Assembly: GCA_019751815.1 (NCBI GenBank)
Contig: JAIEMW010000001.1
Span: 938,197 to 1,002,196 of the forward strand
From: Cyanobacteriota bacterium
GTDB lineage: Bacteria; Cyanobacteriota; Vampirovibrionia; Vampirovibrionales; Vampirovibrionaceae
DNA: 64,000 nt
Direction: 5' to 3'
This document shows positions 1 through 64,000 of this stretch, piece by piece. A program made the position numbers and the translations under genes. Below the pieces are notes generated by a model that was not told the DNA's origin, ran no database searches, and saw only the letters and a program-made list of their open reading frames with translations. Within the stretch, counting starts at the first letter, position 1. Every line of letters begins with the position of its first letter.

Positions 1-1449
1 GAAGAAGTGATAACTGATATCGCTACCAAAGAAGTACGGTCTTACAGACAGCTTCCTGTTAATTTATATCAGATCCAAACCAAATACCGTGACGAAATCC
101 GTCCTCGATTTGGACTTTTACGGGGACGAGAGTTTATCATGAAGGATGCGTATAGCTTCCACCGAGATGAAACGTGCCTCGACAAAGAATACCAAGTGAT
201 GGCAGAAGCCTACACCCGAATTTTTGACCGCTGCGGATTAGAAACCCGAATGGTTCGCAGTGACAGCGGGGCCATCGGCGGCAGTGTGAGTCATGAGTTT
301 ATGGTACTCACCCGCATCGCCCCAGGGGAACAGGAAAGCGGGGAGAACGAAATTATTTTTTGTACCCACTGTGGTTACGCGGCCAACGTGGAACGGGCCG
401 AGTCTGTCCTGCCAGACTCTCAAGAAGCAAGTCCCTATACAAACACTGAAGTGATTGAAACCCCGGGCGCCACTTCTATTGAGATTATGCATAAGAACTT
501 TAAAATGCACCCCACACTGATTTTAAAAAGTTTGTTGTACATCGTCGATGAAAAAACACCGATCATGGCGCTCATTCGCGGTGATTTAGATGTCGAGGAG
601 ACCAAACTCCAGAACATCATGGCAGGCAATAGCATCCGTATGGCCACGGCAGAAGAAGTGGACACTCTATCTGGAGGGTCTGCCAAAGGATTTATTGGGC
701 CAATTGGCCTACCAAGACCCATTACGTTTGTCTTCGACAAGAGTGTGGCTGATTTAAAGAACTTCTTTGTTGCTGTCAATCAGGTTGACAAGCACTTGGT
801 CAATGCCAACTGGGGCTCCGACTTGGAAAAGCCGGATCGTTTTGTGGATATCCGCCGCGCCAATGTGGGGGACAACTGTGCTGAGTGCAAAGAAGGATCC
901 CTTGAAATGACCCGGGGAATTGAGGTAGGAAACATTTTCCAACTGGGGACCAAGTATTCGCAATCCATGCAGGCAACATATACTGAGGAAGACGGCAGTG
1001 AAAAGCCGTTTTTAATGGGCTGCTACGGCATTGGTGTCTCTCGCACCGCAGCTGCTGCGGTAGAGCGCTTTCATGACAAAAACGGAATCATCTGGCCAAT
1101 GGGGATTGCGCCTTATCAGGTTGTGGTGGTTGCCGTTAACGCTCAGGATGAAACCCAGATGTCTCTTGCTACCCGGATTTATTCAGCACTGCAGGCACAA
1201 GGGATAGAAGTTTTACTGGATGACCGGGATGAGCGGGCTGGCGTCAAGTTTAAGGATGCGGATCTCATTGGGATACCAATTCGGGTTACCGCTGGGAAAA
1301 AGGCGGCTGAAGGGGTTTTAGAGGTGAAGATGCGTGACGCAGAGGCCGCAACGGATCTGCCCGAAGCTGAGATACTGGCTTTTGTTCAGCAACAAATACA
1401 GACGTGGCGTCCGCTCCAGAGTATGCCCAGCTACCAGATGAGTCATTAA
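1..1449 (+). CDS. proS: prolyl-tRNA synthetase, 5' end missing
   Basis: Class II synthetase that charges tRNA-Pro in the cytoplasm. The reading frame is open from base 1, so about 100 N-terminal residues lie left of the window, and the GTG at base 7 is internal. The visible 482 residues open with [12 protein letters not shown], the usual sequence before class II motif 2 ([17 protein letters not shown]). A YbaK-like editing insertion follows at roughly residues 130-290, which marks the bacterial form. Then comes motif 3 ([14 protein letters not shown]) and the C-terminal anticodon-binding domain. It ends 7 bp before lepA on the same strand, so co-transcription is likely. Identification is by recognition of conserved motifs. 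Confidence 0.97.
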
Positions 1450-1456
1450 CGCGCAT

Positions 1457-3259
1457 ATGACCCAAGCCAACAATATTCGTAACTTCTGCATCATCGCCCA
1501 TATTGATCACGGTAAATCCACGCTGGCCGATCGCCTTCTTGAGGCGACAAAATCAATTGAGAAACGGCAGATGAAGGCCCAAGTGCTGGATAACCTGGAT
1601 TTGGAACGTGAGCGCGGCATTACCATTAAGCTACAGGCAGCGCGAATGGAGTATATCGAGGACGACAAGCCTTATATACTCAACTTAATTGACACACCGG
1701 GGCACGTGGACTTTAGTTATGAGGTTTCTCGTAGCTTAGAGGCTTGTGAAGGAGCGCTTCTTGTTGTCGATGCCTCTCAAGGTGTTGAAGCCCAGACCCT
1801 GGCCAATGTCTATTTGGCGATTGAGGCCAATCTAGAGATTATTCCGGTGATTAACAAGATTGATCTTCCCGCGGCAGACCCTGAGCGCGTGAAAAAAGAG
1901 ATTGAAGACCTGGTGGGGCTGGATGCCAGTGATGCCATCCTTGCCAGTGCCAAATCGGGCATTGGGATTGAGGAAATTCTATCAGCCATTGTCAAAAAAG
2001 TGCCGCCCCCCAAAGTAGATACCCAAAAACCACTCAGAGCCTTGGTGTTTGACAGCTATTTTGATACTTATTTAGGCATCATCACCTATATTCGGGTGAT
2101 GGACGGCGAAGTAAAGCAGGGTGATAAAATCCGCTTTATGGCCAACAACAAAACCTTTGATGTGGTTGAGCTGGGGGTGATGAGACCAGCCAGAAACCCC
2201 CGGGCAAAGCTAGAGTCTGGAGAGGTAGGTTACATCGCTGCCTCTATTAAGGAAATCGGCTCTTTCGTCGGCGATACCATCACACTTGCCAACAATCCTG
2301 CCCCAGAGCCTCTGGCCGGCTACAAAAAAGCACTCCCTATGGTGTTTTGCGGCATGTACCCCGTCGATAACGATGATTACAACGATCTGAAAGACTCACT
2401 CGATAAATTAAAACTGAATGATGCCAGTATTACCTTTGAGCCCGAAACCTCTGAAGCCTTGGGTTTTGGTTTTCGCTGCGGCTTTTTGGGCCTGCTCCAT
2501 ATGGAGATTATCCAAGAGCGGCTTGAGCGGGAGTACAATCTGTCATTGATTACAACCGCCCCCAGCGTTGTCTATAAGGTGCATACCAAAAAAGGGGAAG
2601 TACTCGAAGTCGATAACCCAGCCAAGATGCCGGATCCGATTATTCGCGATTTTATTGAAGAGCCCTACGTCAATGTCTCGATGATTGTGCCCAATGAATT
2701 TGTGGGTGCCTTGATGGATTTGGCCCAAGACCGCCGGGGAACTTTTACGGCGATGGATTATATGGACACCACCCGGGTGAATCTAAAGTACGAAATTCCG
2801 CTCAATGAGATTGTGACTGATTTTTACGACCAGCTCAAATCCCGTTCTCGCGGCTATGCCTCGATGGACTATCACTTTTCTGGCTACAAGCAATCGAAAT
2901 TGGTGAAAATGGATATTTTGGTTGCCGGAGAGCCCGTTGACGCGCTCAGTGTGATTGTTCACCAGGACAAAGCACAAGGAATGGGCCGAAAATTAACCAC
3001 CAAGCTGAAGGATTTGATACCCAAGCAAATGTTTGAGGTGGCGATTCAGGCGGCCATTGGGGGGAAAGTTCTGGCCAGGGTCAATATCAGTGCGGTCCGT
3101 AAAAACGTGCTGGACAAATGTTACGGCGGGGACATCACCCGCAAACGCAAGCTGTTGGAAAAACAGAAAGCTGGAAAAGAGCGGATGAAATCTGTTGGCC
3201 GTGTGGACATCCCTCAAGATGCATTTATGGCCGTGCTGAAACTGAACGACGAGAGCTAG
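1457..3259 (+). CDS. lepA: elongation factor 4 (LepA)
   Basis: Ribosome-associated translational GTPase, 600 aa, the normal family length. The GTPase domain shows G1 AHIDHGKST near residue 14, the switch segment RERGITIK, G3 [11 protein letters not shown] and G4 NKIDLPAAD. The LepA-specific C-terminal domain ends with the basic segment [18 protein letters not shown], typical of EF-4. The ATG lies 7 bp after the proS stop, so the two genes are probably one transcription unit. Nothing looks abnormal. Confidence 0.98.
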
Positions 3260-3414
3260 TCACAACAATTTTTATTTCTGGCATGTCTTGGTAAAACAAG
3301 CATGGTCGTAGTAACATAGGGTGGTTACAGGGCTGGTTACAGAATCTGTATCCGCTGTATAAACCCTCAACGCTCTATACTTGCATTAGATACTGACCTT
3401 AAGGACGTTGTTTT

Positions 3415-4602
3415 ATGGCCACTGTCACCCCAGAATTTACAGCCGCCACTGATTTGGCCCCCCAACTAGAGCCACTAAAGCACGACTATATGTCGCAGAA
3501 GGCCAACCCGCTTTCTCGTATTTATGAAAAAGTCCAAAACGGCGAACGCTTGACCCGGGAAGAGGGGATCACTGTTTACCAGTCTCAAGATTTAATGGCC
3601 ATTGGTATTTTGGCAGACACTGCCCGAATTTTACGGACTCCGGCGGAAACACGGGACTATGTTTACTGGGTCCATAACCACCACATCAATCCCACCAACA
3701 TCTGCGAGGCCCACTGCAAGTTCTGTTCCTTCAAAAAAGGGCCAGGGTCTCCCTTTGCCTATGTGATGAGCGTCGATGATGTGATTACGCATGTGAAAAA
3801 ATACCCAGCCTGGGAGAGCCTATCAGAGTTTCATATCGTCTCCGGGCTCTATTCTGAGCATAATCTGGCCTTTTATGCCGATCTGTTTAAAACGCTTCGG
3901 CAAGAGTTTCCCAAGGTCCATATTAAGGGCTTAACCGCCGTTGAGATGGATTACCTGGCCAAATTGGACGGGATTAAAGTAGAACGCGTTTTAGAAACCC
4001 TGAAAGAGGCGGGACTTGACTCTATGCCCGGGGGTGGAGCCGAGGTCTTTGCAGAACGCGTCCGAAAAGAAGTGTGCGTGGACAAAATTTCTGCTGAAGA
4101 ATGGCTGCGCATTCATGGGTTGGCCCATCAGATGGGGATTCCCAGTAACGCCACCATGCTAGCAGGACTGGGCGAAACCGCGGAAGAACGGATTGATCAC
4201 ATTCTCGCGATTCGAGAGCAGCAAGACAAAACTGGCGGTTTCATGACGTTTATTCCACTCAACTGCTACTATGACAACAATAAAATTGATGAACGCAACG
4301 CGATGACAGGCGTTGAGAATTTAAAAAACTTTGCGGTCAGCCGCTTGCTGCTGGATAACGTTCCGCATATCAAGTCCTTCTGGATTCACATCGGCGAAAA
4401 GCTCTCTCAGGTCAGCTTAAGCTTTGGTGTGGATGATTTAGACGGTACCGTTATCCAAGAAAAGATTGCCCATGCTGCTGGTACCGAATCCAGCGAGCAT
4501 ATGACCCGTGAAAATCTATTGACGCTGATCCAAAGATCCGGGAAAATACCGGTAGAGCGTGATAGCACCTACAACATAATCAAAATCTACGACAATAACT
4601 AA
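3415..4602 (+). CDS. mqnE: aminofutalosine synthase (radical SAM)
   Basis: First radical-SAM step of the futalosine menaquinone pathway: it joins the MqnA product to SAM-derived adenosine to give aminofutalosine. The protein has 395 aa. The [4Fe-4S]-binding CxxxCxxC motif is at C97, C101 and C104 (NICEAHCKFCSF). MqnE-type signatures follow: GLDSMPGGGAEVF, SNATMLAGLGETAEER and QDKTGGFMTFIPL. These favour MqnE over the related MqnC. AAGGACG just upstream of the ATG serves as ribosome binding site. The 155-bp gap after lepA holds a TATACT-like -10 at 3376, so the gene may have its own promoter. mqnA follows after 15 bp. Confidence 0.93.
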   Translation: MATVTPEFTAATDLAPQLEPLKHDYMSQKANPLSRIYEKVQNGERLTREEGITVYQSQDLMAIGILADTARILRTPAETRDYVYWVHNHHINPTNICEAHCKFCSFKKGPGSPFAYVMSVDDVITHVKKYPAWESLSEFHIVSGLYSEHNLAFYADLFKTLRQEFPKVHIKGLTAVEMDYLAKLDGIKVERVLETLKEAGLDSMPGGGAEVFAERVRKEVCVDKISAEEWLRIHGLAHQMGIPSNATMLAGLGETAEERIDHILAIREQQDKTGGFMTFIPLNCYYDNNKIDERNAMTGVENLKNFAVSRLLLDNVPHIKSFWIHIGEKLSQVSLSFGVDDLDGTVIQEKIAHAAGTESSEHMTRENLLTLIQRSGKIPVERDSTYNIIKIYDNN

Positions 4603-4617
4603 GGGAGCACTTGCTGC

Positions 4618-5556
4618 ATGTCAGCCAACTCACTGATTGAGTTTGCACCTGACGCTCTTGAGACAGAAACACGGCTAGGGGCAATTGGTTTTACCAATAC
4701 TGTGCCGATATACGCGGGCTTACCATCTCACCCCCTACTGTCTTGTCATTACCACCCACCCGCCACACTCAACCAATGGATGCTTGACGGTCGACTGGAT
4801 ATTTCGCCAGTTTCTAGTGCCTTTTACCTTCGTCATCAGGGGGATTTTGATTTGCTCGACGGTCTTTCAGTCAGCTCTTACGGAAGCGTGAGCAGTGTTT
4901 TATTCTTGTCTGAAAGCCCCTTGGCTGAGCTTGTAGCCCGTCCAGGGCCGATTCCGGTGCCCGATGATTCTGAAACCTCTGTGGCCTTGCTGGCTTATCT
5001 GCTAGAAGCTGAAACCGGCGTTGCCTGCCAAGAGCGCTTTCTCACCTATCCGGCCTCTGATTATCAACACATGCTGACAAGCTATGGATGTGCCCTGGTG
5101 ATTGGTGATCGGGCGCTGCAGGTGAGTCAAACACTCAAAGTACTGGAATCCGGCACTATAACGAAATCTGTACCTAATTATGTGATTGATCTTTCCCAGG
5201 AGTGGGTTAACAAAACGGGTTTGCCGTTTGTGTTTGCCGTCTGGGTGACGCCTAAGAAACTGGATAACCTTGTCAAGCAAGCGGTTATGACTGTCCATAA
5301 GCTTTTATTGCATCACCGTGATGTGTTTTTTGACGCTTCCATTAATAACAATTGGAGAACTGAACTCATTCAGCAGGCGAGTCTTGATAGCGGTTTGAGT
5401 GTAGACGTTTTGACGCATTATTATACGCATGCCTTGAATTACCAACTCGATGCCACTCATCAGGAGTCACTAACACGCTTTGATCAGATACTAGAGCAAC
5501 AGGCATTAAACCAACAGGCGCCTCAACTGGAAAAGCACCATGTCCACTCTGTCTAA
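4618..5556 (+). CDS. mqnA: chorismate dehydratase MqnA
   Basis: Converts chorismate to 3-[(1-carboxyvinyl)oxy]benzoate, the first committed step of the futalosine pathway. The 312-aa protein has the periplasmic-binding-like fold of the MqnA/MqnD family. Visible signatures are the N-terminal LGAIGFTNTVPIYAG, LNQWMLDGRLDISPVSSAFY and ALVIGDRAL. A GGGAG-type ribosome binding site precedes the ATG, 15 bp after mqnE. The 3' end overlaps the rsgA start by 17 bp, indicating coupled translation. Confidence 0.93.
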   Translation: MSANSLIEFAPDALETETRLGAIGFTNTVPIYAGLPSHPLLSCHYHPPATLNQWMLDGRLDISPVSSAFYLRHQGDFDLLDGLSVSSYGSVSSVLFLSESPLAELVARPGPIPVPDDSETSVALLAYLLEAETGVACQERFLTYPASDYQHMLTSYGCALVIGDRALQVSQTLKVLESGTITKSVPNYVIDLSQEWVNKTGLPFVFAVWVTPKKLDNLVKQAVMTVHKLLLHHRDVFFDASINNNWRTELIQQASLDSGLSVDVLTHYYTHALNYQLDATHQESLTRFDQILEQQALNQQAPQLEKHHVHSV

Positions 5557-6640
5557 AGAGACTAATGGACGTGTTAGGGCCTACCTCAGCAGTCATTACA
5601 TTGTTGATTACCAAGGTGTGTCTTGGGAATGCACTGTAAAAGGCACGCTCAAAAAAGAGCAACAAGAAGTATGGGTGGGTGACTATGTTTTACTGGATAG
5701 TTTGGTCTCAGAAACACGTAGTGCAAGAATCGTCCACATTGCACCTAGAGACAATCACCTGTCCCGCCCAAAGGTCGCCAATATGGATCAGGTTGTGATC
5801 GTTCATCCCTTGAGAGAGCCAGTGCTAGAGCTCACCCAATTGGACCGTTTTTTAACCCACGCGCGTCTTGCCGGTTTAAAAGCGCTGATTTGTTTTACCA
5901 AGACTGATTTATTAGCATCCGACTCAGAAATTGAAGAAACTCAGGTGCATTTAACCCGCTTGTATCACGATCAACTCGGTTACTCTGTGCTATTTACAAG
6001 CATCCAACACCCTGATGCCCTGAAAAATAGCTTAATCCCTTATTTAAAAGACCATTCTACAGTCCTGGCTGGGCTCAGTGGGGCGGGAAAATCCTCATTA
6101 ATTAATCATCTCAATCCCAATTTCACGCTTCGCGTGGAAGAAGTTTCTAACAAACTCCAACGCGGCACTCACACCACCCGACATGTGGAGTTGTGGGAAG
6201 TCTTTCCCAATGCCTGGATAGCGGATACACCGGGATTTAGCCATCTTCGTTTTGATTTTGCCACTCGAAAACAAATTGAGCAAACGTTTACAGAGTTTTC
6301 AGAGTATCGACAAGCTTGCTTCTATAACAATTGCCTCCATGAAGAAGGTGCCGAAGACTGCGGCATCACCCAAAATCTGGATCAGTTTAGTACCAGCCGC
6401 CTGAACAGCTACTTTGCGTTTTTAACAGAGGCAGCCGGATATGAGGCCCTGCAAAAACAGAGCAGCCAAAAAGAGCGTTACGGGCGGAAGTCCATTGATA
6501 AAAAGGGTAGCGAGACAGTGGAAATCCTTCGGCTCAATCAAAAATCTCGACATCACTCTCGAAAACGAGAAAAACAGGAGGTCCTGCAGCGCGGAGAACT
6601 CGAAGAAGGCCTTATCTCCCTTGAGGGAGAACAGGACTAG
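5540..6640 (+). CDS. rsgA: ribosome small-subunit GTPase RsgA
   Basis: Circularly permuted GTPase that assists late 30S subunit maturation. In 366 aa it shows an N-terminal OB-fold (RAYLSSHYIVDYQGVSWECT), then G4 (FTKTDL) ahead of the P-loop (GLSGAGKSSLINHL, near residue 180) and G3 (ADTPGFSHL), the permuted order diagnostic of RsgA/YjeQ. The C-terminal zinc site is CFYNNCLHEEGAEDC. After about residue 310 there is a charged Lys/Arg/Glu-rich tail not needed for the fold. The start overlaps mqnA by 17 bp. Confidence 0.95.
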   Translation: MSTLSKETNGRVRAYLSSHYIVDYQGVSWECTVKGTLKKEQQEVWVGDYVLLDSLVSETRSARIVHIAPRDNHLSRPKVANMDQVVIVHPLREPVLELTQLDRFLTHARLAGLKALICFTKTDLLASDSEIEETQVHLTRLYHDQLGYSVLFTSIQHPDALKNSLIPYLKDHSTVLAGLSGAGKSSLINHLNPNFTLRVEEVSNKLQRGTHTTRHVELWEVFPNAWIADTPGFSHLRFDFATRKQIEQTFTEFSEYRQACFYNNCLHEEGAEDCGITQNLDQFSTSRLNSYFAFLTEAAGYEALQKQSSQKERYGRKSIDKKGSETVEILRLNQKSRHHSRKREKQEVLQRGELEEGLISLEGEQD

Positions 6641-6657
6641 TCTGATGTCGCTCGAGT

Positions 6658-6663
6658 TATAAT
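6658..6663 (+). promoter_or_regulatory. candidate -10 box upstream of the prenyl synthase gene
   Basis: A perfect TATAAT hexamer lies between rsgA and the prenyl diphosphate synthase gene. No good -35 box is visible 16-18 bp upstream (about 6635 reads GACTAG). A transcript from here would leave about 60 nt of leader before the ATG at 6731. Confidence 0.35.
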
Positions 6664-6730
6664 AACGGGCAGGCCCCGGTTGCCCTCCCTGAAGACACTC
6701 TCTCATTTAGCGATTGAGAATCTCGTCCCG

Positions 6731-7699
6731 ATGACATCCCTTTCTAAATCTCAGTTAAGCACCACCCCTTTCGAGGCTTTGTTTCAAGCACCGCTTGATG
6801 CCATTCAAGCCGGCCTGGGACACTATCTGTCTAATGCCGTTTTACACCCCAGCACTATCCCTAGTATTTTAGGACCCGAAACCTTTTGGGAAGCGATGCG
6901 TTATAGTGTTTTAGATTCTGGCAAGCGCATTCGACCTTTGCTACTGGTGGAAGTGTGCCGGGCTTGTGGCGGAGAAGAATCTCTGGTCCTCCCAACTGCG
7001 TGTGCTCTTGAGATGATTCACACACAAAGCCTTATTCATGACGATCTGCCTTGTATGGATAATGACGATTTACGACGGGGGAAACCCACCCTGCACAAGG
7101 CCTATAACGAATCCACTGCGGTGCTGGTAGGAGATGCGCTGATCGCCTATGCTTTTGGGATTATTGCCCGAGAAACGCCCGTCAAAGCCCCTGTCACCCA
7201 AGAGATTATCTTGGATGTAATTCAAAATTTTGCCAGCGTCAGTAGCACCCAAGGCTTGGTCAACGGTCAATTTGTCGATATTTATTATGAAAACAAACCG
7301 TTTGATCTGCCCGTCGTTAACTATATTCACCGCTACAAGACGGGCGCGTTATTTCAATTTGCCGCCTTTGCAGGAGCCCGGCTTGCTGGAGCGGCTCCCC
7401 AGACAGTAGAGACCTTTCGCACATTTGGCATCGATTTGGGACTTGCCTTTCAGATTGTCGATGATTTATTAGATATAGAATCCACTGCAGATACTTTGGG
7501 TAAAACAGCAGGAAAAGACCAAGCCCAGAATAAGGCGACCTACCCAGAGCTTCTTGGCTTAGCTGCTTCCAGAGATCAGGCGAACCATTTGTTTGATTCT
7601 TGCCATCAACTGCTCGTCAGCATCCATTCACAGTCTTTACCCGGCGGTGTTGACAGACTAGAAGCGATGATTGAGTACCTCCGGACCCGAATTCACTAA
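6731..7699 (+). CDS. polyprenyl (farnesyl/geranylgeranyl) diphosphate synthase
   Basis: Trans-prenyltransferase that condenses IPP with allylic diphosphates; 322 aa from ATG 6731. The first aspartate-rich motif is DDLPCMDNDDLRRGKPT and the second is QIVDDLLDIES, followed by GKTAGKDQAQNKATYPELLG, the pattern of the IspA/CrtE group. The frame stays open to a TTG at 6680, but a TATAAT at 6658 makes ATG 6731 the better start. Product length (C15 or C20) cannot be read reliably. Placement after mqnE-mqnA-rsgA suggests a supply of isoprenoid precursor, for instance toward the menaquinone tail; that link is inference. Confidence 0.9.
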   Translation: MTSLSKSQLSTTPFEALFQAPLDAIQAGLGHYLSNAVLHPSTIPSILGPETFWEAMRYSVLDSGKRIRPLLLVEVCRACGGEESLVLPTACALEMIHTQSLIHDDLPCMDNDDLRRGKPTLHKAYNESTAVLVGDALIAYAFGIIARETPVKAPVTQEIILDVIQNFASVSSTQGLVNGQFVDIYYENKPFDLPVVNYIHRYKTGALFQFAAFAGARLAGAAPQTVETFRTFGIDLGLAFQIVDDLLDIESTADTLGKTAGKDQAQNKATYPELLGLAASRDQANHLFDSCHQLLVSIHSQSLPGGVDRLEAMIEYLRTRIH

Positions 7700-7717
7700 T
7701 ACAGAAAGTATTTCAAC

Positions 7718-8194
7718 ATGAGCAACAGCCACTGGCTGACAATGGACCCCACCTTGCCTGGCAAAGAGGTATTAATCTCCGCACTGCTAGCCTTAATTTC
7801 TGCACAATTGGTGAAGGCCTTTATAGACACAGTGACCCATCAACGACTGAACTTTCGCATCATGGTACAAACTGGAGGGATGCCAAGCAGCCACAGCGCT
7901 TTTATGGCATCTATGGCCACCAGTTGTGGTCTGGTAGAAGGGTTTGGCTCAACACAATTTGCCATTGCACTCAGTTTAGCTTTGATTGTGATGTATGATG
8001 CCGCTGGGGTTCGCCGGGCTGCGGGGAAAATGGCCGGAATTCTCAACAAAATTACGGAAGACTTTTATATGCACTACCCCGCGCTCCTACCAGAGCGCTT
8101 AAGAGAGCTCCTTGGGCATACCCCGATTGAAGTGGTGGTAGGAGCCTTATTTGGCACAGCAATGGCTTGTTTTGTCCATTCGCGTCTGCTGTAG
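7718..8194 (+). CDS. divergent PAP2 family membrane protein
   Basis: A 158-aa protein of the DUF212/YuiD 'divergent PAP2' family. Key segments are an N-terminal hydrophobic helix, GGMPSSHSAFMAS (the phosphatase-like SxxH signature) and VMYDAAGVRRAAGK. Another hydrophobic helix ends the protein. A lipid or prenyl phosphate phosphatase role is plausible by family but unproven. It starts 18 bp after the prenyl diphosphate synthase gene on the same strand, consistent with linked isoprenoid metabolism. Confidence 0.85.
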   Translation: MSNSHWLTMDPTLPGKEVLISALLALISAQLVKAFIDTVTHQRLNFRIMVQTGGMPSSHSAFMASMATSCGLVEGFGSTQFAIALSLALIVMYDAAGVRRAAGKMAGILNKITEDFYMHYPALLPERLRELLGHTPIEVVVGALFGTAMACFVHSRLL

Positions 8195-8219
8195 CGCCTT
8201 GTATTTTCGCATTATTTGT

Positions 8220-8294
8220 GAGACCCTAATTGCCGGAGTAAACCGATCAAGAGTGAGGCAAGAGTGAGTCTATTGGGTCTCGATTTTTTATTTT
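8220..8294 (+). terminator. long-loop hairpin plus T-tract ahead of the Lon-like gene
   Basis: GAGACCC (8220-8226) pairs with GGGTCTC (8275-8281). The hairpin is followed by a GATTTTTTATTTT run. The 48-nt loop contains two direct GAGTGAG elements at 8251 and 8262. It may be the terminator of the PAP2 gene or an attenuator in the leader of the Lon-like gene, whose GTG lies 25 bp downstream. The loop is long for a standard intrinsic terminator. Confidence 0.45.
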
Positions 8295-8305
8295 AGGGAA
8301 TTATC

Positions 8306-10513
8306 GTGAGGGACATATTGACTGGTTCATTATCCATTTCACGCTCAGGTCATCTGAGATCCGCTGTGCTGCCTCAAAAGCAAGCTAGTGAACTGTCCCA
8401 CCAAGACCTTAAAACACACCCCGCCAAAACACAGCTCTTATCCTATCCAAAGCCCTATTTTGGCAACAAAACCGCTCCTATTGGGCGTCCAATCACTATT
8501 AGAAATTCAGATACCGTCGATGACTTTATGGAAGCGGTATTTGTCAACGATGTAGGACAAAAAATCACCGGCAAAGAGATACTCAAACAGCTCATTCTCC
8601 ACCAGGATACCCACGCTGAAGCCATGGGGACGGAAAATTATCAACAAGGCACCAATCAACTGGGCCAGTATGAGAGTAAGTTTTTTGAACTCTTAGACCG
8701 GCAACTGGGTTTTCGTTCTCTTAATACCCTAGAGCCTGTTGTCACTCGGCTTTTTCAGGCCAGTGTAATTAAAGATCTCAATCCCTTCAGCAGCAGACTC
8801 CATACCATTGTGCTACGCCCCGGTGTCCCCAAAGATCAGCAACCCAAAATCATCCTAAACGGTTTGGCCGTGATGAACTACAAGGAAGAATTTTTTACGG
8901 CTGAGGTGAAAAACAAGCTCGATGAAATGCAGCTGAGCAACGACCGAAGCAGTGCCCATGATAACGACAAGAAGCAAGATTTCCGAAACACGGTTTTCTC
9001 ACTCCCCTGGGGCGTTACCACCCAGGATACCAACGATGTAGAAAAGGCCCGGGCTATTTTTGATCAACGCTTCTTTGGCATCGAAAGGTTAAAGGCGCGA
9101 ATTTTGGAAAAAATTGCGGTCCGACAGCTGCAAGGCAATACCAAGGGGGCCATTTTTCTCTTGGTCGGCCCAGGGGGTACCGGCAAAACAGCCGTAGCCA
9201 AAAGTATTGCCGAAGCCTTGGGACGGCGTTATTCCTTTGTCTCACTCGCCGGGAAAACAGATGCTCACTTTATTAACGGACATCAATACACCTATGTTGG
9301 CTCTAAACCCGGGGCTATCATCGATGCGTTAAAGACCGCTGGTACCATGAACCCAGTCATCCAGCTGGATGAAGTGGACAAAACAGGGACAGGGCGAAAT
9401 CATTCATCTGGAGATCCCAAGGATGCACTACTTGCCGTTCTCGATCCCGATCATAACCACCGCTACAAAGACACCTATCTGGATTTTCCTGTTGATCTCT
9501 CCAACACCATCTTTGTCCTCACCGCCAACTCATTGGAAGGCTTTCCAGAGCATTTCTTGTCTCGCGTGGAGGTGATAGAGTTTCCAGCTTATCTGGAAGA
9601 GGAAAAGCAGGTTATTGCAAAAAAATATGCCGTCCCCGAGCTGAGCAAAGAGGTTGCACTCACTCCCAACAAAGTGGTGATCACTGATGAGGCAATACAC
9701 AGTATTATTCGCAATTACACCCGCGAAGGGGGTGTTCGTGGGCTACGCAATGCCATTAAGAAACTACTAGAACGCAGTGCTGTAGAGATTTTAAAGCAGC
9801 CCGTTGCAAGACGAACCAGTACTCTGCCCGCCGATCAAATTGTGATCACCCCTACGGTTCTTAATGAATGGCTAGACACCCCTGTGTCCTCCCCTCACCC
9901 TAACAAAAAACCCCATGCCGGGGAAGTAAACGGGTTGTTTTACTCCACTATTGGGGGCGGTACTATGCCGATTGAAGTGAGTGTGATGGACGGAACGGGG
10001 AAACTTTCTCTCACGGGTAGTCTTCGAGATGTGATGAAGGAAGAGGCCCAAGTTGTAGTGAGCTACTTACGCTCCCATGGCGCTGAATTTGGGATTAGCA
10101 AAGAAGTTCTCGACAAATTGAATCAAGGCAAAACAGATATTCATATCCATTACCCAGACACTGCCACCCCAAAAGACGGGCCCAGTGCCGGGACCAGCAC
10201 ATTTCTCGCCTTATATAGTGCGCTTTCAGGAAAGGCTATCCCTGGTACGATTGCACTCACCGGAGAAATGCGGCTTCACGGCACGGTCCATGCGATTGGG
10301 GGACTTCGAGAAAAAATCAGTGGGGGTATTTATCAAGGAATTACTGACTTTATCGTTCCCAGTGTGAACAGGCCTCAGGTTGAAAAGGAGCTTCGGTTCT
10401 CCCCACTCTTTAAAAAATTGGTAGACGGGGTTCGGGTCCACTATGTCGACTCTGCCGAAGATATCTTGAGGCTGGTTCAAACGCTTTCAGGGGAATCGAA
10501 GAAAGCGTCTTAA
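8306..10513 (+). CDS. Lon-like ATP-dependent protease with atypical N-terminus
   Basis: AAA+ serine protease of 735 aa. Walker A is GPGGTGKT near residue 289, Walker B is VIQLDEVDK, and the C-terminal peptidase carries the Ser-Lys dyad: S627 in GPSAG and K670 in LREK. The linker VFSLPWGVTTQD before the ATPase matches the Lon 'LPWG' segment, so ATPase and peptidase both look intact. The first ~230 residues do not resemble the usual Lon substrate-recognition domain and start with a polar, probably disordered stretch. The start is GTG 8306, with TTTAGGG as ribosome binding site about 8 nt upstream. It could be a paralogue of a standard Lon elsewhere. Confidence 0.85.
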   Translation: MRDILTGSLSISRSGHLRSAVLPQKQASELSHQDLKTHPAKTQLLSYPKPYFGNKTAPIGRPITIRNSDTVDDFMEAVFVNDVGQKITGKEILKQLILHQDTHAEAMGTENYQQGTNQLGQYESKFFELLDRQLGFRSLNTLEPVVTRLFQASVIKDLNPFSSRLHTIVLRPGVPKDQQPKIILNGLAVMNYKEEFFTAEVKNKLDEMQLSNDRSSAHDNDKKQDFRNTVFSLPWGVTTQDTNDVEKARAIFDQRFFGIERLKARILEKIAVRQLQGNTKGAIFLLVGPGGTGKTAVAKSIAEALGRRYSFVSLAGKTDAHFINGHQYTYVGSKPGAIIDALKTAGTMNPVIQLDEVDKTGTGRNHSSGDPKDALLAVLDPDHNHRYKDTYLDFPVDLSNTIFVLTANSLEGFPEHFLSRVEVIEFPAYLEEEKQVIAKKYAVPELSKEVALTPNKVVITDEAIHSIIRNYTREGGVRGLRNAIKKLLERSAVEILKQPVARRTSTLPADQIVITPTVLNEWLDTPVSSPHPNKKPHAGEVNGLFYSTIGGGTMPIEVSVMDGTGKLSLTGSLRDVMKEEAQVVVSYLRSHGAEFGISKEVLDKLNQGKTDIHIHYPDTATPKDGPSAGTSTFLALYSALSGKAIPGTIALTGEMRLHGTVHAIGGLREKISGGIYQGITDFIVPSVNRPQVEKELRFSPLFKKLVDGVRVHYVDSAEDILRLVQTLSGESKKAS

Positions 10514-10526
10514 ATCTCGTCCCCTC

Positions 10527-10547
10527 TAAGGCTTGCGTACAGCCTTA
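10527..10547 (+). repeat. short perfect hairpin
   Basis: TAAGGCT and AGCCTTA form a 7-bp stem with a 7-nt loop between the Lon-like gene and the CoA-binding gene. No T-run follows, so it is not a convincing terminator; a weak terminator or mRNA processing signal is possible. Confidence 0.4.
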
Positions 10548-10568
10548 AGGCGCTGTAAACTGCTGGTT

Positions 10569-10967
10569 ATGATGTTTGAAAATCCACTAGAATCCTTTGC
10601 CAAAGAACGCTTATGGGCGGTGGTTGGTGTGTCTGCTGATCGCAGTAAATTTGGTAACAAGATTTACCGCGATCTCAAAGAGGCTGGCTACATTGTCCAA
10701 GCCATTAACCCAAGATTGACAGAAGTCGAAGGGGATCCATGCTACCCTTCACTAGCGGCATTGCTACAAAAACCGACGGTTGTAAATTTGGTCATCCCTC
10801 CTTCAGCCACATTGGCTGTGATCCAAGACTGTATCGATTTAGGTATTCGCTATGTCTGGTTTCAGCCAGGGTCTGAAGATGAGGCTGCAATCGCACTGGC
10901 TAAAGACAACGGTATTACCGTTGTCTCCAACGCCTGTATTATGATTGAAAAACACGCCTGGGCTTGA
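10569..10967 (+). CDS. CoA-binding domain protein
   Basis: A small Rossmann-fold protein of the CoA_binding family (YccU-like), 132 aa. It has WAVVGVSADRSKFGNKIYRD near the N-terminus, the nucleotide-binding glycine/serine region, then AINPRLTEVEG and VWFQPGSEDE. The biological substrate is unknown for most members. Two adjacent ATGs (10569 and 10572) are possible starts. An upstream TTG extension is unlikely because it runs into a hairpin. It stops 1 bp before the guaA ATG. Confidence 0.82.
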   Translation: MMFENPLESFAKERLWAVVGVSADRSKFGNKIYRDLKEAGYIVQAINPRLTEVEGDPCYPSLAALLQKPTVVNLVIPPSATLAVIQDCIDLGIRYVWFQPGSEDEAAIALAKDNGITVVSNACIMIEKHAWA

Positions 10968-10968
10968 C

Positions 10969-12909
10969 ATGAGCGAGAAGATAGCCATTCTTGATTGCGG
11001 CGCCCAATACACCAAGGTGATTGACCGTCGTATCCGAGAACTCAAGGTTGAAACAGCAATTTTACCCATTGACTACCCGCTAGACACGCTTCGTGATGGA
11101 TATGTGGGCATCATTCTCTCGGGTGGACCTCACAGTGTTTATGATACGGGCGCACCACAGTGTGACGTCGGTCTTTTTTCTATTGGGATTCCAGTGCTTG
11201 GCATTTGCTACGGTATGCAGCTACTCACTCAGCAATTAGGCGGCACTGTTTTAGGCAGTGATACCAAAGAATACGGCGAAACACTCATACAAATTCACAA
11301 TAACAACCCGCTTTTTGAAGGCATGGATGTCGATCAACCCGTTCTGATGAGCCATGGAGACAGTGTTTCTAAACTCGCACCGGGCTTTGAGGTGATTGCC
11401 ACGTCTGGCCAGGGGAATCAGGACAAGGTTATTGCAGCTGTTATGGACGCCAAGAGGCAGATCTACGGCGTTCAGTTTCATCCGGAAGTGGAGCTTACCC
11501 AACACGGCGAGCAAATGCTCCAGCACTTTGTCTACGGCATCTGCAAGGCAAACGGGAACTTTAAGCTTGATAACAGACTGGACAATGCCATTACTCGGAT
11601 TCAAGAACAGGTGGGCGACCATCCCGTTCTGGTCTTGGTCAGTGGTGGTGTCGATTCTTCTGTAACAGCAGCATTGCTGCTGAAGGCTCTGGGGCCCGAA
11701 AAAGTATTTGCCGTGCATATCGATTCCGGCATGATGCGCCATCAAGAGAGCGCATTGGTCTGTGACGCCTTACAAGCACTGGGACTCAAACATCTCAAGC
11801 ATATCCAAGCTGAAAGCGATTTTTTAAACGGCCAAGCCCAAACTTCAGATGGTCAAAATGGGAACACCTTAACCCAGACGCTCACCAAACCCTTACGTCT
11901 GCTTACTGATCCAGAACAAAAGCGTCGTGTGATTGGGGATGTCTTTTACCAGCTCACCGAAAAAGCAGTGAATTCACTCGGAATTGATATGAATGAGGCC
12001 TTTATTGCCCAAGGAACACTCAGACCCGATCTCATTGAGAGCGGCAATCGAGATATCAGCCAATCGGCGCAAACGATTAAAACCCATCACAACGATGTCC
12101 CCTTGATTCGGGCCCATCGAGACAAGGGCCTGATTGTGGAGCCCAACCGAGACTGGCATAAGGACGAAGTTCGCCAAATAGGCCGTATGTTGGGACTGCC
12201 AGAAGCACTGGTTAGCAGGCAACCTTTCCCAGGGCCTGGTCTTGGGATTCGGATTCTGTGCACAGATTCTCCCTACAGGGCTGTGAATGCCGAAGCCTTG
12301 CAAGAGAAAGTGGATACCTTTCTAGCAGGCACACCGTTTACTGGCACATTACTCCCCATTCGTTCTGTTGGAGTTCAAGGTGATGGTAGAACATACAGTC
12401 ACGGGGTCGCGCTTCATAGTAAGTCTGTTGGTCTCCAAGCACTGGCAGAAAAAGAGCAATACAAAACGCTTCACGATTGGGCCAGGCAGATTCCCAATCA
12501 GATGCCCGGGATTAACCGCGTTATCCTTGCGCTAAACCCCCACCCCCCCCTGCCCAAGGCTCTTTCTTGGGTAACCCCCACCTATTTAGAACCAGAAACC
12601 CTGGCCCTTCTTCGAGCCATCGACCATACGGTCAGCAAAGGCTTTGAAGCGGCTGGACTCCTACAAAAAACGAGTCAAACGCTCAGTGTTTTGTTGCCTT
12701 TTGGACCAGAGCCCGGCCGAGGTCATTCGGTGGTGATTCGAGCCGTTGTCACGTCTGATTTTATGACGGCACGCGCCGCCAAACTGCACGAAGAGATTCC
12801 GCTCAGCCTGTTGGCTCAGTTGAGCGATCAGATTCAAGCGCAGCACGGATGCCCATGGGTGTTTTATGATATGACCAGTAAGCCGCCAGGGACTGTGGAG
12901 TGGGAATGA
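10969..12909 (+). CDS. guaA: GMP synthase (glutamine-hydrolysing), long eukaryote-type form
   Basis: Converts XMP to GMP using glutamine and ATP. The ATG at 10969 gives 646 aa; the longer GTG start would add eight residues inside the upstream gene. The glutamine amidotransferase domain has nucleophile C80 (GICYGMQ) and FHPE. The ATP pyrophosphatase P-loop SGGVDSS is near residue 225. Bacterial GuaA is about 510-525 aa; here about 225 residues follow the PFPGPGLGIR motif, instead of about 120. They contain SVGVQGDGRTYSH, SVVIRAVVTSDFM and the end SKPPGTVEWE, which match the animal GMPS pattern as I remember it. It overlaps the next gene by 4 bp. Confidence 0.95.
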   Translation: MSEKIAILDCGAQYTKVIDRRIRELKVETAILPIDYPLDTLRDGYVGIILSGGPHSVYDTGAPQCDVGLFSIGIPVLGICYGMQLLTQQLGGTVLGSDTKEYGETLIQIHNNNPLFEGMDVDQPVLMSHGDSVSKLAPGFEVIATSGQGNQDKVIAAVMDAKRQIYGVQFHPEVELTQHGEQMLQHFVYGICKANGNFKLDNRLDNAITRIQEQVGDHPVLVLVSGGVDSSVTAALLLKALGPEKVFAVHIDSGMMRHQESALVCDALQALGLKHLKHIQAESDFLNGQAQTSDGQNGNTLTQTLTKPLRLLTDPEQKRRVIGDVFYQLTEKAVNSLGIDMNEAFIAQGTLRPDLIESGNRDISQSAQTIKTHHNDVPLIRAHRDKGLIVEPNRDWHKDEVRQIGRMLGLPEALVSRQPFPGPGLGIRILCTDSPYRAVNAEALQEKVDTFLAGTPFTGTLLPIRSVGVQGDGRTYSHGVALHSKSVGLQALAEKEQYKTLHDWARQIPNQMPGINRVILALNPHPPLPKALSWVTPTYLEPETLALLRAIDHTVSKGFEAAGLLQKTSQTLSVLLPFGPEPGRGHSVVIRAVVTSDFMTARAAKLHEEIPLSLLAQLSDQIQAQHGCPWVFYDMTSKPPGTVEWE

Positions 12910-13793
12910 TTTCAAACACAGTGGCGGGGAGAAGAACATCGCCCCCCTTTCAAGTCATTGGACATCGAGGGGCCCGTGTTTTAAATGATCACGCCGCGAT
13001 TGCTCCTGAGAATAGCATTCGTGCCTTACAAGCTGCAGCAAGTCTGAATGCTGCAATAGAGCTCGACGTGATTGCCACCAAAGACGGTGTTGTTGTGCTG
13101 CATCATGACGATGACATGGGGCGTCTTTACCAGGTGAATTCGTCTGAACAACGGGTTCGCTTCTTGAAATACCGCGATTTACAAGCCGCCCTCTTCAATT
13201 CAGCGGGGCATCAAGCCACTGTGGAAAAAATGCTCGGCTCGGGGGTTCAGTATCAGCAAAGCCCTACCTGCAAGGACGATAAAATCCCCACGCTCTCTGA
13301 AGTAGTCGATGCCGTCCCCCATCGCTTTCTCTATGTGGAAATCAAAGCCTTGGGTATCCCAAAACGAGAGCGAAATCAGGTTGAAAGACGGGTGGCTGAG
13401 ATTTTTCATCAGAAAAATCTGTATTCACGTGCCATGGTGATTAGCTTTAACCCGTGGAGTCTGGTACAAACCCGCTTAGCTGACCCTAAAATACAAACCG
13501 GACTTGATATTGAGCTGTCCCCTTTTCTGCAAAAACACCCGATGCTGGCTGCAATGTTTGTCAAATCCTTGGGAGCCAGTGCTATTCTCCCGCCCTATGA
13601 ACATGTCACCCCAGAACTTACTGCAGCTGCGCACCGTTTAGGACTTAAAATTATGCCCTGGGTTTACCGACAAACCGTGAGTGAAGAAGAGGCCTTCTTC
13701 CCAAAGCTCTATCAAATGGGCGTGGACGGCATCGTGACCAATGCCATTGAGCGTTTGCAAAGCTTTCTCAAGACCGAAACCCCCGGCCTCTAA
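12906..13793 (+). CDS. glycerophosphodiester phosphodiesterase
   Basis: GDPD-family TIM-barrel hydrolase releasing glycerol-3-phosphate from glycerophosphodiesters; 295 aa. Catalytic signatures are VIGHRGAR (general acid His), PENS, ELDVIATKDGVVVLHHDD with metal ligands and the second His, and later YVEIK. No signal peptide is seen, so it is probably cytoplasmic (UgpQ-like). ATG 12906 overlaps the guaA stop as ATGA, implying coupled translation. A GTG at 12900 is an alternative start. Confidence 0.9.
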   Translation: MISNTVAGRRTSPPFQVIGHRGARVLNDHAAIAPENSIRALQAAASLNAAIELDVIATKDGVVVLHHDDDMGRLYQVNSSEQRVRFLKYRDLQAALFNSAGHQATVEKMLGSGVQYQQSPTCKDDKIPTLSEVVDAVPHRFLYVEIKALGIPKRERNQVERRVAEIFHQKNLYSRAMVISFNPWSLVQTRLADPKIQTGLDIELSPFLQKHPMLAAMFVKSLGASAILPPYEHVTPELTAAAHRLGLKIMPWVYRQTVSEEEAFFPKLYQMGVDGIVTNAIERLQSFLKTETPGL

Positions 13794-13863
13794 CACTGCG
13801 GGCATCCGGGTATGCTTGTGTTAGACTGTTTATTAAAACTGATGAGAGAGACGATTGGAATTT

Positions 13864-14787
13864 ATGAGTAAACCCTCCTCCCCCCTGACCTTCCAACAGG
13901 TGATTGAGACTTTAAACCATTTTTGGGCGGCAGAAGGCTGCGTGATTCAGTTCCCCTTTGACTCCGAAAAAGGGGCCAGCACGATGAACCCTGCCACATT
14001 TTTACGCGTTCTTGGGCCAGAACCTTGGAATGTGGGCAATGTGGATCCGTGTAGACGTCCCAGTGACGGTCGCTACGGGGAGAACCCCAACCGCTTGCAG
14101 CATTATTTTCAATACCAGGTGATCATGAAGCCCTCTCCAGATGACATTCAAGAGCGTTATCTCAGAAGTCTGGAAAAGCTTGGAATCAACCTGAACGAGC
14201 ACGACATCCGTTTTGTCGAAGATAACTGGGAGTCACCCACATTGGGCGCCTGGGGCGTTGGCTGGGAGGTCTGGCTGGACGGTATGGAAGTGACTCAATT
14301 TACGTACTTCCAACAAGCAGGGGGGCTGGAAATCCGGCCAGTGGCTGTTGAAATCACTTATGGCTGTGAGCGTCTGGCGATGTACTTGCAGGGGGTCGAA
14401 AATGTCTACGATCTCCGTTGGAACGAGACGCTGAGCTACGGTGATATTTATTTGCAAAATGAACGCGAGCAGTCCAAGTACAATTTTGAAGTGTCCACCC
14501 CTGAACGGCTGTTTCAATTGTTTGATATTTACCGGGCTGAAGTAGAGACCTGTCTGGAAAACGAGCTGGTCCTTCCTGCCTATGATTATGTTTTGAAGTG
14601 CTCTCACAGTTTTAATCTGCTGGATGCCCGTGGGGTGATTAGCAAAGATGAGCGAACCAACTACATTTTACGTATCCGCCGCCTTGCAGAGCAAGTAGCC
14701 AAACTCTATGTCGCTCAAAGAGAAGCTTTGGGCTACCCACTCTTGAAAAACGTACGTAATAAACAGAAAGAGGCCACGGTATGCTAG
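13864..14787 (+). CDS. glyQ: glycyl-tRNA synthetase alpha subunit
   Basis: Catalytic subunit of the bacterial alpha2beta2 glycyl-tRNA synthetase, 307 aa. It begins [19 protein letters not shown] and has the highly conserved [27 protein letters not shown] and [17 protein letters not shown] segments. ATG 13864 is preceded by GAGAGAG; the frame is open to a TTG at 13855. The beta subunit glyS is not in this window, so it must be encoded elsewhere. The 3' end overlaps nfeD by 7 bp. Confidence 0.97.
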
Positions 14788-15257
14788 AGATGACTTCGAT
14801 GATTTGGTTTGGACTGGCTGGGGTTTTTGCCCTGATTGAAATGGCCTCTTTGGGCTTTTTTCTGATGTTTTTTGCAACAGGCGCCCTGGTCGCAGGGATT
14901 CTCTCCATTTGGAACCCGGACTTAACCACGCAGATCATTGTCTTCCTCTCCGTTTCTGTGGCGCTCTTAGTTTTTGCCCGCCCTTTGGTGAAAAATGCCC
15001 TCAACATTAAAGAAACCCCACATAAACACTCCAATGTGGAGGCACTTATGGGCAAGGAAGCCTTGGTATTATCAGAAATCAGCCAGCATCAAGGCCGGGT
15101 AAAGGTATTACATACCGGCGAGATCTGGAGTGCCTGCCTGGATCACGACAAACATCCTCAGTTAAGCCTATTGGAAGAAGGCAAAGAAGGCATTATTTCT
15201 GGCATTGACGGGGCCAAGCTTTTAATTGTCCCGAAAGAGCCTCACGCTCACTCTTAA
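14781..15257 (+). CDS. NfeD-like membrane protein
   Basis: Short NfeD-family protein, 158 aa. Hydrophobic helices span roughly residues 6-40 and 50-67 ([28 protein letters not shown]). A soluble OB-fold follows, with [13 protein letters not shown] and [14 protein letters not shown]. Short NfeD proteins work with SPFH/stomatin proteins in membrane microdomains, and an SPFH gene follows directly. The start overlaps the end of glyQ. Confidence 0.85.
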
Positions 15258-15306
15258 GTTATTCATTAGGCAATCAATAAATAAATCAATCAAGGAGTTT
15301 CACCCA

Positions 15307-16254
15307 ATGGAGTATTTTTTTGGCATTGTCTTTTTCGTATTTATATTAATTGTGATGGGCAGTATTGCGGCCAGTAGTATCCGGATTGTCCAGCAATCGA
15401 GTGTGGGCATGATTGTTAGGCTCGGGCAGTACGTAGAAACCCGCCAAGCTGGTATTGCCTGGCTTATCCCGTTTATTGACCAGATGGTGATAGTCGACAT
15501 GCGGGAGCAAGTGATGCCACTCCCCCCACAGCCAGTTATTACCAGAGAAAACGTCACCATGAACATTGATGCCGTGACTTACTTTCAGGTGACAGACCCC
15601 TTTCGTGCTACCTACGAAGTGGCTAACCTCCATATGGCGCTCGAAAAGCTGGCTCTCACCTCGATGAGAAACATTATCGGTGAGATGAGTCTCGACCAAG
15701 CACTGGCCAGCCGAGATGTCATTAACAGTCGTCTCCAACACACCCTGGATGATGCAACCGGGAAATGGGGCATCAAAGTCAACCGGGTTGAACTCAAAGA
15801 CATTAACCCTCCCAGAGACATTGAAGAAGCGATGCAGAAAGAGATGCGCGCCGAAAGAGAAAAACGGGCCACCATTTTGACGGCTGAAGGAAAGAAGCAA
15901 GCCGCTATTCTGGAGTCAGAAGGGATCAAGCAAGCGACCATTCTGACCGCTGAAGGGGATAAAGAAGCCGCTATTCGCACGGCAGAAGGTAAGGCGGCAG
16001 CTATTCGCCAAGTTCAAGAAGCAGAGGCAGAGATGATCCACCGAGTCTTCACCTCCATCAACAGCGCCAATCCTTCTCGCGAAGTACTGCAAGTGAAATA
16101 CCTCGAAGCACTGGCTAAAGTCTCCCAGGGTCAATCCAACACCTTGATTCTACCCTATGAGTCTGTGGCCTTCTTGGGCGCCCTCAGTGGCTCTGTCCGC
16201 AGCATCCAGACGCAAAGCGAGAAAAAAGCCGACCAGAAATCCAAAGAAGAGTAA
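15307..16254 (+). CDS. SPFH/stomatin-like (slipin/QmcA-type) membrane protein
   Basis: A 315-aa SPFH/prohibitin-homology protein. One N-terminal membrane anchor (FGIVFFVFILIVMGSIAAS) is followed by the SPFH domain (QQSSVGMIVRLGQYVETRQAG). A helical region then contains repeated EGKKQAAILESEGIKQA-type units (about residues 195-245), predicted to form coiled coil and oligomerise. ATG 15307 has a strong AAGGAG 10 nt upstream. The nfeD-SPFH pairing is the classical membrane-microdomain module. Confidence 0.92.
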   Translation: MEYFFGIVFFVFILIVMGSIAASSIRIVQQSSVGMIVRLGQYVETRQAGIAWLIPFIDQMVIVDMREQVMPLPPQPVITRENVTMNIDAVTYFQVTDPFRATYEVANLHMALEKLALTSMRNIIGEMSLDQALASRDVINSRLQHTLDDATGKWGIKVNRVELKDINPPRDIEEAMQKEMRAEREKRATILTAEGKKQAAILESEGIKQATILTAEGDKEAAIRTAEGKAAAIRQVQEAEAEMIHRVFTSINSANPSREVLQVKYLEALAKVSQGQSNTLILPYESVAFLGALSGSVRSIQTQSEKKADQKSKEE

Positions 16255-16292
16255 AAAAGAAGAATAGAGTAAAAAATAGATAAGGCTTTTTT

Positions 16293-17420
16293 ATGTCTTG
16301 CGAAGTCTCTACGGATACTCATTTCAGTGAATCTCACCCCATTCTCAACGTGCTCACCTCTGGGGTGGTGATTATTGACCCTATCGCTGACAATATACTT
16401 TATGCAAACCCCCGGTTTGCTTCACTCTGTAAACGAGCAGAGACCACGTTAAGCGGTCTCTGCTTTTCAGATCTGGTACAACTCAACCCCAAGCAAGCAG
16501 AAGACCTCAAATCTGGGAAGTATGACGCCTTTGGCGAGCTCACCATGGGGCAACTCAAAGCTGCTGAAGGCCCAGAACTCAAAGTAAAAATTAAGATGAG
16601 TCTGCTTAATTCAAAAGCGGTGTTGGTTTTAGCCGACCCCTTTGCAGAAGAGCAGGCGCTTAGCCAAGTCCATAGTGATTTTGTGAGTGTTGTCAGCCAT
16701 GAGTTCAGAACCCCGCTCACCAGCATCAAGGGCTTTGCCGATACGTTGATGCGCTACGGCTCACAACTACCTGCGGAGCAACAAAAACGCTTTATTACCA
16801 TCATCAAAGATCAAGCGGACAGACTCACTCGCCTGGTTGAAAACCTGCTTGCCGTCTCCAAGCTGGGTTCTGGCAAAATGGAGCTGAGCTACCGGCCCAT
16901 TTCCTTGAGTGCGCTGTATGAAAAAATTATTCAAAACCTTCAGGCCAAGGCCAATCAAGACAAGAATTACAGCGGACGAACCTTTAAAATTGAGATCCCC
17001 AGTAAACTCCCTGAAGCGTGGGCCGATCCAGATAAAATTGAACAAGTTTTGCTGAATTTAACTGATAATGCAGTGAAATATTCTTTTGCCAATTCTGAAG
17101 TGAGCATTCAGGCGAGTTTGGTCCCCGATAATGCGGATCAAATCCAAGTAAAGATTACCAACCACGGGGTGGGAATTCCACAAGAGCACCAGTCCAAGAT
17201 CTTTACCCAATTTTCTCGTATTGATAACCCACTGACACGCGAAGTAGAAGGCACCGGCCTTGGATTATACATCACCAAATCTCTGACACTGGCAATGGGT
17301 GGGGATATTCGCCTGGAAAGCGTACCAAACGAGACGACCACGTTTACCGTTACCTTCCCTGTGGCAACGGCAGAGCGTCAGGCTGCGGCCCGACATGCGG
17401 AAGATGAAGAAGATGCTTAA
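16293..17420 (+). CDS. soluble sensor histidine kinase with PAS-like input domain
   Basis: A 375-aa kinase without membrane helices. Residues ~10-110 look PAS-like (HPILNVLTSGVVIIDPIADNILYANPRF). The HisKA box is VVSHEFRTPLTSIKGFADTL with phospho-acceptor H136. The ATPase domain has the N-box (NLTDNAVKYSF), G1 (GVGIPQEH), F-box (IFTQFSRID) and G2 (GTGLGLYI), so it should be active. The adjacent gene encodes a two-receiver protein and is the obvious partner. Confidence 0.92.
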   Translation: MSCEVSTDTHFSESHPILNVLTSGVVIIDPIADNILYANPRFASLCKRAETTLSGLCFSDLVQLNPKQAEDLKSGKYDAFGELTMGQLKAAEGPELKVKIKMSLLNSKAVLVLADPFAEEQALSQVHSDFVSVVSHEFRTPLTSIKGFADTLMRYGSQLPAEQQKRFITIIKDQADRLTRLVENLLAVSKLGSGKMELSYRPISLSALYEKIIQNLQAKANQDKNYSGRTFKIEIPSKLPEAWADPDKIEQVLLNLTDNAVKYSFANSEVSIQASLVPDNADQIQVKITNHGVGIPQEHQSKIFTQFSRIDNPLTREVEGTGLGLYITKSLTLAMGGDIRLESVPNETTTFTVTFPVATAERQAAARHAEDEEDA

Positions 17421-17450
17421 TTTCAGGCCGCTAGTCTTGAGTTTGCGCCC

Positions 17451-18818
17451 ATGAGCCTGCAGGTCGTCTTACTGATTGGGAAAGAGCCTGAGATTGCCCC
17501 TGCGCTGTTTGAAAAGCTCTCAGAAGAATCGCTGGTGGAATGCTTGTACTTGGAGGATTTTAGCCAGACGCAAGCCCTGATGGAAGATTCACTGCCTGAT
17601 TTGATCTTGCTCTTTGCTGATGCCTTAGAAGCGGCTGAGGAAAACGTTTACGAGTTCTGTATGAATTTACGAGAGCAATCCACCATTGTCCAAGGGGAGT
17701 ACCGCCCGGTCCTGGTGATTCAGACCGCCAGTCAGGATGAAGAAAAGCGGATTCAGTACTTACTCCACGGGGCCGATGACACGCTCTCTAGCAGCCTGAG
17801 CACGGATGAACTGGGGATTCGTCTTCTGGTTCACCTGCGGCGGAACCTGGACATTCTCTCCAACACCCAGACCCGTTTACCGGGCTTGAAACTTTGCTCT
17901 AAACTACTCCAAAGACAAATCAACCGCCACCGTGCCGCCATGGCATCAGGTGTGGAAGATCTAGCAGACACAGGCTGGGCCCTAATGCTGATTGAACTCG
18001 ATCATTTTGATGTGTACGGCGAAGTTTACGGGGAACTGGCCCGAACGCAAGTTGTTAAAACCTTTGGGGCGATGCTAAGAACCCTGGTGGTCAGCCCAGA
18101 CTTTATTGGCCATTCCTCAGAAACCGATACCTTCATTGTCATTAGCCATCCAGACAGAGTCGAAAAGATTGCCGCACTGCTTTGCCAACAATTTGACAGC
18201 GTGGTGCCCAATTTTTATTCTGAGAAAGACAAGAAACAAGGCTATATCGTCTCTGTGTCAGACAGCAAAGCCAGCAGGCGAGTTCCTTTGCTCTCCTTAA
18301 GTATAGGAATAGCCACCCACATCGCCCAACCCGTGGAAACATACAAAGCCGCTTTTAATGCCTGTAATGAAATGAAAATGCTGGCCCAGGCCACCCCAGG
18401 CAATCATTGGGTGAGTGACCGCCTGAAACTAAGCGGCAGCAAAACTGCTGTCAGTGCGGCGATCCCATCTGTTCTAGTAATTGAAAGCGATGCCGCTCTT
18501 GCATTTTTACTTAAAACCACGCTCGAGATGCAACATTATCAAGTCGATGCTGTCAGCAACCCCAGTGATGCCTTAGAAATGAGCAATGAGCGCAATATTG
18601 ATCTCGTCTTAATGGACGCGGTGTTAAACGGCGAAAATACGGGATGGGAACTGTGCCGAACCCTCAAGGCAAAACACCCCAACACCAATGTAATCTTTAT
18701 TTCTACCGTTCATGACCGCGACAAGGCTCTCAATGCCGGAGCCGATCTCTATCTCCCCAAGCCCTTTGAGCTGGTCTCTTTATTTTCTTGGATTGACCGC
18801 TTACTAAAAGGCGCCTAA
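17451..18818 (+). CDS. response regulator: REC, degenerate GGDEF, REC
   Basis: A 455-aa protein in three parts. Residues 1-130 look like a receiver domain lacking a clear phospho-acceptor (DLILLFAD). Residues ~140-325 have a diguanylate-cyclase-like fold (LMLIELDHFDVYGEVYGE, LSLSIGIATH), but the GGDEF signature is replaced by SSETD, so cyclase activity is unlikely. Residues ~340-455 are a canonical receiver with D389 (LVLMDAVL), a T/S position in IFIST and K in LPKPFE. The kinase gene ends 30 bp upstream. The output is probably protein-protein contact. Confidence 0.85.
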   Translation: MSLQVVLLIGKEPEIAPALFEKLSEESLVECLYLEDFSQTQALMEDSLPDLILLFADALEAAEENVYEFCMNLREQSTIVQGEYRPVLVIQTASQDEEKRIQYLLHGADDTLSSSLSTDELGIRLLVHLRRNLDILSNTQTRLPGLKLCSKLLQRQINRHRAAMASGVEDLADTGWALMLIELDHFDVYGEVYGELARTQVVKTFGAMLRTLVVSPDFIGHSSETDTFIVISHPDRVEKIAALLCQQFDSVVPNFYSEKDKKQGYIVSVSDSKASRRVPLLSLSIGIATHIAQPVETYKAAFNACNEMKMLAQATPGNHWVSDRLKLSGSKTAVSAAIPSVLVIESDAALAFLLKTTLEMQHYQVDAVSNPSDALEMSNERNIDLVLMDAVLNGENTGWELCRTLKAKHPNTNVIFISTVHDRDKALNAGADLYLPKPFELVSLFSWIDRLLKGA

Positions 18819-18850
18819 TTCAGGGGCGCTAATTTCGGCGCTGAATTTCT

Positions 18851-18878
18851 CCCATATATGGGTGATGTCCTCATGAGG
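18851..18878. repeat. two perfect palindromes
   Basis: CCCATATATGGG (18851-18862) and CCTCATGAGG (18869-18878) sit between the response regulator and a small ORF. They are short enough to be operator half-sites or chance. Confidence 0.35.
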
Positions 18879-18942
18879 GGTTCTCCCGGATGATAGGACT
18901 AGAAAAATGAAGTAGACGACCCAACTGGGAGCAAACAACACG

Positions 18943-19122
18943 ATGGATGATGAAATACTGGTCTGCCCCATTTTAAGCATTCGTAACCCAGAAGTGAACG
19001 AGCTGTGCCTCGGTGCAGACTGTATGCTGTACCTGGCATCTGCCAAAAAGTGCTCTTTACTATTTGTGGGTTATAAAGCGCTGGCCGAATTACAGGCCCT
19101 ACAAAGGCCCACGGGGAAATAA
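18943..19122 (+). CDS. small 59-aa cysteine-containing protein
   Basis: A short frame running from ATG 18943 to TAA 19120-19122. GGGAG (18927-18931) lies 11 nt upstream as a plausible ribosome binding site. The product begins MDDEILVCPIL and contains cysteines at positions 8, 22, 27 and 37. A hydrophobic centre (CMLYLA, LLFVGYKAL) suggests a compact fold. It lies downstream of the two-component genes and upstream of an intrinsic terminator, so it could be the last gene of that unit. I do not recognise a family; the evidence is coding appearance and context only. Confidence 0.5.
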   Translation: MDDEILVCPILSIRNPEVNELCLGADCMLYLASAKKCSLLFVGYKALAELQALQRPTGK

Positions 19123-19258
19123 CCCACCCCAAACGGCAGTCCTCAGACAACAGCTCTTGTAACAGTCCAGTTACAAGGCGTTTGCAAGACGTGTACCCCG
19201 GGAACAATACCCATGGGTGTGATACGTTACATTCTTTATGAATGAAACAAATTTTTAA

Positions 19259-19288
19259 GGCAGCTTTGAGAGAGGCTGTCTTTTTTTT
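19259..19288 (+). terminator. intrinsic terminator, possibly bidirectional
   Basis: GGCAGC (19259-19264) pairs with GCTGTC (19275-19280) with one G-U pair, followed by eight Ts. It ends the two-component/small-ORF unit. On the opposite strand the same hairpin lies just past the trxA stop. Confidence 0.75.
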
Positions 19289-19311
19289 GGCTGTTTTAGA
19301 GAACGCAAGCG

Positions 19312-19644
19312 TTAATTATTGCTAATGTGCTTGTTAATCAGCTCAGTTAAGGCTGATTTTTTGTGCACACCCACCACTTGCTCCACGGGTTGTCCGTTTT
19401 GGAACAACAACAAGCTGGGGATACCACTAATGCGGTATTCTTGGGCAGTTTTCAAATTTTCATCCGTGTTTACTTTGACCACTTTAAGCTTGCCTTGGAA
19501 TTCACTGGCTAACTCATCAACCACAGGGGCAAGAGCCTTGCAGGGGCCGCACCAAGGAGCCCAGAAATCCACCAATACTGGGATGGCAGACTGTTTTACT
19601 TCTTGTTCAAAGCTGTTATCGGTGACATCTTGGACATTGGACAT
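19312..19644 (-). CDS. trxA: thioredoxin
   Basis: Classical 110-aa thioredoxin with active site WAPWCGPCK and the cis-proline segment GIPSLLLF. It reduces protein disulfides in the cytoplasm. The ATG at 19644 has a strong AAGGAG ribosome binding site on the minus strand; the frame extends to an upstream TTG that is not needed. It is transcribed divergently from the LptF/G-type gene, and the ~200-bp spacer must hold both promoters. Confidence 0.97.
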   Translation of the reverse strand: MSNVQDVTDNSFEQEVKQSAIPVLVDFWAPWCGPCKALAPVVDELASEFQGKLKVVKVNTDENLKTAQEYRISGIPSLLLFQNGQPVEQVVGVHKKSALTELINKHISNN

Positions 19645-19849
19645 AGAGAGACTCCTTAGGATGTTTAGCATGGCGAAGCGCTAATGATAGCAAATAATCC
19701 GTAAACTTGATATGGATATTGCAATTTACGCACCTGCTTCAGATGCTACCAAAAAGACGTAACTCTAAGTGTTTTGTTTCAAGCTTTTGTTCGGGCTTTT
19801 GCTAGAATGACAACCTGCTTTATCTGATAAGTGCTCGGGATTATATGCA

Positions 19850-21013
19850 TTGTTTTTTTTACCCACGTTGATAGACCGCCATATTGCCAAGCTTCTGGTT
19901 GATTACTTCCTGATGGGCGTGGTTGTTTTCACCTTGGTCACGTTTTTCTCAGACACCTTCCTGGACTTTATCCAGGACATTCAGCGCTACGGGATTGCTC
20001 CTGGGACAGCCTTTATTCTGCTCTGGTTGCAATTGCCCAAAAGCATTACCTTGGTGCTTCCCCCCAGTACTTTTTTGGCTGTGCTGCTGGTTTATAACCA
20101 CTTCAACAATACCCTAGAGCTGATCGCTTGTCGGGTAACCGGTATTAGCTTACACCGTCTGGTTTATCCCGCCCTGGTGATTGGTTTTTTTGTGACTCTG
20201 CTCACCTATGCCATGGGAGATTATTTGGTTCCATACTGCACCAAAGTCCAACTGGCACTCAAACAAGAGGCCATGCAAAAAGGGAGCCTTCCTGTTGGCG
20301 AAAAAAGCTTTATGTTTAAACGCTTTGATGACGAGCACAACCTAAAGATGCTGATTTTTGTCAGCTCGTTTAACGGCCACGCACTGGGAGAAAGTACGAT
20401 TGTGGATCTCAGTAAGCCCAAGATGATGCAAATAACACAAGCCGCCATAGGCACGTGGCATCCAGACTTCTGGGAATTTAACACGGCCAGAATATACACC
20501 TTGAAAGACACCAAAACGCTCTTGGCCTTCAACACCTTTGAGCAATTACGGGTGAATAATCTGCTAAAACAAACAGATAAGTCAGAACCCCAGGGGGATA
20601 TCAACAATCGCTACAATATCGCCTCGGTCTCAGCGCTGGATTTCCAGACCCTGTTGCAACACATCGCCAATCGAGAAGCCCAGCATCTGGAAATTCCGCC
20701 CAACACTTATATTAAACTCTGGGAAAAAATCTCTCTTCCCTTCAGCTGCATCGCCATGGCACTGATTGCTGTACCGCTGGCGATCAGTTCTCCTCGAAAA
20801 ATCTCGAACCGTGGCTTTGTGTTTGCCTTGCTGATTCTGTTTTTATTTTACGTGCTTCGCTCAACATCAGTTGCAATGGGACGTTCAGGGGTGTTAAGTC
20901 TCTTTGGACTCCTGGACATCACACAATCTTATACATTGGCTGCCTGGCTACCTGTTTTGGTCTTGACCATCAGCGGATTGTGGATGTTGCAAAAAAAATC
21001 TCAACGGTTATAA
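19850..21013 (+). CDS. LptF/LptG family permease
   Basis: A 387-aa inner-membrane protein of the YjgP/YjgQ family, which with LptB drives LPS export to the outer membrane. Three N-terminal membrane segments (DYFLMGVVVFTLVTFF and onward) are followed by a periplasmic beta-jellyroll-like region (~130-280), then three C-terminal helices (SLPFSCIAMALIAVPLAIS). The family core LELIACRVTGISLHRL is present. The start is odd: the frame begins at TTG 19850 right before a T8 run, while ATG 19845 is one base out of frame. Family membership implies a lipopolysaccharide-type outer membrane. Which of LptF or LptG it is cannot be told. Confidence 0.88.
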   Translation: MFFLPTLIDRHIAKLLVDYFLMGVVVFTLVTFFSDTFLDFIQDIQRYGIAPGTAFILLWLQLPKSITLVLPPSTFLAVLLVYNHFNNTLELIACRVTGISLHRLVYPALVIGFFVTLLTYAMGDYLVPYCTKVQLALKQEAMQKGSLPVGEKSFMFKRFDDEHNLKMLIFVSSFNGHALGESTIVDLSKPKMMQITQAAIGTWHPDFWEFNTARIYTLKDTKTLLAFNTFEQLRVNNLLKQTDKSEPQGDINNRYNIASVSALDFQTLLQHIANREAQHLEIPPNTYIKLWEKISLPFSCIAMALIAVPLAISSPRKISNRGFVFALLILFLFYVLRSTSVAMGRSGVLSLFGLLDITQSYTLAAWLPVLVLTISGLWMLQKKSQRL

Positions 21014-21043
21014 GCGATTTGCTATTTTGTGTCATCGGTTTCT

Positions 21044-21727
21044 ATGTCATCATGCCCCTACATTACAAAACATCGAATTGAGCCAGAGCCCGTGATGAGT
21101 CTTCCAACCACAGATCAAAATCCGTCCGAAAATTCTCCCGAGCCAGACGCTAACCCAACTGGAACGCCTGGACTAGTGAACCCGAGCTTTTCTGAACGGG
21201 GATATATCCAGATTTACACCGGAGACGGCAAAGGAAAAACCACCGCCTCGTTAGGGCTGACTTTTCGCGCCATTGGGCGGGGATGGAATGTGCTGGTGAT
21301 TTTATTCACCAAAGGCGGGGATGACTACGGGGAACTTTACACAGCCCGGCAATTCAGCCCACAAATCTCCAAACAACTCACCATTGTTCAAGCAGGGTTA
21401 AACCGTATCGTGTTTACCCACAATATGAATGAAAACGACTCCATTGAAATTACCAATGGTTGGGAAATTGCCAAACGCGCCATTCAATCCGGTAAATACC
21501 ACTTGATTGTGATGGATGAGGCCAATATTGCTATTGATCTGGGGATGATCCCTCTGCAAGAGATGAAAGACGCCCTGCTCAACAAGCCAGAACACGTCGA
21601 AGTGGTCTTGACCGGACGTCGCGCCCATCCAGAAATGATCGAGATTGCCCATCTGGTGACCGAGATGCGCCCGATCAAACATTATTGGGACATCGGGGTA
21701 AAAGCCCGCAAGGGTATTGAATACTAA
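21044..21727 (+). CDS. cobO: cob(I)yrinic acid a,c-diamide adenosyltransferase
   Basis: BtuR/CobO-type corrinoid adenosyltransferase that attaches the 5'-deoxyadenosyl group to cobalt. The P-loop is GDGKGKTTASLG. Other family blocks are IVMDEANIAIDLGMI, VEVVLTGRRAHPEMI and KHYWDIGVKARKGIEY at the C-terminus. The ~40-residue Pro/Glu/Asn-rich segment before the fold is not typical. Starts at 21029 (GTG), 21044 (ATG) and 21095 (ATG) are all possible, and none has a clear ribosome binding site. No other cobalamin genes are visible nearby. Confidence 0.9.
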   Translation: MSSCPYITKHRIEPEPVMSLPTTDQNPSENSPEPDANPTGTPGLVNPSFSERGYIQIYTGDGKGKTTASLGLTFRAIGRGWNVLVILFTKGGDDYGELYTARQFSPQISKQLTIVQAGLNRIVFTHNMNENDSIEITNGWEIAKRAIQSGKYHLIVMDEANIAIDLGMIPLQEMKDALLNKPEHVEVVLTGRRAHPEMIEIAHLVTEMRPIKHYWDIGVKARKGIEY

Positions 21728-22020
21728 CGTCCCTAATATGTTCTTAAAGACGGGGACATTATTTTTAAACTCAGCCGGGTGGAGGATATTTCCAGCCCTT
21801 TCCTGTCCCCATGGGGGATAGATGCCGCTCTCAAACTCCACCAAACGATCGATGATTTCCGATCGAAACAACGACTACACTGCCTTATGTGAACACGTCG
21901 AATGTGCGTTTGCACACTCTAGTTATATACACACACGAACTAAGCGGTGGGCTGTCTCAAAAAACTGAACGAGCCAAAAACTAAACACGTCCTAGAGAGA
22001 AAGAAGCATAGGTGGTTTCA
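21728..22020. other. intergenic region without recognised gene
   Basis: About 290 bp between cobO and the AMIN-domain gene. It contains only very short frames and a CGATCG...CGATCG repeat near 21847-21866. AGGTGG at 22009 serves the next gene. I see no convincing terminator or RNA. Confidence 0.5.
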
Positions 22021-23463
22021 ATGCGTGACAATGTATTTCATACAAAGAGTTGGGTTGCCGTTTTTGCCACAACCCTATCCCTATTTGTTGCCAATCCCAG
22101 TTTGGCTCAAAGTTTTCCTCTACAAACCATTGATTTAATTAGCAATGCCGGCAGCACTGAAGTCTTGCTGCACACCGGCAGCATTGTCCCGTACCAAACG
22201 GTATTGGCGACAGACAATAAAGTCGTGATTGATGTCGACAATGTTGACCCTGATCAGACGATCCGCACCAATTTTTCTCAGGCCAAAAACGTGAGCCATG
22301 TGATTCTCCAGCCACTCACAAACAATAAAATTCGGCTGATCGTTCGCGGTGAAGACTTAGGGCAACCTGTTGTGGCCTTTAGAGATGCAGCTGGTGGCGT
22401 TACCAACAATGCCGCAGAAAGACTCCAGAGCCAATTTAGGCTACCAGAAGCCCGCTCAAATTCCAGTGAATTACAAAGTTCTGCTGCCCCAGCAGCGCCT
22501 GTGTTTGACCAGGGCATTACCAACACCACTAGCAATAACAATAATCATGATGCTGATCTTGTCTCCAATACAAGCAGAGCAGCCTCAGAACCTATCACAC
22601 TGCCCAGTAGCCAATCTGCTCAGCAGGTTCAGCGATCTTTTTGGGACTCTGTTGGGCTCGGTTCCATGTCTCAGTGGCTGCCCAATGCAAGTAACCCACT
22701 GGAGATTGCCGGCATTGTCCTTCAACTGTCTATTCTGATTGGCATTTTTGCCGCGTTTATCTACTTTATTCGCCACAAGCTTTCCCAACTCCAAGGGGAA
22801 GCCCAAGATGATAGACAGATGGCTGAATACAACGCCAATATGTCGCCCACAAAGCGCCAAACTCGTTCTGCTGGCAGAAATCCAATGCGCCATCTCAATG
22901 AGCAAAACCAGTCTGAAGAAATGATTGGCCTCGGCAGCATGAGAGAGAGCAGTAACAGAGAAAACCATCGAGCAGGGCTTCGCAATAGCCGTCTCAATGA
23001 GGATGGTTCGCCCATGAGCCGTCCGGAAAACAACATAAATTCTGGGAAAGCCCAAAAACCAGCCAATACCAATACTAAACTGGCTGCGTCGCACTATCAA
23101 AAGCAGGCTCAAACACCACCAAGCCGGCCCAACCGACTGGCATCAGGCATTAGCGAAGATCTCATTAAACAAGAAATTCAACGCTCCGCCGATATCAAAC
23201 GGATGACTCAAGAGCTGGCCGCCGGCAAAAACAACACCAAAACACCCAAGGCCCCCACTCCCAACCAGCGCAGCTTAAGCAATAATAAGCCTGCAGCTAA
23301 CGCTCCTGCCACCGCCAAAAAGGGAAATGCCCAAAATTCAGGAGGCAATCCCGAAGTGCTCGACTTCCTCCGTTCTGTGGCAGAGCTGATGGAAAAAGAC
23401 GGCAATGCCCAAATGGCCAGAAGTATTCACAAAAACTTGGGACGCAATATCAACCCCATTTAA
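22021..23463 (+). CDS. AMIN-domain single-pass membrane protein
   Basis: A 480-aa envelope protein. A signal peptide ends near SLAQS (~residue 31). An AMIN-like beta domain follows (VLLHTGSIVPYQTVLATDNKVVIDVDNV, about residues 45-120, read in pieces), of the type found in PilQ and AmiC N-termini. Next is an Asn/Ser-rich linker, one membrane helix at ~228-246 (IAGIVLQLSILIGIFAAFIY), a long polar Asn/Gln/Lys-rich region, and a conserved-looking helical end (EVLDFLRSVAELMEKDG). AMIN domains often bind peptidoglycan or localise secretion and division systems. The exact role is unknown; a FliO-like topology is conceivable but not supported by sequence I can recognise. Confidence 0.65.
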   Translation: MRDNVFHTKSWVAVFATTLSLFVANPSLAQSFPLQTIDLISNAGSTEVLLHTGSIVPYQTVLATDNKVVIDVDNVDPDQTIRTNFSQAKNVSHVILQPLTNNKIRLIVRGEDLGQPVVAFRDAAGGVTNNAAERLQSQFRLPEARSNSSELQSSAAPAAPVFDQGITNTTSNNNNHDADLVSNTSRAASEPITLPSSQSAQQVQRSFWDSVGLGSMSQWLPNASNPLEIAGIVLQLSILIGIFAAFIYFIRHKLSQLQGEAQDDRQMAEYNANMSPTKRQTRSAGRNPMRHLNEQNQSEEMIGLGSMRESSNRENHRAGLRNSRLNEDGSPMSRPENNINSGKAQKPANTNTKLAASHYQKQAQTPPSRPNRLASGISEDLIKQEIQRSADIKRMTQELAAGKNNTKTPKAPTPNQRSLSNNKPAANAPATAKKGNAQNSGGNPEVLDFLRSVAELMEKDGNAQMARSIHKNLGRNINPI

Positions 23464-23555
23464 TGACAACAACATCACATCGACCGGTTTCCATTCACCC
23501 GCTTCGATAATGCACTCCTGCGCCTGCGTAGGACAAGAGTGCTCGTGTGTTCACT

Positions 23556-23594
23556 GCCTGATGCCCTCACACATCAGGCTTTATCTTTTTCTTC
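23556..23594 (+). terminator. intrinsic terminator after the AMIN-domain gene
   Basis: GCCTGATG (23556-23563) pairs perfectly with CATCAGGC (23572-23579), 8 bp with an 8-nt loop. A T-rich tail follows. Confidence 0.85.
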
Positions 23595-23633
23595 TCAGGG
23601 ACAACCATCATAAAACTGTGCTAAAAGCATTCT

Positions 23634-24521
23634 ATGCTTCGCATTCCGCTTAACCCGCTTAAATACCCCTTTCACAGCCTCAGGCCCTATATCATCTACC
23701 CCGTCGTATGGGTGGTGTTTTTTGGCACCCCGTTATTCGACTGGTTTCGGCTCGATATGTTGAACCAAAAGCTGATTTGGCTGGGTCATACCTATCCAAT
23801 GGAGCCACAGAACCTGATGTGGCTGCCCATTGGTTTTTACGGAATGGTATTACTGATTGGAATCATTTCCGTGTTCTGGGGGCGTCTGTTTTGCGGGTGG
23901 AGCTGCCCACACAACGTGATGACTGAATGGACACGGCCGCTTAGGGCTTTGGTTGGCAGAGAACCTCCTGCCCGTTGGCTTAAAACCTTGACTAATCAAC
24001 TGATAAACCACTGGCCCAGTGCCCGCTGGATTCTTTGGCTTACCTCTATCACCTTAGGTACCCTTCTGGCCTTTGTTATGACCTTTTCTCTCACTGCCTA
24101 TGTTCTACCGCCCTCATGGGTTTTCCAGAGCTATCTCACCGGTAATGTCCACCCAGCATTAGGTTTTGGGCAAGGTTTATTTACAGTCATAGGCTTATTT
24201 CTGCTCTATTCTGGACACGATTTTTGCCGGGCCGCTTGTCCATATGGGATGGCCCAAGGGCTGTCTGCCTATCTAGAAGGCAAATGGCGTCCGATGGAGA
24301 TTCGTTTTACCGGCAACGATATTGCCGCTGATTGCAAGACATGCAAAACCTGCGTGACAGCTTGTCCCGTCGATATTGACCCCAGAAAGCCAGAAAATTT
24401 AAAATTGGGGGAGTTTTACGGCTGTTTTAATTGCGGAGAGTGCATTGATGCCTGTAATTTCATCCACGCCCCCAAGCAAAAACCAGGGATTCTTGAATTT
24501 TACCGAGAATCGATTTTTTAA
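23634..24521 (+). CDS. CcoG/RdxA-like polyferredoxin membrane protein
   Basis: A 295-aa membrane-bound 4Fe-4S protein. Helices lie at ~20-35, 60-82, 128-152 and 175-195. It has the motif CGWSCPHNVMTEW, then CRAACPYGMAQ, and two ferredoxin clusters: CKTCKTCVTACPVD and CFNCGECIDACNF. This matches the CcoG/FixG/RdxA family, linked to copper handling and assembly of cbb3 oxidase. It lacks the C-terminal Ig-like domain of full-length CcoG (about 450 aa or more). No cco genes are nearby. A NapH-type quinol-linked role is an alternative. Its stop overlaps the convergent prepilin gene. Confidence 0.8.
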   Translation: MLRIPLNPLKYPFHSLRPYIIYPVVWVVFFGTPLFDWFRLDMLNQKLIWLGHTYPMEPQNLMWLPIGFYGMVLLIGIISVFWGRLFCGWSCPHNVMTEWTRPLRALVGREPPARWLKTLTNQLINHWPSARWILWLTSITLGTLLAFVMTFSLTAYVLPPSWVFQSYLTGNVHPALGFGQGLFTVIGLFLLYSGHDFCRAACPYGMAQGLSAYLEGKWRPMEIRFTGNDIAADCKTCKTCVTACPVDIDPRKPENLKLGEFYGCFNCGECIDACNFIHAPKQKPGILEFYRESIF

Positions 24522-25153
24522 TTCGTTAAATCCAGCCAGGGTGGATCCATTGCGCCATTAGCGTTAAACGTCCCGGCTGAATTGGTAGCGTTTCCTTTGC
24601 CGCGGCTATTTACCGACCCATCATAATATAGCCATAACATTGCAGAATTAGGGGTACTCAGACGTCTTCCGTCCATATCCACCAAAAAGGGAATCGCATT
24701 ATTGGTGCTAGACCCATTAAATTTGGCATTGCGGTCAAACATCACGACAGCACCACTGGAGAGCACCATACAATTGGTGCCGCTGGGGTCAGCTGCATAA
24801 GAACAACTACAGTAGGTGGAAGGGCAATTAATGGGATCGCCACCGGAGTGAGACGGGTTGGCATCAATATAGCCCCCATTGGCCAGACGGGTATATTTAA
24901 TGTACGGCAACAGATCCGCAAAGGTAGACGTAGTACTCAGGTTTTCATCTAGTTTCAGCTGAGTCATCCCACTGGTAATTTCTGCAATGGCTTGTTTCAC
25001 AACAGAATTATCTCTTTTGGTGGTATCAGAAAACAGCAAGGGAATGGCGATGGCGGCCATAACCCCTAAAATACCAATCGTAATAAGCATTTCTGCAATC
25101 GTATAGCCCCCGTTTTTAAGGGCTCGCCTTATCTTAATACCTTGCTTGGCCAT
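24518..25153 (-). CDS. type IV prepilin-like protein
   Basis: A 211-aa prepilin. Short basic leader, then the processing site KNGG/YTIAEMLITIGILGVM with Glu at +5 of the mature protein, and a hydrophobic N-methylation helix. The mature N-terminus is Tyr rather than the usual Phe/Met. The C-terminal globular part has several Cys (NCPSTYCSCSY and CMVLSS) and a DMDGRRLSTPNS segment typical of pseudopilins. It may be a minor pilin or type II secretion pseudopilin; no other pilus genes are nearby. GAAGGA precedes the ATG. Confidence 0.88.
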   Translation of the reverse strand: MAKQGIKIRRALKNGGYTIAEMLITIGILGVMAAIAIPLLFSDTTKRDNSVVKQAIAEITSGMTQLKLDENLSTTSTFADLLPYIKYTRLANGGYIDANPSHSGGDPINCPSTYCSCSYAADPSGTNCMVLSSGAVVMFDRNAKFNGSSTNNAIPFLVDMDGRRLSTPNSAMLWLYYDGSVNSRGKGNATNSAGTFNANGAMDPPWLDLTN

Positions 25154-25312
25154 GGAGCATTATCCTTCTGCTACTCACAAAAGAGCACTTTATACAGAGC
25201 ATTCTATCTCAAATGAGTCTGAGACGTTTCGCGCTCCGTGAAATCAGTCTGTCTTTGTGTTTTACTCGTACCCTGTATAAAGCATTCCCAAACAGATAAG
25301 GAACATATCAAG

Positions 25313-26197
25313 ATGAGCCGACCCGAGGTAATCCGCGTTGCCCACAGCCCTGACTCCGATGACGCTTTTATGTTTTACGGACTGGCCAACAACCTGGTGG
25401 ATACCGAAGGACTTGTCTTGTCGCATCATCTCAGTGATATTGAGACCCTTAACAGGGACGCCATGGAAGGTAAGTACGAGATGACGGCCATTTCGTACCA
25501 CGCTTATGCCTATTTGTATAAAAAATACGCGCTACTGCCTGTTGGCTCTAGTATTGGTGATAAATACGGCCCTGTGTTGATTGCCAAAGAGAAAATGAGC
25601 AAAGACGAACTGAAAGATATTGTGGTGGCCATTCCAGGGGAAATGACCACAGCCACCCTGGCACTCAAACTTTGGGAGCCCAGTATTAAAACCCAAGTGA
25701 TGCCCTTTGACCAAATCATGGAAGCGGTTCTTGCGGGTAGTGTTAAAGCGGGTCTAATTATCCACGAAGGCCAACTCACTTTTAAGGAAGAGGGACTAAA
25801 GAAAATTGTGGACTTGGGTGAATGGTGGTTTGAAACCACCAACTTGGTGCTCCCCTTAGGCGGCAATGCCATTCGCCGCGATCTTGACCCTGACTTACAA
25901 CAAACCATTGCCCGAGTGATGCGCCGGGGCATTGAATACAGCTTGGCTCACCGAGAAGAGGCTTTGGATTATGCAATGCAGTTTGCCCGCGGGCTCGCCC
26001 GAGAACGTGCTGACCGCTTTGTGGATATGTACGTTAACCAGATGACCCTCGATGCCTCAGCCGACATTCGCCGCGCGGTTCGTCTGCTCCTCTACATGGG
26101 ACACGGTTTTGGTTTTCTCCCCGAGAAAGTGGACCCAGAATTCCTGACCCTGGACTCCGTTGATTCTGTTACTGCCGCCACGGCTTGCTGCCACTAA
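25313..26197 (+). CDS. mqnD: MqnA/MqnD family protein, probably 1,4-dihydroxy-6-naphthoate synthase
   Basis: A 294-aa two-lobed protein. It begins VIRVAHSPDSDDAFMFYGL, with DIETLNRDAMEGKYEMTAISYHAY, the SSIGDKYGPVLIAK ligand loop, and PGEMTTATLALKLW. These match MqnD, which cleaves cyclic dehypoxanthine futalosine to 1,4-dihydroxy-6-naphthoate. ATG 25313 follows AAGGA by about 10 nt; the frame is open further upstream, but that part looks non-coding. It is separated from mqnE-mqnA by 20 kb. The family also contains ill-defined solute-binding relatives, so the specific step is probable, not certain. Confidence 0.8.
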   Translation: MSRPEVIRVAHSPDSDDAFMFYGLANNLVDTEGLVLSHHLSDIETLNRDAMEGKYEMTAISYHAYAYLYKKYALLPVGSSIGDKYGPVLIAKEKMSKDELKDIVVAIPGEMTTATLALKLWEPSIKTQVMPFDQIMEAVLAGSVKAGLIIHEGQLTFKEEGLKKIVDLGEWWFETTNLVLPLGGNAIRRDLDPDLQQTIARVMRRGIEYSLAHREEALDYAMQFARGLARERADRFVDMYVNQMTLDASADIRRAVRLLLYMGHGFGFLPEKVDPEFLTLDSVDSVTAATACCH

Positions 26198-26229
26198 CTA
26201 ATCATCTTGGCTTTAGGCAATCTTTGCTT

Positions 26230-27222
26230 TTAGCCGTGCAGACTGTCTTTGTAAGCTTGGTACTGAGCCTCTAGCCGGTGTGTCCGCTGTATCTCTTCCG
26301 CAATAGGCGGGACGTTTTTGGCTTTGGCAAAATAGGCCAATGAGGCCACCACACCAGAGGCAGTTAAACGGCCGTCGCATTTTGTTTTGTGGTGCTGCTC
26401 CAGGGAGTGTAATACATCCTTTTCATAGTCAATATCACCTTGAGTCCAGGTCATACCAGACTCCGTTGCAACCCAGCTTGCAGGAAGCCCCGCCAGCGTT
26501 TGCCCAGGCCTTAAATCCATCACGGCTGCCCGGAGCTCACCAATGGGGTCATCTTGAAATAGAACACGAGCAGCATCTTCTACAACACTCAATCTACCGT
26601 CATGGTTGGTATCAAAGGCTTGAAAGATGGCTTTACCAAGTTTGTCTATTAAGGGCAGTGTACTTTTGACGTAGCGCTTCTGTTTTCCACCAGGAACCTG
26701 CACTTCTGCTTGGAAACGACGAACAAACTCATCTTGAGTTAACGAAAGAGCTGAAAGAGTTGTTTGTCCTTCTGATTTTGACGTGGTGATAAAAGGCCTC
26801 ATCAGGGCTTCAACAAACCCAAACAGGTTAGGGTACAGCTTAGCATCGGGGTCAAAGAGAGAACGGGTCGGTGAATACCGAATGGTGGGGATGTTGTTTT
26901 TAATGTCCAGCGCCAGTACATCTCCAGCACTCGTTTCTGGGCCAGTCTCTAAACCTATATCCCGACCGGGTGTGGCCGGGATAGGACACATTTCAATTCG
27001 GTACTTTGGGTAGGCACTCAGGTAGGCCAGATAGTTCACCGCGGCTGTTCTACCAAAAAGCCCTGCATCTTGCACAGAGGAGGGCAGAGAGGCGTTTTGA
27101 ACAACCAACTTACGAGAGGCTTTCTTGCCAGATAAACTATTGGCATCGCCAGGGCCTTGCAAAAGCCTTGCTCCAGTGATGAGTGAGGGACGGTTTTGAG
27201 GCTGTAAACGAGCGGATGCCAT
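26230..27222 (-). CDS. unknown protein with an EF-hand-like motif
   Basis: A 330-aa protein I cannot place. The first ~50 residues are polar and basic and probably disordered. Midway there is a canonical EF-hand loop, DTNHDGRLSVVED (residues ~204-216), after the helix IFQAF, so Ca2+ binding is plausible. The C-terminal part is helical (SLEQHHKTKCDGRLTASGVVASLAYF and onward). No signal peptide or membrane helix is evident. It converges on mqnD with a ~30-bp gap and lies downstream of coaBC on the same strand, but separated by a likely terminator. Confidence 0.7.
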   Translation of the reverse strand: MASARLQPQNRPSLITGARLLQGPGDANSLSGKKASRKLVVQNASLPSSVQDAGLFGRTAAVNYLAYLSAYPKYRIEMCPIPATPGRDIGLETGPETSAGDVLALDIKNNIPTIRYSPTRSLFDPDAKLYPNLFGFVEALMRPFITTSKSEGQTTLSALSLTQDEFVRRFQAEVQVPGGKQKRYVKSTLPLIDKLGKAIFQAFDTNHDGRLSVVEDAARVLFQDDPIGELRAAVMDLRPGQTLAGLPASWVATESGMTWTQGDIDYEKDVLHSLEQHHKTKCDGRLTASGVVASLAYFAKAKNVPPIAEEIQRTHRLEAQYQAYKDSLHG

Positions 27223-27295
27223 AAGCCAAACAGATCCTATATACCAGATAGGGCTTAATATCTAGAACTTCACACGAGTAAGGTCTCAAAAATGG

Positions 27296-27347
27296 AGAAA
27301 CAACAACCAAAGTACCCCAACAGACATCAGCACCAGTGGTCGGGGTA
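27296..27347 (-). terminator. probable terminator of coaBC
   Basis: TACCCCAAC (27313-27321) and GTCGGGGTA (27339-27347) form a 9-bp stem with one G-U pair. On the minus strand the stem is followed by a T/G-rich tail (CTTTGGTTGTTGTTTC), so termination may be partial. Confidence 0.45.
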
Positions 27348-27355
27348 ATCCAGTA

Positions 27356-28696
27356 TTATACTTCTAATTGACCAAACTTTCTACTATTGGGCCCGGCTCC
27401 TGTCTTTAGCAGAGCCAGAATAATCTGCCTAGCAATACTGTCTTTAGAAGCCTTCGGAAAATGTATCCGCTCAGCGGAAGGGAATACGAGAGTCATCTCA
27501 TTGTCAGACGCTTCAAAGCCAATATCAGAACGACTGACATCGTTCAGTGCCAAGGCATCCACCCCTTTACGGCGGCATTTTTCTTCGGCCAGGGCAATGG
27601 CATCTGGCTCTGTTTCTGCCGCAAAGCCAAGAATGAATTGACCGGGACGTTTTTTGGCCGCAACGCCTTTCAATATATCTTCGGTGGCAGTGAATGAGAC
27701 CTCCCAGGAGGACTTGCCTGATTCTTGTTTGTGTTCTCGTTTATGTTTCTGAGCGCTAGGATTCTCAAGTGTGAAGTCTGAGACCGCCGCGGCCATCACC
27801 AGCCAGTCTGTCTCTTCAAAATAAAGATTGACGACATCGGACATTTCTAAGGCAGAAGCACACCAATGAATAGAGAAACCCGGGCTTGCCTCACCAGACA
27901 GTTTATCTTTTAGCGCTTCTGTTGCAATCAAAGTGACGAGAGCGCCCATAGCATCCAGTTCTCGAGCAAAAGCCAGCCCCATTTTACCCGAACTCCGGTT
28001 GGTGAGGACCCGAACGGGATCGAGCATTTCCTGAGTACCGCCCGCTGTGACCAAAGCTCGAACACCCTTCAGGATCTGTGCATCAGGATGGACTGCACGA
28101 TAAATCGCCTGTAAGATCTGCTCTTGCGTTGGCAGATGCCCGTCTCCCACTTCCCCACAGGCAAGTAACCCTGAAGAGGGGAGTAATACCGACACATCTG
28201 AGCGCTCAGTGAGGGTTTTAATATTAACCTGGGTGGCTGGGTGTTCCCACATCCGGGTATTCATCGCTGGAACGACCAACATTGGTTTCGCTGTCCAGGT
28301 AATCGCGGTTGTGCTCACAGCATCATCAGCCAGACCGTAGGCTAGTTTCGCCAACATATTGGCCGTGGCAGGAATCACCACCAAGACATCGGCATCTTGT
28401 GCCAGTTGAATATGCATGGGAGTTCCCGAAGGACTTAAGCCGTCCATCAACTGTTGTTCCAGCTGACTATCCAAGCTGGGTAAATCACCCAGGTATTCAG
28501 CGCTGGAGCGAATCACCGTTTCCCGTGAGAGTGCTTCTAGTGTCAGTGGGGTAATAAAGGCTTCTGCGCCTTTGCTCATCAGAGGAATAACACGAGTCGC
28601 CCCACGGCGGTAGCATTCACGTATCAAATCACAAACGCGGTAAGCGGCAATTCCGCCGCAAACACCAATAGCAATTGTTTTTCCACTAAAATCCAT
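27356..28696 (-). CDS. coaBC: bifunctional phosphopantothenoylcysteine decarboxylase/synthase
   Basis: Two consecutive steps of CoA synthesis in one 446-aa protein. The N-terminal flavoprotein CoaC domain has GVCGGIAAYRVCDLIR, PAMNTRMWEHP and the substrate-clamp cysteine in LLACGEVGDGHL. The CoaB domain starts at about residue 205 with ALVTAGGTQEMLDPVR and NRSSGKMG, and ends with the nucleotide/metal region LNDVSRSDIGFEASDN. ATG 28696 has no obvious strong ribosome binding site. coaX, an earlier step in the pathway, is encoded at 47.5 kb. Confidence 0.95.
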   Translation of the reverse strand: MDFSGKTIAIGVCGGIAAYRVCDLIRECYRRGATRVIPLMSKGAEAFITPLTLEALSRETVIRSSAEYLGDLPSLDSQLEQQLMDGLSPSGTPMHIQLAQDADVLVVIPATANMLAKLAYGLADDAVSTTAITWTAKPMLVVPAMNTRMWEHPATQVNIKTLTERSDVSVLLPSSGLLACGEVGDGHLPTQEQILQAIYRAVHPDAQILKGVRALVTAGGTQEMLDPVRVLTNRSSGKMGLAFARELDAMGALVTLIATEALKDKLSGEASPGFSIHWCASALEMSDVVNLYFEETDWLVMAAAVSDFTLENPSAQKHKREHKQESGKSSWEVSFTATEDILKGVAAKKRPGQFILGFAAETEPDAIALAEEKCRRKGVDALALNDVSRSDIGFEASDNEMTLVFPSAERIHFPKASKDSIARQIILALLKTGAGPNSRKFGQLEV

Positions 28697-28904
28697 TTGC
28701 TTAGCTTACGACAAAGTCGCCGGTTCAGCATCTCCTGCCTCTGCTTCAAGGGGTGGTATTCTCATCGCCACAAGAGGGGCCATCACAATACGGACTATTA
28801 AAAAACAGGGGTCCGAGCACGGAAACCGTCATCGTGTACAGCCAACAATAATCTAGGTTTAAGGCAGTGCGTGGGATTGAGGCGTTGGAAAATTTAAAAA
28901 AATG
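28697..28904. other. intergenic spacer, no gene seen
   Basis: About 200 bp between the coaBC start and the first sRNA promoter. It must include the coaBC promoter on the minus strand. I see no coding frame or strong structure. Confidence 0.5.
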
Positions 28905-28932
28905 TTGCACTTTTTTTTACTTGATGTATTCT
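28905..28932 (+). promoter_or_regulatory. promoter of sRNA copy 1
   Basis: TTGCAC (28905-28910), 16-bp T-rich spacer, TATTCT (28927-28932). Predicted start of transcription is near 28939, at the base of the 5' hairpin. Confidence 0.6.
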
Positions 28933-28933
28933 A

Positions 28934-29040
28934 CTAACAACAGTTAGTAATAACTTGTTAGCTTAAAAAATCATTTTAGTTTTCCCCCTCACTCCCAACC
29001 TAAAAATTGGATGAGCTCCCATTCTGGGAGCTTTTTTATT
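28934..29040 (+). ncRNA. tandem sRNA family, copy 1
   Basis: Predicted small RNA of roughly 100 nt. The 5' hairpin pairs CTAACA (28934-28939) with TGTTAG (28956-28961) and AGTTA with TAACT around a GUAA loop (28947-28950). A U/A-rich linker leads to the 33-nt block at 28980-29012, identical in copies 3 and 4; it contains CCCCCTCACTCCC and then CCAA...TTGG, able to form a 4-bp hairpin. The terminator is AGCTCCC (29014-29020)/GGGAGCT plus six Ts. Promoter, hairpin, single-stranded C/U block and terminator occur in the order expected for a trans-acting sRNA. Transcription is predicted, not shown. Confidence 0.8.
29014..29040 (+). terminator. terminator of sRNA copy 1
   Basis: AGCTCCC-ATTCT-GGGAGCT, 7-bp perfect stem, followed by TTTTTTATT. 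Confidence 0.9.
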
Positions 29041-29117
29041 GTCCTTAATGTAAAGTTTTGTTTCTATTTCGGCCTTTTTCGGGCAATTTGCAGGCCATTT
29101 TAGACTCTATTGGAATG

Positions 29118-29230
29118 TAAGATTGCTACTACCTACGGTTAGTAATAAACCTTACCCGCAACCCTTGCTTTACTCACACACTCACTCAAACTTTTTCCCT
29201 TGCGACAGATAACAGCGAGGGATTTTTTTT
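29118..29230 (+). ncRNA. tandem sRNA family, copy 2 (divergent)
   Basis: Divergent member. The 5' hairpin GGTTA (29137-29141), GUAA loop, TAAACC pairs with one bulged A, so the loop is retained. The 33-nt block is not conserved. In its place is a C/U/A-rich unpaired stretch with ACTCACACACTCACTC (29172-29187). The terminator has its own stem, CCCTTGC (29197-29203)/GCGAGGG (29215-29221) with one G-U pair, then eight Ts. TAAGAT (29118-29123) may be the -10 box; no clear -35 is seen. The listed left end is only the candidate -10. Confidence 0.65.
29197..29230 (+). terminator. terminator of sRNA copy 2
   Basis: 7-bp stem CCCTTGC/GCGAGGG with an 11-nt loop and a T8 tail (29223-29230). Confidence 0.85.
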
Positions 29231-29249
29231 GCCGATTTATTTTTTGTAC

Positions 29250-29277
29250 TTGATCTTTGAGACATCTGTCGTATAGT
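29250..29277 (+). promoter_or_regulatory. promoter of sRNA copy 3
   Basis: TTGATC (29250-29255), 16-bp spacer, TATAGT (29272-29277). The expected start is near 29284, three bases before the 5' hairpin. Confidence 0.6.
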
Positions 29278-29283
29278 AGTACC

Positions 29284-29390
29284 CACAACAGTTAGTAATA
29301 ACTGTTTGCAAGATAGAATTTTCATTTTCCCCCTCACTCCCAACCTAAAAATTGGATTCCCCTTTATCACAATAGAGGGGATTTTTATTT
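29284..29390 (+). ncRNA. tandem sRNA family, copy 3
   Basis: Cleanest member. The 5' hairpin AACAGTTA (29287-29294)/TAACTGTT (29299-29306) is a perfect 8-bp stem capped by GUAA. A short linker is followed by the identical 33-nt C/U-rich block at 29325-29357, then a terminator with an unrelated stem, TCCCCTTTAT/ATAGAGGGGA, and a T-rich tail. Total predicted length is about 105 nt. It contains no start codon with a ribosome binding site and a meaningful frame, so a regulatory RNA is the best reading. Confidence 0.8.
29358..29390 (+). terminator. terminator of sRNA copy 3
   Basis: TCCCCTTTAT (29358-29367), CACA loop, ATAGAGGGGA (29372-29381), with one G-U pair, then TTTTTATTT. Confidence 0.9.
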
Positions 29391-29515
29391 GGGTTGTTTA
29401 TTAAAGGCAAAGACTGAGCGGGTTGGGGCCTTATTGGTTACTGGAAGACACTATTTGTATACGTCACCAAGTTGTGAACAAATGTAAATCATTGCTGTCC
29501 TTTTGACACGATCCC
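29391..29515. other. spacer between sRNA copies 3 and 4
   Basis: About 125 bp without recognised structure. A consensus TTGACA at 29503-29508 lies too close to nearby -10-like sequences to be a confident promoter. Confidence 0.4.
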
Positions 29516-29545
29516 TTGCCATAATATTCACTTCGATCGTATTAT
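29516..29545 (+). promoter_or_regulatory. promoter of sRNA copy 4
   Basis: TTGCCA (29516-29521), 18-bp spacer, TATTAT (29540-29545). The distance from -10 to the GUAA hairpin is similar to copies 1 and 3. Confidence 0.5.
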
Positions 29546-29550
29546 TACTA

Positions 29551-29655
29551 TCCAAGGTTAGTAATAACCTTTGCTTTTTTTAAGTTTCATTTTCCCCCTC
29601 ACTCCCAACCTAAAAATTGGATCGACCTCTGAACGGATTCAGAGGTCTTTTTTTT
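29551..29655 (+). ncRNA. tandem sRNA family, copy 4
   Basis: The 5' hairpin AAGGTTA (29554-29560)/TAACCTT (29565-29571) is a perfect 7-bp stem with the GUAA loop. The sequence differs from copy 3 on both arms in a compensating way (CAG/CTG versus AGG/CCT). A U-rich linker precedes the identical 33-nt block at 29590-29622. The terminator GACCTCTGAA/TTCAGAGGTC with a CGGA loop and T8 tail follows. Its terminator core is repeated twice more downstream. Confidence 0.8.
29624..29655 (+). terminator. terminator of sRNA copy 4
   Basis: GACCTCTGAA (29624-29633), CGGA, TTCAGAGGTC (29638-29647): perfect 10-bp stem with a T8 tail. Confidence 0.93.
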
Positions 29656-29700
29656 GCTTTTCACAAAAGAATCTGTTCCAGAGGTCGTTGATTTTCTTCA

Positions 29701-29728
29701 CTCTGAACGGATTCAGAGGTCTTTTTTT
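29701..29728 (+). terminator. second, duplicated terminator
   Basis: CTCTGAA-CGGA-TTCAGAG (29701-29718) followed by GTC and seven Ts. It shares its core with the copy 4 terminator 77 bp upstream. Confidence 0.75.
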
Positions 29729-29753
29729 GCTCTTTATAAAGACGGTTGATTTT

Positions 29754-29778
29754 ACGCTGAACGGATTAAGCGTTTTTT
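29754..29778 (+). terminator. third, degenerate duplicated terminator
   Basis: ACGCT (29754-29758) pairs with AGCGT (29769-29773) around GAACGGATTA, with T6 including the last stem base. The CTGAACGGATT core matches the previous two hairpins. Confidence 0.6.
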
Positions 29779-29866
29779 CAAAAGATACAATTCTTAAAAG
29801 AAGAAAGCCCCTTTCAAGACAGCGAGAACCCCCGCCCAATAAGCACTTAAGCACCTTAATTCCTCA

Positions 29867-29884
29867 AGGTTCCCTTGGGAACCT
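29867..29884. repeat. 18-bp perfect palindrome upstream of sepF
   Basis: AGGTTCCC-TT-GGGAACCT. No T-run follows. It could be an operator or a hairpin in a sepF leader. Confidence 0.5.
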
Positions 29885-29889
29885 CACAT

Positions 29890-29934
29890 GACTTTCCCCT
29901 CAGGATGGAATCCGGTGCTAAAATGAGGGGAGTC
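29890..29934. repeat. GC-rich imperfect hairpin upstream of sepF
   Basis: GACT-TT-CCCCTCA (29890-29902) pairs with TGAGGGG-AGTC (29924-29934), leaving a 2-nt bulge, and the loop contains a further GGAT...ATCC. An A-tract, not a T-tract, follows on the plus strand. Confidence 0.45.
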
Positions 29935-30053
29935 AAAAAATCAACATATAAATAGATGACGATCCACTCCTTTTATATACAGAGAGTTAGTTCATCGAGA
30001 GTTAAATCATTCAAATCGACTTAGGATAGAAGTTAGGAGGTTGTAGGACGCGC

Positions 30054-30602
30054 ATGAGTCAAGGATTTATGAGCAAAATTAAAAATTGGGTCTCTGGTGA
30101 CCCCTTCGAAGAAGATGTTTACAGCTTTGAAGATGACTTTGAGCAAGAGCCACGGCTCTACCGCGCAACGGCGTCTAATCCCCGTCCAGAAAGACATGAA
30201 TTAGAGCCTTCCGCCTTAGAAGCTAAGAAGCGTCGGCCCAATCTCAAATTAATTGACCAGCCCAACACCCAAGCCACGCAAGTGGTGGTGATTGAGCCCA
30301 AGGCTTTTGAGGAAGCGCTGGAAATTATTGAACACCTGCGCGCCAAGAAGTCTGTTATTTTGAATCTCCACTTGCTGGATACCAACCAGTCCCAGCGTGT
30401 GGTTGATTTTCTCTCGGGTGCCACCCATGCCATTGACGGCAATCAGCAACGCATCGGGGACGGGGTCTTTATGTTCACCCCAAACAATGTTGTTATCACC
30501 ACCCCGGATGTACATGCGGTGATTAAAGAAGCACCCATTCCTAGTGCCAGCTCTTCTTTGGCTGGAGCTTTGGGAGATACATTCTGGAGCAACCCCCACT
30601 AA
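30054..30602 (+). CDS. sepF: cell division protein SepF
   Basis: Cytoplasmic FtsZ-binding and membrane-binding division protein, 182 aa. The first 16 residues (MSQGFMSKIKNWVSGD) form the likely amphipathic membrane-targeting helix. An acidic linker follows, then the SepF core at ~75-150: VVVIEPKAFEEALEIIEHLR, VILNLHLLDTNQSQRVVDFLSGA and FMFTPNNVVI. AGGAGG at 30035 lies 13 nt before ATG 30054; ATG 30069 is an alternative. SepF is typical of Gram-positives and Cyanobacteria, which helps place the organism. Confidence 0.95.
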   Translation: MSQGFMSKIKNWVSGDPFEEDVYSFEDDFEQEPRLYRATASNPRPERHELEPSALEAKKRRPNLKLIDQPNTQATQVVVIEPKAFEEALEIIEHLRAKKSVILNLHLLDTNQSQRVVDFLSGATHAIDGNQQRIGDGVFMFTPNNVVITTPDVHAVIKEAPIPSASSSLAGALGDTFWSNPH

Positions 30603-30634
30603 GTCATCTATTTGCTCGCGCGAAATACAAAAAA

Positions 30635-30667
30635 GACCTGGAGTATCAGTACTTCAGGTCTTTTTTT
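30635..30667. terminator. bidirectional terminator between sepF and a convergent gene
   Basis: GACCTGGAGTA (30635-30645), TCAG, TACTTCAGGTC (30650-30660): 11-bp stem with one G-U pair, flanked by A6 on the left and T7 on the right. Confidence 0.93.
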
Positions 30668-31145
30668 AGGCATGTCGGGCCACTTGTTGCATCATTTGCT
30701 TTAGCCAGCCCGGCTTTTCGTTTACCCAGTAGATGAATTCCTCTTCATCAAAGGTTTGAAGTTCTGGGAACAGCTGACGCAGATACTTATAGAGGCGGGC
30801 CAACTCTTTTGCCCGTTGGACAGGAGATAGGGCACCGTGGCGAATCATTTGTCCCCAAATAGAATAGGCCATACTAGCGGCATTGTTTTGGGACACAACA
30901 TCATCCTTGCTGGCTTTGGCTTGTGCCGCAGCAGGGGTGGGGAAGTACGAGGCGACTTGAGCGGCTTTTTCTGTTTGCAGCGCTTGAGAAGGGGCAATAA
31001 ATTTAGCCTGAGAGGCATTTAAAAAAGCTTGGTTGGCATTTTGGACGGTTTGTTGCACAAAACGCGCTTGCGAACTCTGGTTGAGTTGCGCAGCCTGGAC
31101 GGCTTGTTGGTTTTGAAAACCGGGGTTGTTGCCATTGACTTGCAT
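30666..31145 (-). CDS. unknown Gln/Ala/Asn-rich protein
   Basis: A 159-aa protein I do not recognise. Residues 1-85 are rich in Gln, Ala and Asn and probably disordered or helical (NQQAVQAAQLNQSSQA). The C-terminal half is helical with charged and aromatic residues (AKELARLYKYLRQLFPELQ, YWVNEKPGWLKQMM). No signal peptide. ATG 31145 is clear. It converges with sepF and shares its terminator. Probably lineage-specific. Confidence 0.65.
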   Translation of the reverse strand: MQVNGNNPGFQNQQAVQAAQLNQSSQARFVQQTVQNANQAFLNASQAKFIAPSQALQTEKAAQVASYFPTPAAAQAKASKDDVVSQNNAASMAYSIWGQMIRHGALSPVQRAKELARLYKYLRQLFPELQTFDEEEFIYWVNEKPGWLKQMMQQVARHA

Positions 31146-31480
31146 AATCGAAAATACCCTTTTGAGTTTCTGGGGTCAGGTCGGGCGATATGCCTTCAAG
31201 CGTAAAGGGGATGCCCGAACAGTGACTTATCAGGGGAGTCATTTCATGGGGTCGAATTGTTACTTTACGTTATATAAAAATAAAAATATTTGTAACGAAA
31301 GAATTGCGCTCAAAAGGATATAAAAAAGCAATATTCCGTGTTTTAGTTACAATTATTTACATTTTGACCAATTTCGCAGGAAAAAAACCCGAAAAACTCG
31401 TTTATTAGACATTTCTAGATATTTTTATTACAGTGCTAGAGGACAAAATTGAGTGGAAGACAGTGTGAAGGAAAAGGTTT
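31146..31480. other. A/T-rich divergent intergenic region
   Basis: About 335 bp between two divergently transcribed unknown genes. Its centre is very A/T-rich (31260-31440), consistent with promoters for both genes. No terminator, RNA or coding frame was recognised. Confidence 0.5.
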
Positions 31481-32017
31481 GTGATTCGAGAAAATGTTTC
31501 ACTAATTTCGACTAAAATACCTGCTGTAACCCGCTTTGGCGCAAAGCCAACCGAGAGAGAGATGGAAAGCATTCGCGCCATGGCACTGAGCCACCCGCAA
31601 CTGGGTGGTTGGGTTTCTCGCGGGCTCAGCGCACGGCATGTGATGGTCAATCAGGGCTCTCACAAGAGAAATACACTAGCGCTTATTCGTTCCGGTGCTG
31701 AAACACTTTGGGATACGCTGCGGGTCCATTTTAATCTCTCTTCAGACGTCGCAGCGTGGAAACACAATCCGGTAGGGCTTGCTCCCATTGGCTGGCTACA
31801 ATGGGTCCCCTTCAAGTCTCAGCAAGACTTAGAAAGCTTTGTCGGCCCCGTGGATACTTTTATAGTGACGAAACGGGTTGAATACAATCGTCGCCAACCA
31901 GAAGACCCCATTACCGTTGTCCTCGACAATAAAAATCTGATCCACTTTCACCCAAGGGGCCCGATTACCCCCAATGATAGTGGAAGTAAGACAGGGAAGA
32001 AATTAGGACTGGCTTAG
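31481..32017 (+). CDS. unknown 178-aa protein
   Basis: No family recognised. The frame starts at GTG 31481 with an AAGG-type ribosome binding site. The product has no signal peptide or membrane helix; it contains GAKPTEREMESIRAMAL, a conserved-looking LAPIGWLQWVPFKSQQDLESF and ends with a basic tail (GSKTGKKLGLA). The 3' end overlaps the convergent hydrolase gene by 15 bp. Coding support comes from length, start signal and lack of a competing frame. Confidence 0.6.
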   Translation: MIRENVSLISTKIPAVTRFGAKPTEREMESIRAMALSHPQLGGWVSRGLSARHVMVNQGSHKRNTLALIRSGAETLWDTLRVHFNLSSDVAAWKHNPVGLAPIGWLQWVPFKSQQDLESFVGPVDTFIVTKRVEYNRRQPEDPITVVLDNKNLIHFHPRGPITPNDSGSKTGKKLGLA

Positions 32018-34258
32018 CTGACTGAGCAATAATCCGGTTTGCTTTGCGACGTCATTTCCTGTTGTCGAAAGCACTTGGGATGTCAGTCCGTCTTTAATCA
32101 TTTGCAACTGGGTCAAAACGGCACTTCGAGTCGAAGAAGAAGCTTCAAAGGGTGAGGCTTGAAACACGCCCGCACGATCTGCCTTTTCAATCACACCCAG
32201 AATGTCACCCAACAATTGTTCTGCAGCCAAGCCCGCAGATTGTTGCATAGGCAGACTTTGCTGGGCATTGGCAATCACAGCAGATAAAAACTGGGGGTGT
32301 TGTGCTTGAAATGCCAGTAATGCGCTCAGCGCTCCAGCCGCATCTTGGCTCTGTGTTAATTTATGCAGAATTTTGCGACGGACCAACAGCAACTGATACC
32401 GAAAGGGCTCAAAGTTTTCAGGCTGCAACAGCCCGGCGTGGAAGCGGGGATCGCTCACCAAGCGTTCACCCAATTGCTGGTGCACTTCCACGGGAAAATT
32501 CAGTAAAGACGAATGCTGCGTTAAGCCCTTCAAACAATCTCGGTAGGCTCGGTAAAGGATATTCTGCCAACGCAAGGGCACACTGCGAATTAGCCTGGAC
32601 ATAAGAGAACGGGGGTGCCGGGCACTGCGTCTAATTTCAGACTCTAATAACGCTTCCCCGTCTACATGGTTTAGTGGCATATCGGGCACATCTAAGGCGA
32701 TATTCAACAGATTTCCGGGTTTCGCCCCTTCTGTTAACGGTAGTGTGGCCACAGAGGGTTCAATAAAGGTATCTTTTGGATCGTGTGCAGCAACAATGGT
32801 GAGTGGCCTGGTTTGCATTTTTTTCTGAGTCAATTGTTCGAGTCCGGATTTAATTTTTCGCATCAACGGACTGCCCACTCTCATTTCAGGGACAGCGGGG
32901 CGCCCTTCTTGAAAATAGTGCCATAGGACCGGCATCAGGAAAAACCGCGTCAACCGTTCACTCTTAAACACATTTCGCTTCAAGATATCTTTTACCGCAA
33001 TGCCCCAGGCCGGCATATCTGGAATCCCATTGACCGGGGCACTAAACAGGGTGGCAATGCCCATAAACTGTCCGCCCAAATCTTCAGGCCCCATGTCAGG
33101 CAAATTTATGGGAGCCTTCCCTGATTTAGTCTGAGAGACCGCTTGCTGGCTATTTAATAGGGCACTGAGCAAGACAGTGCCCCCTTGACTATGCCCAAAG
33201 ACCAAACCCTGAGGAGAAATCACTGCAATCAACGCTTGCGCAAACCGTGTCGCCCAAGCGTTACGTTCTGTTTCTATGGGTATTCTTGCGGCCATCGGAA
33301 GTTGGCTGAGTCTTTTGGCCAAGTGTGCTTCCAACCGGCCCAAACGCGCTTCCAATTCGGTCACATCCTGCAAGGTGATAGCCCGAATATTGACCACATC
33401 ATTTTTGGACACCGGGTTTTTCATATCCATATTGATGGTTTTACCCTGAACCAGGGCTTTGGTGTGCAGGCGGTATGAATCATAAATCGGAATGTCATAA
33501 ATAGGACCGTCGTATATGGGGTTTTCTGAATCTGGAGAGAGCCCCAGTTTGCCCACCTCCACCATTAATTTTCCGACTGTCTTATCTAAAAACTGCCACA
33601 AGGGTTGTCGGGCCTCATCATCCAGAGACGAAGCAAATATCGGAGCAAGCATTGCCTGTTTCAGGACAGGCAGCACCTGTGCTTGGGCTTCAGGCAGAAG
33701 TTGAAAAACTCTGGCAATGGCGTTATCACGTTCTAGGGGGTCCATCTTTGTATCCAGCCAAAGCGTTCGAAGCGGTTTCAGGTTTCGGTAAGTCACCTGT
33801 GTTCTAAAATCCCCCATATCACGAATGGCGAGCTTGTAAGAAGGCATCACCCGGGACGGATCAGCAACGGTTTCGATTCCCAGCGCGTCTTTGACTTCCG
33901 GAATATACGACGAATAGGTTGGGTGTGTTGTTTCCACGCCGGAAATAAACTGCACGAGCGGCTTCCAATCCACACTGGTTGCAAACGTCCCGTGGAGAAA
34001 AAATACCGGGACCCCGGACGGCAGCATAATGTTTCGCAGTGAATGGCCAGGCAGTTTCTGTATAGAGGGGTTGGCAGAAAACTGGAGCGCTTGTAATCGA
34101 ACAAACTGGTCGCGGGTATTCCCATGAACAGTTCCGGGAGTATTTCCTGGTTTTAAGGCGCGGGAGGATATCGTATTTGGCAATGTTGAGCCTGGAAATA
34201 TTAAGCCTGGCAATGTGGACACAGGCTTATGCTGGCATATGACGGGCGGCGATATCAA
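32003..34258 (-). CDS. large alpha/beta-hydrolase (lipase/esterase-like)
   Basis: A 751-aa protein. Residues ~75-100 contain VPVFFLHGTFATSVDWKPLV, the oxyanion-hole HG motif of lipases. The nucleophile elbow is GHSQGG with S357, preceded by GLVF. About 250 residues separate these two motifs, so a large helical insertion (lid) is present. The C-terminal ~300 residues are helical and unassigned. TTG 34258 is the listed start, with AGGGGA upstream; the first ~75 residues are Pro/Ser/Asn-rich and a later start is possible. Substrate unknown. No clear signal peptide is visible. Confidence 0.7.
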   Translation of the reverse strand: MISPPVICQHKPVSTLPGLIFPGSTLPNTISSRALKPGNTPGTVHGNTRDQFVRLQALQFSANPSIQKLPGHSLRNIMLPSGVPVFFLHGTFATSVDWKPLVQFISGVETTHPTYSSYIPEVKDALGIETVADPSRVMPSYKLAIRDMGDFRTQVTYRNLKPLRTLWLDTKMDPLERDNAIARVFQLLPEAQAQVLPVLKQAMLAPIFASSLDDEARQPLWQFLDKTVGKLMVEVGKLGLSPDSENPIYDGPIYDIPIYDSYRLHTKALVQGKTINMDMKNPVSKNDVVNIRAITLQDVTELEARLGRLEAHLAKRLSQLPMAARIPIETERNAWATRFAQALIAVISPQGLVFGHSQGGTVLLSALLNSQQAVSQTKSGKAPINLPDMGPEDLGGQFMGIATLFSAPVNGIPDMPAWGIAVKDILKRNVFKSERLTRFFLMPVLWHYFQEGRPAVPEMRVGSPLMRKIKSGLEQLTQKKMQTRPLTIVAAHDPKDTFIEPSVATLPLTEGAKPGNLLNIALDVPDMPLNHVDGEALLESEIRRSARHPRSLMSRLIRSVPLRWQNILYRAYRDCLKGLTQHSSLLNFPVEVHQQLGERLVSDPRFHAGLLQPENFEPFRYQLLLVRRKILHKLTQSQDAAGALSALLAFQAQHPQFLSAVIANAQQSLPMQQSAGLAAEQLLGDILGVIEKADRAGVFQASPFEASSSTRSAVLTQLQMIKDGLTSQVLSTTGNDVAKQTGLLLSQLSQS

Positions 34259-34426
34259 AAGCGTTTTCCCCTAGAAGAACCCCTACAGTATAAATCCTAG
34301 ATTCTAGACCCCAACCCCCGTATTATACGGAGGCCGTCTCGCCGTGACAATCACTCTGTTTCTCTCAAGAACAGGTTACAATAATGACGTACTTTTCCGT
34401 TTCAAGCGAGGGATTTCACACCGCTG

Positions 34427-35317
34427 ATGTCTCTGTCTTTATTTAGACCCCAGACGCCCTATTTATATCTGACAGTTCCTTTGATGGTATTGACCGCCTT
34501 CTTCGCTCTACCTCTATTGTGGGCCGTGGGTATTAGCTTACAAGACTATAGCCAGGATCTATACCACCCCACTTGGGCTGGACTTTCAAATTATCAAAGG
34601 CTTTTCAGCACCCCTGGATTTTGGAAATCTCTGGGCTGTACTGCCTGGTTTGTTTTGGGTGTCCTTCCCCCGATGGTCTGCTTGCCTTTAGGTCTTGCCG
34701 TCTTAATGAACGGGACATTGAGAGGAATGACCCTGTTTCGCTTGGTGCTCTATCTGCCGGTGATTACCTCGATGGTGGTAGTGGGTATTGCCTGGAAATG
34801 GCTACTGGCCGATAACGGATTGATTAATTACGGCCTATCGCAGCTGCATCTCGGGCCTGTTCCCTGGCTGACCAGTCCAGATTTGGCGATGTGGTCCATT
34901 ATTATGGTGGTGGTCTGGAAGGGTTCTGCCTATTACGCCATGATGTATCTCGCCCATTTACAATCGCTGCCCAATGAGTTGTATCAGGCCGCCGAAATTG
35001 ACGGTGCCTCATTCTGGCAGAAGCACTGGCATATCACACTCCCCCATTTACAACCCACCATTGCCATGGTGGCCACCATTTGTACGATTGCCGGGGTTAA
35101 AGTGTTTACTGAGCTAGTGGTGATGACCAAAGGCGGGCCGATTGGCAGCACCCATTCGCTGGTTTATTTTATTTACGATGCCGCCTTTGAGCAGCTGGAT
35201 CTGAGTCTGGCATGTGCGGCAGGTCTTGTACTGATGGGAATGCTGCTCGCACTGTCTCTGATTCAGCTGCGGTTAAAGCATTCAGCCAATACAGCATCAG
35301 AAAGTACGGCTAACTGA
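34427..35317 (+). CDS. ABC transporter permease, carbohydrate type (MalF/UgpA-like)
   Basis: Inner-membrane permease of 296 aa with about six helices. The N-terminus is LYLTVPLMVLTAFFALPLLW. The cytoplasmic EAA loop that docks the ATPase is AAEIDGASFWQKHWHITLPH (residues ~188-207). It belongs to the CUT1 group for sugars and glycerol-phosphate, judged by the overall pattern. It overlaps the second permease (TGATG). Neither a substrate-binding protein nor an ATPase gene is adjacent, so the substrate cannot be named. Confidence 0.9.
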   Translation: MSLSLFRPQTPYLYLTVPLMVLTAFFALPLLWAVGISLQDYSQDLYHPTWAGLSNYQRLFSTPGFWKSLGCTAWFVLGVLPPMVCLPLGLAVLMNGTLRGMTLFRLVLYLPVITSMVVVGIAWKWLLADNGLINYGLSQLHLGPVPWLTSPDLAMWSIIMVVVWKGSAYYAMMYLAHLQSLPNELYQAAEIDGASFWQKHWHITLPHLQPTIAMVATICTIAGVKVFTELVVMTKGGPIGSTHSLVYFIYDAAFEQLDLSLACAAGLVLMGMLLALSLIQLRLKHSANTASESTAN

Positions 35318-36183
35318 TGCCAATCCTAACAAAACACCGCCTGCAATATGTCCTGCTGAGTCTGCTTAGCCTGCTGGCCGTTATCCCCTTTGTCTGGCTG
35401 CTTTCGACCGCGCTAAAAGCTTCTGATGAAAATATTTTTGCCTACCCGCCCCATTGGATTCCTGCGAAACCGACCTTCGATAATTTCCAGAGCGTCTGGA
35501 AGCAGGTACCTTTGGGTGCCTTTGTGCTGAATAGTTTGGTTGTCGGCGCGTTAACCGTGGTTTTTAATCTCACGTTTAGTACGCTTGCGGCCTATCCACT
35601 TGCTAGAATGAGTTTTCGTGGAGAAAAAGGCATCTGGATGGTGATTTTATCCACGATGATGCTGCCCTTTCAGGTGATTATGATCCCCCTCTACTTGATG
35701 ATGCTTCACCTTGGGCTTGCAGATATTGCCGGAAGTTACAATACGGGATTAGAAGCCAGTGTTCGGACCTGGCTCGGCCAAGTTATCCCGTTTGTTATCA
35801 GCGGCTTTGGCATCTTTTTTGTACGTGATGCACTGGTCTCACTGCCTCGGGATTTGGAAGAATCTGCTGTATTGGACGGATGCAACAGCTGGGATATTCT
35901 TTGGCGGATTCTGATTCCATTGATACGGCCTACACTGGCGACGTTAGCTGTATTTAGTTTTATGGCCAGTTGGGGTGAGTTTCTCTGGCCCAGTATTTTG
36001 CTCTCTGAACCACAGCATTTCACACTCCCCTTGGGCCTTGTACAGCTACAAAGTGCTTTTAGTGCCAATTGGCGTCTAATAGCTGCAGGTACCACCCTAT
36101 CCATGCTTCCCATTATTGTGTTTTTTCTGTTGATGCAACGCTATTTTGTGAGCACCGACGTCGGTAGCGGGGTTAAAGGGTAA
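35317..36183 (+). CDS. ABC transporter permease, carbohydrate type (MalG/UgpE-like)
   Basis: Partner permease, 288 aa, six predicted helices. The family signature PLARMSFRGEKGIW and the EAA loop EESAVLDGCNSWDILWRILI are present, followed by LIRPTLATLAVFSFMASWGEFLWP. It begins on the last base of the upstream permease stop codon. The two should form the heterodimeric channel. An ATPase of the shared MsmK/UgpC type would have to be encoded elsewhere. Confidence 0.9.
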   Translation: MPILTKHRLQYVLLSLLSLLAVIPFVWLLSTALKASDENIFAYPPHWIPAKPTFDNFQSVWKQVPLGAFVLNSLVVGALTVVFNLTFSTLAAYPLARMSFRGEKGIWMVILSTMMLPFQVIMIPLYLMMLHLGLADIAGSYNTGLEASVRTWLGQVIPFVISGFGIFFVRDALVSLPRDLEESAVLDGCNSWDILWRILIPLIRPTLATLAVFSFMASWGEFLWPSILLSEPQHFTLPLGLVQLQSAFSANWRLIAAGTTLSMLPIIVFFLLMQRYFVSTDVGSGVKG

Positions 36184-36282
36184 CTGTTCAATACAAAGCA
36201 AATCACATCGTTATTCGGATGGCTTTGCGTTAGCATTGACTTTGCACCCAAGATATTTGAGAAAAAATAATTCGAGAGAGGA

Positions 36283-37089
36283 ATGCTAGCCATGCCAAAT
36301 CACGAAAAACCGTCCCAAGAAAATACATCTGTCATCAATGTATCTCGCCGAGATTTTTTAAAACAAGCCGCCCTATTGGGAGGAAGTGCTCTCACCTTGG
36401 GGACCCTCACCGCAAATCCACTACTGGCTGCTGAAAAGTCGTCAAACCCGACCGCAGTGATTCCCCCTTCTGCACCGGCTGGACCGCGTTACACGGCCAA
36501 AAATTTCAACCATCTCACCACTGGGCTTCCTGGAATGAGCGCGACCAGTATCCAAAACCACCTAAAGCTCTACGAAGGGTACGTCAAAAAAATCAATGAG
36601 ATCCAAGACCAAATTGCGGGATTTAATGGCGACTTAGGCACTGTTAACGGGACCTATCACCCCTTTCGCGAACTTCACGTCGAACAAAGTTTCGCCCTGA
36701 ATGCAACCGTTCTGCACGAATTGTATTTTGAGAATCTGGGCAGTGGGACAGAACCATCCAGCGACGTTCAAGCCCATTTTACGGAATGCTTTGGCGACTG
36801 GAAAACCTACACCACGCAACTCAATGCCCTCGGCAAATCGATGCGCGGCTGGGTGATGACAGCCTATAACCTACGTGACGGCCGCATTCACAACTACGGC
36901 CTCGACATGCACAACACGCAAGTCCCGCTCAATGTATGCCCCCTCTTGGTATTGGATGTTTATGAGCATGCCTATTTTGGCGATTACGGCACCAACCGAG
37001 CAGGGTATCTCGACGCGTTCTTTAAAAATATTGACTGGACAAAAGTGGACGCCCGTCTCAAAGCCTCACTGCATCACCCAGTTGGTTAA
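36283..37089 (+). CDS. TAT-exported iron/manganese superoxide dismutase
   Basis: A 268-aa precursor. The TAT signal is VSRRDFLKQAALLGGSALTLG (twin Arg at 22-23) with a likely cleavage after NPLLAA near residue 49. The SOD domain has NHLKLYEGYVKKIN with the first His ligand, VLHELYFENLG with the second, and LDVYEHAYFGDYG giving Asp and the last His. Together these form the 3-His/1-Asp metal site. Export folded and with metal bound is therefore likely. GAGAGG precedes the start; ATG 36292 is an equally good start. Iron versus manganese cannot be decided. Confidence 0.88.
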   Translation: MLAMPNHEKPSQENTSVINVSRRDFLKQAALLGGSALTLGTLTANPLLAAEKSSNPTAVIPPSAPAGPRYTAKNFNHLTTGLPGMSATSIQNHLKLYEGYVKKINEIQDQIAGFNGDLGTVNGTYHPFRELHVEQSFALNATVLHELYFENLGSGTEPSSDVQAHFTECFGDWKTYTTQLNALGKSMRGWVMTAYNLRDGRIHNYGLDMHNTQVPLNVCPLLVLDVYEHAYFGDYGTNRAGYLDAFFKNIDWTKVDARLKASLHHPVG

Positions 37090-37108
37090 TTCTTTCAATC
37101 GTCAAGAA

Positions 37109-37138
37109 AAAACCCCGCAGTTTTTTCTGCGGGGTTTT
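37109..37138. terminator. bidirectional intrinsic terminator
   Basis: AAAACCCCGCAG (37109-37120), T6 loop, CTGCGGGGTTTT (37127-37138): 12-bp perfect stem between the convergent SOD and DUF4139 genes. Confidence 0.95.
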
Positions 37139-37158
37139 ATCGTATTTATAGGCTGGGG

Positions 37159-38703
37159 TTAATTCCGCTTAATTCGGACTGTATAGGTAATACGGGTCTC
37201 TCCGTCTGCTGGAATCACCACCGGAAAAACAACCGTATGTGAATCTACTTTTTTGAACGGATGCGAATTAGAGACCATCGTCCAGTCCCCAAACAAGTGG
37301 TCTGTTGACTCAATCGTCACGGGCGATTTTTTGTGATTGCGCAGAGAGACTTCGTAGGTTTCCTCTATAAATGACGATTCCTGACGGTAACGGCTGCGTT
37401 TTTTCTCGCCCACCAAATCAAACGCATCGCCGAGATACAGCTCAATTTTTTCATCCTTCGGCGTGTGATCAATCGCATCTTCGCCAATAAATTGCAAAGA
37501 ACCTGAAGAATCAGCTTTATTCACACGTATTTTTCCCTTAGGTAACGGCATACCCAAATGATTTTGCTCACTGTTTTTTAGCGAAATCAGGGTATTCACT
37601 TTTTTATACGCCGCAGTGGACCAGGAATCTCCCGGGCGGCCGTAGTAGTTATATGTACCGTAATACCCATCCGACCAACCATTGCTCAGCCAGTTATGGT
37701 AAGAAATTCTATCGGGATCGTAAATATAGCGTTTGGTGATCGGAATTTGATTGGCGCTGACCAAACTCACTTGTTTGGTTTCGTTATTGGCCAGTGTGGT
37801 TCGGTCTTTTAGCGTATAGAGATGATACTCAAACAGGTCTTCTTGAGAGAATTGAGGTGCAGCAGCCTCATCAACGGCCATGCTAGATTTCATCATCAAC
37901 CCACGGGCTTCTCTATAATTATTGGTTGGTTTTAATTTCCGGACATCACCCGCCACTAGCTTTAGTTTGGCATTCTCGTATTTGGCACCCGTTTGGTTAT
38001 CCACAGAAACCCATCCAGTGAGATCAAGGCTGTCATCATTGGGGCTAATCACAGCGACATAATCACAGCGCCAGGTGAGACCGTCTGTAATATAAGAAAG
38101 CTGTGTGTGATGGGTGCCACCAGAGCTGGATCCCAACTTCCACATCAGGGTTGGTCTGGGATAAAGTCCGTCAGGCAGGGAGTCAACAATCACATCTCCC
38201 AAGGTGGTGAGTAGAATTCCCTCTTTGGTTTTAACGGCAAATTCAGAAGTGGAAGTTTGAGAGTAATTATTTTCGTAACTCGCCCCGTTATAGTAGCTAT
38301 TTCTCACGTAATTGGTGACAGGATTCAGCAGAATCCCCTCTTTTTCGGCACCGTCCTTACGAAAACGGATATTTTTTCCGACCATGCGGTCCAGAATATT
38401 ACTTTTGGAAATCAGGTCATAGCGAAAATTCTGTTCAAGAACAGTGACGCCCTGAGGCGCTGTCAGCGATTTAAAATGGACACTGGTCGGGTCAATTTTG
38501 GCAGCAACATCATCAAAAAAAACTGTGTTCAACCCGCCTTTTAGAGAGAGGTCACGGTAATCTTTCACCAACGCAAAATTTTGGTTATAGACAGTCACTT
38601 CAGGATTATCTGCCAAGACAGGTGTAAAATTTCCGAACACAGAAATAGTGAGTGCCAATAATAAAGAAGCAGAAAACATTTTTCTAGAAAGTATCGGTGG
38701 CAT
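37159..38703 (-). CDS. secreted DUF4139 domain protein
   Basis: A 514-aa exported protein. The signal peptide LLLALTISVFGNFTPVLADN ends near residue 32. It then has NPEVTVYNQNFALVKDYRDL and the DUF4139 pattern: LSYITDGLTWRCDYVAVI, LTGWVSVDNQTGAKYENAKL and LVAGDV, with a beta-rich C-terminus ending ADGETRITYTVRIKRN. Function is not established for this family. GAAAGGA precedes the ATG on the minus strand. It shares its terminator with the SOD gene. Confidence 0.85.
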   Translation of the reverse strand: MPPILSRKMFSASLLLALTISVFGNFTPVLADNPEVTVYNQNFALVKDYRDLSLKGGLNTVFFDDVAAKIDPTSVHFKSLTAPQGVTVLEQNFRYDLISKSNILDRMVGKNIRFRKDGAEKEGILLNPVTNYVRNSYYNGASYENNYSQTSTSEFAVKTKEGILLTTLGDVIVDSLPDGLYPRPTLMWKLGSSSGGTHHTQLSYITDGLTWRCDYVAVISPNDDSLDLTGWVSVDNQTGAKYENAKLKLVAGDVRKLKPTNNYREARGLMMKSSMAVDEAAAPQFSQEDLFEYHLYTLKDRTTLANNETKQVSLVSANQIPITKRYIYDPDRISYHNWLSNGWSDGYYGTYNYYGRPGDSWSTAAYKKVNTLISLKNSEQNHLGMPLPKGKIRVNKADSSGSLQFIGEDAIDHTPKDEKIELYLGDAFDLVGEKKRSRYRQESSFIEETYEVSLRNHKKSPVTIESTDHLFGDWTMVSNSHPFKKVDSHTVVFPVVIPADGETRITYTVRIKRN

Positions 38704-39066
38704 ATTTATTCATATCCTTTCATGTCTTGATAAATACGATACACATAACCTCAAATACAGGGCCTCAAATACAGGCATTACAGCGTTTATCGAAATTGAG
38801 GATTATTTTAAACACCCAAGAATCGATCAGGTCAGAACTGACAAAACCAAATTTAGAAGCCTTATTCAGCAAGCCCAGAAATTATCGCCCAGAAACAGTC
38901 GCTTTAAAAAGCAGCCCTTTCTGGCATCACCGGACGTCGCTGATTTTGATTTTTTAACTTAGTCGCCCAGATGACAATTTTGTTCCGAGCAATTTTTTTC
39001 ATCTGGTCTTTAAGCTATAATTTTGCTCATTCTAGTTCTAGTCAACATACTTCATAATGCACCTCT
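38704..39066. other. intergenic region with a tandem 14-bp repeat and the tRNA promoter
   Basis: About 360 bp between the DUF4139 gene and tRNA-Ala. It holds two tandem copies of CCTCAAATACAGG at about 38752-38779 and overlapping short frames that do not look coding. A -10 box lies at 39016. Confidence 0.5.
39016..39021 (+). promoter_or_regulatory. candidate -10 box for tRNA-Ala
   Basis: A perfect TATAAT 45 bp before the tRNA. The -35 region is T-rich (about 38993-38998) and not close to consensus. Confidence 0.45.
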
Positions 39067-39142
39067 GGGGGTGTAGCTCAATTGGTAGAGCGTCGGTATC
39101 GCACGCCGAAGGCAGTGAGTTCGAATCTCATCACCTCCACCA
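39067..39142 (+). tRNA. tRNA-Ala (anticodon CGC)
   Basis: 76 nt with encoded CCA. The acceptor GGGGGTG/CACCTCC contains the G3-U70 pair that identifies alanine. D-stem GCTC/GAGC, anticodon stem TCGGT/GCCGA with loop ATCGCAC and anticodon CGC at 39100-39102, and T-arm GTGAG-TTCGAAT-CTCAT. It reads GCG codons. Confidence 0.97.
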
Positions 39143-39170
39143 GAATTAATCGGTTAATAAAAATAAGAAA

Positions 39171-39206
39171 AAAACCCTCTAGTTTCTTTGGATTCCAGAG
39201 GGTTTT
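39171..39206. terminator. bidirectional terminator between tRNA-Ala and the repeat-protein gene
   Basis: AAAACCCTCT (39171-39180) pairs with AGAGGGTTTT (39197-39206), 10 bp with a 16-nt loop, serving both convergent units. Confidence 0.85.
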
Positions 39207-39236
39207 GTGTGTGTTAACAATACACAGATTCAGTTT

Positions 39237-40814
39237 TTAGGGCTGTTGAGCTTCTATTGTATCTGAGGACTCCTGAGTATTGGGATTGGTATTGTCTACA
39301 GAGTCAGAATTTGTCGAGGACACTGGGGCAGGGGTCACTTGCCCGTTATGTTGCCAACCGTTTTGGGCAGAATACGTTGTATTACCCTGATAGGAGGCGC
39401 CATTGGCTTTATTCACTTGAGAGGACTGAGTGAACGTTGCCCCTTGGGTAGGACTGCCTGTCAGCTCATTACTTCGAGTAAAAGAGCCTCCATTGGCATT
39501 GGTTCCGTTGGCGTCCAGGGTGCGTTTGTAGCTGCCGTCTGCATTTCTACTGGCATCCACATCCCGGCTATACGTTCCCCCATTGGCTCCTTTCACGGTA
39601 TAGTCATTGCTAAACGTGCGGTTTCCTTGCCCATCACTGGTGTAATCACGGTCATGGGTATACGTTCCACCTTTGGCATTTGTTCCGGTTGCATCAAGAC
39701 TGCGCGTAACAGAACCATCTGGATTACGGGTGTAATCCTTATCACGACTATACGTAGAACCATTGGCGCGAGTCACATCTGTATCCACAGATTTGGTGAC
39801 TTTACCAGAGGCATCTTTGGAATAATCCACATCACGGCTGACGGTTGTACCGTTAGGCTTAGTGACTTTTGTGTCCTTACTCCAGGTAGAGGCACCTGAG
39901 GGGTCTTTGGTCGCTTCCGTTTGCCTACTGGCCGTCGCGCCATTAGGGCCTTTCCAGTCTGTATTGGCCTGACGCGTTGAAGTCCCATTGGCATCTTTAT
40001 TGCCAGAGACGTTACGGTCATAGACTCCTCCATTTGGGCCTTGGCCAGAATGGTTTCGAGACCAACTTTTGCCATTATTATCGGCCTGTGTGTTATCTGA
40101 GTGCAGTACTCCGTTGGGTGTTTTCAAAGGTTTGGCTTCAGAGTCGTTAAGGGGTCGATCAAAACGCCCGTTAGGTCCGTCTTGAGGGCCTTGAAAACGA
40201 ACACCTTCATTGGGGCCGTCTCCAAAACGTCCGCCTTCTCTATTGCCAGGACGTCTACCTTCAGCATTACCAAAACGGCCAGCTTCAGGCCCTTCTGGTC
40301 CACCAAAACGACCACCTGGACCTTCTGGCCGACGTTGCCCAAAATGTCTACCATCACGACCCTCTGGACCGTTACTAAAATGACCGTTTCGGCCGCCACG
40401 GGCTGGTCCACCTTCGGGAACGTCAAAACGACCATTAATTCCACCAGAGCCACCCTCTTGGGTCACACCAGGGCCGCCACTCTGAAATCCAGAGCTTGGT
40501 CTTCTAGACCCACCCTCTTGGAAAACGCCTGGGCCACCACTCTGAAAGCGACCGCCGCCAAAACCTTCGGCACGTCCGCCATTCCCAATTCGTGGACGAG
40601 CTTCAAAGCCGCCACCGCCTCCGCCCCCTAAACGGCCACCACCGCCAAGACCAGCTGAACGTCCTGCACCTTGGAAGCCACCACCGCCTCCGCCACCAAA
40701 ACGGCCACCACCGCCACGAGCTGCATCGGCAATAGGCGCTAGAGCAATAGCACAGGCTAACGAGAATGCCAACGCTACAGAAAACATCAATTGGGGTCTC
40801 ATTGTTCGAGTCAT
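39237..40814 (-). CDS. secreted Gly-rich and tandem-repeat protein
   Basis: A 525-aa exported protein. The signal peptide (about residues 1-32) ends with PIADAA. Residues ~33-85 are nearly pure Gly/Phe/Arg (RFGGGGGGGFQGAG). Residues ~85-225 are Gly/Pro/Arg-rich with PEG and GGPG repeats. From ~270 to ~480 a ~15-residue unit of consensus NGGTYSRDxDYT alternates with NPDGSxTRSLDA-like units. The tail is Ser/Thr/Asn-rich. It may be a surface or matrix protein; no enzyme domain is seen. ATG 40814 has GGAGG upstream, and a TTG at 40826 is less likely. Long open frames on the opposite strand here are repeat artefacts. Confidence 0.85.
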   Translation of the reverse strand: MTRTMRPQLMFSVALAFSLACAIALAPIADAARGGGGRFGGGGGGGFQGAGRSAGLGGGGRLGGGGGGGFEARPRIGNGGRAEGFGGGRFQSGGPGVFQEGGSRRPSSGFQSGGPGVTQEGGSGGINGRFDVPEGGPARGGRNGHFSNGPEGRDGRHFGQRRPEGPGGRFGGPEGPEAGRFGNAEGRRPGNREGGRFGDGPNEGVRFQGPQDGPNGRFDRPLNDSEAKPLKTPNGVLHSDNTQADNNGKSWSRNHSGQGPNGGVYDRNVSGNKDANGTSTRQANTDWKGPNGATASRQTEATKDPSGASTWSKDTKVTKPNGTTVSRDVDYSKDASGKVTKSVDTDVTRANGSTYSRDKDYTRNPDGSVTRSLDATGTNAKGGTYTHDRDYTSDGQGNRTFSNDYTVKGANGGTYSRDVDASRNADGSYKRTLDANGTNANGGSFTRSNELTGSPTQGATFTQSSQVNKANGASYQGNTTYSAQNGWQHNGQVTPAPVSSTNSDSVDNTNPNTQESSDTIEAQQP

Positions 40815-41048
40815 CACAGCCTCCAATAATTTTTAATTTATTAGATATAACAGAATCTTCAACTGATTATGGGGATTGATCATAGCCTAGGAAATAAATA
40901 TAGAATCTCTTGACCCCATATTTATTGGCTATTTATGGTCTTATTGATCCATTACGCGGAACACTAAAAGATAGTTTCACACAAACTTTGTCAGTATAAA
41001 AATAAGGCAGTCAACTGATTGACAGTGCCTAGAGTAGGTCAGTTGAGT

Positions 41049-41501
41049 CTATGAACTTTCCAACTTGGCCATATCTGCAATCGTGAGCAAGCACTCCAAG
41101 AGTCGATCAAGCTCTATGGGTTTATTCAACACATAGCTAAATCCATGTAATGTCGCCTCGTGAGAGCGACTGACCTCATTGGGCAAAATCATCAACACAA
41201 AGGGCGGTAGTTTGCCCCCGCGCATCTCAACCAACTTTTTGGCCAGTGTAATCAGGGTGATACCATCGAGTTGTTGCATAGAAAGGCAACAAAAAACGGC
41301 ATTAAAGACCTCTTGTCCGTCCATATAGCGCAGAGAATCTTTGGGAGAAGCAATGGTAACCACCTCAAATCCAAAACGTTCAAGCATTTTTTTAATGGTT
41401 GAGAGGTTAAATGCCACCTCATCAATCACCATTATCCGTTTCCCGACCCCAAAATTCTGGGGAATCGAATCGTAAGAAGTTGGAGACAATCCGTCAGACA
41501 T
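41049..41501 (-). CDS. degenerate receiver-domain protein
   Basis: A stand-alone receiver-like protein, 150 aa. The N-terminus GKRIMVIDEVAFNLSTIKKML matches a response regulator beta1-alpha1 with an acidic residue. The phospho-acceptor strand reads AVFCCLSMQQLDG with no Asp at the usual place, whereas the lysine of beta5 is retained (LNKPIE). It is probably a phosphorylation-independent adaptor. ATG 41501 has AGGG upstream, and the frame also opens at a TTG. It is divergently oriented to era. Confidence 0.75.
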   Translation of the reverse strand: MSDGLSPTSYDSIPQNFGVGKRIMVIDEVAFNLSTIKKMLERFGFEVVTIASPKDSLRYMDGQEVFNAVFCCLSMQQLDGITLITLAKKLVEMRGGKLPPFVLMILPNEVSRSHEATLHGFSYVLNKPIELDRLLECLLTIADMAKLESS

Positions 41502-41607
41502 TGATAGCAACCCTGTTAAAGACTTTGACCTAATTATACCACTGGCTATTTAGTGCCAGACGATTGTACTATAGAAGACCCTTTGTATTAGAAAGACCCC
41601 TCAACCC

Positions 41608-42528
41608 ATGTTTCGCTCCGGTTTTGTCGCTATTGTTGGCCGCCCTAACGTCGGGAAATCCACGCTACTCAATCAATTGATTGGCGAAAAAATTGCCATT
41701 ACTAGTCCTGTCGCCCAAACCACCCGTCACCGAATTAAAGGGGTTGTCACACGGGAAAAGGGACAAGTGATCTTTCTCGACACCCCGGGGTTTAGTAAAC
41801 CATTGGATTCCCTTGGTACGTTGCTCACCCAAGAAGGAATGGCCGCATTGAGTGAAGCCGATGTGGTTGTGGTGGTGGTTGAGGCAGACGAAGAACCCGG
41901 GAAAGGCGATTATTGGGTGATGGCTCAGGCCATTCAATCAAAAAAGCCGACCATCCTGGTGCTCAACAAGGCCGACAGCCTGAAGAGTAAAAACGGCCCT
42001 TCAATCCCGGGTCAAAAAGCGGCTTATCTCAATCTTTTCCAGTCGATTGACTCCCAGGCTGAGCCTGAAACTATCCTGGCCATCTCTGCTAAAACCGGAA
42101 AACATGTTCCCAACCTGCTTGATAGCATCTTAAGACTGCTCCCAGAAGGCCCTGCTTATTACCCAGAGGATGCACTGACCGACCAACGTCTGCGAGAAAT
42201 CTCTGCCGAGATGATTCGAGAAAAGATTTTGCACCGCACCCTAGAAGAATTACCCCATAGTGTGGCTGTTGCTATCGAGACCTTTGAAGAAAAAGATACC
42301 AGCACCCATATCCGGGCCACCCTTTTCGTGGATCAAGACTCCCAAAAGGGCATCTTGATCGGCAAAAACGGCCAAATGATTAAAACCATCGGGAGTGACG
42401 CCCGTCAAGATATTGAAACCCTGCTGGGACACGCTGTATATCTGGAATTAACCGTCAAAGTGAAAAAAAATTGGCGCAAAGATCCGCGCTTCCTCAAATC
42501 TTTGGGTTTAGCGCCCGCCTCAAATTGA
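41608..42528 (+). CDS. era: GTPase Era
   Basis: 16S rRNA-binding ribosome assembly GTPase, 306 aa. G1 is GRPNVGKS, the switch region is SPVAQTTRHRIKGV, G3 is DTPGF, and G4 is NKAD. The C-terminal KH domain carries ILIGKNGQMIKTIGSDARQDIE and ends KNWRKDPRFLKSLG. It fits the family in length and motifs. Its last codons overlap a promoter-like element for the next gene. Confidence 0.97.
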   Translation: MFRSGFVAIVGRPNVGKSTLLNQLIGEKIAITSPVAQTTRHRIKGVVTREKGQVIFLDTPGFSKPLDSLGTLLTQEGMAALSEADVVVVVVEADEEPGKGDYWVMAQAIQSKKPTILVLNKADSLKSKNGPSIPGQKAAYLNLFQSIDSQAEPETILAISAKTGKHVPNLLDSILRLLPEGPAYYPEDALTDQRLREISAEMIREKILHRTLEELPHSVAVAIETFEEKDTSTHIRATLFVDQDSQKGILIGKNGQMIKTIGSDARQDIETLLGHAVYLELTVKVKKNWRKDPRFLKSLGLAPASN

Positions 42529-42536
42529 AGTATAAT
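42507..42536 (+). promoter_or_regulatory. promoter-like element for the DUF2993 gene
   Basis: TTTAGC (42507-42512), 18-bp spacer, perfect TATAAT (42531-42536), overlapping the era stop. Confidence 0.45.
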
Positions 42537-42575
42537 AAGGACCCCTACCCATTAACAAGAGGTAACCACAGTGCC

Positions 42576-43511
42576 ATGTTATTTTTTAAACGCTATTCTC
42601 CAAGACTCTCTATTCTCTTAAGACCGGTACTGGCCACTGTTATGGCAGCCACTGCCTTTACTGCTGCATCGTCACAAACATTACCTCCAGTCCAAACACC
42701 CAGTAACGGTCCGCAGAACTTGGCACCCATGCCTTTCCCAAACAATAATGCCCTGGGCATTAATGCCGGAAGCGTTGCCTTTATTGATCTGCCTGAGAGC
42801 AGCGCACAATCGATTATTTTAGATATCAACCAAGCCCGTTTTGCCCAGCAATCAGTGGGAAGGCTCACGCTCAATGCCACAGGAATCGATTTTAAACAGG
42901 GGAATTTACAAAAACTGAAAGCATCCCTGCAAGACGGCAATTTCAACAATATGCTCGTCAATGAACTCGTCCTAGACAGTGCCCCCTTTCATTTCGACAC
43001 CTTTGAACTGCTCAATCACCGCCGTTTTATCCTAGATAAACCGGTATACGCTGGCGTCAGTCTCAAAATATCTGAGGCCAACCTCAACAGCTTTATTCGC
43101 AGCCCCAAAACCATCGGAAAACTGGAAGCTGCCGTCGCCAAAAAGACCGGCGGTATTAAATTAATTCAATTTAGCAATCCCACCGTCGATATTCCCAACG
43201 GGAAATCTCGTGTCAAACTCACCATGCAGGTTTCTCTGGCCAATGCTCTGGCCACGCCCATAGAGATGAGTGGGATTCTCACCGTCTTTGAGGGGAAACT
43301 GCTTTTTCAACAACTGAAAGTGGTGTCCAATCAGGTACAACTCCCCGTGGATATTGCCACGGTGTTTGAAAAAAAATTGAATGAACTGATTGATGTCGAA
43401 CGCATCGGGCGCAGTAATTTCACCATTTATGCTCAATCGCTGAGCATTCATCAAAAAACCATCCAAATTCTCGGCAACGCCAAGCTCAGCCGATTAGAGT
43501 TTGGCAAGTAA
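42576..43511 (+). CDS. DUF2993/LmeA-family lipid-binding-like exported protein
   Basis: 311 aa. A signal peptide or anchor covers about residues 1-34 (VLATVMAATAFTAASSQ). The rest fits the DUF2993 (LmeA) family common in Cyanobacteria and Actinobacteria: a tube-like domain with repeated GxLxxLxxxLxDGxF-type strands, e.g. GIDFKQGNLQKLKASLQDG, then VSLKISEANLNSFI and ILGNAKLSRLEF at the end. Related LmeA binds phospholipid in mycobacterial lipomannan maturation; transfer of that role here is inference. ATG 42576 has AGAGGT upstream. Confidence 0.75.
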   Translation: MLFFKRYSPRLSILLRPVLATVMAATAFTAASSQTLPPVQTPSNGPQNLAPMPFPNNNALGINAGSVAFIDLPESSAQSIILDINQARFAQQSVGRLTLNATGIDFKQGNLQKLKASLQDGNFNNMLVNELVLDSAPFHFDTFELLNHRRFILDKPVYAGVSLKISEANLNSFIRSPKTIGKLEAAVAKKTGGIKLIQFSNPTVDIPNGKSRVKLTMQVSLANALATPIEMSGILTVFEGKLLFQQLKVVSNQVQLPVDIATVFEKKLNELIDVERIGRSNFTIYAQSLSIHQKTIQILGNAKLSRLEFGK

Positions 43512-43565
43512 AATAAACCGCCTTAAAATAAAACGATCTATAGCAGCAGAGGACCGTAATTCTCG

Positions 43566-44681
43566 ATGATATATAGAGCTCGCGACACCAAAACGGAAGG
43601 TCTCAATCTCAGTGACTATGATTTTGATCTCCCCTTTGAGGCCATTGCCCGCTATCCGCTGAAAAACCGAGATCAGTCCAAACTGATGCAGATGGGCCGC
43701 AAAACCGGTGCAGTTTCTCATCACTGTTTTTCGGATCTCCCGAAGCTCCTTCAGCCAGGAGATCACCTTGTGCTCAACAACACGCAAGTTATCCCGGCCC
43801 GTCTGTTTGGGACACGAAGAGGCTATACGGGGAAAGTGGAAATTCTCCTATTAAATCCCGTCTCAAATCCTGACCCTGACGAACCAGAAGACACTGTTTG
43901 GGAAGCGCTTGTCAGACCCAGTCGTAAAATTTTTCCAGGGACTGAGATTATTTTTGGAGATCCCGAAGCCCAAGTTGGGAAGGCTTATATCCAAATTTTA
44001 GACACTGCAGGACGCGGTGATGTCCGGGCCCGTGTTCATCTGGGCCCCTTTTCCACCGTGTACGAGTTTTTAGAGGCCCATGGCGAAGTCCCCATCCCCC
44101 CTTATTTAAAGCGCGAAAGCGAGCCCATCGATAAAACTGCTTATCAAACTGTGTTTGCCAAAGTTCCGGGTTCTAAAGCAGCACCTACGGCTGGACTCCA
44201 CTTTACCCCTAGCGTTTTGTCCCAATTGAAAGCCAACGGCATACAAATATCAGAAATCACCTTGTCCGTCAGTAGTGGAACTTTTCGTAGCGTCCGCACA
44301 GAAAATATCCGTGAACACAAAATGGACCCAGAGTTTTATGAGCTGACTGAAGAGACTGCACAGGCACTCAGAGCCACACAAGCTTCTGGGGGGAGAATCA
44401 TTGCGGTCGGTACAACCGTATTAAAAACCCTGGAGTCTGTCGCGGCCAAATATCAGGGGGAAATTCAGGCAGATTCGGACTGGAGTACCCTGTTTATATA
44501 TCCGGGGTTTCAATTTCATGTGGCAGACGGGATGCTCACAAATTTCCACACCCCGAAAAGCACTCTGATGATGCTAGTGAGTGCTTTTTCAGACCGAAAC
44601 TATCTTCTGGATGCCTACAGAGTTGCCCTGGAGAATGATTACCGCTTTTATAGCTACGGCGATTGTATGCTCATTCTGTAA
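43566..44681 (+). CDS. queA: S-adenosylmethionine:tRNA ribosyltransferase-isomerase
   Basis: Makes epoxyqueuosine in tRNA by transferring the ribosyl part of SAM to preQ1. 371 aa, family-typical. Signatures are LSDYDFDLPFEAIARYP, HLVLNNTQVIPARLFG, GEVPIPPYLKR, YQTVFAKVPGSKAAPTAGLH, and HTPKSTLMMLVSAF near the end. An AGAGGA ribosome binding site precedes ATG 43566. It ends 6 bp from the convergent bolA. Confidence 0.97.
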   Translation: MIYRARDTKTEGLNLSDYDFDLPFEAIARYPLKNRDQSKLMQMGRKTGAVSHHCFSDLPKLLQPGDHLVLNNTQVIPARLFGTRRGYTGKVEILLLNPVSNPDPDEPEDTVWEALVRPSRKIFPGTEIIFGDPEAQVGKAYIQILDTAGRGDVRARVHLGPFSTVYEFLEAHGEVPIPPYLKRESEPIDKTAYQTVFAKVPGSKAAPTAGLHFTPSVLSQLKANGIQISEITLSVSSGTFRSVRTENIREHKMDPEFYELTEETAQALRATQASGGRIIAVGTTVLKTLESVAAKYQGEIQADSDWSTLFIYPGFQFHVADGMLTNFHTPKSTLMMLVSAFSDRNYLLDAYRVALENDYRFYSYGDCMLIL

Positions 44682-44687
44682 AAAGCA

Positions 44688-45035
44688 TTATTTTTTGGAC
44701 TTTTCCCATTCCGCGGGTGTGAACAACCTCAGTTCAAGTGCGTGAATGTGAGCAGACATCTCAGGGGCTAAAACCTCGTGGAGACGACGGTGTCGGTCAA
44801 TCAGTGGCATTGCTTCAAAGGAATCAGAGACAATTTGTATGGCCAAATGGGTGGCCACACGGTCTGGATCGGCCCCCACATGCCCGGCGTGTTGCCAGCT
44901 GTTATCAATGATTTCTACTTGTTGGGCGGCCAGTGTCTGTTTGAGTTTTTCTGAGAGGGCATTCAGCACGGCCGTTGCCTGTGGATTTGCCTTTTGAGGA
45001 TGGGAAGTCGGGTTATTTGCTGAGGATAACGTCAT
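44688..45035 (-). CDS. BolA family protein
   Basis: A 115-aa BolA-like protein, often acting with monothiol glutaredoxins in Fe-S cluster or iron regulation. Core: LKQTLAAQQVEIIDNSWQHA, then HLAIQIVSDSFEAMPLIDRHRRLHEVL with the conserved RHR, and HIHALELRLFTPAEW. An extra ~20-residue polar N-terminal tail precedes the domain. TAGGAGC lies upstream of the ATG at 45035. Confidence 0.93.
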   Translation of the reverse strand: MTLSSANNPTSHPQKANPQATAVLNALSEKLKQTLAAQQVEIIDNSWQHAGHVGADPDRVATHLAIQIVSDSFEAMPLIDRHRRLHEVLAPEMSAHIHALELRLFTPAEWEKSKK

Positions 45036-45137
45036 CGAAATGGGCTCCTAGAGAATCATTGTGCGTGAGTAATTCCTATCGAGCGCTATTATCTCATAGC
45101 TGAGCAATCGTTATCTTAATACGCTTACATTCAACGC

Positions 45138-45305
45138 TTACACTCGTTCAGAGCGCTCAAAGGTGTGCATCATCGCCAAACATTCGCTCAGCAGTTCTGG
45201 GTTATGGCCCAACTGTTGCGCGAGTATTCGTCTTGCCAAATCTGCTTGGGGTACATTGTTGACCTGTGCTGACTGAAGCAGTATCCGCTGGAGTGATTTA
45301 TCCAT
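45138..45305 (-). CDS. small 55-aa unknown protein
   Basis: Short frame from ATG 45305 to TAA 45138-45140. The product MDKSLQRILLQSAQVNNV continues with ADLARRILAQQLGHNPELLS and ends FERSERV. It is amphipathic helical and has natural-looking composition. GGGGA lies about 12 nt before the start on the minus strand. It sits 100 bp upstream of bolA in the same direction. No family recognised. Confidence 0.5.
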   Translation of the reverse strand: MDKSLQRILLQSAQVNNVPQADLARRILAQQLGHNPELLSECLAMMHTFERSERV

Positions 45306-45535
45306 ATAACACCGAATTCCCCGTATTTCATGCCCCGCTTTTTCTTTGGCATCACCTCACAACCCCTGTCAAAATATTTATTGGGGTGGTCTCAAAAATT
45401 GGATGTTTTTTATGACCTGATCGTCATTTTATATAAGCATTATTGTACCCAAAACGAGCACATTGCCTAGCCGCATGGTGTCTGTAAGACAACAAGCTAG
45501 GGCAGAACCGATGTCGGACCTTATCTGCTATTGGA
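45306..45535. other. intergenic, no gene recognised
   Basis: About 230 bp. AAAAATTGGATG at about 45394-45405 matches part of the sRNA block at 29 kb but without the C/U motif, GUAA hairpin or terminator. Confidence 0.4.
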
Positions 45536-45826
45536 CTAGTTCCAAAGCGGCTGAAACAGTAGACGGTTAAGCCCACCAAACAGGGTACCCACCAGATTCA
45601 CAGGATGAGCCGGGTGATACACGGCAGGGTGTGCCATTTGTTTTTGCTGAGCAGGAACACGCTCAAAGGTATCGTGCTCAAGCGCTTGCTTGGGGCGTAT
45701 ACCCTGGAACATAGTCCAGTCAAACAGGGGATCCATATTGTTTTCCGGTGGTTTAAACCGGGGAGCTGGGGTGGCTACTAGGCGCCATCCGAAGTCTACA
45801 GCTCTCATTTCACGCGGTGCGAGCAT
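45536..45826 (-). CDS. unknown 96-aa protein
   Basis: Not recognised. ATG 45826 with AGAGGTG 9 nt upstream is preferred over a TTG at 45853. The product contains PRFKPPENNMDPLFDWTMFQ and ends LVGTLFGGLNRLLFQPLWN, a hydrophobic amphipathic C-terminus. No signal peptide. Probably a lineage-specific small protein. Confidence 0.5.
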   Translation of the reverse strand: MLAPREMRAVDFGWRLVATPAPRFKPPENNMDPLFDWTMFQGIRPKQALEHDTFERVPAQQKQMAHPAVYHPAHPVNLVGTLFGGLNRLLFQPLWN

Positions 45827-45853
45827 GACCAAACACCTCTTTTCTACTTTCAA

Positions 45854-46187
45854 GGTCGTTTTTATTTCTTCATAAAAACGGCTCGCGGGATGTCAAGGAA
45901 CATGGAGGTTAGTGTGTTATCAACACCACCATAGTGTTTATAACACACATTGTACTCATGTTCAATAGAATTAGAAAAAACTCACCTATCCAACGGGGTG
46001 GGTTTACAGGGTCTTCAACCGGACTGAGTGCCACATACCTTGAAGATCATCACACGAGAAAAACGATTATATTATCACTTGATTCACTGCTTGGCAAATA
46101 CTTTTTTAAAATAAGCCCCAATAAATCCCGAAAACCCATTACAATAGAGAGTATCCGAGTTTTTATAACACAGGATTTCAAAATACG
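45854..46187. other. intergenic region upstream of fliI
   Basis: About 330 bp. The main feature is the inverted repeat at 45912-45948. A related TTTTTATAACACAGG sequence lies at 46160-46174, just before the fliI-type gene. A plus-strand frame here is not convincing. Confidence 0.5.
45912..45948. repeat. 37-nt inverted repeat (operator-like)
   Basis: GTGTGTTAT-C-AACAC, loop CACCATA, GTGTT-T-ATAACACAC: 9 and 5 bp paired around a single mismatch. No T-run follows, so an operator or RNA hairpin is more likely than a terminator. Confidence 0.6.
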
Positions 46188-47552
46188 ATGTCCAGCTCCT
46201 CACAGCCTCCTTATCTCAGTGAAGACACTATAAGAGAGTCGCGTACACGAATACGAGACATCCTTTACGGGGCCGATCTCTATAAATACAAGGGACGGGT
46301 CTCTAAATTGATGGGCTTGACAGTAGAAGCGCAACTTCCGAAGCTTAAAATTGGTGACTTGTGCTTTATTGAATCGATTGATGGGGAGCCAAAAGCAGCC
46401 GAAGTGGTTGCCTTTAAGGCCGATGTTGCCCAAATGCTTCTACTTTATGACGGTAAAGGGATTTCTCAAGGCAGTTGGGTGACAACCACCAACAACCCCA
46501 TTACGATTCCGGTTGGAGACTTCCTTTTGGGCCGTCTGGTCAGCCCCTTAGGGGAACCTATGGACGGCCGACCAATGGACACAACAATGGCCAAAATGAT
46601 CTCTGTCGACACCCCACCGCCCAACCCCTTATCACGTCCTATTATTAAGCATAAGTTTTCTACCGGTCTAAGAGCAGTTGATTCACTCCTGACCATGGGC
46701 GCTGGGCAACGGATGGGATTATTTGCAGGCTCCGGGGTCGGGAAATCCACCCTCCTCGGTATGATTGCCAGGAATTCGGAAGCAGATGTCAACGTGGTGG
46801 CTCTGGTTGGAGAACGCGGCCGCGAAGTGAAGGAATTTATCGAAAACAGCCTCGGGGAAGAAGGGGTCAAACGCTCTGTGCTAGTTTGTTCTACCGGGGA
46901 TCAACCGCCTCTGATGCGGATGAAATGCTTGCAAACCGCCACCGCCATTGCCGAATACTTCCGAGATCAAGGCAAAAAAGTGTTTTTGATGACCGATACC
47001 GTCACCCGGGCCGCAATGTCTGGCAGAGAAGTGGGGCTGGCCATTGGAGAGCCCCCAACGATGAAGGGCTATCCACCGTCGATTTTTTCCTGGCTTCAAA
47101 AGGTATTAGAACGCTCAGGGATTACGGAAGACGGTTCAATTACCGCCTTGTACACGGTATTGGTAGAAGGGGATGATTTTAACGACCCTGTCTGCGACAC
47201 GGTTCGGGGCATTATTGATGGACACATTTTGCTTTCCCGCAAAATTGCTGCGATGAATCACTTTCCCGCTATCGACGTTTTAGGCAGTGTGAGCCGCTTA
47301 TTTACCGAGATTTGTGACCCGGAACATATGCAGGCGGCCGGAAAAATGCGTGAGTTGATGGCCATCTACGCCGATGCCAAAGATTTAATCGATGTGGGTG
47401 CTTATGAGCATGGCTCAAATCCTCGGATAGATATTGCCATCCAGATGATGCCTGAGATTAACCAGTTCCTACGGCAATCCGTCAAGGATTTGGTGAATAT
47501 GGACTCTACCATTGGCCGGCTTAAAGAACTGATGCTCTCGGTGAATCTTTAA
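46188..47552 (+). CDS. fliI: FliI/YscN family export ATPase
   Basis: A 454-aa ATPase of the flagellar/type III secretion group, homologous to F1-beta. Walker A is GSGVGKST near residue 181. Family hallmarks are VALVGERGREVKEFIENSLG, DQPPLMRMKCLQTATAIAEYF, MTDTVTRAAMSGREVGLAIGEPP and GYPPSIFSWLQKVLERSG. It energises unfolding and delivery of export substrates at the inner membrane. No other flagellar or injectisome gene is in the window. FliI and injectisome ATPases cannot be told apart here; fliI is the more likely. It overlaps coaX tail to tail by 4 bp. Confidence 0.9.
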   Translation: MSSSSQPPYLSEDTIRESRTRIRDILYGADLYKYKGRVSKLMGLTVEAQLPKLKIGDLCFIESIDGEPKAAEVVAFKADVAQMLLLYDGKGISQGSWVTTTNNPITIPVGDFLLGRLVSPLGEPMDGRPMDTTMAKMISVDTPPPNPLSRPIIKHKFSTGLRAVDSLLTMGAGQRMGLFAGSGVGKSTLLGMIARNSEADVNVVALVGERGREVKEFIENSLGEEGVKRSVLVCSTGDQPPLMRMKCLQTATAIAEYFRDQGKKVFLMTDTVTRAAMSGREVGLAIGEPPTMKGYPPSIFSWLQKVLERSGITEDGSITALYTVLVEGDDFNDPVCDTVRGIIDGHILLSRKIAAMNHFPAIDVLGSVSRLFTEICDPEHMQAAGKMRELMAIYADAKDLIDVGAYEHGSNPRIDIAIQMMPEINQFLRQSVKDLVNMDSTIGRLKELMLSVNL

Positions 47553-48421
47553 TATAATAGCTGCCAGGCCTGCCTCAGACCGATAAAATTCAGTTGACGT
47601 TCTACCCGACAGTTTGGCAAATACGGCGAAAGCGCCTTTAGTAAATACGTTGCATCGCCCCCAGTAAGAATCACTGTATGCTCGCACTGAAAATCCCCCA
47701 CCTGTTTATTCGATAAAAACAGACTGTTCAACACCCCCAGAATCATGGCAGGGTAACCGAGCTGCAAGCCCTTGAGCATAGACGTTTCGGTACTTGTGCC
47801 TATTTGATTTATAGCTTGAGTGCATTGGCTGCTTAATTTTTCAGAAATATCCGGCAAGCGGGCCGTATAGGCCGTCATCGCTTTAGCCTGCATCTGCAAA
47901 CCAGGCAGAATCCAGCCACCCAGATAACCAGCATCTGGATTCCCATCTTCTGAATGGTATACGTCCACTGTGCAGCAGGTGCCGGCGTCAACCGCAATCC
48001 AAAGCGAATGATCATGGTCTTGCCCAACAGCTTTCGACAAAGCAAGCAAGCCCAGAATATTCATCAGCCTGTCTGCCCCCAGCTCTGATAGCTCATACTG
48101 GGTTGAAAAAGGCATCGTAAAACTCTGTGGAAGCAACTGCAAGCAGTGTGCCTCTGGAAAAACCTGCTGAATTTCCTCGCACAAAGCCCGGGTTTCTGCG
48201 GCCGTTCGCACTGAACTGACGATCACTCCCTGGACTACCGCCTGAACGTCCTGTGCCCAGGTATTGAGATCAAATATCGCAGGAGTGACCCGATCTGAGA
48301 TCACTCCCTCTGAAAGCGCCAGAGCACCATCACCGGGTTCTAATAGGAGAAGCCCCCATTTAATCTGCGTATTACCCGCATCCACTGCTAAAAGAGCAGG
48401 GGTGCCGTTTACTGATATCAT
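47549..48421 (-). CDS. coaX: type III pantothenate kinase
   Basis: First committed step of CoA synthesis, phosphorylation of pantothenate. A 290-aa ASKHA-fold kinase: ALLAVDAGNTQIKWG (phosphate 1), GADRLMNILG, WIAVDAGTCCTVDVY (phosphate 2 and the catalytic Asp), GYLGGWILPGLQM and TGGDATYLL. Together with coaBC at 27-29 kb, several CoA steps lie in this window. Confidence 0.93.
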   Translation of the reverse strand: MISVNGTPALLAVDAGNTQIKWGLLLLEPGDGALALSEGVISDRVTPAIFDLNTWAQDVQAVVQGVIVSSVRTAAETRALCEEIQQVFPEAHCLQLLPQSFTMPFSTQYELSELGADRLMNILGLLALSKAVGQDHDHSLWIAVDAGTCCTVDVYHSEDGNPDAGYLGGWILPGLQMQAKAMTAYTARLPDISEKLSSQCTQAINQIGTSTETSMLKGLQLGYPAMILGVLNSLFLSNKQVGDFQCEHTVILTGGDATYLLKALSPYLPNCRVERQLNFIGLRQAWQLLY

Positions 48422-48445
48422 CCACTGTACCCTGGGTTGTAAATT

Positions 48446-49075
48446 TTAGCGTTGACCAATCATGGATTTTTGGAAGCGCCATTCAGAGCGTTCCTTGAGC
48501 GCTTGTAAGGTTTCTTGCACCTGATTAAACACCAAACGCTGAGAACCAGGTAGACGCAACCCTCCGGGATCAATGCCCAAACGGTAGGTCAAAACCGTGC
48601 GTTGTTGTCCGTCAGAGGACAGTGCATAAAAGCCTTGAAGGGCTTTAAAGTCTCCAGACACTCGGTTTAATTGTACCTGATAGGTTTTGGGGTTTTCTTG
48701 CACCTGGAGTTGATACTGAACTGCTGGGAAAAACCGAATCACAGATTGAGAAATTTGGAACCACTTTTGATTCCCCCGGACTTGCAGCAAGGTACTTTTC
48801 TTGTAGCCAGGTAAAAACTCTTTCAACTCAGTTGGGGTGGTTAAGGTTTCCCAAACCAAATGGATAGGCGCATCCACTGTGATTTTAGACTCTGCTTGCA
48901 ATACCGAAGCGGCTTCAGGTCGACTGGGTTGCTGCAAGCCTGAAAAGGCATTACCCGAAAAGGAATTGGTGCGAGCCAAAGCAGGTTGACCGTTGAGCAA
49001 GGCCAGGAGCAAAAGTGCCATGCAAACCATCGGGTTAACAGTGTTTTTGGCTAAAAGCATTCTATCCAGTCCCAT
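48446..49075 (-). CDS. exported SRPBCC (START-like) protein
   Basis: 209 aa. An N-terminal hydrophobic segment (VNPMVCMALLLLALLNGQPALA) looks like a signal peptide. The rest is an SRPBCC ligand-binding fold: ESKITVDAPIHLVWETLTTPTELKEFLPG (read in parts), YQVQLNRVSGDFKALQGFY and a C-terminal helix with LKERSEWRFQ. Such proteins bind hydrophobic ligands. It overlaps the upstream small gene by 25 bp. ATG 49060 is an alternative start. Confidence 0.75.
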   Translation of the reverse strand: MGLDRMLLAKNTVNPMVCMALLLLALLNGQPALARTNSFSGNAFSGLQQPSRPEAASVLQAESKITVDAPIHLVWETLTTPTELKEFLPGYKKSTLLQVRGNQKWFQISQSVIRFFPAVQYQLQVQENPKTYQVQLNRVSGDFKALQGFYALSSDGQQRTVLTYRLGIDPGGLRLPGSQRLVFNQVQETLQALKERSEWRFQKSMIGQR

Positions 49076-49338
49076 ACGTCTGCCAGAAGAAATCTCGTAG
49101 CAATATTCCAGTACTTCACTCTGTTGGCTAACGGCATCTTGATACTGAGATCATAATCAGGATCACCATCAAGATCACGGTCTTTGATACGCTCAAAAAG
49201 ACGCTCATACAGAATCCAGATAATAGCGTACCATATTACAAGGGAAATGAGCGCCCCTGTTAACCAGAATAAATCCAGGTGGTAATTTATACCGTGATAT
49301 TTAAAACACAGTTTCAGCAAGCGCTGACAGTGCTTCAA
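49051..49338 (-). CDS. small single-pass membrane protein
   Basis: 95 aa from a TTG start. One strong membrane helix, LTGALISLVIWYAIIWIL, then a basic/acidic segment with DRDLDGDPDYDL (possibly Ca-binding-like) and an aromatic C-terminus (LLADVWDWIECF). Its 5' end overlaps the start of the divergent cyclase gene by about 60 bp, so the true start may be a nearby downstream TTG or CTG. It overlaps the SRPBCC gene, suggesting an operon. No family recognised. Confidence 0.5.
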   Translation of the reverse strand: MKHCQRLLKLCFKYHGINYHLDLFWLTGALISLVIWYAIIWILYERLFERIKDRDLDGDPDYDLSIKMPLANRVKYWNIATRFLLADVWDWIECF

Positions 49339-51801
49339 GCCTATTTCATCCCGCTTTTGAGCGGTCTACTTATCGCGGTTACTCTGGGTGGGGTCATTTT
49401 TTTCACGCCTTTAGGCAGTGGGATTAACGCCAGTCTTAACGCGGCTGAAAACGTCTTGCTTGATATGCGCTTAAGACTCAGGGCAAATCGTTTTGCCCCA
49501 TCCTCCAACATTGTGCTGGTCACGATGGATCAAAAAACGGAGCAATACGGTCAGAATCACCCCGAAAGCGGGCTCGATAACGATTTTTTACCCCGCGATA
49601 AATTGGCAAAAATATTGGAATACATTGAGAAACAGCATCCCAAAGCCATTATTTTGGATATGTACTTAAAAGTACCACGCGATCCGGCTGGGGACCGGAC
49701 ACTGGCAGAAGTTTTGCACCGTCATCCCAATATCATTCTAACAACGGCAACCACCTACTCATTCGAAACGTTTGCCAACAGATATAAAGCCCCCTTACAA
49801 GATGAGTTGGCTCTCTTTAGACAATACCTGGTACCTTTCGTCCTAGAGCACCGGCAGAGCTTAGAAGCCTGGGTGGCCCTGGATGGTTTTTTCCCGCTAT
49901 TTTCGTCTAATCAACATTTGTATCAGGCCAGACAGCCCTTACTATCAGAATGGCAATTACCCCCTATCAGCACAACACTGAATCAGCATCAATTAGCTGG
50001 CATTGTGAGTGTCCCAGGACGACGACCCAGATTGTATGACAGAGTCACTTCTGACACCCAGAAATACTGGCAACTGAGCGAGCAAGGTCTCTACCAAGAC
50101 TGCGCCATACAAAATTATGACCTTGTTTATGATCACCAGCCTGAAATCCTCGCACAATTTTTACTGCATCAGCTTCCTCTGCACCTGGCCAGTCTCCCCA
50201 GCGCTAAAATGCAACTCGCTAACAGTTACTGTTATATGGCACCCATTAAGCCTGGATTTATGGGCACCAATAGCACCATTGGGATTTCTAAAGTCAGCTA
50301 CGACTCTCAAGACACCATTTTAAGACAAGTCCCCTTAATCTACAGAGGCTATCAGGGTGCCTGGTTCCCCTATTTAGGGCTTACTCCCTTACTGACTAAT
50401 GGGAATCGTCCCTCTGTCGTCTATCTCGGAGATTTTCTGCAAATTAATCAACAAAAACTGCCTTTGCTGAATGGGTCTGACCTGATGGTCAATTGGCGAA
50501 ACCCTTCTCTGCTCGTTCAAAAAATGTTTCTAGAACAAGGCAAAAAGGCCTCTCAAGATGATTTAAAACAATCCTTTGATTATTTGGGAGGGGGGTTTTT
50601 ATACCGACATGTTCCCGCTGTTGATCTGCTGAATCAAATCGAGCCATTGCCCTCGCCCGACAGTAACATCGGAGCCCATCAATATCATTTATTTAATCAA
50701 CCCAAGTCAGGGATTTTTTCGTTTAAAGACAAAGTGGTCATTTACGGGGAAAGTTTGAAAGACTTACACCCAACCCCTATCAATGAAGCACTTCCAGGCT
50801 CTGAAATTGTGGCTTGTGTGGTCGATATGGTGATGAACGATCACCAATTTATTACCCCCCTTAGTCTGCCCAAAACACTCATTTGGGTTTTCACATGGTC
50901 ACTCATCATTTTACTCTGTATCCTTCGGATTCCCCGTGTTTCCGTCGGTTACAGCATCGTGTTTGGCATTTTGGTTTTATTCACGACATTAAACTTTTAT
51001 CTTTTTACCAATCAAGGATTATGGGTCCCGCTGGTTGGGCCTCTGTTGTGGATGGTTGGCTTAATTTTGCTGACCAGCCTGATGAAGTATGCGCTCCAGG
51101 ATAAAGACAAGCGGGAACTCACCCAGGTGTTTTCAAAATATGTGTCTCCCCAAGTAATGGAAACCATTATTGCTGATCCGGGTAAGGCCTTGGAAACCTT
51201 GAAGGGAAGCAAGCAGGAACTCACTGTCTTATTTTCTGATATCCGAAATTTTACCTCCACCTTTGAGACTGAAGACCCCGAAGTAATGGTGGAACAACTC
51301 AATGAATTTTTTGAGGTGATGACACAGATTGTATTGAAACACGGGGGCACCCACGATAAATATATGGGCGATGCGATTATGGCATTTTTTGGGGCCCCGC
51401 TTCCCTTAGATAACCATGCGCTTTCTGCAGCCAAGTCCGCATTAGAGATGATTGAAGCCCAAGAGATACTCAATGATAAATGGCGAAAAATGGGGAAATT
51501 AGAAATTCGCCAAGATATCGGGCTGAGTTCTGGCATGATGTATGTGGGCAATTTTGGGTCAGAACTTCAAAAAAATTATACGGTGATGGGCAGTACGGTG
51601 AATTTAGGCGCGCGTCTGGTAGCATTGGCCCATCAAAACATGGCTCAAATTATTTTAAACCAACGCGCTGCCGATTTAATTGCTAATTTAGCTGAAATTA
51701 CCCCTCTGCCACCCGTCATGGTCAAAGGCTTTCGAGAGCCGGTTTCTGCCTATTTGCTCCACGCATTAAAAAAGACAAAAAATATACGAGATGCCCGTTA
51801 A
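49279..51801 (+). CDS. CHASE2-domain adenylate/guanylate cyclase
   Basis: An 840-aa membrane receptor cyclase. One N-terminal helix (AYFIPLLSGLLIAVTLGGVIFF), a ~440-residue extracytoplasmic CHASE2 region (NIVLVTMDQKTEQYG, KAIILDMYLKVP), three helices at ~533-615 and a C-terminal class III catalytic domain. Metal-binding aspartates are D654 (SDIRNFT) and D698 (YMGDAIM). K694 fits adenine recognition, and NLGARL supplies transition-state Asn/Arg. The second base-specifying position is Thr (YTVMGST), as in many bacterial adenylate cyclases, so cAMP is likely. GTG 49279 and GTG 49294 are both possible starts. Confidence 0.92.
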   Translation: MVIYTVIFKTQFQQALTVLQAYFIPLLSGLLIAVTLGGVIFFTPLGSGINASLNAAENVLLDMRLRLRANRFAPSSNIVLVTMDQKTEQYGQNHPESGLDNDFLPRDKLAKILEYIEKQHPKAIILDMYLKVPRDPAGDRTLAEVLHRHPNIILTTATTYSFETFANRYKAPLQDELALFRQYLVPFVLEHRQSLEAWVALDGFFPLFSSNQHLYQARQPLLSEWQLPPISTTLNQHQLAGIVSVPGRRPRLYDRVTSDTQKYWQLSEQGLYQDCAIQNYDLVYDHQPEILAQFLLHQLPLHLASLPSAKMQLANSYCYMAPIKPGFMGTNSTIGISKVSYDSQDTILRQVPLIYRGYQGAWFPYLGLTPLLTNGNRPSVVYLGDFLQINQQKLPLLNGSDLMVNWRNPSLLVQKMFLEQGKKASQDDLKQSFDYLGGGFLYRHVPAVDLLNQIEPLPSPDSNIGAHQYHLFNQPKSGIFSFKDKVVIYGESLKDLHPTPINEALPGSEIVACVVDMVMNDHQFITPLSLPKTLIWVFTWSLIILLCILRIPRVSVGYSIVFGILVLFTTLNFYLFTNQGLWVPLVGPLLWMVGLILLTSLMKYALQDKDKRELTQVFSKYVSPQVMETIIADPGKALETLKGSKQELTVLFSDIRNFTSTFETEDPEVMVEQLNEFFEVMTQIVLKHGGTHDKYMGDAIMAFFGAPLPLDNHALSAAKSALEMIEAQEILNDKWRKMGKLEIRQDIGLSSGMMYVGNFGSELQKNYTVMGSTVNLGARLVALAHQNMAQIILNQRAADLIANLAEITPLPPVMVKGFREPVSAYLLHALKKTKNIRDAR

Positions 51802-51813
51802 TTCGTTTGTTCT

Positions 51814-52089
51814 TTAACGCATTAAATCTTTCAATATCCATTTTGCCTGAATACTACAGCAGAGCTGCTCTAACGGCCTACAATACTCTTGGTATTGCGT
51901 TGCATTACTTTCAAACTGAAGTGCCAGAATTTGCCCTTCCGTTACACTGGTATTCAGCTGAATATGCCGAATGGCAATCTGAGATGATTCAAATACAGCA
52001 AAGAGTTCAGCCAGCCACTCACTAGAAAACATGAACGCGGTGGCCTGAAAATGGTAACGCGTCATGCTGTCATTTGGAGCCAGATTCAC
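51814..52089 (-). CDS. small unknown protein, possibly ACT/NIL-like
   Basis: 91 aa from GTG 52089 with GAAGG upstream (ATG 52065 is an alternative). The pattern HFQATAFMFSSEWLAELFAVF, then IRHIQLNTSVTEGQILALQF suggests a small alpha/beta ferredoxin-like domain such as ACT or NIL, but no signature is decisive. It lies 37 bp downstream of the TPR-like gene on the same strand. A competing 72-aa plus-strand frame is less likely. Confidence 0.45.
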   Translation of the reverse strand: MNLAPNDSMTRYHFQATAFMFSSEWLAELFAVFESSQIAIRHIQLNTSVTEGQILALQFESNATQYQEYCRPLEQLCCSIQAKWILKDLMR

Positions 52090-52126
52090 GTGATAGCCTT
52101 CACTCTAAGCCTATAACAAGCCCAAA

Positions 52127-53188
52127 CTATTCTGTCAGTTGTAGCTTTTGTGTAAACCCAATTTCTTGCAGCAATTCATAAGCTTTGACCCCAATTTCAC
52201 TGCGAGGCTGAGATTTAATCACTTCAGTCAACTCTTTGACCGCTTTTTTATATTCATTATCCGCCATCAAAATTTTTCCCATTTGGAAAAAAGATTTATC
52301 TCGCAGCATCGCAAACGAAAGAGCCAACTGCTTTTCGAGTTCTGCCTGGGCTCGGGCTGAGGAAATATTGGTAAGTGATTTGTATAAGCTTAAATGCGCT
52401 TCTGTTGCTTCCACCAGCCATTGTTTCAGGGGAATCAACATCACTTTGGCAGTACCGTACTCTTTTTTATCAATCAGAAGGGCGGTTTCATTAATTCGAT
52501 TTTCTGCCGCAACCAAGCCTAAAGGATTATTTGGATCATCGAGTGTGACCAATTTTTTGGGAGGATTTACCCGACTAATTTCTGGCTCTGCAACTTTGGG
52601 GTTAGTCAGTTCGGGTTGAGTCAGAAGTGGCGGGCGTTTATAAACCGGCTTCTCCACAGGAGATTGCTGTCGCGGCTGAACGGGTGCCTGTGCTGGGGCC
52701 TGAACGGGTACTTGTACCTGCTGTGGGGGTTCTGCAGCATTTGAAGGGATTTCTGGCTGAGGACTCACCGCTGTGTCTGAATTAACCGGCATTGCGGGGG
52801 CTGTATTGGCATTTAAACTTTGCTCACCGGCGTTTGTTTCGTGGGGAGCTTGATTGTCTGAATTCGTTTCATCTACCGGCAGTGCAACAGAAGGCAGTTG
52901 AATGGGTTTGGGCCTCTCAGGCATTTGAGGGCCTCTCGGGGCTAAAAAATTTAAGTCCCGAGACGGGGCTGCTTTTTTCTTTTCAGCATCCGGACTATTT
53001 TCTTTTTTAAAGATGTTCATGAACGTCTGTTTCATTTTATCCATGCGCACATCGGGTTGCTGCACTCGGGGAGAGGGCGGACCCACCTCTTGTCCAAAGC
53101 AGAAGGAGGAAAAAACGAGATTCAGAAAGAGACTCAGCGTGAAACACACTGAAACGATTGAAAGAGAGAAAACAGACAGTTTTTTCAT
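52127..53188 (-). CDS. exported Pro-rich protein with TPR-like C-terminus
   Basis: 353 aa. A hydrophobic N-terminus (VFSLSIVSVCFTLSLFLNLVF) acts as signal or anchor. Residues ~70-215 are rich in Pro, Gln, Asn and Val (PVQAPAQAPVQPRQQSP), an extended linker. Residues ~225-345 are helical and TPR-like (FFQMGKILMADNEYKKAVKEL, with EVIKSQPRSEIGVKAYELL). A role as envelope scaffold is plausible. It lies 9 bp before the LCP gene start region in the same operon direction. Family not recognised. Confidence 0.7.
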   Translation of the reverse strand: MKKLSVFSLSIVSVCFTLSLFLNLVFSSFCFGQEVGPPSPRVQQPDVRMDKMKQTFMNIFKKENSPDAEKKKAAPSRDLNFLAPRGPQMPERPKPIQLPSVALPVDETNSDNQAPHETNAGEQSLNANTAPAMPVNSDTAVSPQPEIPSNAAEPPQQVQVPVQAPAQAPVQPRQQSPVEKPVYKRPPLLTQPELTNPKVAEPEISRVNPPKKLVTLDDPNNPLGLVAAENRINETALLIDKKEYGTAKVMLIPLKQWLVEATEAHLSLYKSLTNISSARAQAELEKQLALSFAMLRDKSFFQMGKILMADNEYKKAVKELTEVIKSQPRSEIGVKAYELLQEIGFTQKLQLTE

Positions 53189-53196
53189 GTGGTTAA

Positions 53197-54540
53197 TTAC
53201 CCTCTGGCGGCTTGAAAGTCATCGCCCAATTGCAACGTGTAATCTTCGGAACCACTACAAGCATTGGATTCATACGTGGTGCCAATGGGGGCATAAATAA
53301 TGCGGGCTTGATCCAACCCCGGGTAGGTTCCTCGCAGCTTGTATGTAGAACGGTCAGTCACCAAAGTTGTATGCTCAATCAGTTGTGTGGCCGTATTATT
53401 TTTCTTTAGCTTGCAGACTACCTCAAAACCCATTTTGGTCATTGCCTGTTCCATAGCAGGAACCTTGGTTTCTTGATTGGCGGTGAAGAAAATACCCACC
53501 CGTAAGGGCCGAATTTGATCCACAGAGCGTTCTGCAGCCATGGGATTATCAAGAATTAATCTGTCCAGTACTTGTTCAGCTGCAGGGGGATCCACCAGCC
53601 AGTAACTAATGGGGCCGCCGGACGGGCGCCCGGGCAAAGTGGCGACACGCACATTTTTCCAGTCTAAATCTTTAGCAAACCAGGCCAGTTGCATCATTTC
53701 ATTCATCGAAAGGTCTGTTAGCACATAGCGAGACCCCGTTTCAACCAGGCTGGGAATCCGAGTGAGGGTCCAGGGGTCTTTGAGTTTTTGAGCAACCGCA
53801 CTGAGGAATCTCTGTTGCCGGCGTATACGGCCAATGTCGCCCAGAGCATCGTGACGGAAGCGGACAAAGCCTTCGGCCATCTTACCGTCCATCTCGTGAT
53901 ACCCACGGGTAAAGTTGATATGCAGTTTTGCCGTGTTATCGTCGTATTTCATTGGCTTTTCGACATAGACAGTCACCCCGCCCAGGGCGTCAACCATCTG
54001 ACGAACCCCACGTGGGTCAATCACAATAAAATTATCGACAGGAATACCAAAGGTTTCTTTCACCGTTCTCACCGTTAAATCAGAACCACCCAAAGCAAAG
54101 GCCGAATTAATCTTATCAATCCCCATCTCATTGGCAATATACACCTTACTGTCTCGCGGAATTGAAACCATCGAAATCGATTTAAGGTTGGGATTTATCC
54201 GGACGAGCATCATCGAATCGGTTCGGCTACCCTTGAAGGGGTCAGGTCCGGGTTTCCCAGAAGCCATGTCATAACTGACATCCACCCCCATCACCAGCAG
54301 TACTTTATCACCAGGGGCACCGGGAGAATTAAACCCTGCGGGACCGCCCCCGCCTGGAACAGGAATACTCAGACTAGAACCGCCCAGAAAGAGCCAAGCC
54401 GAACCGCCCAATACAGCCACCACAATCAATAGACATATCCCCAACGTAATAAATAATCGTTTTCTGGGACGAGAAAGTCTTCTGGGTGGTGGGGTTTCTA
54501 CGTAGCCCAGAGGGTCTTGGCTACGAGCAGCACCAAACAT
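53197..54540 (-). CDS. LytR-CpsA-Psr (LCP) family protein
   Basis: A membrane-anchored ligase that attaches polymers such as teichoic acids or glycans to peptidoglycan. 447 aa from ATG 54540 (a GTG at 54579 extends it). A cytoplasmic basic tail and one membrane helix (LGICLLIVVAVLGGSAWLFL) lead to the LCP domain: VLLVMGVDVS, RTDSMMLVRINPN, SIPRDSKV, KINSAFALGG, and the pyrophosphate-binding FVRFRHDALGDIGRIRRQQ. A C-terminal LytR_C domain follows (VGIFFTANQETKVPAMEQA). It fits cyanobacterial-type envelopes. Confidence 0.92.
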   Translation of the reverse strand: MFGAARSQDPLGYVETPPPRRLSRPRKRLFITLGICLLIVVAVLGGSAWLFLGGSSLSIPVPGGGGPAGFNSPGAPGDKVLLVMGVDVSYDMASGKPGPDPFKGSRTDSMMLVRINPNLKSISMVSIPRDSKVYIANEMGIDKINSAFALGGSDLTVRTVKETFGIPVDNFIVIDPRGVRQMVDALGGVTVYVEKPMKYDDNTAKLHINFTRGYHEMDGKMAEGFVRFRHDALGDIGRIRRQQRFLSAVAQKLKDPWTLTRIPSLVETGSRYVLTDLSMNEMMQLAWFAKDLDWKNVRVATLPGRPSGGPISYWLVDPPAAEQVLDRLILDNPMAAERSVDQIRPLRVGIFFTANQETKVPAMEQAMTKMGFEVVCKLKKNNTATQLIEHTTLVTDRSTYKLRGTYPGLDQARIIYAPIGTTYESNACSGSEDYTLQLGDDFQAARG

Positions 54541-54711
54541 CGTCAATAGGGTAAAAATGGGTATCAGGGGTGAAGGCACGTCAGGGCGTTTCTTATACTA
54601 ACAGGGGTAAAAAGATTCGCCCTATTATGACCCAGCCCCAGGGGACATGCAATGGGGCAAGTTTGTCAGCAAGGTTATTCGACAGGAAAGCGCCGAGATT
54701 ATGGACCGAAG

Positions 54712-55173
54712 TTAGGGGTTGTATTGCTTGCCGTCAAAGCGCCAAACGTGCTGGCCATTTGCCACCAGGTTAGGAACCCCTTTATGCTCGCCTTTACCCA
54801 CAGCCAGACCTTGAACATTGGCATCAAACACTTTACGCCAGATTTTCTTGTCTTTACCTTCTGCAAGATAGACCAAGGTAAGGCATCCCGATGATCCACA
54901 GTAGTTGGTGTTATTCAACTGAACAGCCCAGGCTTTTTTCTGGGTTTTTTCGGCCAAAGGGAGGGCTTTCACCTTCACCTCAGTTGTGGAAAAAGGGATT
55001 GTGTTCTCCCGCTTAATCTGGGTCAGAATTTCTGAAGGGAAAGGCGCGCTGGAGATATTCTGAAACCGAATATCTTGAGCCGCCAGCACCGTGCAATTGG
55101 CTGTGGTGAGCATGAGAGAAAATACTATCCACTGTGCAGACAGAAATTTATTGATTAATTGACGAGATGGCAT
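54712..55173 (-). CDS. exported protein of unknown function
   Basis: 153 aa. Signal peptide with WIVFSLMLTTANCTVLAA and probable cleavage near residue 32. The mature part is beta-rich with two close cysteines (NNTNYCGSSGCLTLVYL), likely a disulfide, and ends GQHVWRFDGKQYNP. Family not recognised. It lies downstream of tRNA-Gly on the same strand. Confidence 0.7.
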   Translation of the reverse strand: MPSRQLINKFLSAQWIVFSLMLTTANCTVLAAQDIRFQNISSAPFPSEILTQIKRENTIPFSTTEVKVKALPLAEKTQKKAWAVQLNNTNYCGSSGCLTLVYLAEGKDKKIWRKVFDANVQGLAVGKGEHKGVPNLVANGQHVWRFDGKQYNP

Positions 55174-55200
55174 CCATTTTTCCTCCAGATAAAAAAGCGA

Positions 55201-55276
55201 TGGAGCGGGCGACGAGGCTCGAACTCGCGACCCTCAGCTTGGGAAGCTGATGCTCTACCAACTGAGCTACACCCGC
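55201..55276 (-). tRNA. tRNA-Gly (anticodon CCC)
   Basis: 76 nt with encoded CCA on the minus strand. Acceptor GCGGGTG/CGCCCGC, D-stem GCTC/GAGC, anticodon stem TCAGC/GCTGA with loop TTCCCAA, anticodon CCC at 55241-55243, T-arm GCGAG-TTCGAGC-CTCGT, discriminator U. It reads GGG codons. Confidence 0.97.
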
Positions 55277-55375
55277 AATCTTTAGAGTATCGAACCTGAT
55301 ATTATGTCCATGAGGCCAGTGCCTCGTCAAGAATCGAGTCGCCCCATCTATCAACTGAAAAAACACTGAGTACCC

Positions 55376-56377
55376 ATGACAGAGAACCAGACAATGAGCC
55401 AATTCGGGTTTCTGACAGACCCGCTTGCACTTTCTGTGCTCAATGTCTACAAACCAGTTGGACCCACCAGCCACGATATGGTCTCGTTACTGAGACACAA
55501 ACTGGGCGTTAAAAAAAATGGGCCTGTTAAAATTGGCCATATGGGGACACTAGACCCCTTTGCCGAAGGTGTTTTACCCATTGCCATTGGCCATACAACC
55601 CGCCTGATAGAATACTTCGCCACGGATAAAGCGTACCAAACAGTAATAGTCTTTGGTAAAACAACCAACACACTGGACTGTACAGGGGAATTGACTGAGC
55701 AAAGCCCTTGCCCGCAGTTGACGGCCGACAGTGTCGAGGCTGTCCTTCCTGAATTTACGGGAACGATTCGCCAAGAGGTCCCGCAACATGCTGCGGTCAA
55801 AGTGGACGGTAAAAAACTGTACGAATTTGCACACAAGGGGATTGAGGTCGCGGCCCCTGTCAAAACAGTCACCATCCATTCAATCTCTCTGTCTCAATGG
55901 GATACTCTCACAGAACCCGGTTTCCCGCGCTGCACACTGACAGTTGAGTGTGGCTCAGGCACGTATATCCGAGCATTAGCAAGAGATTTAGGCAGACGAC
56001 TCCGAACCGTAGCACACCTCACCCAACTCATTCGCGTCAGACACGGGTCATTTAGTCTAGATAAAAGCATTCGGCTCTCACCAGAGAGAGCACTTGAGCC
56101 GGCACTTGTCTCTCAATTAGAGTCCCCATTGACGTATCTTCCCCTGCCGCAAATCACGGTTTCATCTTTAGAGGATATTGAGGCACTGCGGCATGGAAGA
56201 AGTCTTAATTTTGGAAGAAGTCTTAATTTTGAGAGAAATCAATTTGACGATGGCCCGGTCCTGCTGGTAAGTCTGCCACAACAAATCTCTGAGCAAGATA
56301 GTTCACAGCCTTTCCTGTTGGCCGTCGCACAAATCACCCCTGAAGGACGCTTGGCGCCAATCAAAGTATTTTTATAA
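55376..56377 (+). CDS. truB: tRNA pseudouridine-55 synthase
   Basis: Makes the universal pseudouridine at position 55 of the tRNA T-loop. 333 aa. The catalytic block is GHMGTLDPFAEGVLP, with Asp in GTLDP; other blocks are NVYKPVGPTSHD, AVKVDGKKLYEFAHKG and CGSGTYIRALARDLG. An in-frame tandem duplication of 18 bp at 56195-56230 doubles the hexapeptide GRSLNF in a loop near residue 275. ATG 55394 is an alternative start. Confidence 0.97.
   Translation: MTENQTMSQFGFLTDPLALSVLNVYKPVGPTSHDMVSLLRHKLGVKKNGPVKIGHMGTLDPFAEGVLPIAIGHTTRLIEYFATDKAYQTVIVFGKTTNTLDCTGELTEQSPCPQLTADSVEAVLPEFTGTIRQEVPQHAAVKVDGKKLYEFAHKGIEVAAPVKTVTIHSISLSQWDTLTEPGFPRCTLTVECGSGTYIRALARDLGRRLRTVAHLTQLIRVRHGSFSLDKSIRLSPERALEPALVSQLESPLTYLPLPQITVSSLEDIEALRHGRSLNFGRSLNFERNQFDDGPVLLVSLPQQISEQDSSQPFLLAVAQITPEGRLAPIKVFL
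56195..56230 (+). repeat. 18-bp tandem duplication inside truB
   Basis: GGAAGAAGTCTTAATTTT occurs twice without change (56195-56212 and 56213-56230), in frame, so the protein gains GRSLNF. Confidence 0.9.
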
Positions 56378-56424
56378 CGATATAATAAACTTGGTAGTAT
56401 CCGCATTGAGGCAGCCCCGGTTTT

Positions 56425-57498
56425 ATGTCGATTCCCTCCACCATTTTGCAGCGGACTTTAGTCGCGATTCCCACCCTGCTTATCATCTCTATGTTGGGAT
56501 TTACGCTGATGCGGTTTCAATTTTCCATTGGGCCTGTTTTGTTACCCATTGGCCCAAACGCCCAATGGGTCACTGTTATTGAAAAGCAAACGTTTAAAAA
56601 TCCAATCGATCCGCTGGCCAGTCTAAAATACAATCCCCAAATTTCAAAAGCGGCGTTAGAGGCTGAAGAAAAGCGCCTTGGGCTCGATCAACCTCTCTGG
56701 ATACAATACACTCGGTGGTTATCTCACCTCCTTCAATTTCAGGATGGTTTTTTCAAACCCGATTTAGGAAAAACCCACGAAGGTGAAGACGTCGCCTGGA
56801 TTTTAGCCACTCGTGCTGGCAATAGTCTGATGTTAAATGTCCTCAGCATGATGTTAACCTGGCTAATTGCATTGCCTTTGGGTATTTTTGCAGCCCTTCG
56901 TTGGCGTTCTCATCTGGACAGAGCACTCACTGCTTTTTCCGCCATTGGGATGGCCATGCCTAGTTTTGTGATGGCGTTACTACTGGCCGTTTTTGCTGTA
57001 AAAACTGGTTGGTTCCCCTTAGGCGGACTGAGAAGTGAGGGCTATGCGCAATTTCCTTGGTGGCAGCAGCTGCTTGATGTCCTATGGCACCTGGCCCTGC
57101 CAACATTCATTTTGACCGTTCTCAGCATCGCCAGCCTGCAACGACAAATGCGCGGTAACTTACTGGACGTTCTTCAGGCGGAATATGTTCGAGCGGCCAG
57201 AGCCAGAGGGCTCCCTGAAAATGTTGTCATCTACAAACACGCGGTCAGAACGGCCATTAATCCCTTGGTCACGCTGTTGGGTTTTGAACTCGCGGGTCTT
57301 CTCAGTGGTTCTGTCTTGGTGGAGATTGTTTTGGGCTACCCAGGGCTTGGGGTCTTAATCTATTCTGCGGTGCAAAAAGCAGATACCAATCTGGTGATGG
57401 CCTCATTGCTTATGTCCAGCGTGATGCTGGTGTTTGGCAACCTGATGGCGGATATCCTGTTAACGCTAGTAGACCCGCGCATTGAGCTAGAGAATTGA
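56425..57498 (+). CDS. peptide-type ABC transporter permease (DppB-like)
   Basis: A 357-aa permease of the DppB/OppB family. The first helix ILQRTLVAIPTLLIISMLGF is followed by a long extracytoplasmic loop, then LATRAGNSLMLNVLSMMLTW. The EAA loop is EYVRAARARGLPENVVIYKHA, and it ends LVMASLLMSSVMLVFGNLMADIL-like with DPRIE, as usual. A TATAAT at 56381 may be its promoter. The partner permease follows 25 bp later; no binding protein or ATPase gene is adjacent. Confidence 0.92.
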   Translation: MSIPSTILQRTLVAIPTLLIISMLGFTLMRFQFSIGPVLLPIGPNAQWVTVIEKQTFKNPIDPLASLKYNPQISKAALEAEEKRLGLDQPLWIQYTRWLSHLLQFQDGFFKPDLGKTHEGEDVAWILATRAGNSLMLNVLSMMLTWLIALPLGIFAALRWRSHLDRALTAFSAIGMAMPSFVMALLLAVFAVKTGWFPLGGLRSEGYAQFPWWQQLLDVLWHLALPTFILTVLSIASLQRQMRGNLLDVLQAEYVRAARARGLPENVVIYKHAVRTAINPLVTLLGFELAGLLSGSVLVEIVLGYPGLGVLIYSAVQKADTNLVMASLLMSSVMLVFGNLMADILLTLVDPRIELEN

Positions 57499-57523
57499 GC
57501 CTGATTATGAGCCTAAAAATCCG

Positions 57524-58606
57524 ATGACGATTAAAGCCATATTAATGCAACTGCTGAAAGACCGTGCTGCGGTAATTGCCAGTGTTATTTTGGTCCTTCT
57601 TTACGGGGCAATTGCGCTGGCTGATTTTATCAGTCCCTATTCAGAGCAGTGGAGTGAACGTGCTATTGCCAACGCCCCACCGACAGGCATCTATATGATT
57701 GACGCCAACACACAGCAATTAACATGGCCTTATGTCTTTCGATACACCCGTGCATTCAATCCCGAATCATTCTCCTACGAGTTTCAACCCGATCTCACCC
57801 AGACTTATCCCATCAAGTTCCTGGTTCACGGGGAAACCTACCACTTCTGGGGACTCATCCCCAGTGATATCCACCTGTTTGGCGTTGATGCACCCGGAAA
57901 AATTGGGCTCTTGGGTTTTGATATGAACGGGCGGGATAACTTTTCTCGGCTATTGTTCGGCGGGCAAGTCTCTATGACGATAGGCTTTTTAGGATTATTC
58001 ATCGCCATCCCCATCGGGCTGCTCTACGGGGGAATTTCTGGCTATATTGGCGGTTTGATCGACGGACTAATGATGCGCTTTGCAGAAATTATGATGAGCA
58101 TTCCCCAGTTTTATCTGCTGATTAGCCTTGCTGCGATTCTACCAGCGGATATTCCCAGTAGTATTCGCTTCTCTCTGGTGGTTGTGATTTTAGCCTTTAT
58201 TGGTTGGGCTGGGTTAAGTCGGGTGATTCGCGGGATGGTTCTGTCGATCAAGAGTCAAGAATTTATCGAAGCCGAACGGGCTCTGGGGCTCGACAGTTTC
58301 AGAATAATCACCAGGCATTTACTGCCGCAAACAGCCAGCTATGTAATTATTGCGGTTACGCTAGGGGTTCCTGGTTATATATTGGCAGAATCGGGCCTCA
58401 GCTTTTTGGGGCTCGGCATTCAACAGCCCGATGCGAGCTGGGGTAATATGCTGAAAGAGGCGCAAGACATCACCAATATCATCAGCCGCCCCTGGATGTT
58501 AACGCCGGGACTTCTGATTTTTCTCGCGGTTCTCTCCTTTAACGTGATTGGGGATGCACTTCGCGATATTTTAGACCCGAAAAGCGCACACAGGCAGGCT
58601 TCTTAA
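57524..58606 (+). CDS. peptide-type ABC transporter permease (DppC-like)
   Basis: Second channel subunit, 360 aa. An unusually long extracytoplasmic segment (~30-140) separates the first helix from the core, as in some cyanobacterial-type DppC proteins. Core: GFDMNGRDNFSRLLFGGQVSM, GLIDGLMMRFAEIMMSIPQF and the EAA loop EAERALGLDSFRIITRHLLP. It ends with NVIGDALRDILDPK, the hallmark of DppC. Substrate unknown. Confidence 0.92.
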   Translation: MTIKAILMQLLKDRAAVIASVILVLLYGAIALADFISPYSEQWSERAIANAPPTGIYMIDANTQQLTWPYVFRYTRAFNPESFSYEFQPDLTQTYPIKFLVHGETYHFWGLIPSDIHLFGVDAPGKIGLLGFDMNGRDNFSRLLFGGQVSMTIGFLGLFIAIPIGLLYGGISGYIGGLIDGLMMRFAEIMMSIPQFYLLISLAAILPADIPSSIRFSLVVVILAFIGWAGLSRVIRGMVLSIKSQEFIEAERALGLDSFRIITRHLLPQTASYVIIAVTLGVPGYILAESGLSFLGLGIQQPDASWGNMLKEAQDITNIISRPWMLTPGLLIFLAVLSFNVIGDALRDILDPKSAHRQAS

Positions 58607-58678
58607 GGGAAATACCAAAAACCGGAAAACAAAAAATAGACTGGCATTTCACTGTCTTTATGGCATTCTATTTCTGCT

Positions 58679-59518
58679 ATGAGCACATCATCCTATTTAT
58701 ACCAGCGCCCTGCAGGAACAACCCAACTGAACGAAACCACCCAGGTTCGTATCGCATCAGACATTGTGATTGGTGGTGATGCGGTTGTGATGATGGCAGG
58801 TCCTTGTGCGGTGGAATCTGAAGCACAACTCGAAGCGGTGGCGCAGACTTTGGTTTCCGTCGGGATTCGCTGCATGCGTGCAGGGGCGTATAAGCCCAGG
58901 ACATCCCCCTATAGTTTTCAAGGCTTGCGAGAAGAAGGCCTGAAAATGCTGGGGAACATAAAAGCCAAATACCCCTTGGCCATTGTCACAGAGGTTCTGA
59001 GTGTCGACCAACTCGATGCCGTTGCCGCAGTGGCCGATTGTCTCCAAATAGGGTCGCGCAATATGCATAATTTTGAGCTGCTGAAAGCCGTAGGAAGTGT
59101 CCAGAAGCCTGTGTTATTAAAACGAGGACTGGCGGCAACGCTTGAAGAATTTCTCTTTGCGGCGGAATATATCCTGAAAGCCGGCAACCCCAATGTGATT
59201 TTATGCGAGCGGGGAGTCCGTAGTTTTGATCCCTGGACTCGAAATCTTCTTGATCTTGCCTCTGTGCCTTTGCTGAAAGAGATGACCCATCTCCCCGTGA
59301 TTGTTGACCCCAGCCACTCAACCGGTAAGCGCTCTTTGGTAGTGCCTGCCAGTCGGGCTGCGGTGGCCATTGGTTGTGATGGATTGTTGATAGAATCCCA
59401 CCCAACGCCTGATAAAGCCCTGTGTGATGCGGCTCAAGCCTTGCCCTTGGATGTCTTAACGTCGCTACTGCCCAGCCTCAATACGGTCGCTAGTGCCATT
59501 GGCAGAAGCATGTCCTAA
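58679..59518 (+). CDS. aroF: 3-deoxy-7-phosphoheptulonate synthase (type I-beta)
   Basis: First step of the shikimate pathway: condenses PEP and erythrose-4-phosphate. 279 aa. Signatures are MMAGPCAVESEAQLE, AGAYKPRTSPYSFQG, QIGSRNMHNFELLKA, LLKRGLAATLEEFL, ILCERGVRSFD and VDPSHSTGKRS. This is the beta type, without a fused chorismate mutase. It feeds chorismate to the adjacent glutamine amidotransferase and, through MqnA, to menaquinone. It ends 3 bp before the next ATG. Confidence 0.95.
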   Translation: MSTSSYLYQRPAGTTQLNETTQVRIASDIVIGGDAVVMMAGPCAVESEAQLEAVAQTLVSVGIRCMRAGAYKPRTSPYSFQGLREEGLKMLGNIKAKYPLAIVTEVLSVDQLDAVAAVADCLQIGSRNMHNFELLKAVGSVQKPVLLKRGLAATLEEFLFAAEYILKAGNPNVILCERGVRSFDPWTRNLLDLASVPLLKEMTHLPVIVDPSHSTGKRSLVVPASRAAVAIGCDGLLIESHPTPDKALCDAAQALPLDVLTSLLPSLNTVASAIGRSMS

Positions 59519-59521
59519 GAT

Positions 59522-60172
59522 ATGACGCGCGCGCTCTGGTTAATCGATAACTACGACTCGTTTACGTATAACTTATACCAGGCCTTACAAGTCAGTTCTC
59601 CCGTTCCCGTCAAGGTAGTGAGACACGACGAAATTGATTTTGTGACACTTGCAAGGTCTAATCCAATGGGGATTGTACTTTCTCCCGGCCCAGGACATCC
59701 AGAAAATCCAAACGATTTGGGGGTTTGCGCGGATATACTCACCTGTCGAGAGATGATTGAATGCCCTATTCTCGGGGTTTGCTTAGGTCATCAGGCGCTG
59801 TGTGCCGTTCTGGGTGCACGCATTGTCCCGGCCAGTCAGATTATGCACGGAAAAACATCCACGGCCAGGCGTGTCGCTTCCGTTCCTAGTCGGTTATTAT
59901 TCTCTTTGCCAGAAAGCTTTGAGGTCATGCGCTACCACTCTTGGACAGTGGATCCGGCGTCCTTGCCAAGTTCTCTCCAGATAACCGCCATGGCCTGTGA
60001 TGATGAAGCTGTGATGGCGGTTGAGCATATCGATAAGCCTTGGTTTGGCGTGCAGTTTCATCCAGAATCCATTGCCACAGCGCTCGGTCAACAATGCCTA
60101 GATGCCTTTATTGATATTGCACTCCAGCAAAACAGACGGCAGCGCAGACTAAAGGAGCCTCAACTTCAATGA
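59522..60172 (+). CDS. anthranilate/para-aminobenzoate synthase glutamine amidotransferase subunit
   Basis: Class I glutamine amidotransferase of the TrpG/PabA type, 216 aa. LIDNYDSFTYNLYQAL, the oxyanion segment LSPGPGHPENP, nucleophile Cys in GVCLGHQALC and the His-Glu pair in VQFHPESI are all present. It supplies ammonia to TrpE or PabB, neither of which is in the window, so TrpG versus PabA versus a shared subunit cannot be decided. It overlaps the ACT gene as ATGA. Confidence 0.9.
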   Translation: MTRALWLIDNYDSFTYNLYQALQVSSPVPVKVVRHDEIDFVTLARSNPMGIVLSPGPGHPENPNDLGVCADILTCREMIECPILGVCLGHQALCAVLGARIVPASQIMHGKTSTARRVASVPSRLLFSLPESFEVMRYHSWTVDPASLPSSLQITAMACDDEAVMAVEHIDKPWFGVQFHPESIATALGQQCLDAFIDIALQQNRRQRRLKEPQLQ

Positions 60173-60777
60173 GCACTCAAGAAAATAATATCCCTAAAAA
60201 ATACATCCTGAGTGGGGTTGGGCTGAATCACCCTGGCATTGTGGCCAGCATCTGCCAAGTACTCGATCAATGGCAGTGCAACATTGATGACACCAGCATG
60301 ACCATTCTCGACAGTTATTTTGCGATGCTCTTTCTGATTTCTGTGCCAGAACACACCACGGTTCAAGAGATTCAGGCAAAACTTGCTCCCATATTGTCCT
60401 CTGAGCACGTCAGCCTTAGCTGGTTTCCTTTAGAAAACTCACTTTCTCAAACTGCCGATAGCCCTTCTAATGATTCTGGGAGCCTTGAGTGGGCCTATGC
60501 GATGATCTCTGTGGCCGGAAATGACCGCACCGGGATTACTTACAGAGTCAGTTCTCTACTGGCCGCAGCTGAGTGGGATATTACGGATCTTCATGCACAA
60601 CAAGTCAACGGTCAAGACGGTCCTGTATACATTATGATGATCGAGACCCGCCGTAAAATTTGCGATGCCCTACAGGATGAGTCTCAATTCAAGACAGTAC
60701 GCTCTCAACTGTCACAACTGGCGAAGGAACTTTCGATAGACATCCAGTGTAAGCCGATTGATCCTATCGCGTTGTAA
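60169..60777 (+). CDS. double ACT-domain protein (GcvR-like)
   Basis: 202 aa with two ACT-type domains: YILSGVGLNHPGIVASICQVL at residues ~12-32 and YAMISVAGNDRTGITYRVSSLL at ~107-128, each followed by a short strand. GcvR of gamma-proteobacteria has this layout, but related proteins have no assigned role. It probably binds an amino acid and regulates a partner enzyme. It overlaps the upstream gene by 4 bp and is followed by def after 4 bp. Confidence 0.8.
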   Translation: MSTQENNIPKKYILSGVGLNHPGIVASICQVLDQWQCNIDDTSMTILDSYFAMLFLISVPEHTTVQEIQAKLAPILSSEHVSLSWFPLENSLSQTADSPSNDSGSLEWAYAMISVAGNDRTGITYRVSSLLAAAEWDITDLHAQQVNGQDGPVYIMMIETRRKICDALQDESQFKTVRSQLSQLAKELSIDIQCKPIDPIAL

Positions 60778-60781
60778 GCCG

Positions 60782-61321
60782 ATGACTGTTTTACCGATAT
60801 TAAAATACCCTCATCCTTTTCTCCGTCAGTGCGTTGAGGATTTTGAGTTTCCTGAGGATATTTCTTCAGAAAATATACCTATGAAAGCGTTATCCCACCT
60901 TAACGCGACCTTAGCCGATTTGTGGGAGACTCTCTACGACTGCCCTGGGGCTATTGGTCTGGCGGCACCTCAGGTAGCACTCCCTATGCGGTTATTTATT
61001 TTGGATTTAACAGCAAAAACCACCCGCAGTGAGCAAAAAGTGATCATTAACCCTGTTATACTCCAGCAATCCAAACAAAAAATGGTGCGAGAAGGCTGCC
61101 TCAGTTTTCCAGACTACTTGGCCAACATCAAACGCAGTTTAAAACTGACTTTGGCCTACAGAAATGAACACGGACAGCCCGTTGAAGAGGAGTTTCGAGA
61201 TTTGGGTGCCATTGCCGTTCAGCACGAGATCGACCACCTCAACGGGGTACTGCTTATCGATCAGGTTGCCTGCCTGAAAAGCGATTGGATTCGCCGCCGG
61301 GGTCTTCCCCCGATTTCATAA
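60782..61321 (+). CDS. def: peptide deformylase
   Basis: Removes the N-formyl group from nascent proteins; 179 aa from ATG 60782. All three family motifs are present: GLAAPQ, EGCLSFPD (metal Cys) and QHEIDHLNG (HExxH metal site). Longer frames from 60758 overlap the preceding gene and are unlikely. It is the end of an aroF-amidotransferase-ACT-def run of tightly spaced genes. Confidence 0.95.
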   Translation: MTVLPILKYPHPFLRQCVEDFEFPEDISSENIPMKALSHLNATLADLWETLYDCPGAIGLAAPQVALPMRLFILDLTAKTTRSEQKVIINPVILQQSKQKMVREGCLSFPDYLANIKRSLKLTLAYRNEHGQPVEEEFRDLGAIAVQHEIDHLNGVLLIDQVACLKSDWIRRRGLPPIS

Positions 61322-61419
61322 AATACCGCTTCCCCCCCTTGCAATCGTGTTGGCTTTGAGGCACTGTAATAGGACGGTTTTGTCTGGTAACTTATTTTCA
61401 GACGAAACGAATGTTCTAC

Positions 61420-61496
<77 letters not shown>

Positions 61497-61511
61497 CTTC
61501 TACAAAATACA

Positions 61512-61547
61512 AAGACCCCGGCCAGCTGCACTCAGTGACGGGGTCTT
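61512..61547. terminator. hairpin between tRNA-fMet and the convergent protease gene
   Basis: AAGACCCCG (61512-61520) pairs with CGGGGTCTT (61539-61547), 9 bp with an 18-nt loop. The T-tail on the plus strand is interrupted (CGTATTTTT). It is probably a bidirectional terminator. Confidence 0.65.
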
Positions 61548-61589
61548 CGTATTTTTCAACTCACTATAACGATAGACGAGGGCCTAAGC

Positions 61590-62234
61590 TCAGTCCGCCG
61601 AAACCTTATGGGCCAAAACCCCTTGGGCCTCTTGCGCATTATTCACCCCTAAATACAACGTGTGCTGACTCACCGACATATCCATTCCTTTAAAGGCATT
61701 GAGCCCCAAAAGACCGGACAACATGAGATCATCACCCAGATCGTGAACAACCGCCTGGACTTGACCGAGATCGACCTTACCGAGGGAGAGACTTGGAATC
61801 GTCACCAACGGCGCGTGAACCACCCCATTCGCCGTGCGAATGGCAATACGTGGTGCGTCATCCGAGACAACAATACCAAGCTTTGCAGCCAACCGTGGGG
61901 TAATTACTGTATAGGAGGCCCCCGTGTCAACCACAAATGTCCCCATCACCCGCTTATTCAGGAGGACAGGAACAGCCAATGTGCCATGATCACAGCCCGT
62001 CTGTAACAACGGAACAGCGACCTGCACCTTAACACCGGATTTTTGTTTGAGTTGCGACAGATTATCTCGAGCCATTTGGGCAATATATGGATTTTGGGTA
62101 TCTTTTGCCATCTGCTCAAAGACTTGAACCGCTTCTTGAAGTTGTGGGCTAACGTCTTGCGCAGACACAGTCACTGTTGTTGACAACAGTAATGCAGCGC
62201 AAAGCAATAGCTGACTGGTCAGTCCCATCTTCAT
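61590..62234 (-). CDS. exported retropepsin-like aspartic protease
   Basis: 214 aa. Signal peptide (MGLTSQLLLCAALLLSTTVTVSA), a short helical segment, then a single-domain retropepsin fold with active site FVVDTGASYTVITPRLA, the flap-like HAPLVTIPSLSLG and the terminal LSGLLGLNAFKG. These act as homodimers with one DTGA per subunit. Substrate unknown; presumably periplasmic. ATG 62234 has GAGGTG upstream; a TTG at 62255 is less likely. Confidence 0.85.
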   Translation of the reverse strand: MKMGLTSQLLLCAALLLSTTVTVSAQDVSPQLQEAVQVFEQMAKDTQNPYIAQMARDNLSQLKQKSGVKVQVAVPLLQTGCDHGTLAVPVLLNKRVMGTFVVDTGASYTVITPRLAAKLGIVVSDDAPRIAIRTANGVVHAPLVTIPSLSLGKVDLGQVQAVVHDLGDDLMLSGLLGLNAFKGMDMSVSQHTLYLGVNNAQEAQGVLAHKVSAD

Positions 62235-62365
62235 TGGACGATCCACACCTCGCAACTTTTAATAAAAAATATATACTTTATATTCGCAAGGTATGAACGA
62301 GTCTTGAAAAAGCACCGGTGTTTATAACTGAACTGTTACAAAGACCCTACTATCATTATTGGGGT

Positions 62366-64000
62366 TTAAGGCTGTAGCACAGGGATTGTCGGGGTTGAGG
62401 TTGCAATACCTTCTGAGACGTCCTGTAACTTCAAATCAGACGAAGCCGCTTTATCGGGCTGTTTTGCTTGCTTTTGCCGTTTCACCTTAATCGGGCGGTT
62501 CACTCGTTTGCCGCGCACCGCATAATCATCCGGCAATAGCTCCGTACGGATCCCAAAATGCACGCGGAAACTGGGCTGCGCATTAGGCTCTACAGTCCCC
62601 CGCTGTGCCAAGCCAAAGCCAAAATCAACAAAGCCTTGAGCAGTTCGGGTAATACCCACTCGTAGGCCGCCGCCCACACTGACCAACGTGGTTCGCTTGG
62701 CAGAGGCAGACGTCCCCCCAATATAACGCCGACTGCTTCGATCTAAAAAGGCCTGTCCCATCTCGCCAAAGAAAGCCCCTTGGATTTTATCCCCAAGATA
62801 AGGCGATATTTTTCGCAATCCTGGGATGGGCCACCGGTGCTCGATGCCAAAACTATAACCCCGGTCACCGACTAAAAGACCTTCTGTGTAGCCACGGACG
62901 CTAAAAGCCCCCCCAATTTGGAATTGCTCCGCAGAAGGCAGTGCATCTGGAGTGAGTTGAGCCAGTGAGCGAATAATCAGCAATTGATTCCAGGGGAGTC
63001 TCTGGACCCTGGATAGATAAAGATCGGTCTTCCAGAACGCGGCATTGGCATTGAGCCAACCTTTGGGTGCAAAGGTCATATTTCCCCGAGCAACGGTTCT
63101 GCCGTATTTGTCGGCCTTATTATAGGTTAAACCGGTACTAATAGAGGCAATATCAGTTGTGCTGGTCACACTCCCGTCAATTTCAGAGACAATTCGTCGA
63201 ATATTCCAGGCGACATCACCGACAAATGTTTGGTTACGGTCAAACGGATGATTCAGTCCCAAGCTATAGTTGTAGGCTTTCCCGGTAATGCTGTTTTGGT
63301 TGGCAAGCCCCAAATCCACATCCACATTGCTATAGCCAAAGTTAAAGTTAAGTTCATCCCCGTGAGAATCCAGCGGCAGTGCGTAAGAGGCCAGTGCCAC
63401 TTGTGTGCCGGCAGCCCCAATCCATTTACTGGAGAAGCGGTCTCCAAAACCAGTGAGGTTATTACTGTTAAGCTCAGTTCCCCAGCGCTGTGTACCAATA
63501 AAAGGTCGCCCTTGGTTGTCGTAAGTCAGAGCGACTTGCAGCGGTTGTCGTTCGCTGACCTCTAATTTAATATCCGTCTCACCCGTATTTTCCCCCGGTG
63601 ATAAAACGGCCTTCAGCCGGTAAGCCTGAAAACGGTTGGAGCGGTTGAGCACCTGTTCTAATCGAGGGATGCTCAGTACTTCCCCAGAGGTTAAATCGAT
63701 ATTACGGGCCACAATACCGGTGCGGATATACTTATTACCCTCAACAGAGAGTTTGGCCACGCGACCTTCCACCACCTGGATCACGACATGACCCTGATCA
63801 ATATCTTGGGGTGGAATAAATGCTTGAGAGGTGAGGAAGCCCTTTTTACGGTAAAGGTCATTAATTTGATCGACCAGCTTGCCTAACTCGTCCAGGGTGA
63901 CGTCTTTGCCTTCCAAGGTCTTGGTTAACACGTCTATTTCCGACTGCGTGAAAACCGTGACCCCTTCCACAGAGATTTTGGTCGCATTAAAGCGAGGCGC
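62366..64000 (-). CDS. TpsB/ShlB-type two-partner secretion outer-membrane transporter, 5' end missing
   Basis: Omp85-related outer-membrane pore. The frame is open through base 64000, so the N-terminal end lies right of the window; 544 residues are visible. A first POTRA domain (ISVEGVTVFTQSEID, LYRKKGFLTSQAFIPPQD) and a second (KLSVEGNKYIRTGIV) precede the beta-barrel. The barrel ends with FSVRGYTEGLLVGDRGY (VRGY motif of strand 6) and VSVGGGLRVGI. A ~60-residue charged C-terminal extension after the last strand (KRVNRPIKVKRQKQAKQPD) is unusual. A TpsA partner is not in the window. Confidence 0.9.
   Translation of the reverse strand, partial: APRFNATKISVEGVTVFTQSEIDVLTKTLEGKDVTLDELGKLVDQINDLYRKKGFLTSQAFIPPQDIDQGHVVIQVVEGRVAKLSVEGNKYIRTGIVARNIDLTSGEVLSIPRLEQVLNRSNRFQAYRLKAVLSPGENTGETDIKLEVSERQPLQVALTYDNQGRPFIGTQRWGTELNSNNLTGFGDRFSSKWIGAAGTQVALASYALPLDSHGDELNFNFGYSNVDVDLGLANQNSITGKAYNYSLGLNHPFDRNQTFVGDVAWNIRRIVSEIDGSVTSTTDIASISTGLTYNKADKYGRTVARGNMTFAPKGWLNANAAFWKTDLYLSRVQRLPWNQLLIIRSLAQLTPDALPSAEQFQIGGAFSVRGYTEGLLVGDRGYSFGIEHRWPIPGLRKISPYLGDKIQGAFFGEMGQAFLDRSSRRYIGGTSASAKRTTLVSVGGGLRVGITRTAQGFVDFGFGLAQRGTVEPNAQPSFRVHFGIRTELLPDDYAVRGKRVNRPIKVKRQKQAKQPDKAASSDLKLQDVSEGIATSTPTIPVLQP

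Follow-up and report, generated by a model that had tools for sequence, protein, structure and literature searches.

In the parts of the published accounts drawn on here, Yfr1 is described as two stem-loops around an unpaired, ultraconserved stretch (PMC2190773); its pairing is reported to occur mostly with translation-initiation regions (PMC6974561), and its locus in most strains lies between guaB and trxA (PMC6778093). Yfr2-5 are presented as a multi-copy sRNA family with a regulator of its own, PMM1637, which binds the promoters (PMC6778093). In Listeria monocytogenes, each of the homologous copies LhrC1-5 is described as having a promoter under control of LisR, a response regulator; LhrC binds its targets through CU-rich single-stranded regions, among which loop A binds the Shine-Dalgarno region (PMC5880928). 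PsrR1 of Synechocystis is listed as a trans-acting sRNA of the RpaB regulon, and RpaB is reported to bind the HLR1 consensus KTTACAWW-N2-KTTACAWW (PMC13421787). As an OmpR-family regulator, RpaB is described to activate from about -66 to -45 (PMC13421787, PMC9241938).

Here, we analyzed a 64,000-nucleotide stretch of DNA, in the following called the window, from a member of the Vampirovibrionales with a genome of 2.62 Mb. The Vampirovibrionales are non-photosynthetic relatives of cyanobacteria and include Vampirovibrio, a predator of Chlorella. An array of four units within the window is predicted to belong to a new family of multicopy trans-acting sRNAs of the Vampirovibrionales only, which would probably act independently of Hfq by means of a C-rich seed and be subject to an OmpR/RpaB-type switch. 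The architecture, the synteny with coaBC, the multi-copy state and the predicted promoter signature are established by sequence comparison; the function of the family we infer.

Organization of the coaBC-sepF intergenic region

The genes coaBC (27356-28696, minus strand) and sepF (30054-30602, plus strand), the names of which had been proposed in an earlier note on this DNA and were confirmed by family models, flank a gap of about 1.36 kb that contains four successive modules, all on the plus strand. The 33-nt C/U block TTTTCCCCCTCACTCCCAACCTAAAAATTGGAT, previously said to be identical in copies 1, 3, and 4, is indeed repeated exactly at 28980-29012, 29325-29357, and 29590-29622. In these three units, the block is preceded by a sigma-70-like promoter, a GUAA-capped hairpin at the predicted 5′ end, and a linker; 3′ of it lies an intrinsic terminator, the stem sequence of which differs among the units. 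Unit 2 lacks the block and contains only the diverged CUCACACACUCACUC; the start-site sequence and the terminator are kept. The features are as follows, with their basis in parentheses:

28905-28932, plus strand: unit 1 promoter TTGCAC-N16-TATTCT, predicted start near 28939 (read directly)
28932-28949, plus strand: unit 1 dyad TACTAAC-AACA-GTTAGTA, start site (dyad pattern search)
28934-28961, plus strand: unit 1 5′ hairpin, 11 bp, 2-nt bulge, GUAA loop (fold; right-arm co-adaptation across units)
28980-29012, plus strand: unit 1 C/U block, 33 nt (exact repeat; covariance models)
29013-29037, plus strand: unit 1 intrinsic terminator (terminator scan; stem covariation)
29047-29064, plus strand: unit 2 HLR1-like direct repeat, 14/16, -90 to -73 of a poorly defined start (motif scoring)
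29110-29133, plus strand: unit 2 probable promoter, weak (read directly)
29127-29144, plus strand: unit 2 dyad TACTACC-TACG-GTTAGTA (dyad pattern search)
29137-29151, plus strand: unit 2 5′ hairpin GGUU/AACC (sequence; weak in fold)
29173-29187, plus strand: unit 2 diverged C-rich stretch CTCACACACTCACTC (sequence; R2 13.8 bits, E=0.14 for unit 2)
29196-29230, plus strand: unit 2 terminator, 8 bp, T run (fold)
29250-29277, plus strand: unit 3 promoter TTGATC-N16-TATAGT (promoter scan)
29287-29306, plus strand: unit 3 5′ hairpin, 8 bp, GUAA loop (fold)
29325-29357, plus strand: unit 3 C/U block (exact repeat; covariance models)
29358-29386, plus strand: unit 3 intrinsic terminator (terminator scan)
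29471-29488, plus strand: unit 4 HLR1-like direct repeat, 14/16 (motif scoring)
29516-29545, plus strand: unit 4 promoter TTGCCA-N18-TATTAT (promoter scan)
29546-29563, plus strand: unit 4 dyad TACTATC-CAAG-GTTAGTA (dyad pattern search)
29554-29571, plus strand: unit 4 5′ hairpin, 7 bp, GUAA loop (fold)
29590-29622, plus strand: unit 4 C/U block (exact repeat; covariance models)
29624-29655, plus strand: unit 4 intrinsic terminator (terminator scan)
27356-28696, minus strand: coaBC, conserved divergent neighbour, outside the RNA (family models; protein match)

A terminator scan of positions 28300-30000 gave seven terminator-like sites compared to 1.7 (sd 1.2) in shuffled sequences, and four of the seven correspond to units 1, 3, and 4 and an additional hairpin at 29701. 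The terminator of unit 2, which has an 11-nt loop, is visible in the fold and absent from the scan, and hence the four separate terminators proposed in the earlier note are backed by the scan for three units and by the fold only for unit 2. In units 1, 3, and 4, the fold shows a hairpin capped by GUAA (whole-unit z -2.9, -3.8, and -3.4 versus shuffles); in unit 1, its outermost pairs may precede the predicted start. Such a hairpin had been assigned to every unit, but the 5′ end of unit 2 folds weakly (whole-unit z -2.5). Of the promoters, described before as clear in three units, those of units 3 and 4 are listed by the promoter scan, that of unit 1 was read by eye, and that of unit 2 is weak; the scan count (four sites versus 2.7 expected) is not significant alone. 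An unpaired pyrimidine-rich stretch in each unit, as claimed before, needs correction: copy 2 has only its short diverged motif, and within the block of the window copies a weak CCAA/UUGG pairing is possible.

Distribution of the family

A covariance model (R1) was built from five sequences of the window genome (G000) and one relative (G003). Absence of homologues in a covariance search had been named beforehand as grounds for rejecting the family; R1 detected 15 loci at E<1e-6 in nine of 16 other Vampirovibrionales genomes, none of them part of the model. A broader model (R2), consisting of 19 sequences, matched 14 of 18 Vampirovibrionales genomes at E≤1e-3, with 19 of the copies representing its own alignment. 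Genomes without an R2 match were G008 (94% complete), G012 (87%), G015 (85%), and G017 (81%), and further R2 matches with E about 1e-4 were located at G011:C1:323685 and G007:C1:125336.

When R2 was applied to the whole class, 25 of 382 genomes were matched, and in the phylum four of 386 at E≤1e-4, i.e., G000, G001, and two genomes with aldolase-gene terminators, using filters that lose weak matches in both searches. Matches outside the order were found in 11 genomes of the class with one locus each (best E=1.3e-6). All 11 were inspected and none was convincing on reading. L109 and L111, from one genus (E=1.3e-6 and 1.2e-5), are located 3′ of the end of a reading frame and carry CUCCUCGCCAACUUAAAA. 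The core is missing from L112, L113, L114, L117, L119, and L120, which are terminators or stretches of T/C. L116 (E=3.5e-4), the one possible exception, shows the core-like CCCTCACACCAAACCTAAG but lacks a clear terminator. L115 and L118, with UUCCUUCCUUCC, seem to represent some other small RNA. The two additional matches of the phylum search, L193 and the near-identical L194, are terminators 3′ of a class II fructose-bisphosphate aldolase gene, which was named in L193 by family models.

A scan of genome contigs for the exact core returned 11 stretches, 10 of which belong to eight Vampirovibrionales assemblies (G001, G003, G005, G006, G009, G010, G014, G016). The remaining one, in an Actinomycetota record, is likely a chance match, about four being expected according to a hand estimate. 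The exact core was not found in viral contigs, and no DNA similar to the units was found in 50,697 phage and 72,556 plasmid records. Among the Cyanobacteria searched with filters that lose weak matches, the predicted family was found only in Vampirovibrionales; of the search space named in the earlier note, Vampirovibrionia and Cyanobacteria, copies thus came from this order but not from the other Cyanobacteria searched.

Copy number and genomic context

At least two strong R2 copies are present in nine of the 14 positive genomes. They lie some hundreds of bases apart in G000, G001, G003, G005, G006, G007, and G009, whereas in G010 and G014 the copies are found on different contigs. Both paralogue a and paralogue b recur in several genomes (G005/G006/G007/G009 and G010/G014), indicating that those duplications predate these species. 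Units divergent from coaBC occur in nine genomes, eight of which come from one family (G000, G001, G002, G004, G005, G006, G007, G009) and one, G011, from another; coaBC was recognized in these by protein match in 9/9 and by family models in 7/9 cases. In G003, the units precede a 99-aa frame, yggS, and sepF, about 1.1 kb ahead of the latter, and no unit was found beside coaBC. The units of G010, G014, and G016 do not adjoin coaBC either. Compared to the identity of the CoaBC proteins to that of the window, which across the order amounts to 46-53% (SepF 54-72%), the core CUCACUCCCAACC is nearly invariant.

Selection at the RNA level

In the terminator stems, 90% of 110 cells were paired and 28 cells were changed on both sides, whereas slid controls were paired to 48-66%. 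All six pairs showed two-sided changes, which was reached by 15 of 500 shuffles, and the covariation of 0.684 compared to 0.362 (sd 0.045) was reached by none of 500 shuffles and was at most 0.291 in slid controls. In the 5′ hairpin, the left arm with GTTAGTAA is nearly fixed, and the right arm pairs with it in varying registers. Swapping of the right arms among 16 units changed the mean energy from -5.96 to -4.37 kcal/mol (sd 0.36), with none of 10,000 permutations being as good; a set of 13 more distantly related units gave the same result. Other 5′ sequences, without GTTAGTAA, are present in the a-type units of G003, G005, G006, G007, and G009 and in the G011 unit, and the G003 a-type unit folds into a longer AU-rich 5′ hairpin.

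The core is located in the loop of an AU-rich stem in several relatives (9 bp in G011, shorter in the others). Permutation of the flanks gave p=0.004 over 14 representatives of the 19 units; the stem is weak in the window copies, and presentation of the core in the loop of an AU stem is suggestive. The CCAA/UUGG mini-hairpin was discarded as a conserved element, being absent in G010, G014, G016, G001, G004, and G011. The tests of core variation, AU stem, promoters, and right arms omit the units of G007 and G009, which are near-copies of G005, and the weak unit of G013; unit 2 was left out of alignments A5 and A7. Compensatory variation in the linkers, 5′ right arms, and terminator stems next to a core that is almost constant, together with the recurrence of both paralogues in several genomes, shows that the copies are old. 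The compensatory stems, the near-constant core, and the common paralogues bear out the view of the earlier note that RNA function was selected and that the array is not a recent duplication.

Promoter signature

Upstream of 19 of 23 promoters, a direct repeat WWTGTAAM-N2-WWTGTAAM was present with at least 13 of 16 positions matching, which is the reverse complement of the cyanobacterial HLR1 consensus. Six repeats were perfect (16/16), and 17 of the 23 promoters had individual values of p≤0.025 versus dinucleotide shuffles. The mean best score for the 23 promoters was 13.87/16; shuffles gave 11.06 (sd 0.18), the repeat in reversed orientation 11.78, and other spacers at most 12.22. These promoters include two outside the family, namely those of a 66-aa frame and of a G012 mRNA (score 12), and one candidate, the first module of G011; within the family proper, 17 of 20 promoters carry the repeat at 13/16 or better. 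For this analysis, the -10 elements were picked by eye and the starts predicted. The box is absent from units 1 and 3 and from the second unit of G001. In the 64-kb window, six sites reach 14/16, two of which precede units 2 and 4. Relative to the estimated starts, 18 of the 19 repeats lie at -81 to -52, i.e., further upstream than the cyanobacterial activating range of -66 to -45, and the repeat of unit 2 lies at -90 to -73.

At the start site, a dyad TACTANC-N4-GTTAGTA was identified. Twelve exact sites exist in 17 genomes, 10 of them at family units, one ahead of a frame in G012, and one elsewhere in G014. Allowing one mismatch, 31 sites were counted in the 17 genomes versus 24 for the reversed control, and with up to two mismatches the window genome contained 11 versus 20. 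The dyad pattern as such is not enriched and is striking only in the placement of its exact copies. At one mismatch or fewer, the window genome has a single additional site, located ahead of the 66-aa frame (G000:C1:770 kb). Downstream of this frame lie a C-rich 3′ region, in which CUCCUCACUC and CCCCUCACACACUCC occur, and a terminator; a second match of the frame (G007, E=0.09) was disregarded as weak. The left hairpin arm, GTTAGTAATA, is half of the start-site DNA dyad, and hence it may serve DNA and RNA together, and RNA function may not be its sole constraint. The predicted signature of HLR1-like repeat and dyad is new here, and an OmpR/RpaB-type protein, as candidate regulator, probably switches the units.

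Hfq, targets, and database searches

With the model PF17209, no Hfq was found at E≤0.01 in 17 of the 18 Vampirovibrionales genomes, i.e., all except G009, with 5 of 14 controls exceeding the cut-off, and therefore pairing would be Hfq-independent. The block pairs better with the translation starts of 21 window genes than with gene interiors; composition-shuffled blocks pair equally well with these starts (p=0.55). In the window genome, the 11-nt complement of the core occurs with at most one mismatch at 47 sites compared to 45 for the reversed control, three of the 47 being units. Among 27 of the 44 non-unit sites that were examined, no clear 5′-UTR target was recognized, and four sites near a start codon and a Shine-Dalgarno-like motif were dismissed as lying inside longer reading frames. 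The only exact complement outside the units is located antisense in a long reading frame.

In Rfam 15, the whole window and 12 homologue loci reached the gathering score for tRNAs only, in line with the earlier note, which had not recognized the family. Weak matches of unit 1 (Spy490380c, Phe_leader, Yfr10) and of Phe_leader elsewhere were below threshold. In the open-access literature searched, we found no regulatory RNA described for Vampirovibrionales.

Discussion

In the sRNA model that we favor, the array would give rise to four sibling sRNAs about 100 nt in length. Every unit would have a sigma-70-type promoter and a terminator of its own and be switched by an OmpR/RpaB-type response regulator. 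The 5′-terminal hairpin would protect the RNA. The C-rich core CUCACUCCCAACCUAA would serve as seed in the manner of Yfr1 or LhrC, exposed in several relatives in the apical loop of the weak AU stem, and could pair with G-rich translation-initiation regions of several mRNAs, causing their repression without Hfq. Several copies might provide a higher dose or allow a response to different signals, units 1 and 3 being those without an HLR1-like box.

The lack of a sequence-specific target signal among the 21 window genes would also suit protein-binding decoys or an RNA sponge, in which the core would sequester either a G/U-rich sRNA or a protein that binds single strands and the copy number would set the capacity, comparable to the proposal of Yfr2 as a sponge for Yfr1. 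The multi-copy state and a nearly invariant core that exceeds the usual length of a seed fit such a role, but with the only exact 11-nt complement outside the units in the window genome lying in a reading frame there is no obvious partner RNA, and we regard this explanation as unlikely. Descent from Yfr1/Yfr10 in a common ancestor of Cyanobacteria and Vampirovibrionia, with high divergence since then, is improbable in our view. It would account for the shared architecture of 5′ hairpin, C/U/A seed with CUCAC, and terminator, as far as this is described for Yfr1 (PMC2190773), and for the weak Yfr10 match of unit 1 (23.5 bits, gathering 43, E=0.93). However, the Yfr1 model RF01116 exceeded its cut-off in none of 17 Vampirovibrionales genomes (one of 14 controls did, presumably Synechococcus elongatus, one of the five controls that are named), and its five weaker matches in four of these genomes (best E=0.012) included none at the units. 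Moreover, Yfr1 and Yfr10 are absent from the Rfam matches of the 12 homologue loci at E≤3, the R2 search of 386 phylum genomes, with filters that lose weak matches, yielded at E≤1e-4 only G000, G001, and the two aldolase-gene terminators, and the locus differs.

A role as cis-acting leaders or attenuators of sepF is very improbable. The window units are indeed located upstream of sepF on the same strand, and those of G003 precede it at a distance, behind the 99-aa frame and yggS, but each unit has its own terminator, and of the nine genomes with the coaBC arrangement the window genome alone has sepF adjoining the units: in G004, G005, G006, G007, G009, and G011 units and sepF are on different contigs, in G001 they are 8 kb apart, and in G002 sepF was not found. 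The near-identical stretches in a tandem array might also recall small-peptide genes or a mobile or low-complexity repeat. Hardly anything speaks for this: no start codon 5′ of the core in the four window units has a Shine-Dalgarno sequence, the core hardly varies at any codon position, the phage, plasmid, and viral records gave no match, and the units show a conserved place and compensatory changes, so that we give this explanation almost no credence.

Multi-copy trans-acting sRNAs are known as a kind; the predicted family, its lineage, and the probable RpaB-like link are new. This may be the first regulatory RNA family of the Vampirovibrionales, with a covariance model, a conserved locus, and a promoter code at hand, and it offers a handle on regulation in Vampirovibrio. 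The HLR1-like repeats suggest that the Vampirovibrionales are linked to the regulatory logic of HLR1 and RpaB in Cyanobacteria, and the role of such a circuit without photosynthesis becomes a question that can be asked. It is conceivable, if rather doubtful, that an RpaB-type regulator and the HLR1 box control a C-rich, Hfq-independent sRNA in a circuit of this non-photosynthetic sister lineage of Cyanobacteria. If so, the HLR1 control logic of light acclimation would be older than oxygenic photosynthesis or independent of it, and predators like Vampirovibrio would use it, by way of a multi-copy RNA, to control for instance the cell envelope or prey attachment.

Comparison with known small RNAs

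The units share with Yfr1, as far as the latter is described in the source cited above, the succession of hairpin, unpaired motif, and terminator. They differ from it in the core, which is CUCACUCCCAACCUAA (CUCACACACUCACUC in unit 2) compared to the ultraconserved Yfr1 motif ACUCCUCACAC, and in being about 100 nt long, multi-copy, and often located beside coaBC, whereas Yfr1 has 54-69 nt. The guaB/trxA locus reported for Yfr1 contrasts with the position divergent from coaBC in nine genomes. Yfr2-5 are multi-copy like the units, but the copies of Yfr2 are described as lying at unconserved loci and as having a motif that is almost the complement of the Yfr1 motif. PsrR1 is present in Rfam and gave no match in the searches of the window and the 12 homologue loci; it acts on photosystem I and phycobilisome transcripts, whereas the Vampirovibrionia, the hosts of the units, are non-photosynthetic. 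LhrC is likewise contained in Rfam, where the units had no match at the gathering score. With LhrC, in the published description, the units have in common several copies with a common seed and separate promoters, but they occur in a different phylum and carry a different core and a different regulator site.

Putative regulatory elements of the sRNA units at other loci

The dyad TACTANC-N4-GTTAGTA, located at the start site of the sRNA units, is shared by a 66-aa reading frame at the 770-kb locus of the window genome (L133). This frame, which is without a family match, also has a C-rich 3' region as in the sRNA units, and the locus contains a weaker HLR1-like repeat (13/16 against the RpaB-box consensus, p = 0.13) and a weak match to the covariance model of the sRNA family, R1 (E = 0.004). 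The 66-aa frame looks like an mRNA carrying its own copy of the putative seed, the conserved C-rich stretch of the C/U block.

L083 of G006 gave a weak R1 match (E = 0.0015), with TACTAACCATAGTTAGGT located upstream of a promoter. In this it resembles the 770-kb locus of the window genome in its upstream part, the dyad being placed away from the start site. At about position 1064 of L168 in G012, a genome with no detectable sRNA copy, a reading frame recognized by eye (MIQPVQPSFGQL...) has a -10 region and the dyad arranged as in the sRNAs.

Upstream of the sRNA of G011, a second module resembling a transcription unit contains a perfect HLR1-like repeat, although the model score of this module was very weak (12.6 bits). 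Another perfect repeat was found upstream of a 159-aa reading frame of the window, for which no family was matched in Pfam or NCBIfam:

L215:1250-1450 (G011), minus strand, second module
Window 31346-31363, minus strand, HLR1-like repeat (16/16)
Window 30666-31145, minus strand, 159-aa reading frame

A frame of similar appearance is present near sepF in G003 (L095:3641-4114).

Terminator copies and sRNA-like loci of another order

The terminator hairpin of unit 4, CTCTGAACGGATTCAGAG, is followed by two further tandem copies (window 29627-29782), both without a C/U block:

Window 29701-29728, exact copy
Window 29755-29779, diverged copy

In another order of the class, L115 and L118 are sRNA-like: both combine a promoter with UUCCUUCCUUCC and a terminator, and a TTTTGTAACG box is additionally present in L115. 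Possibly, they represent an analogous but unrelated sRNA family of a sister order.
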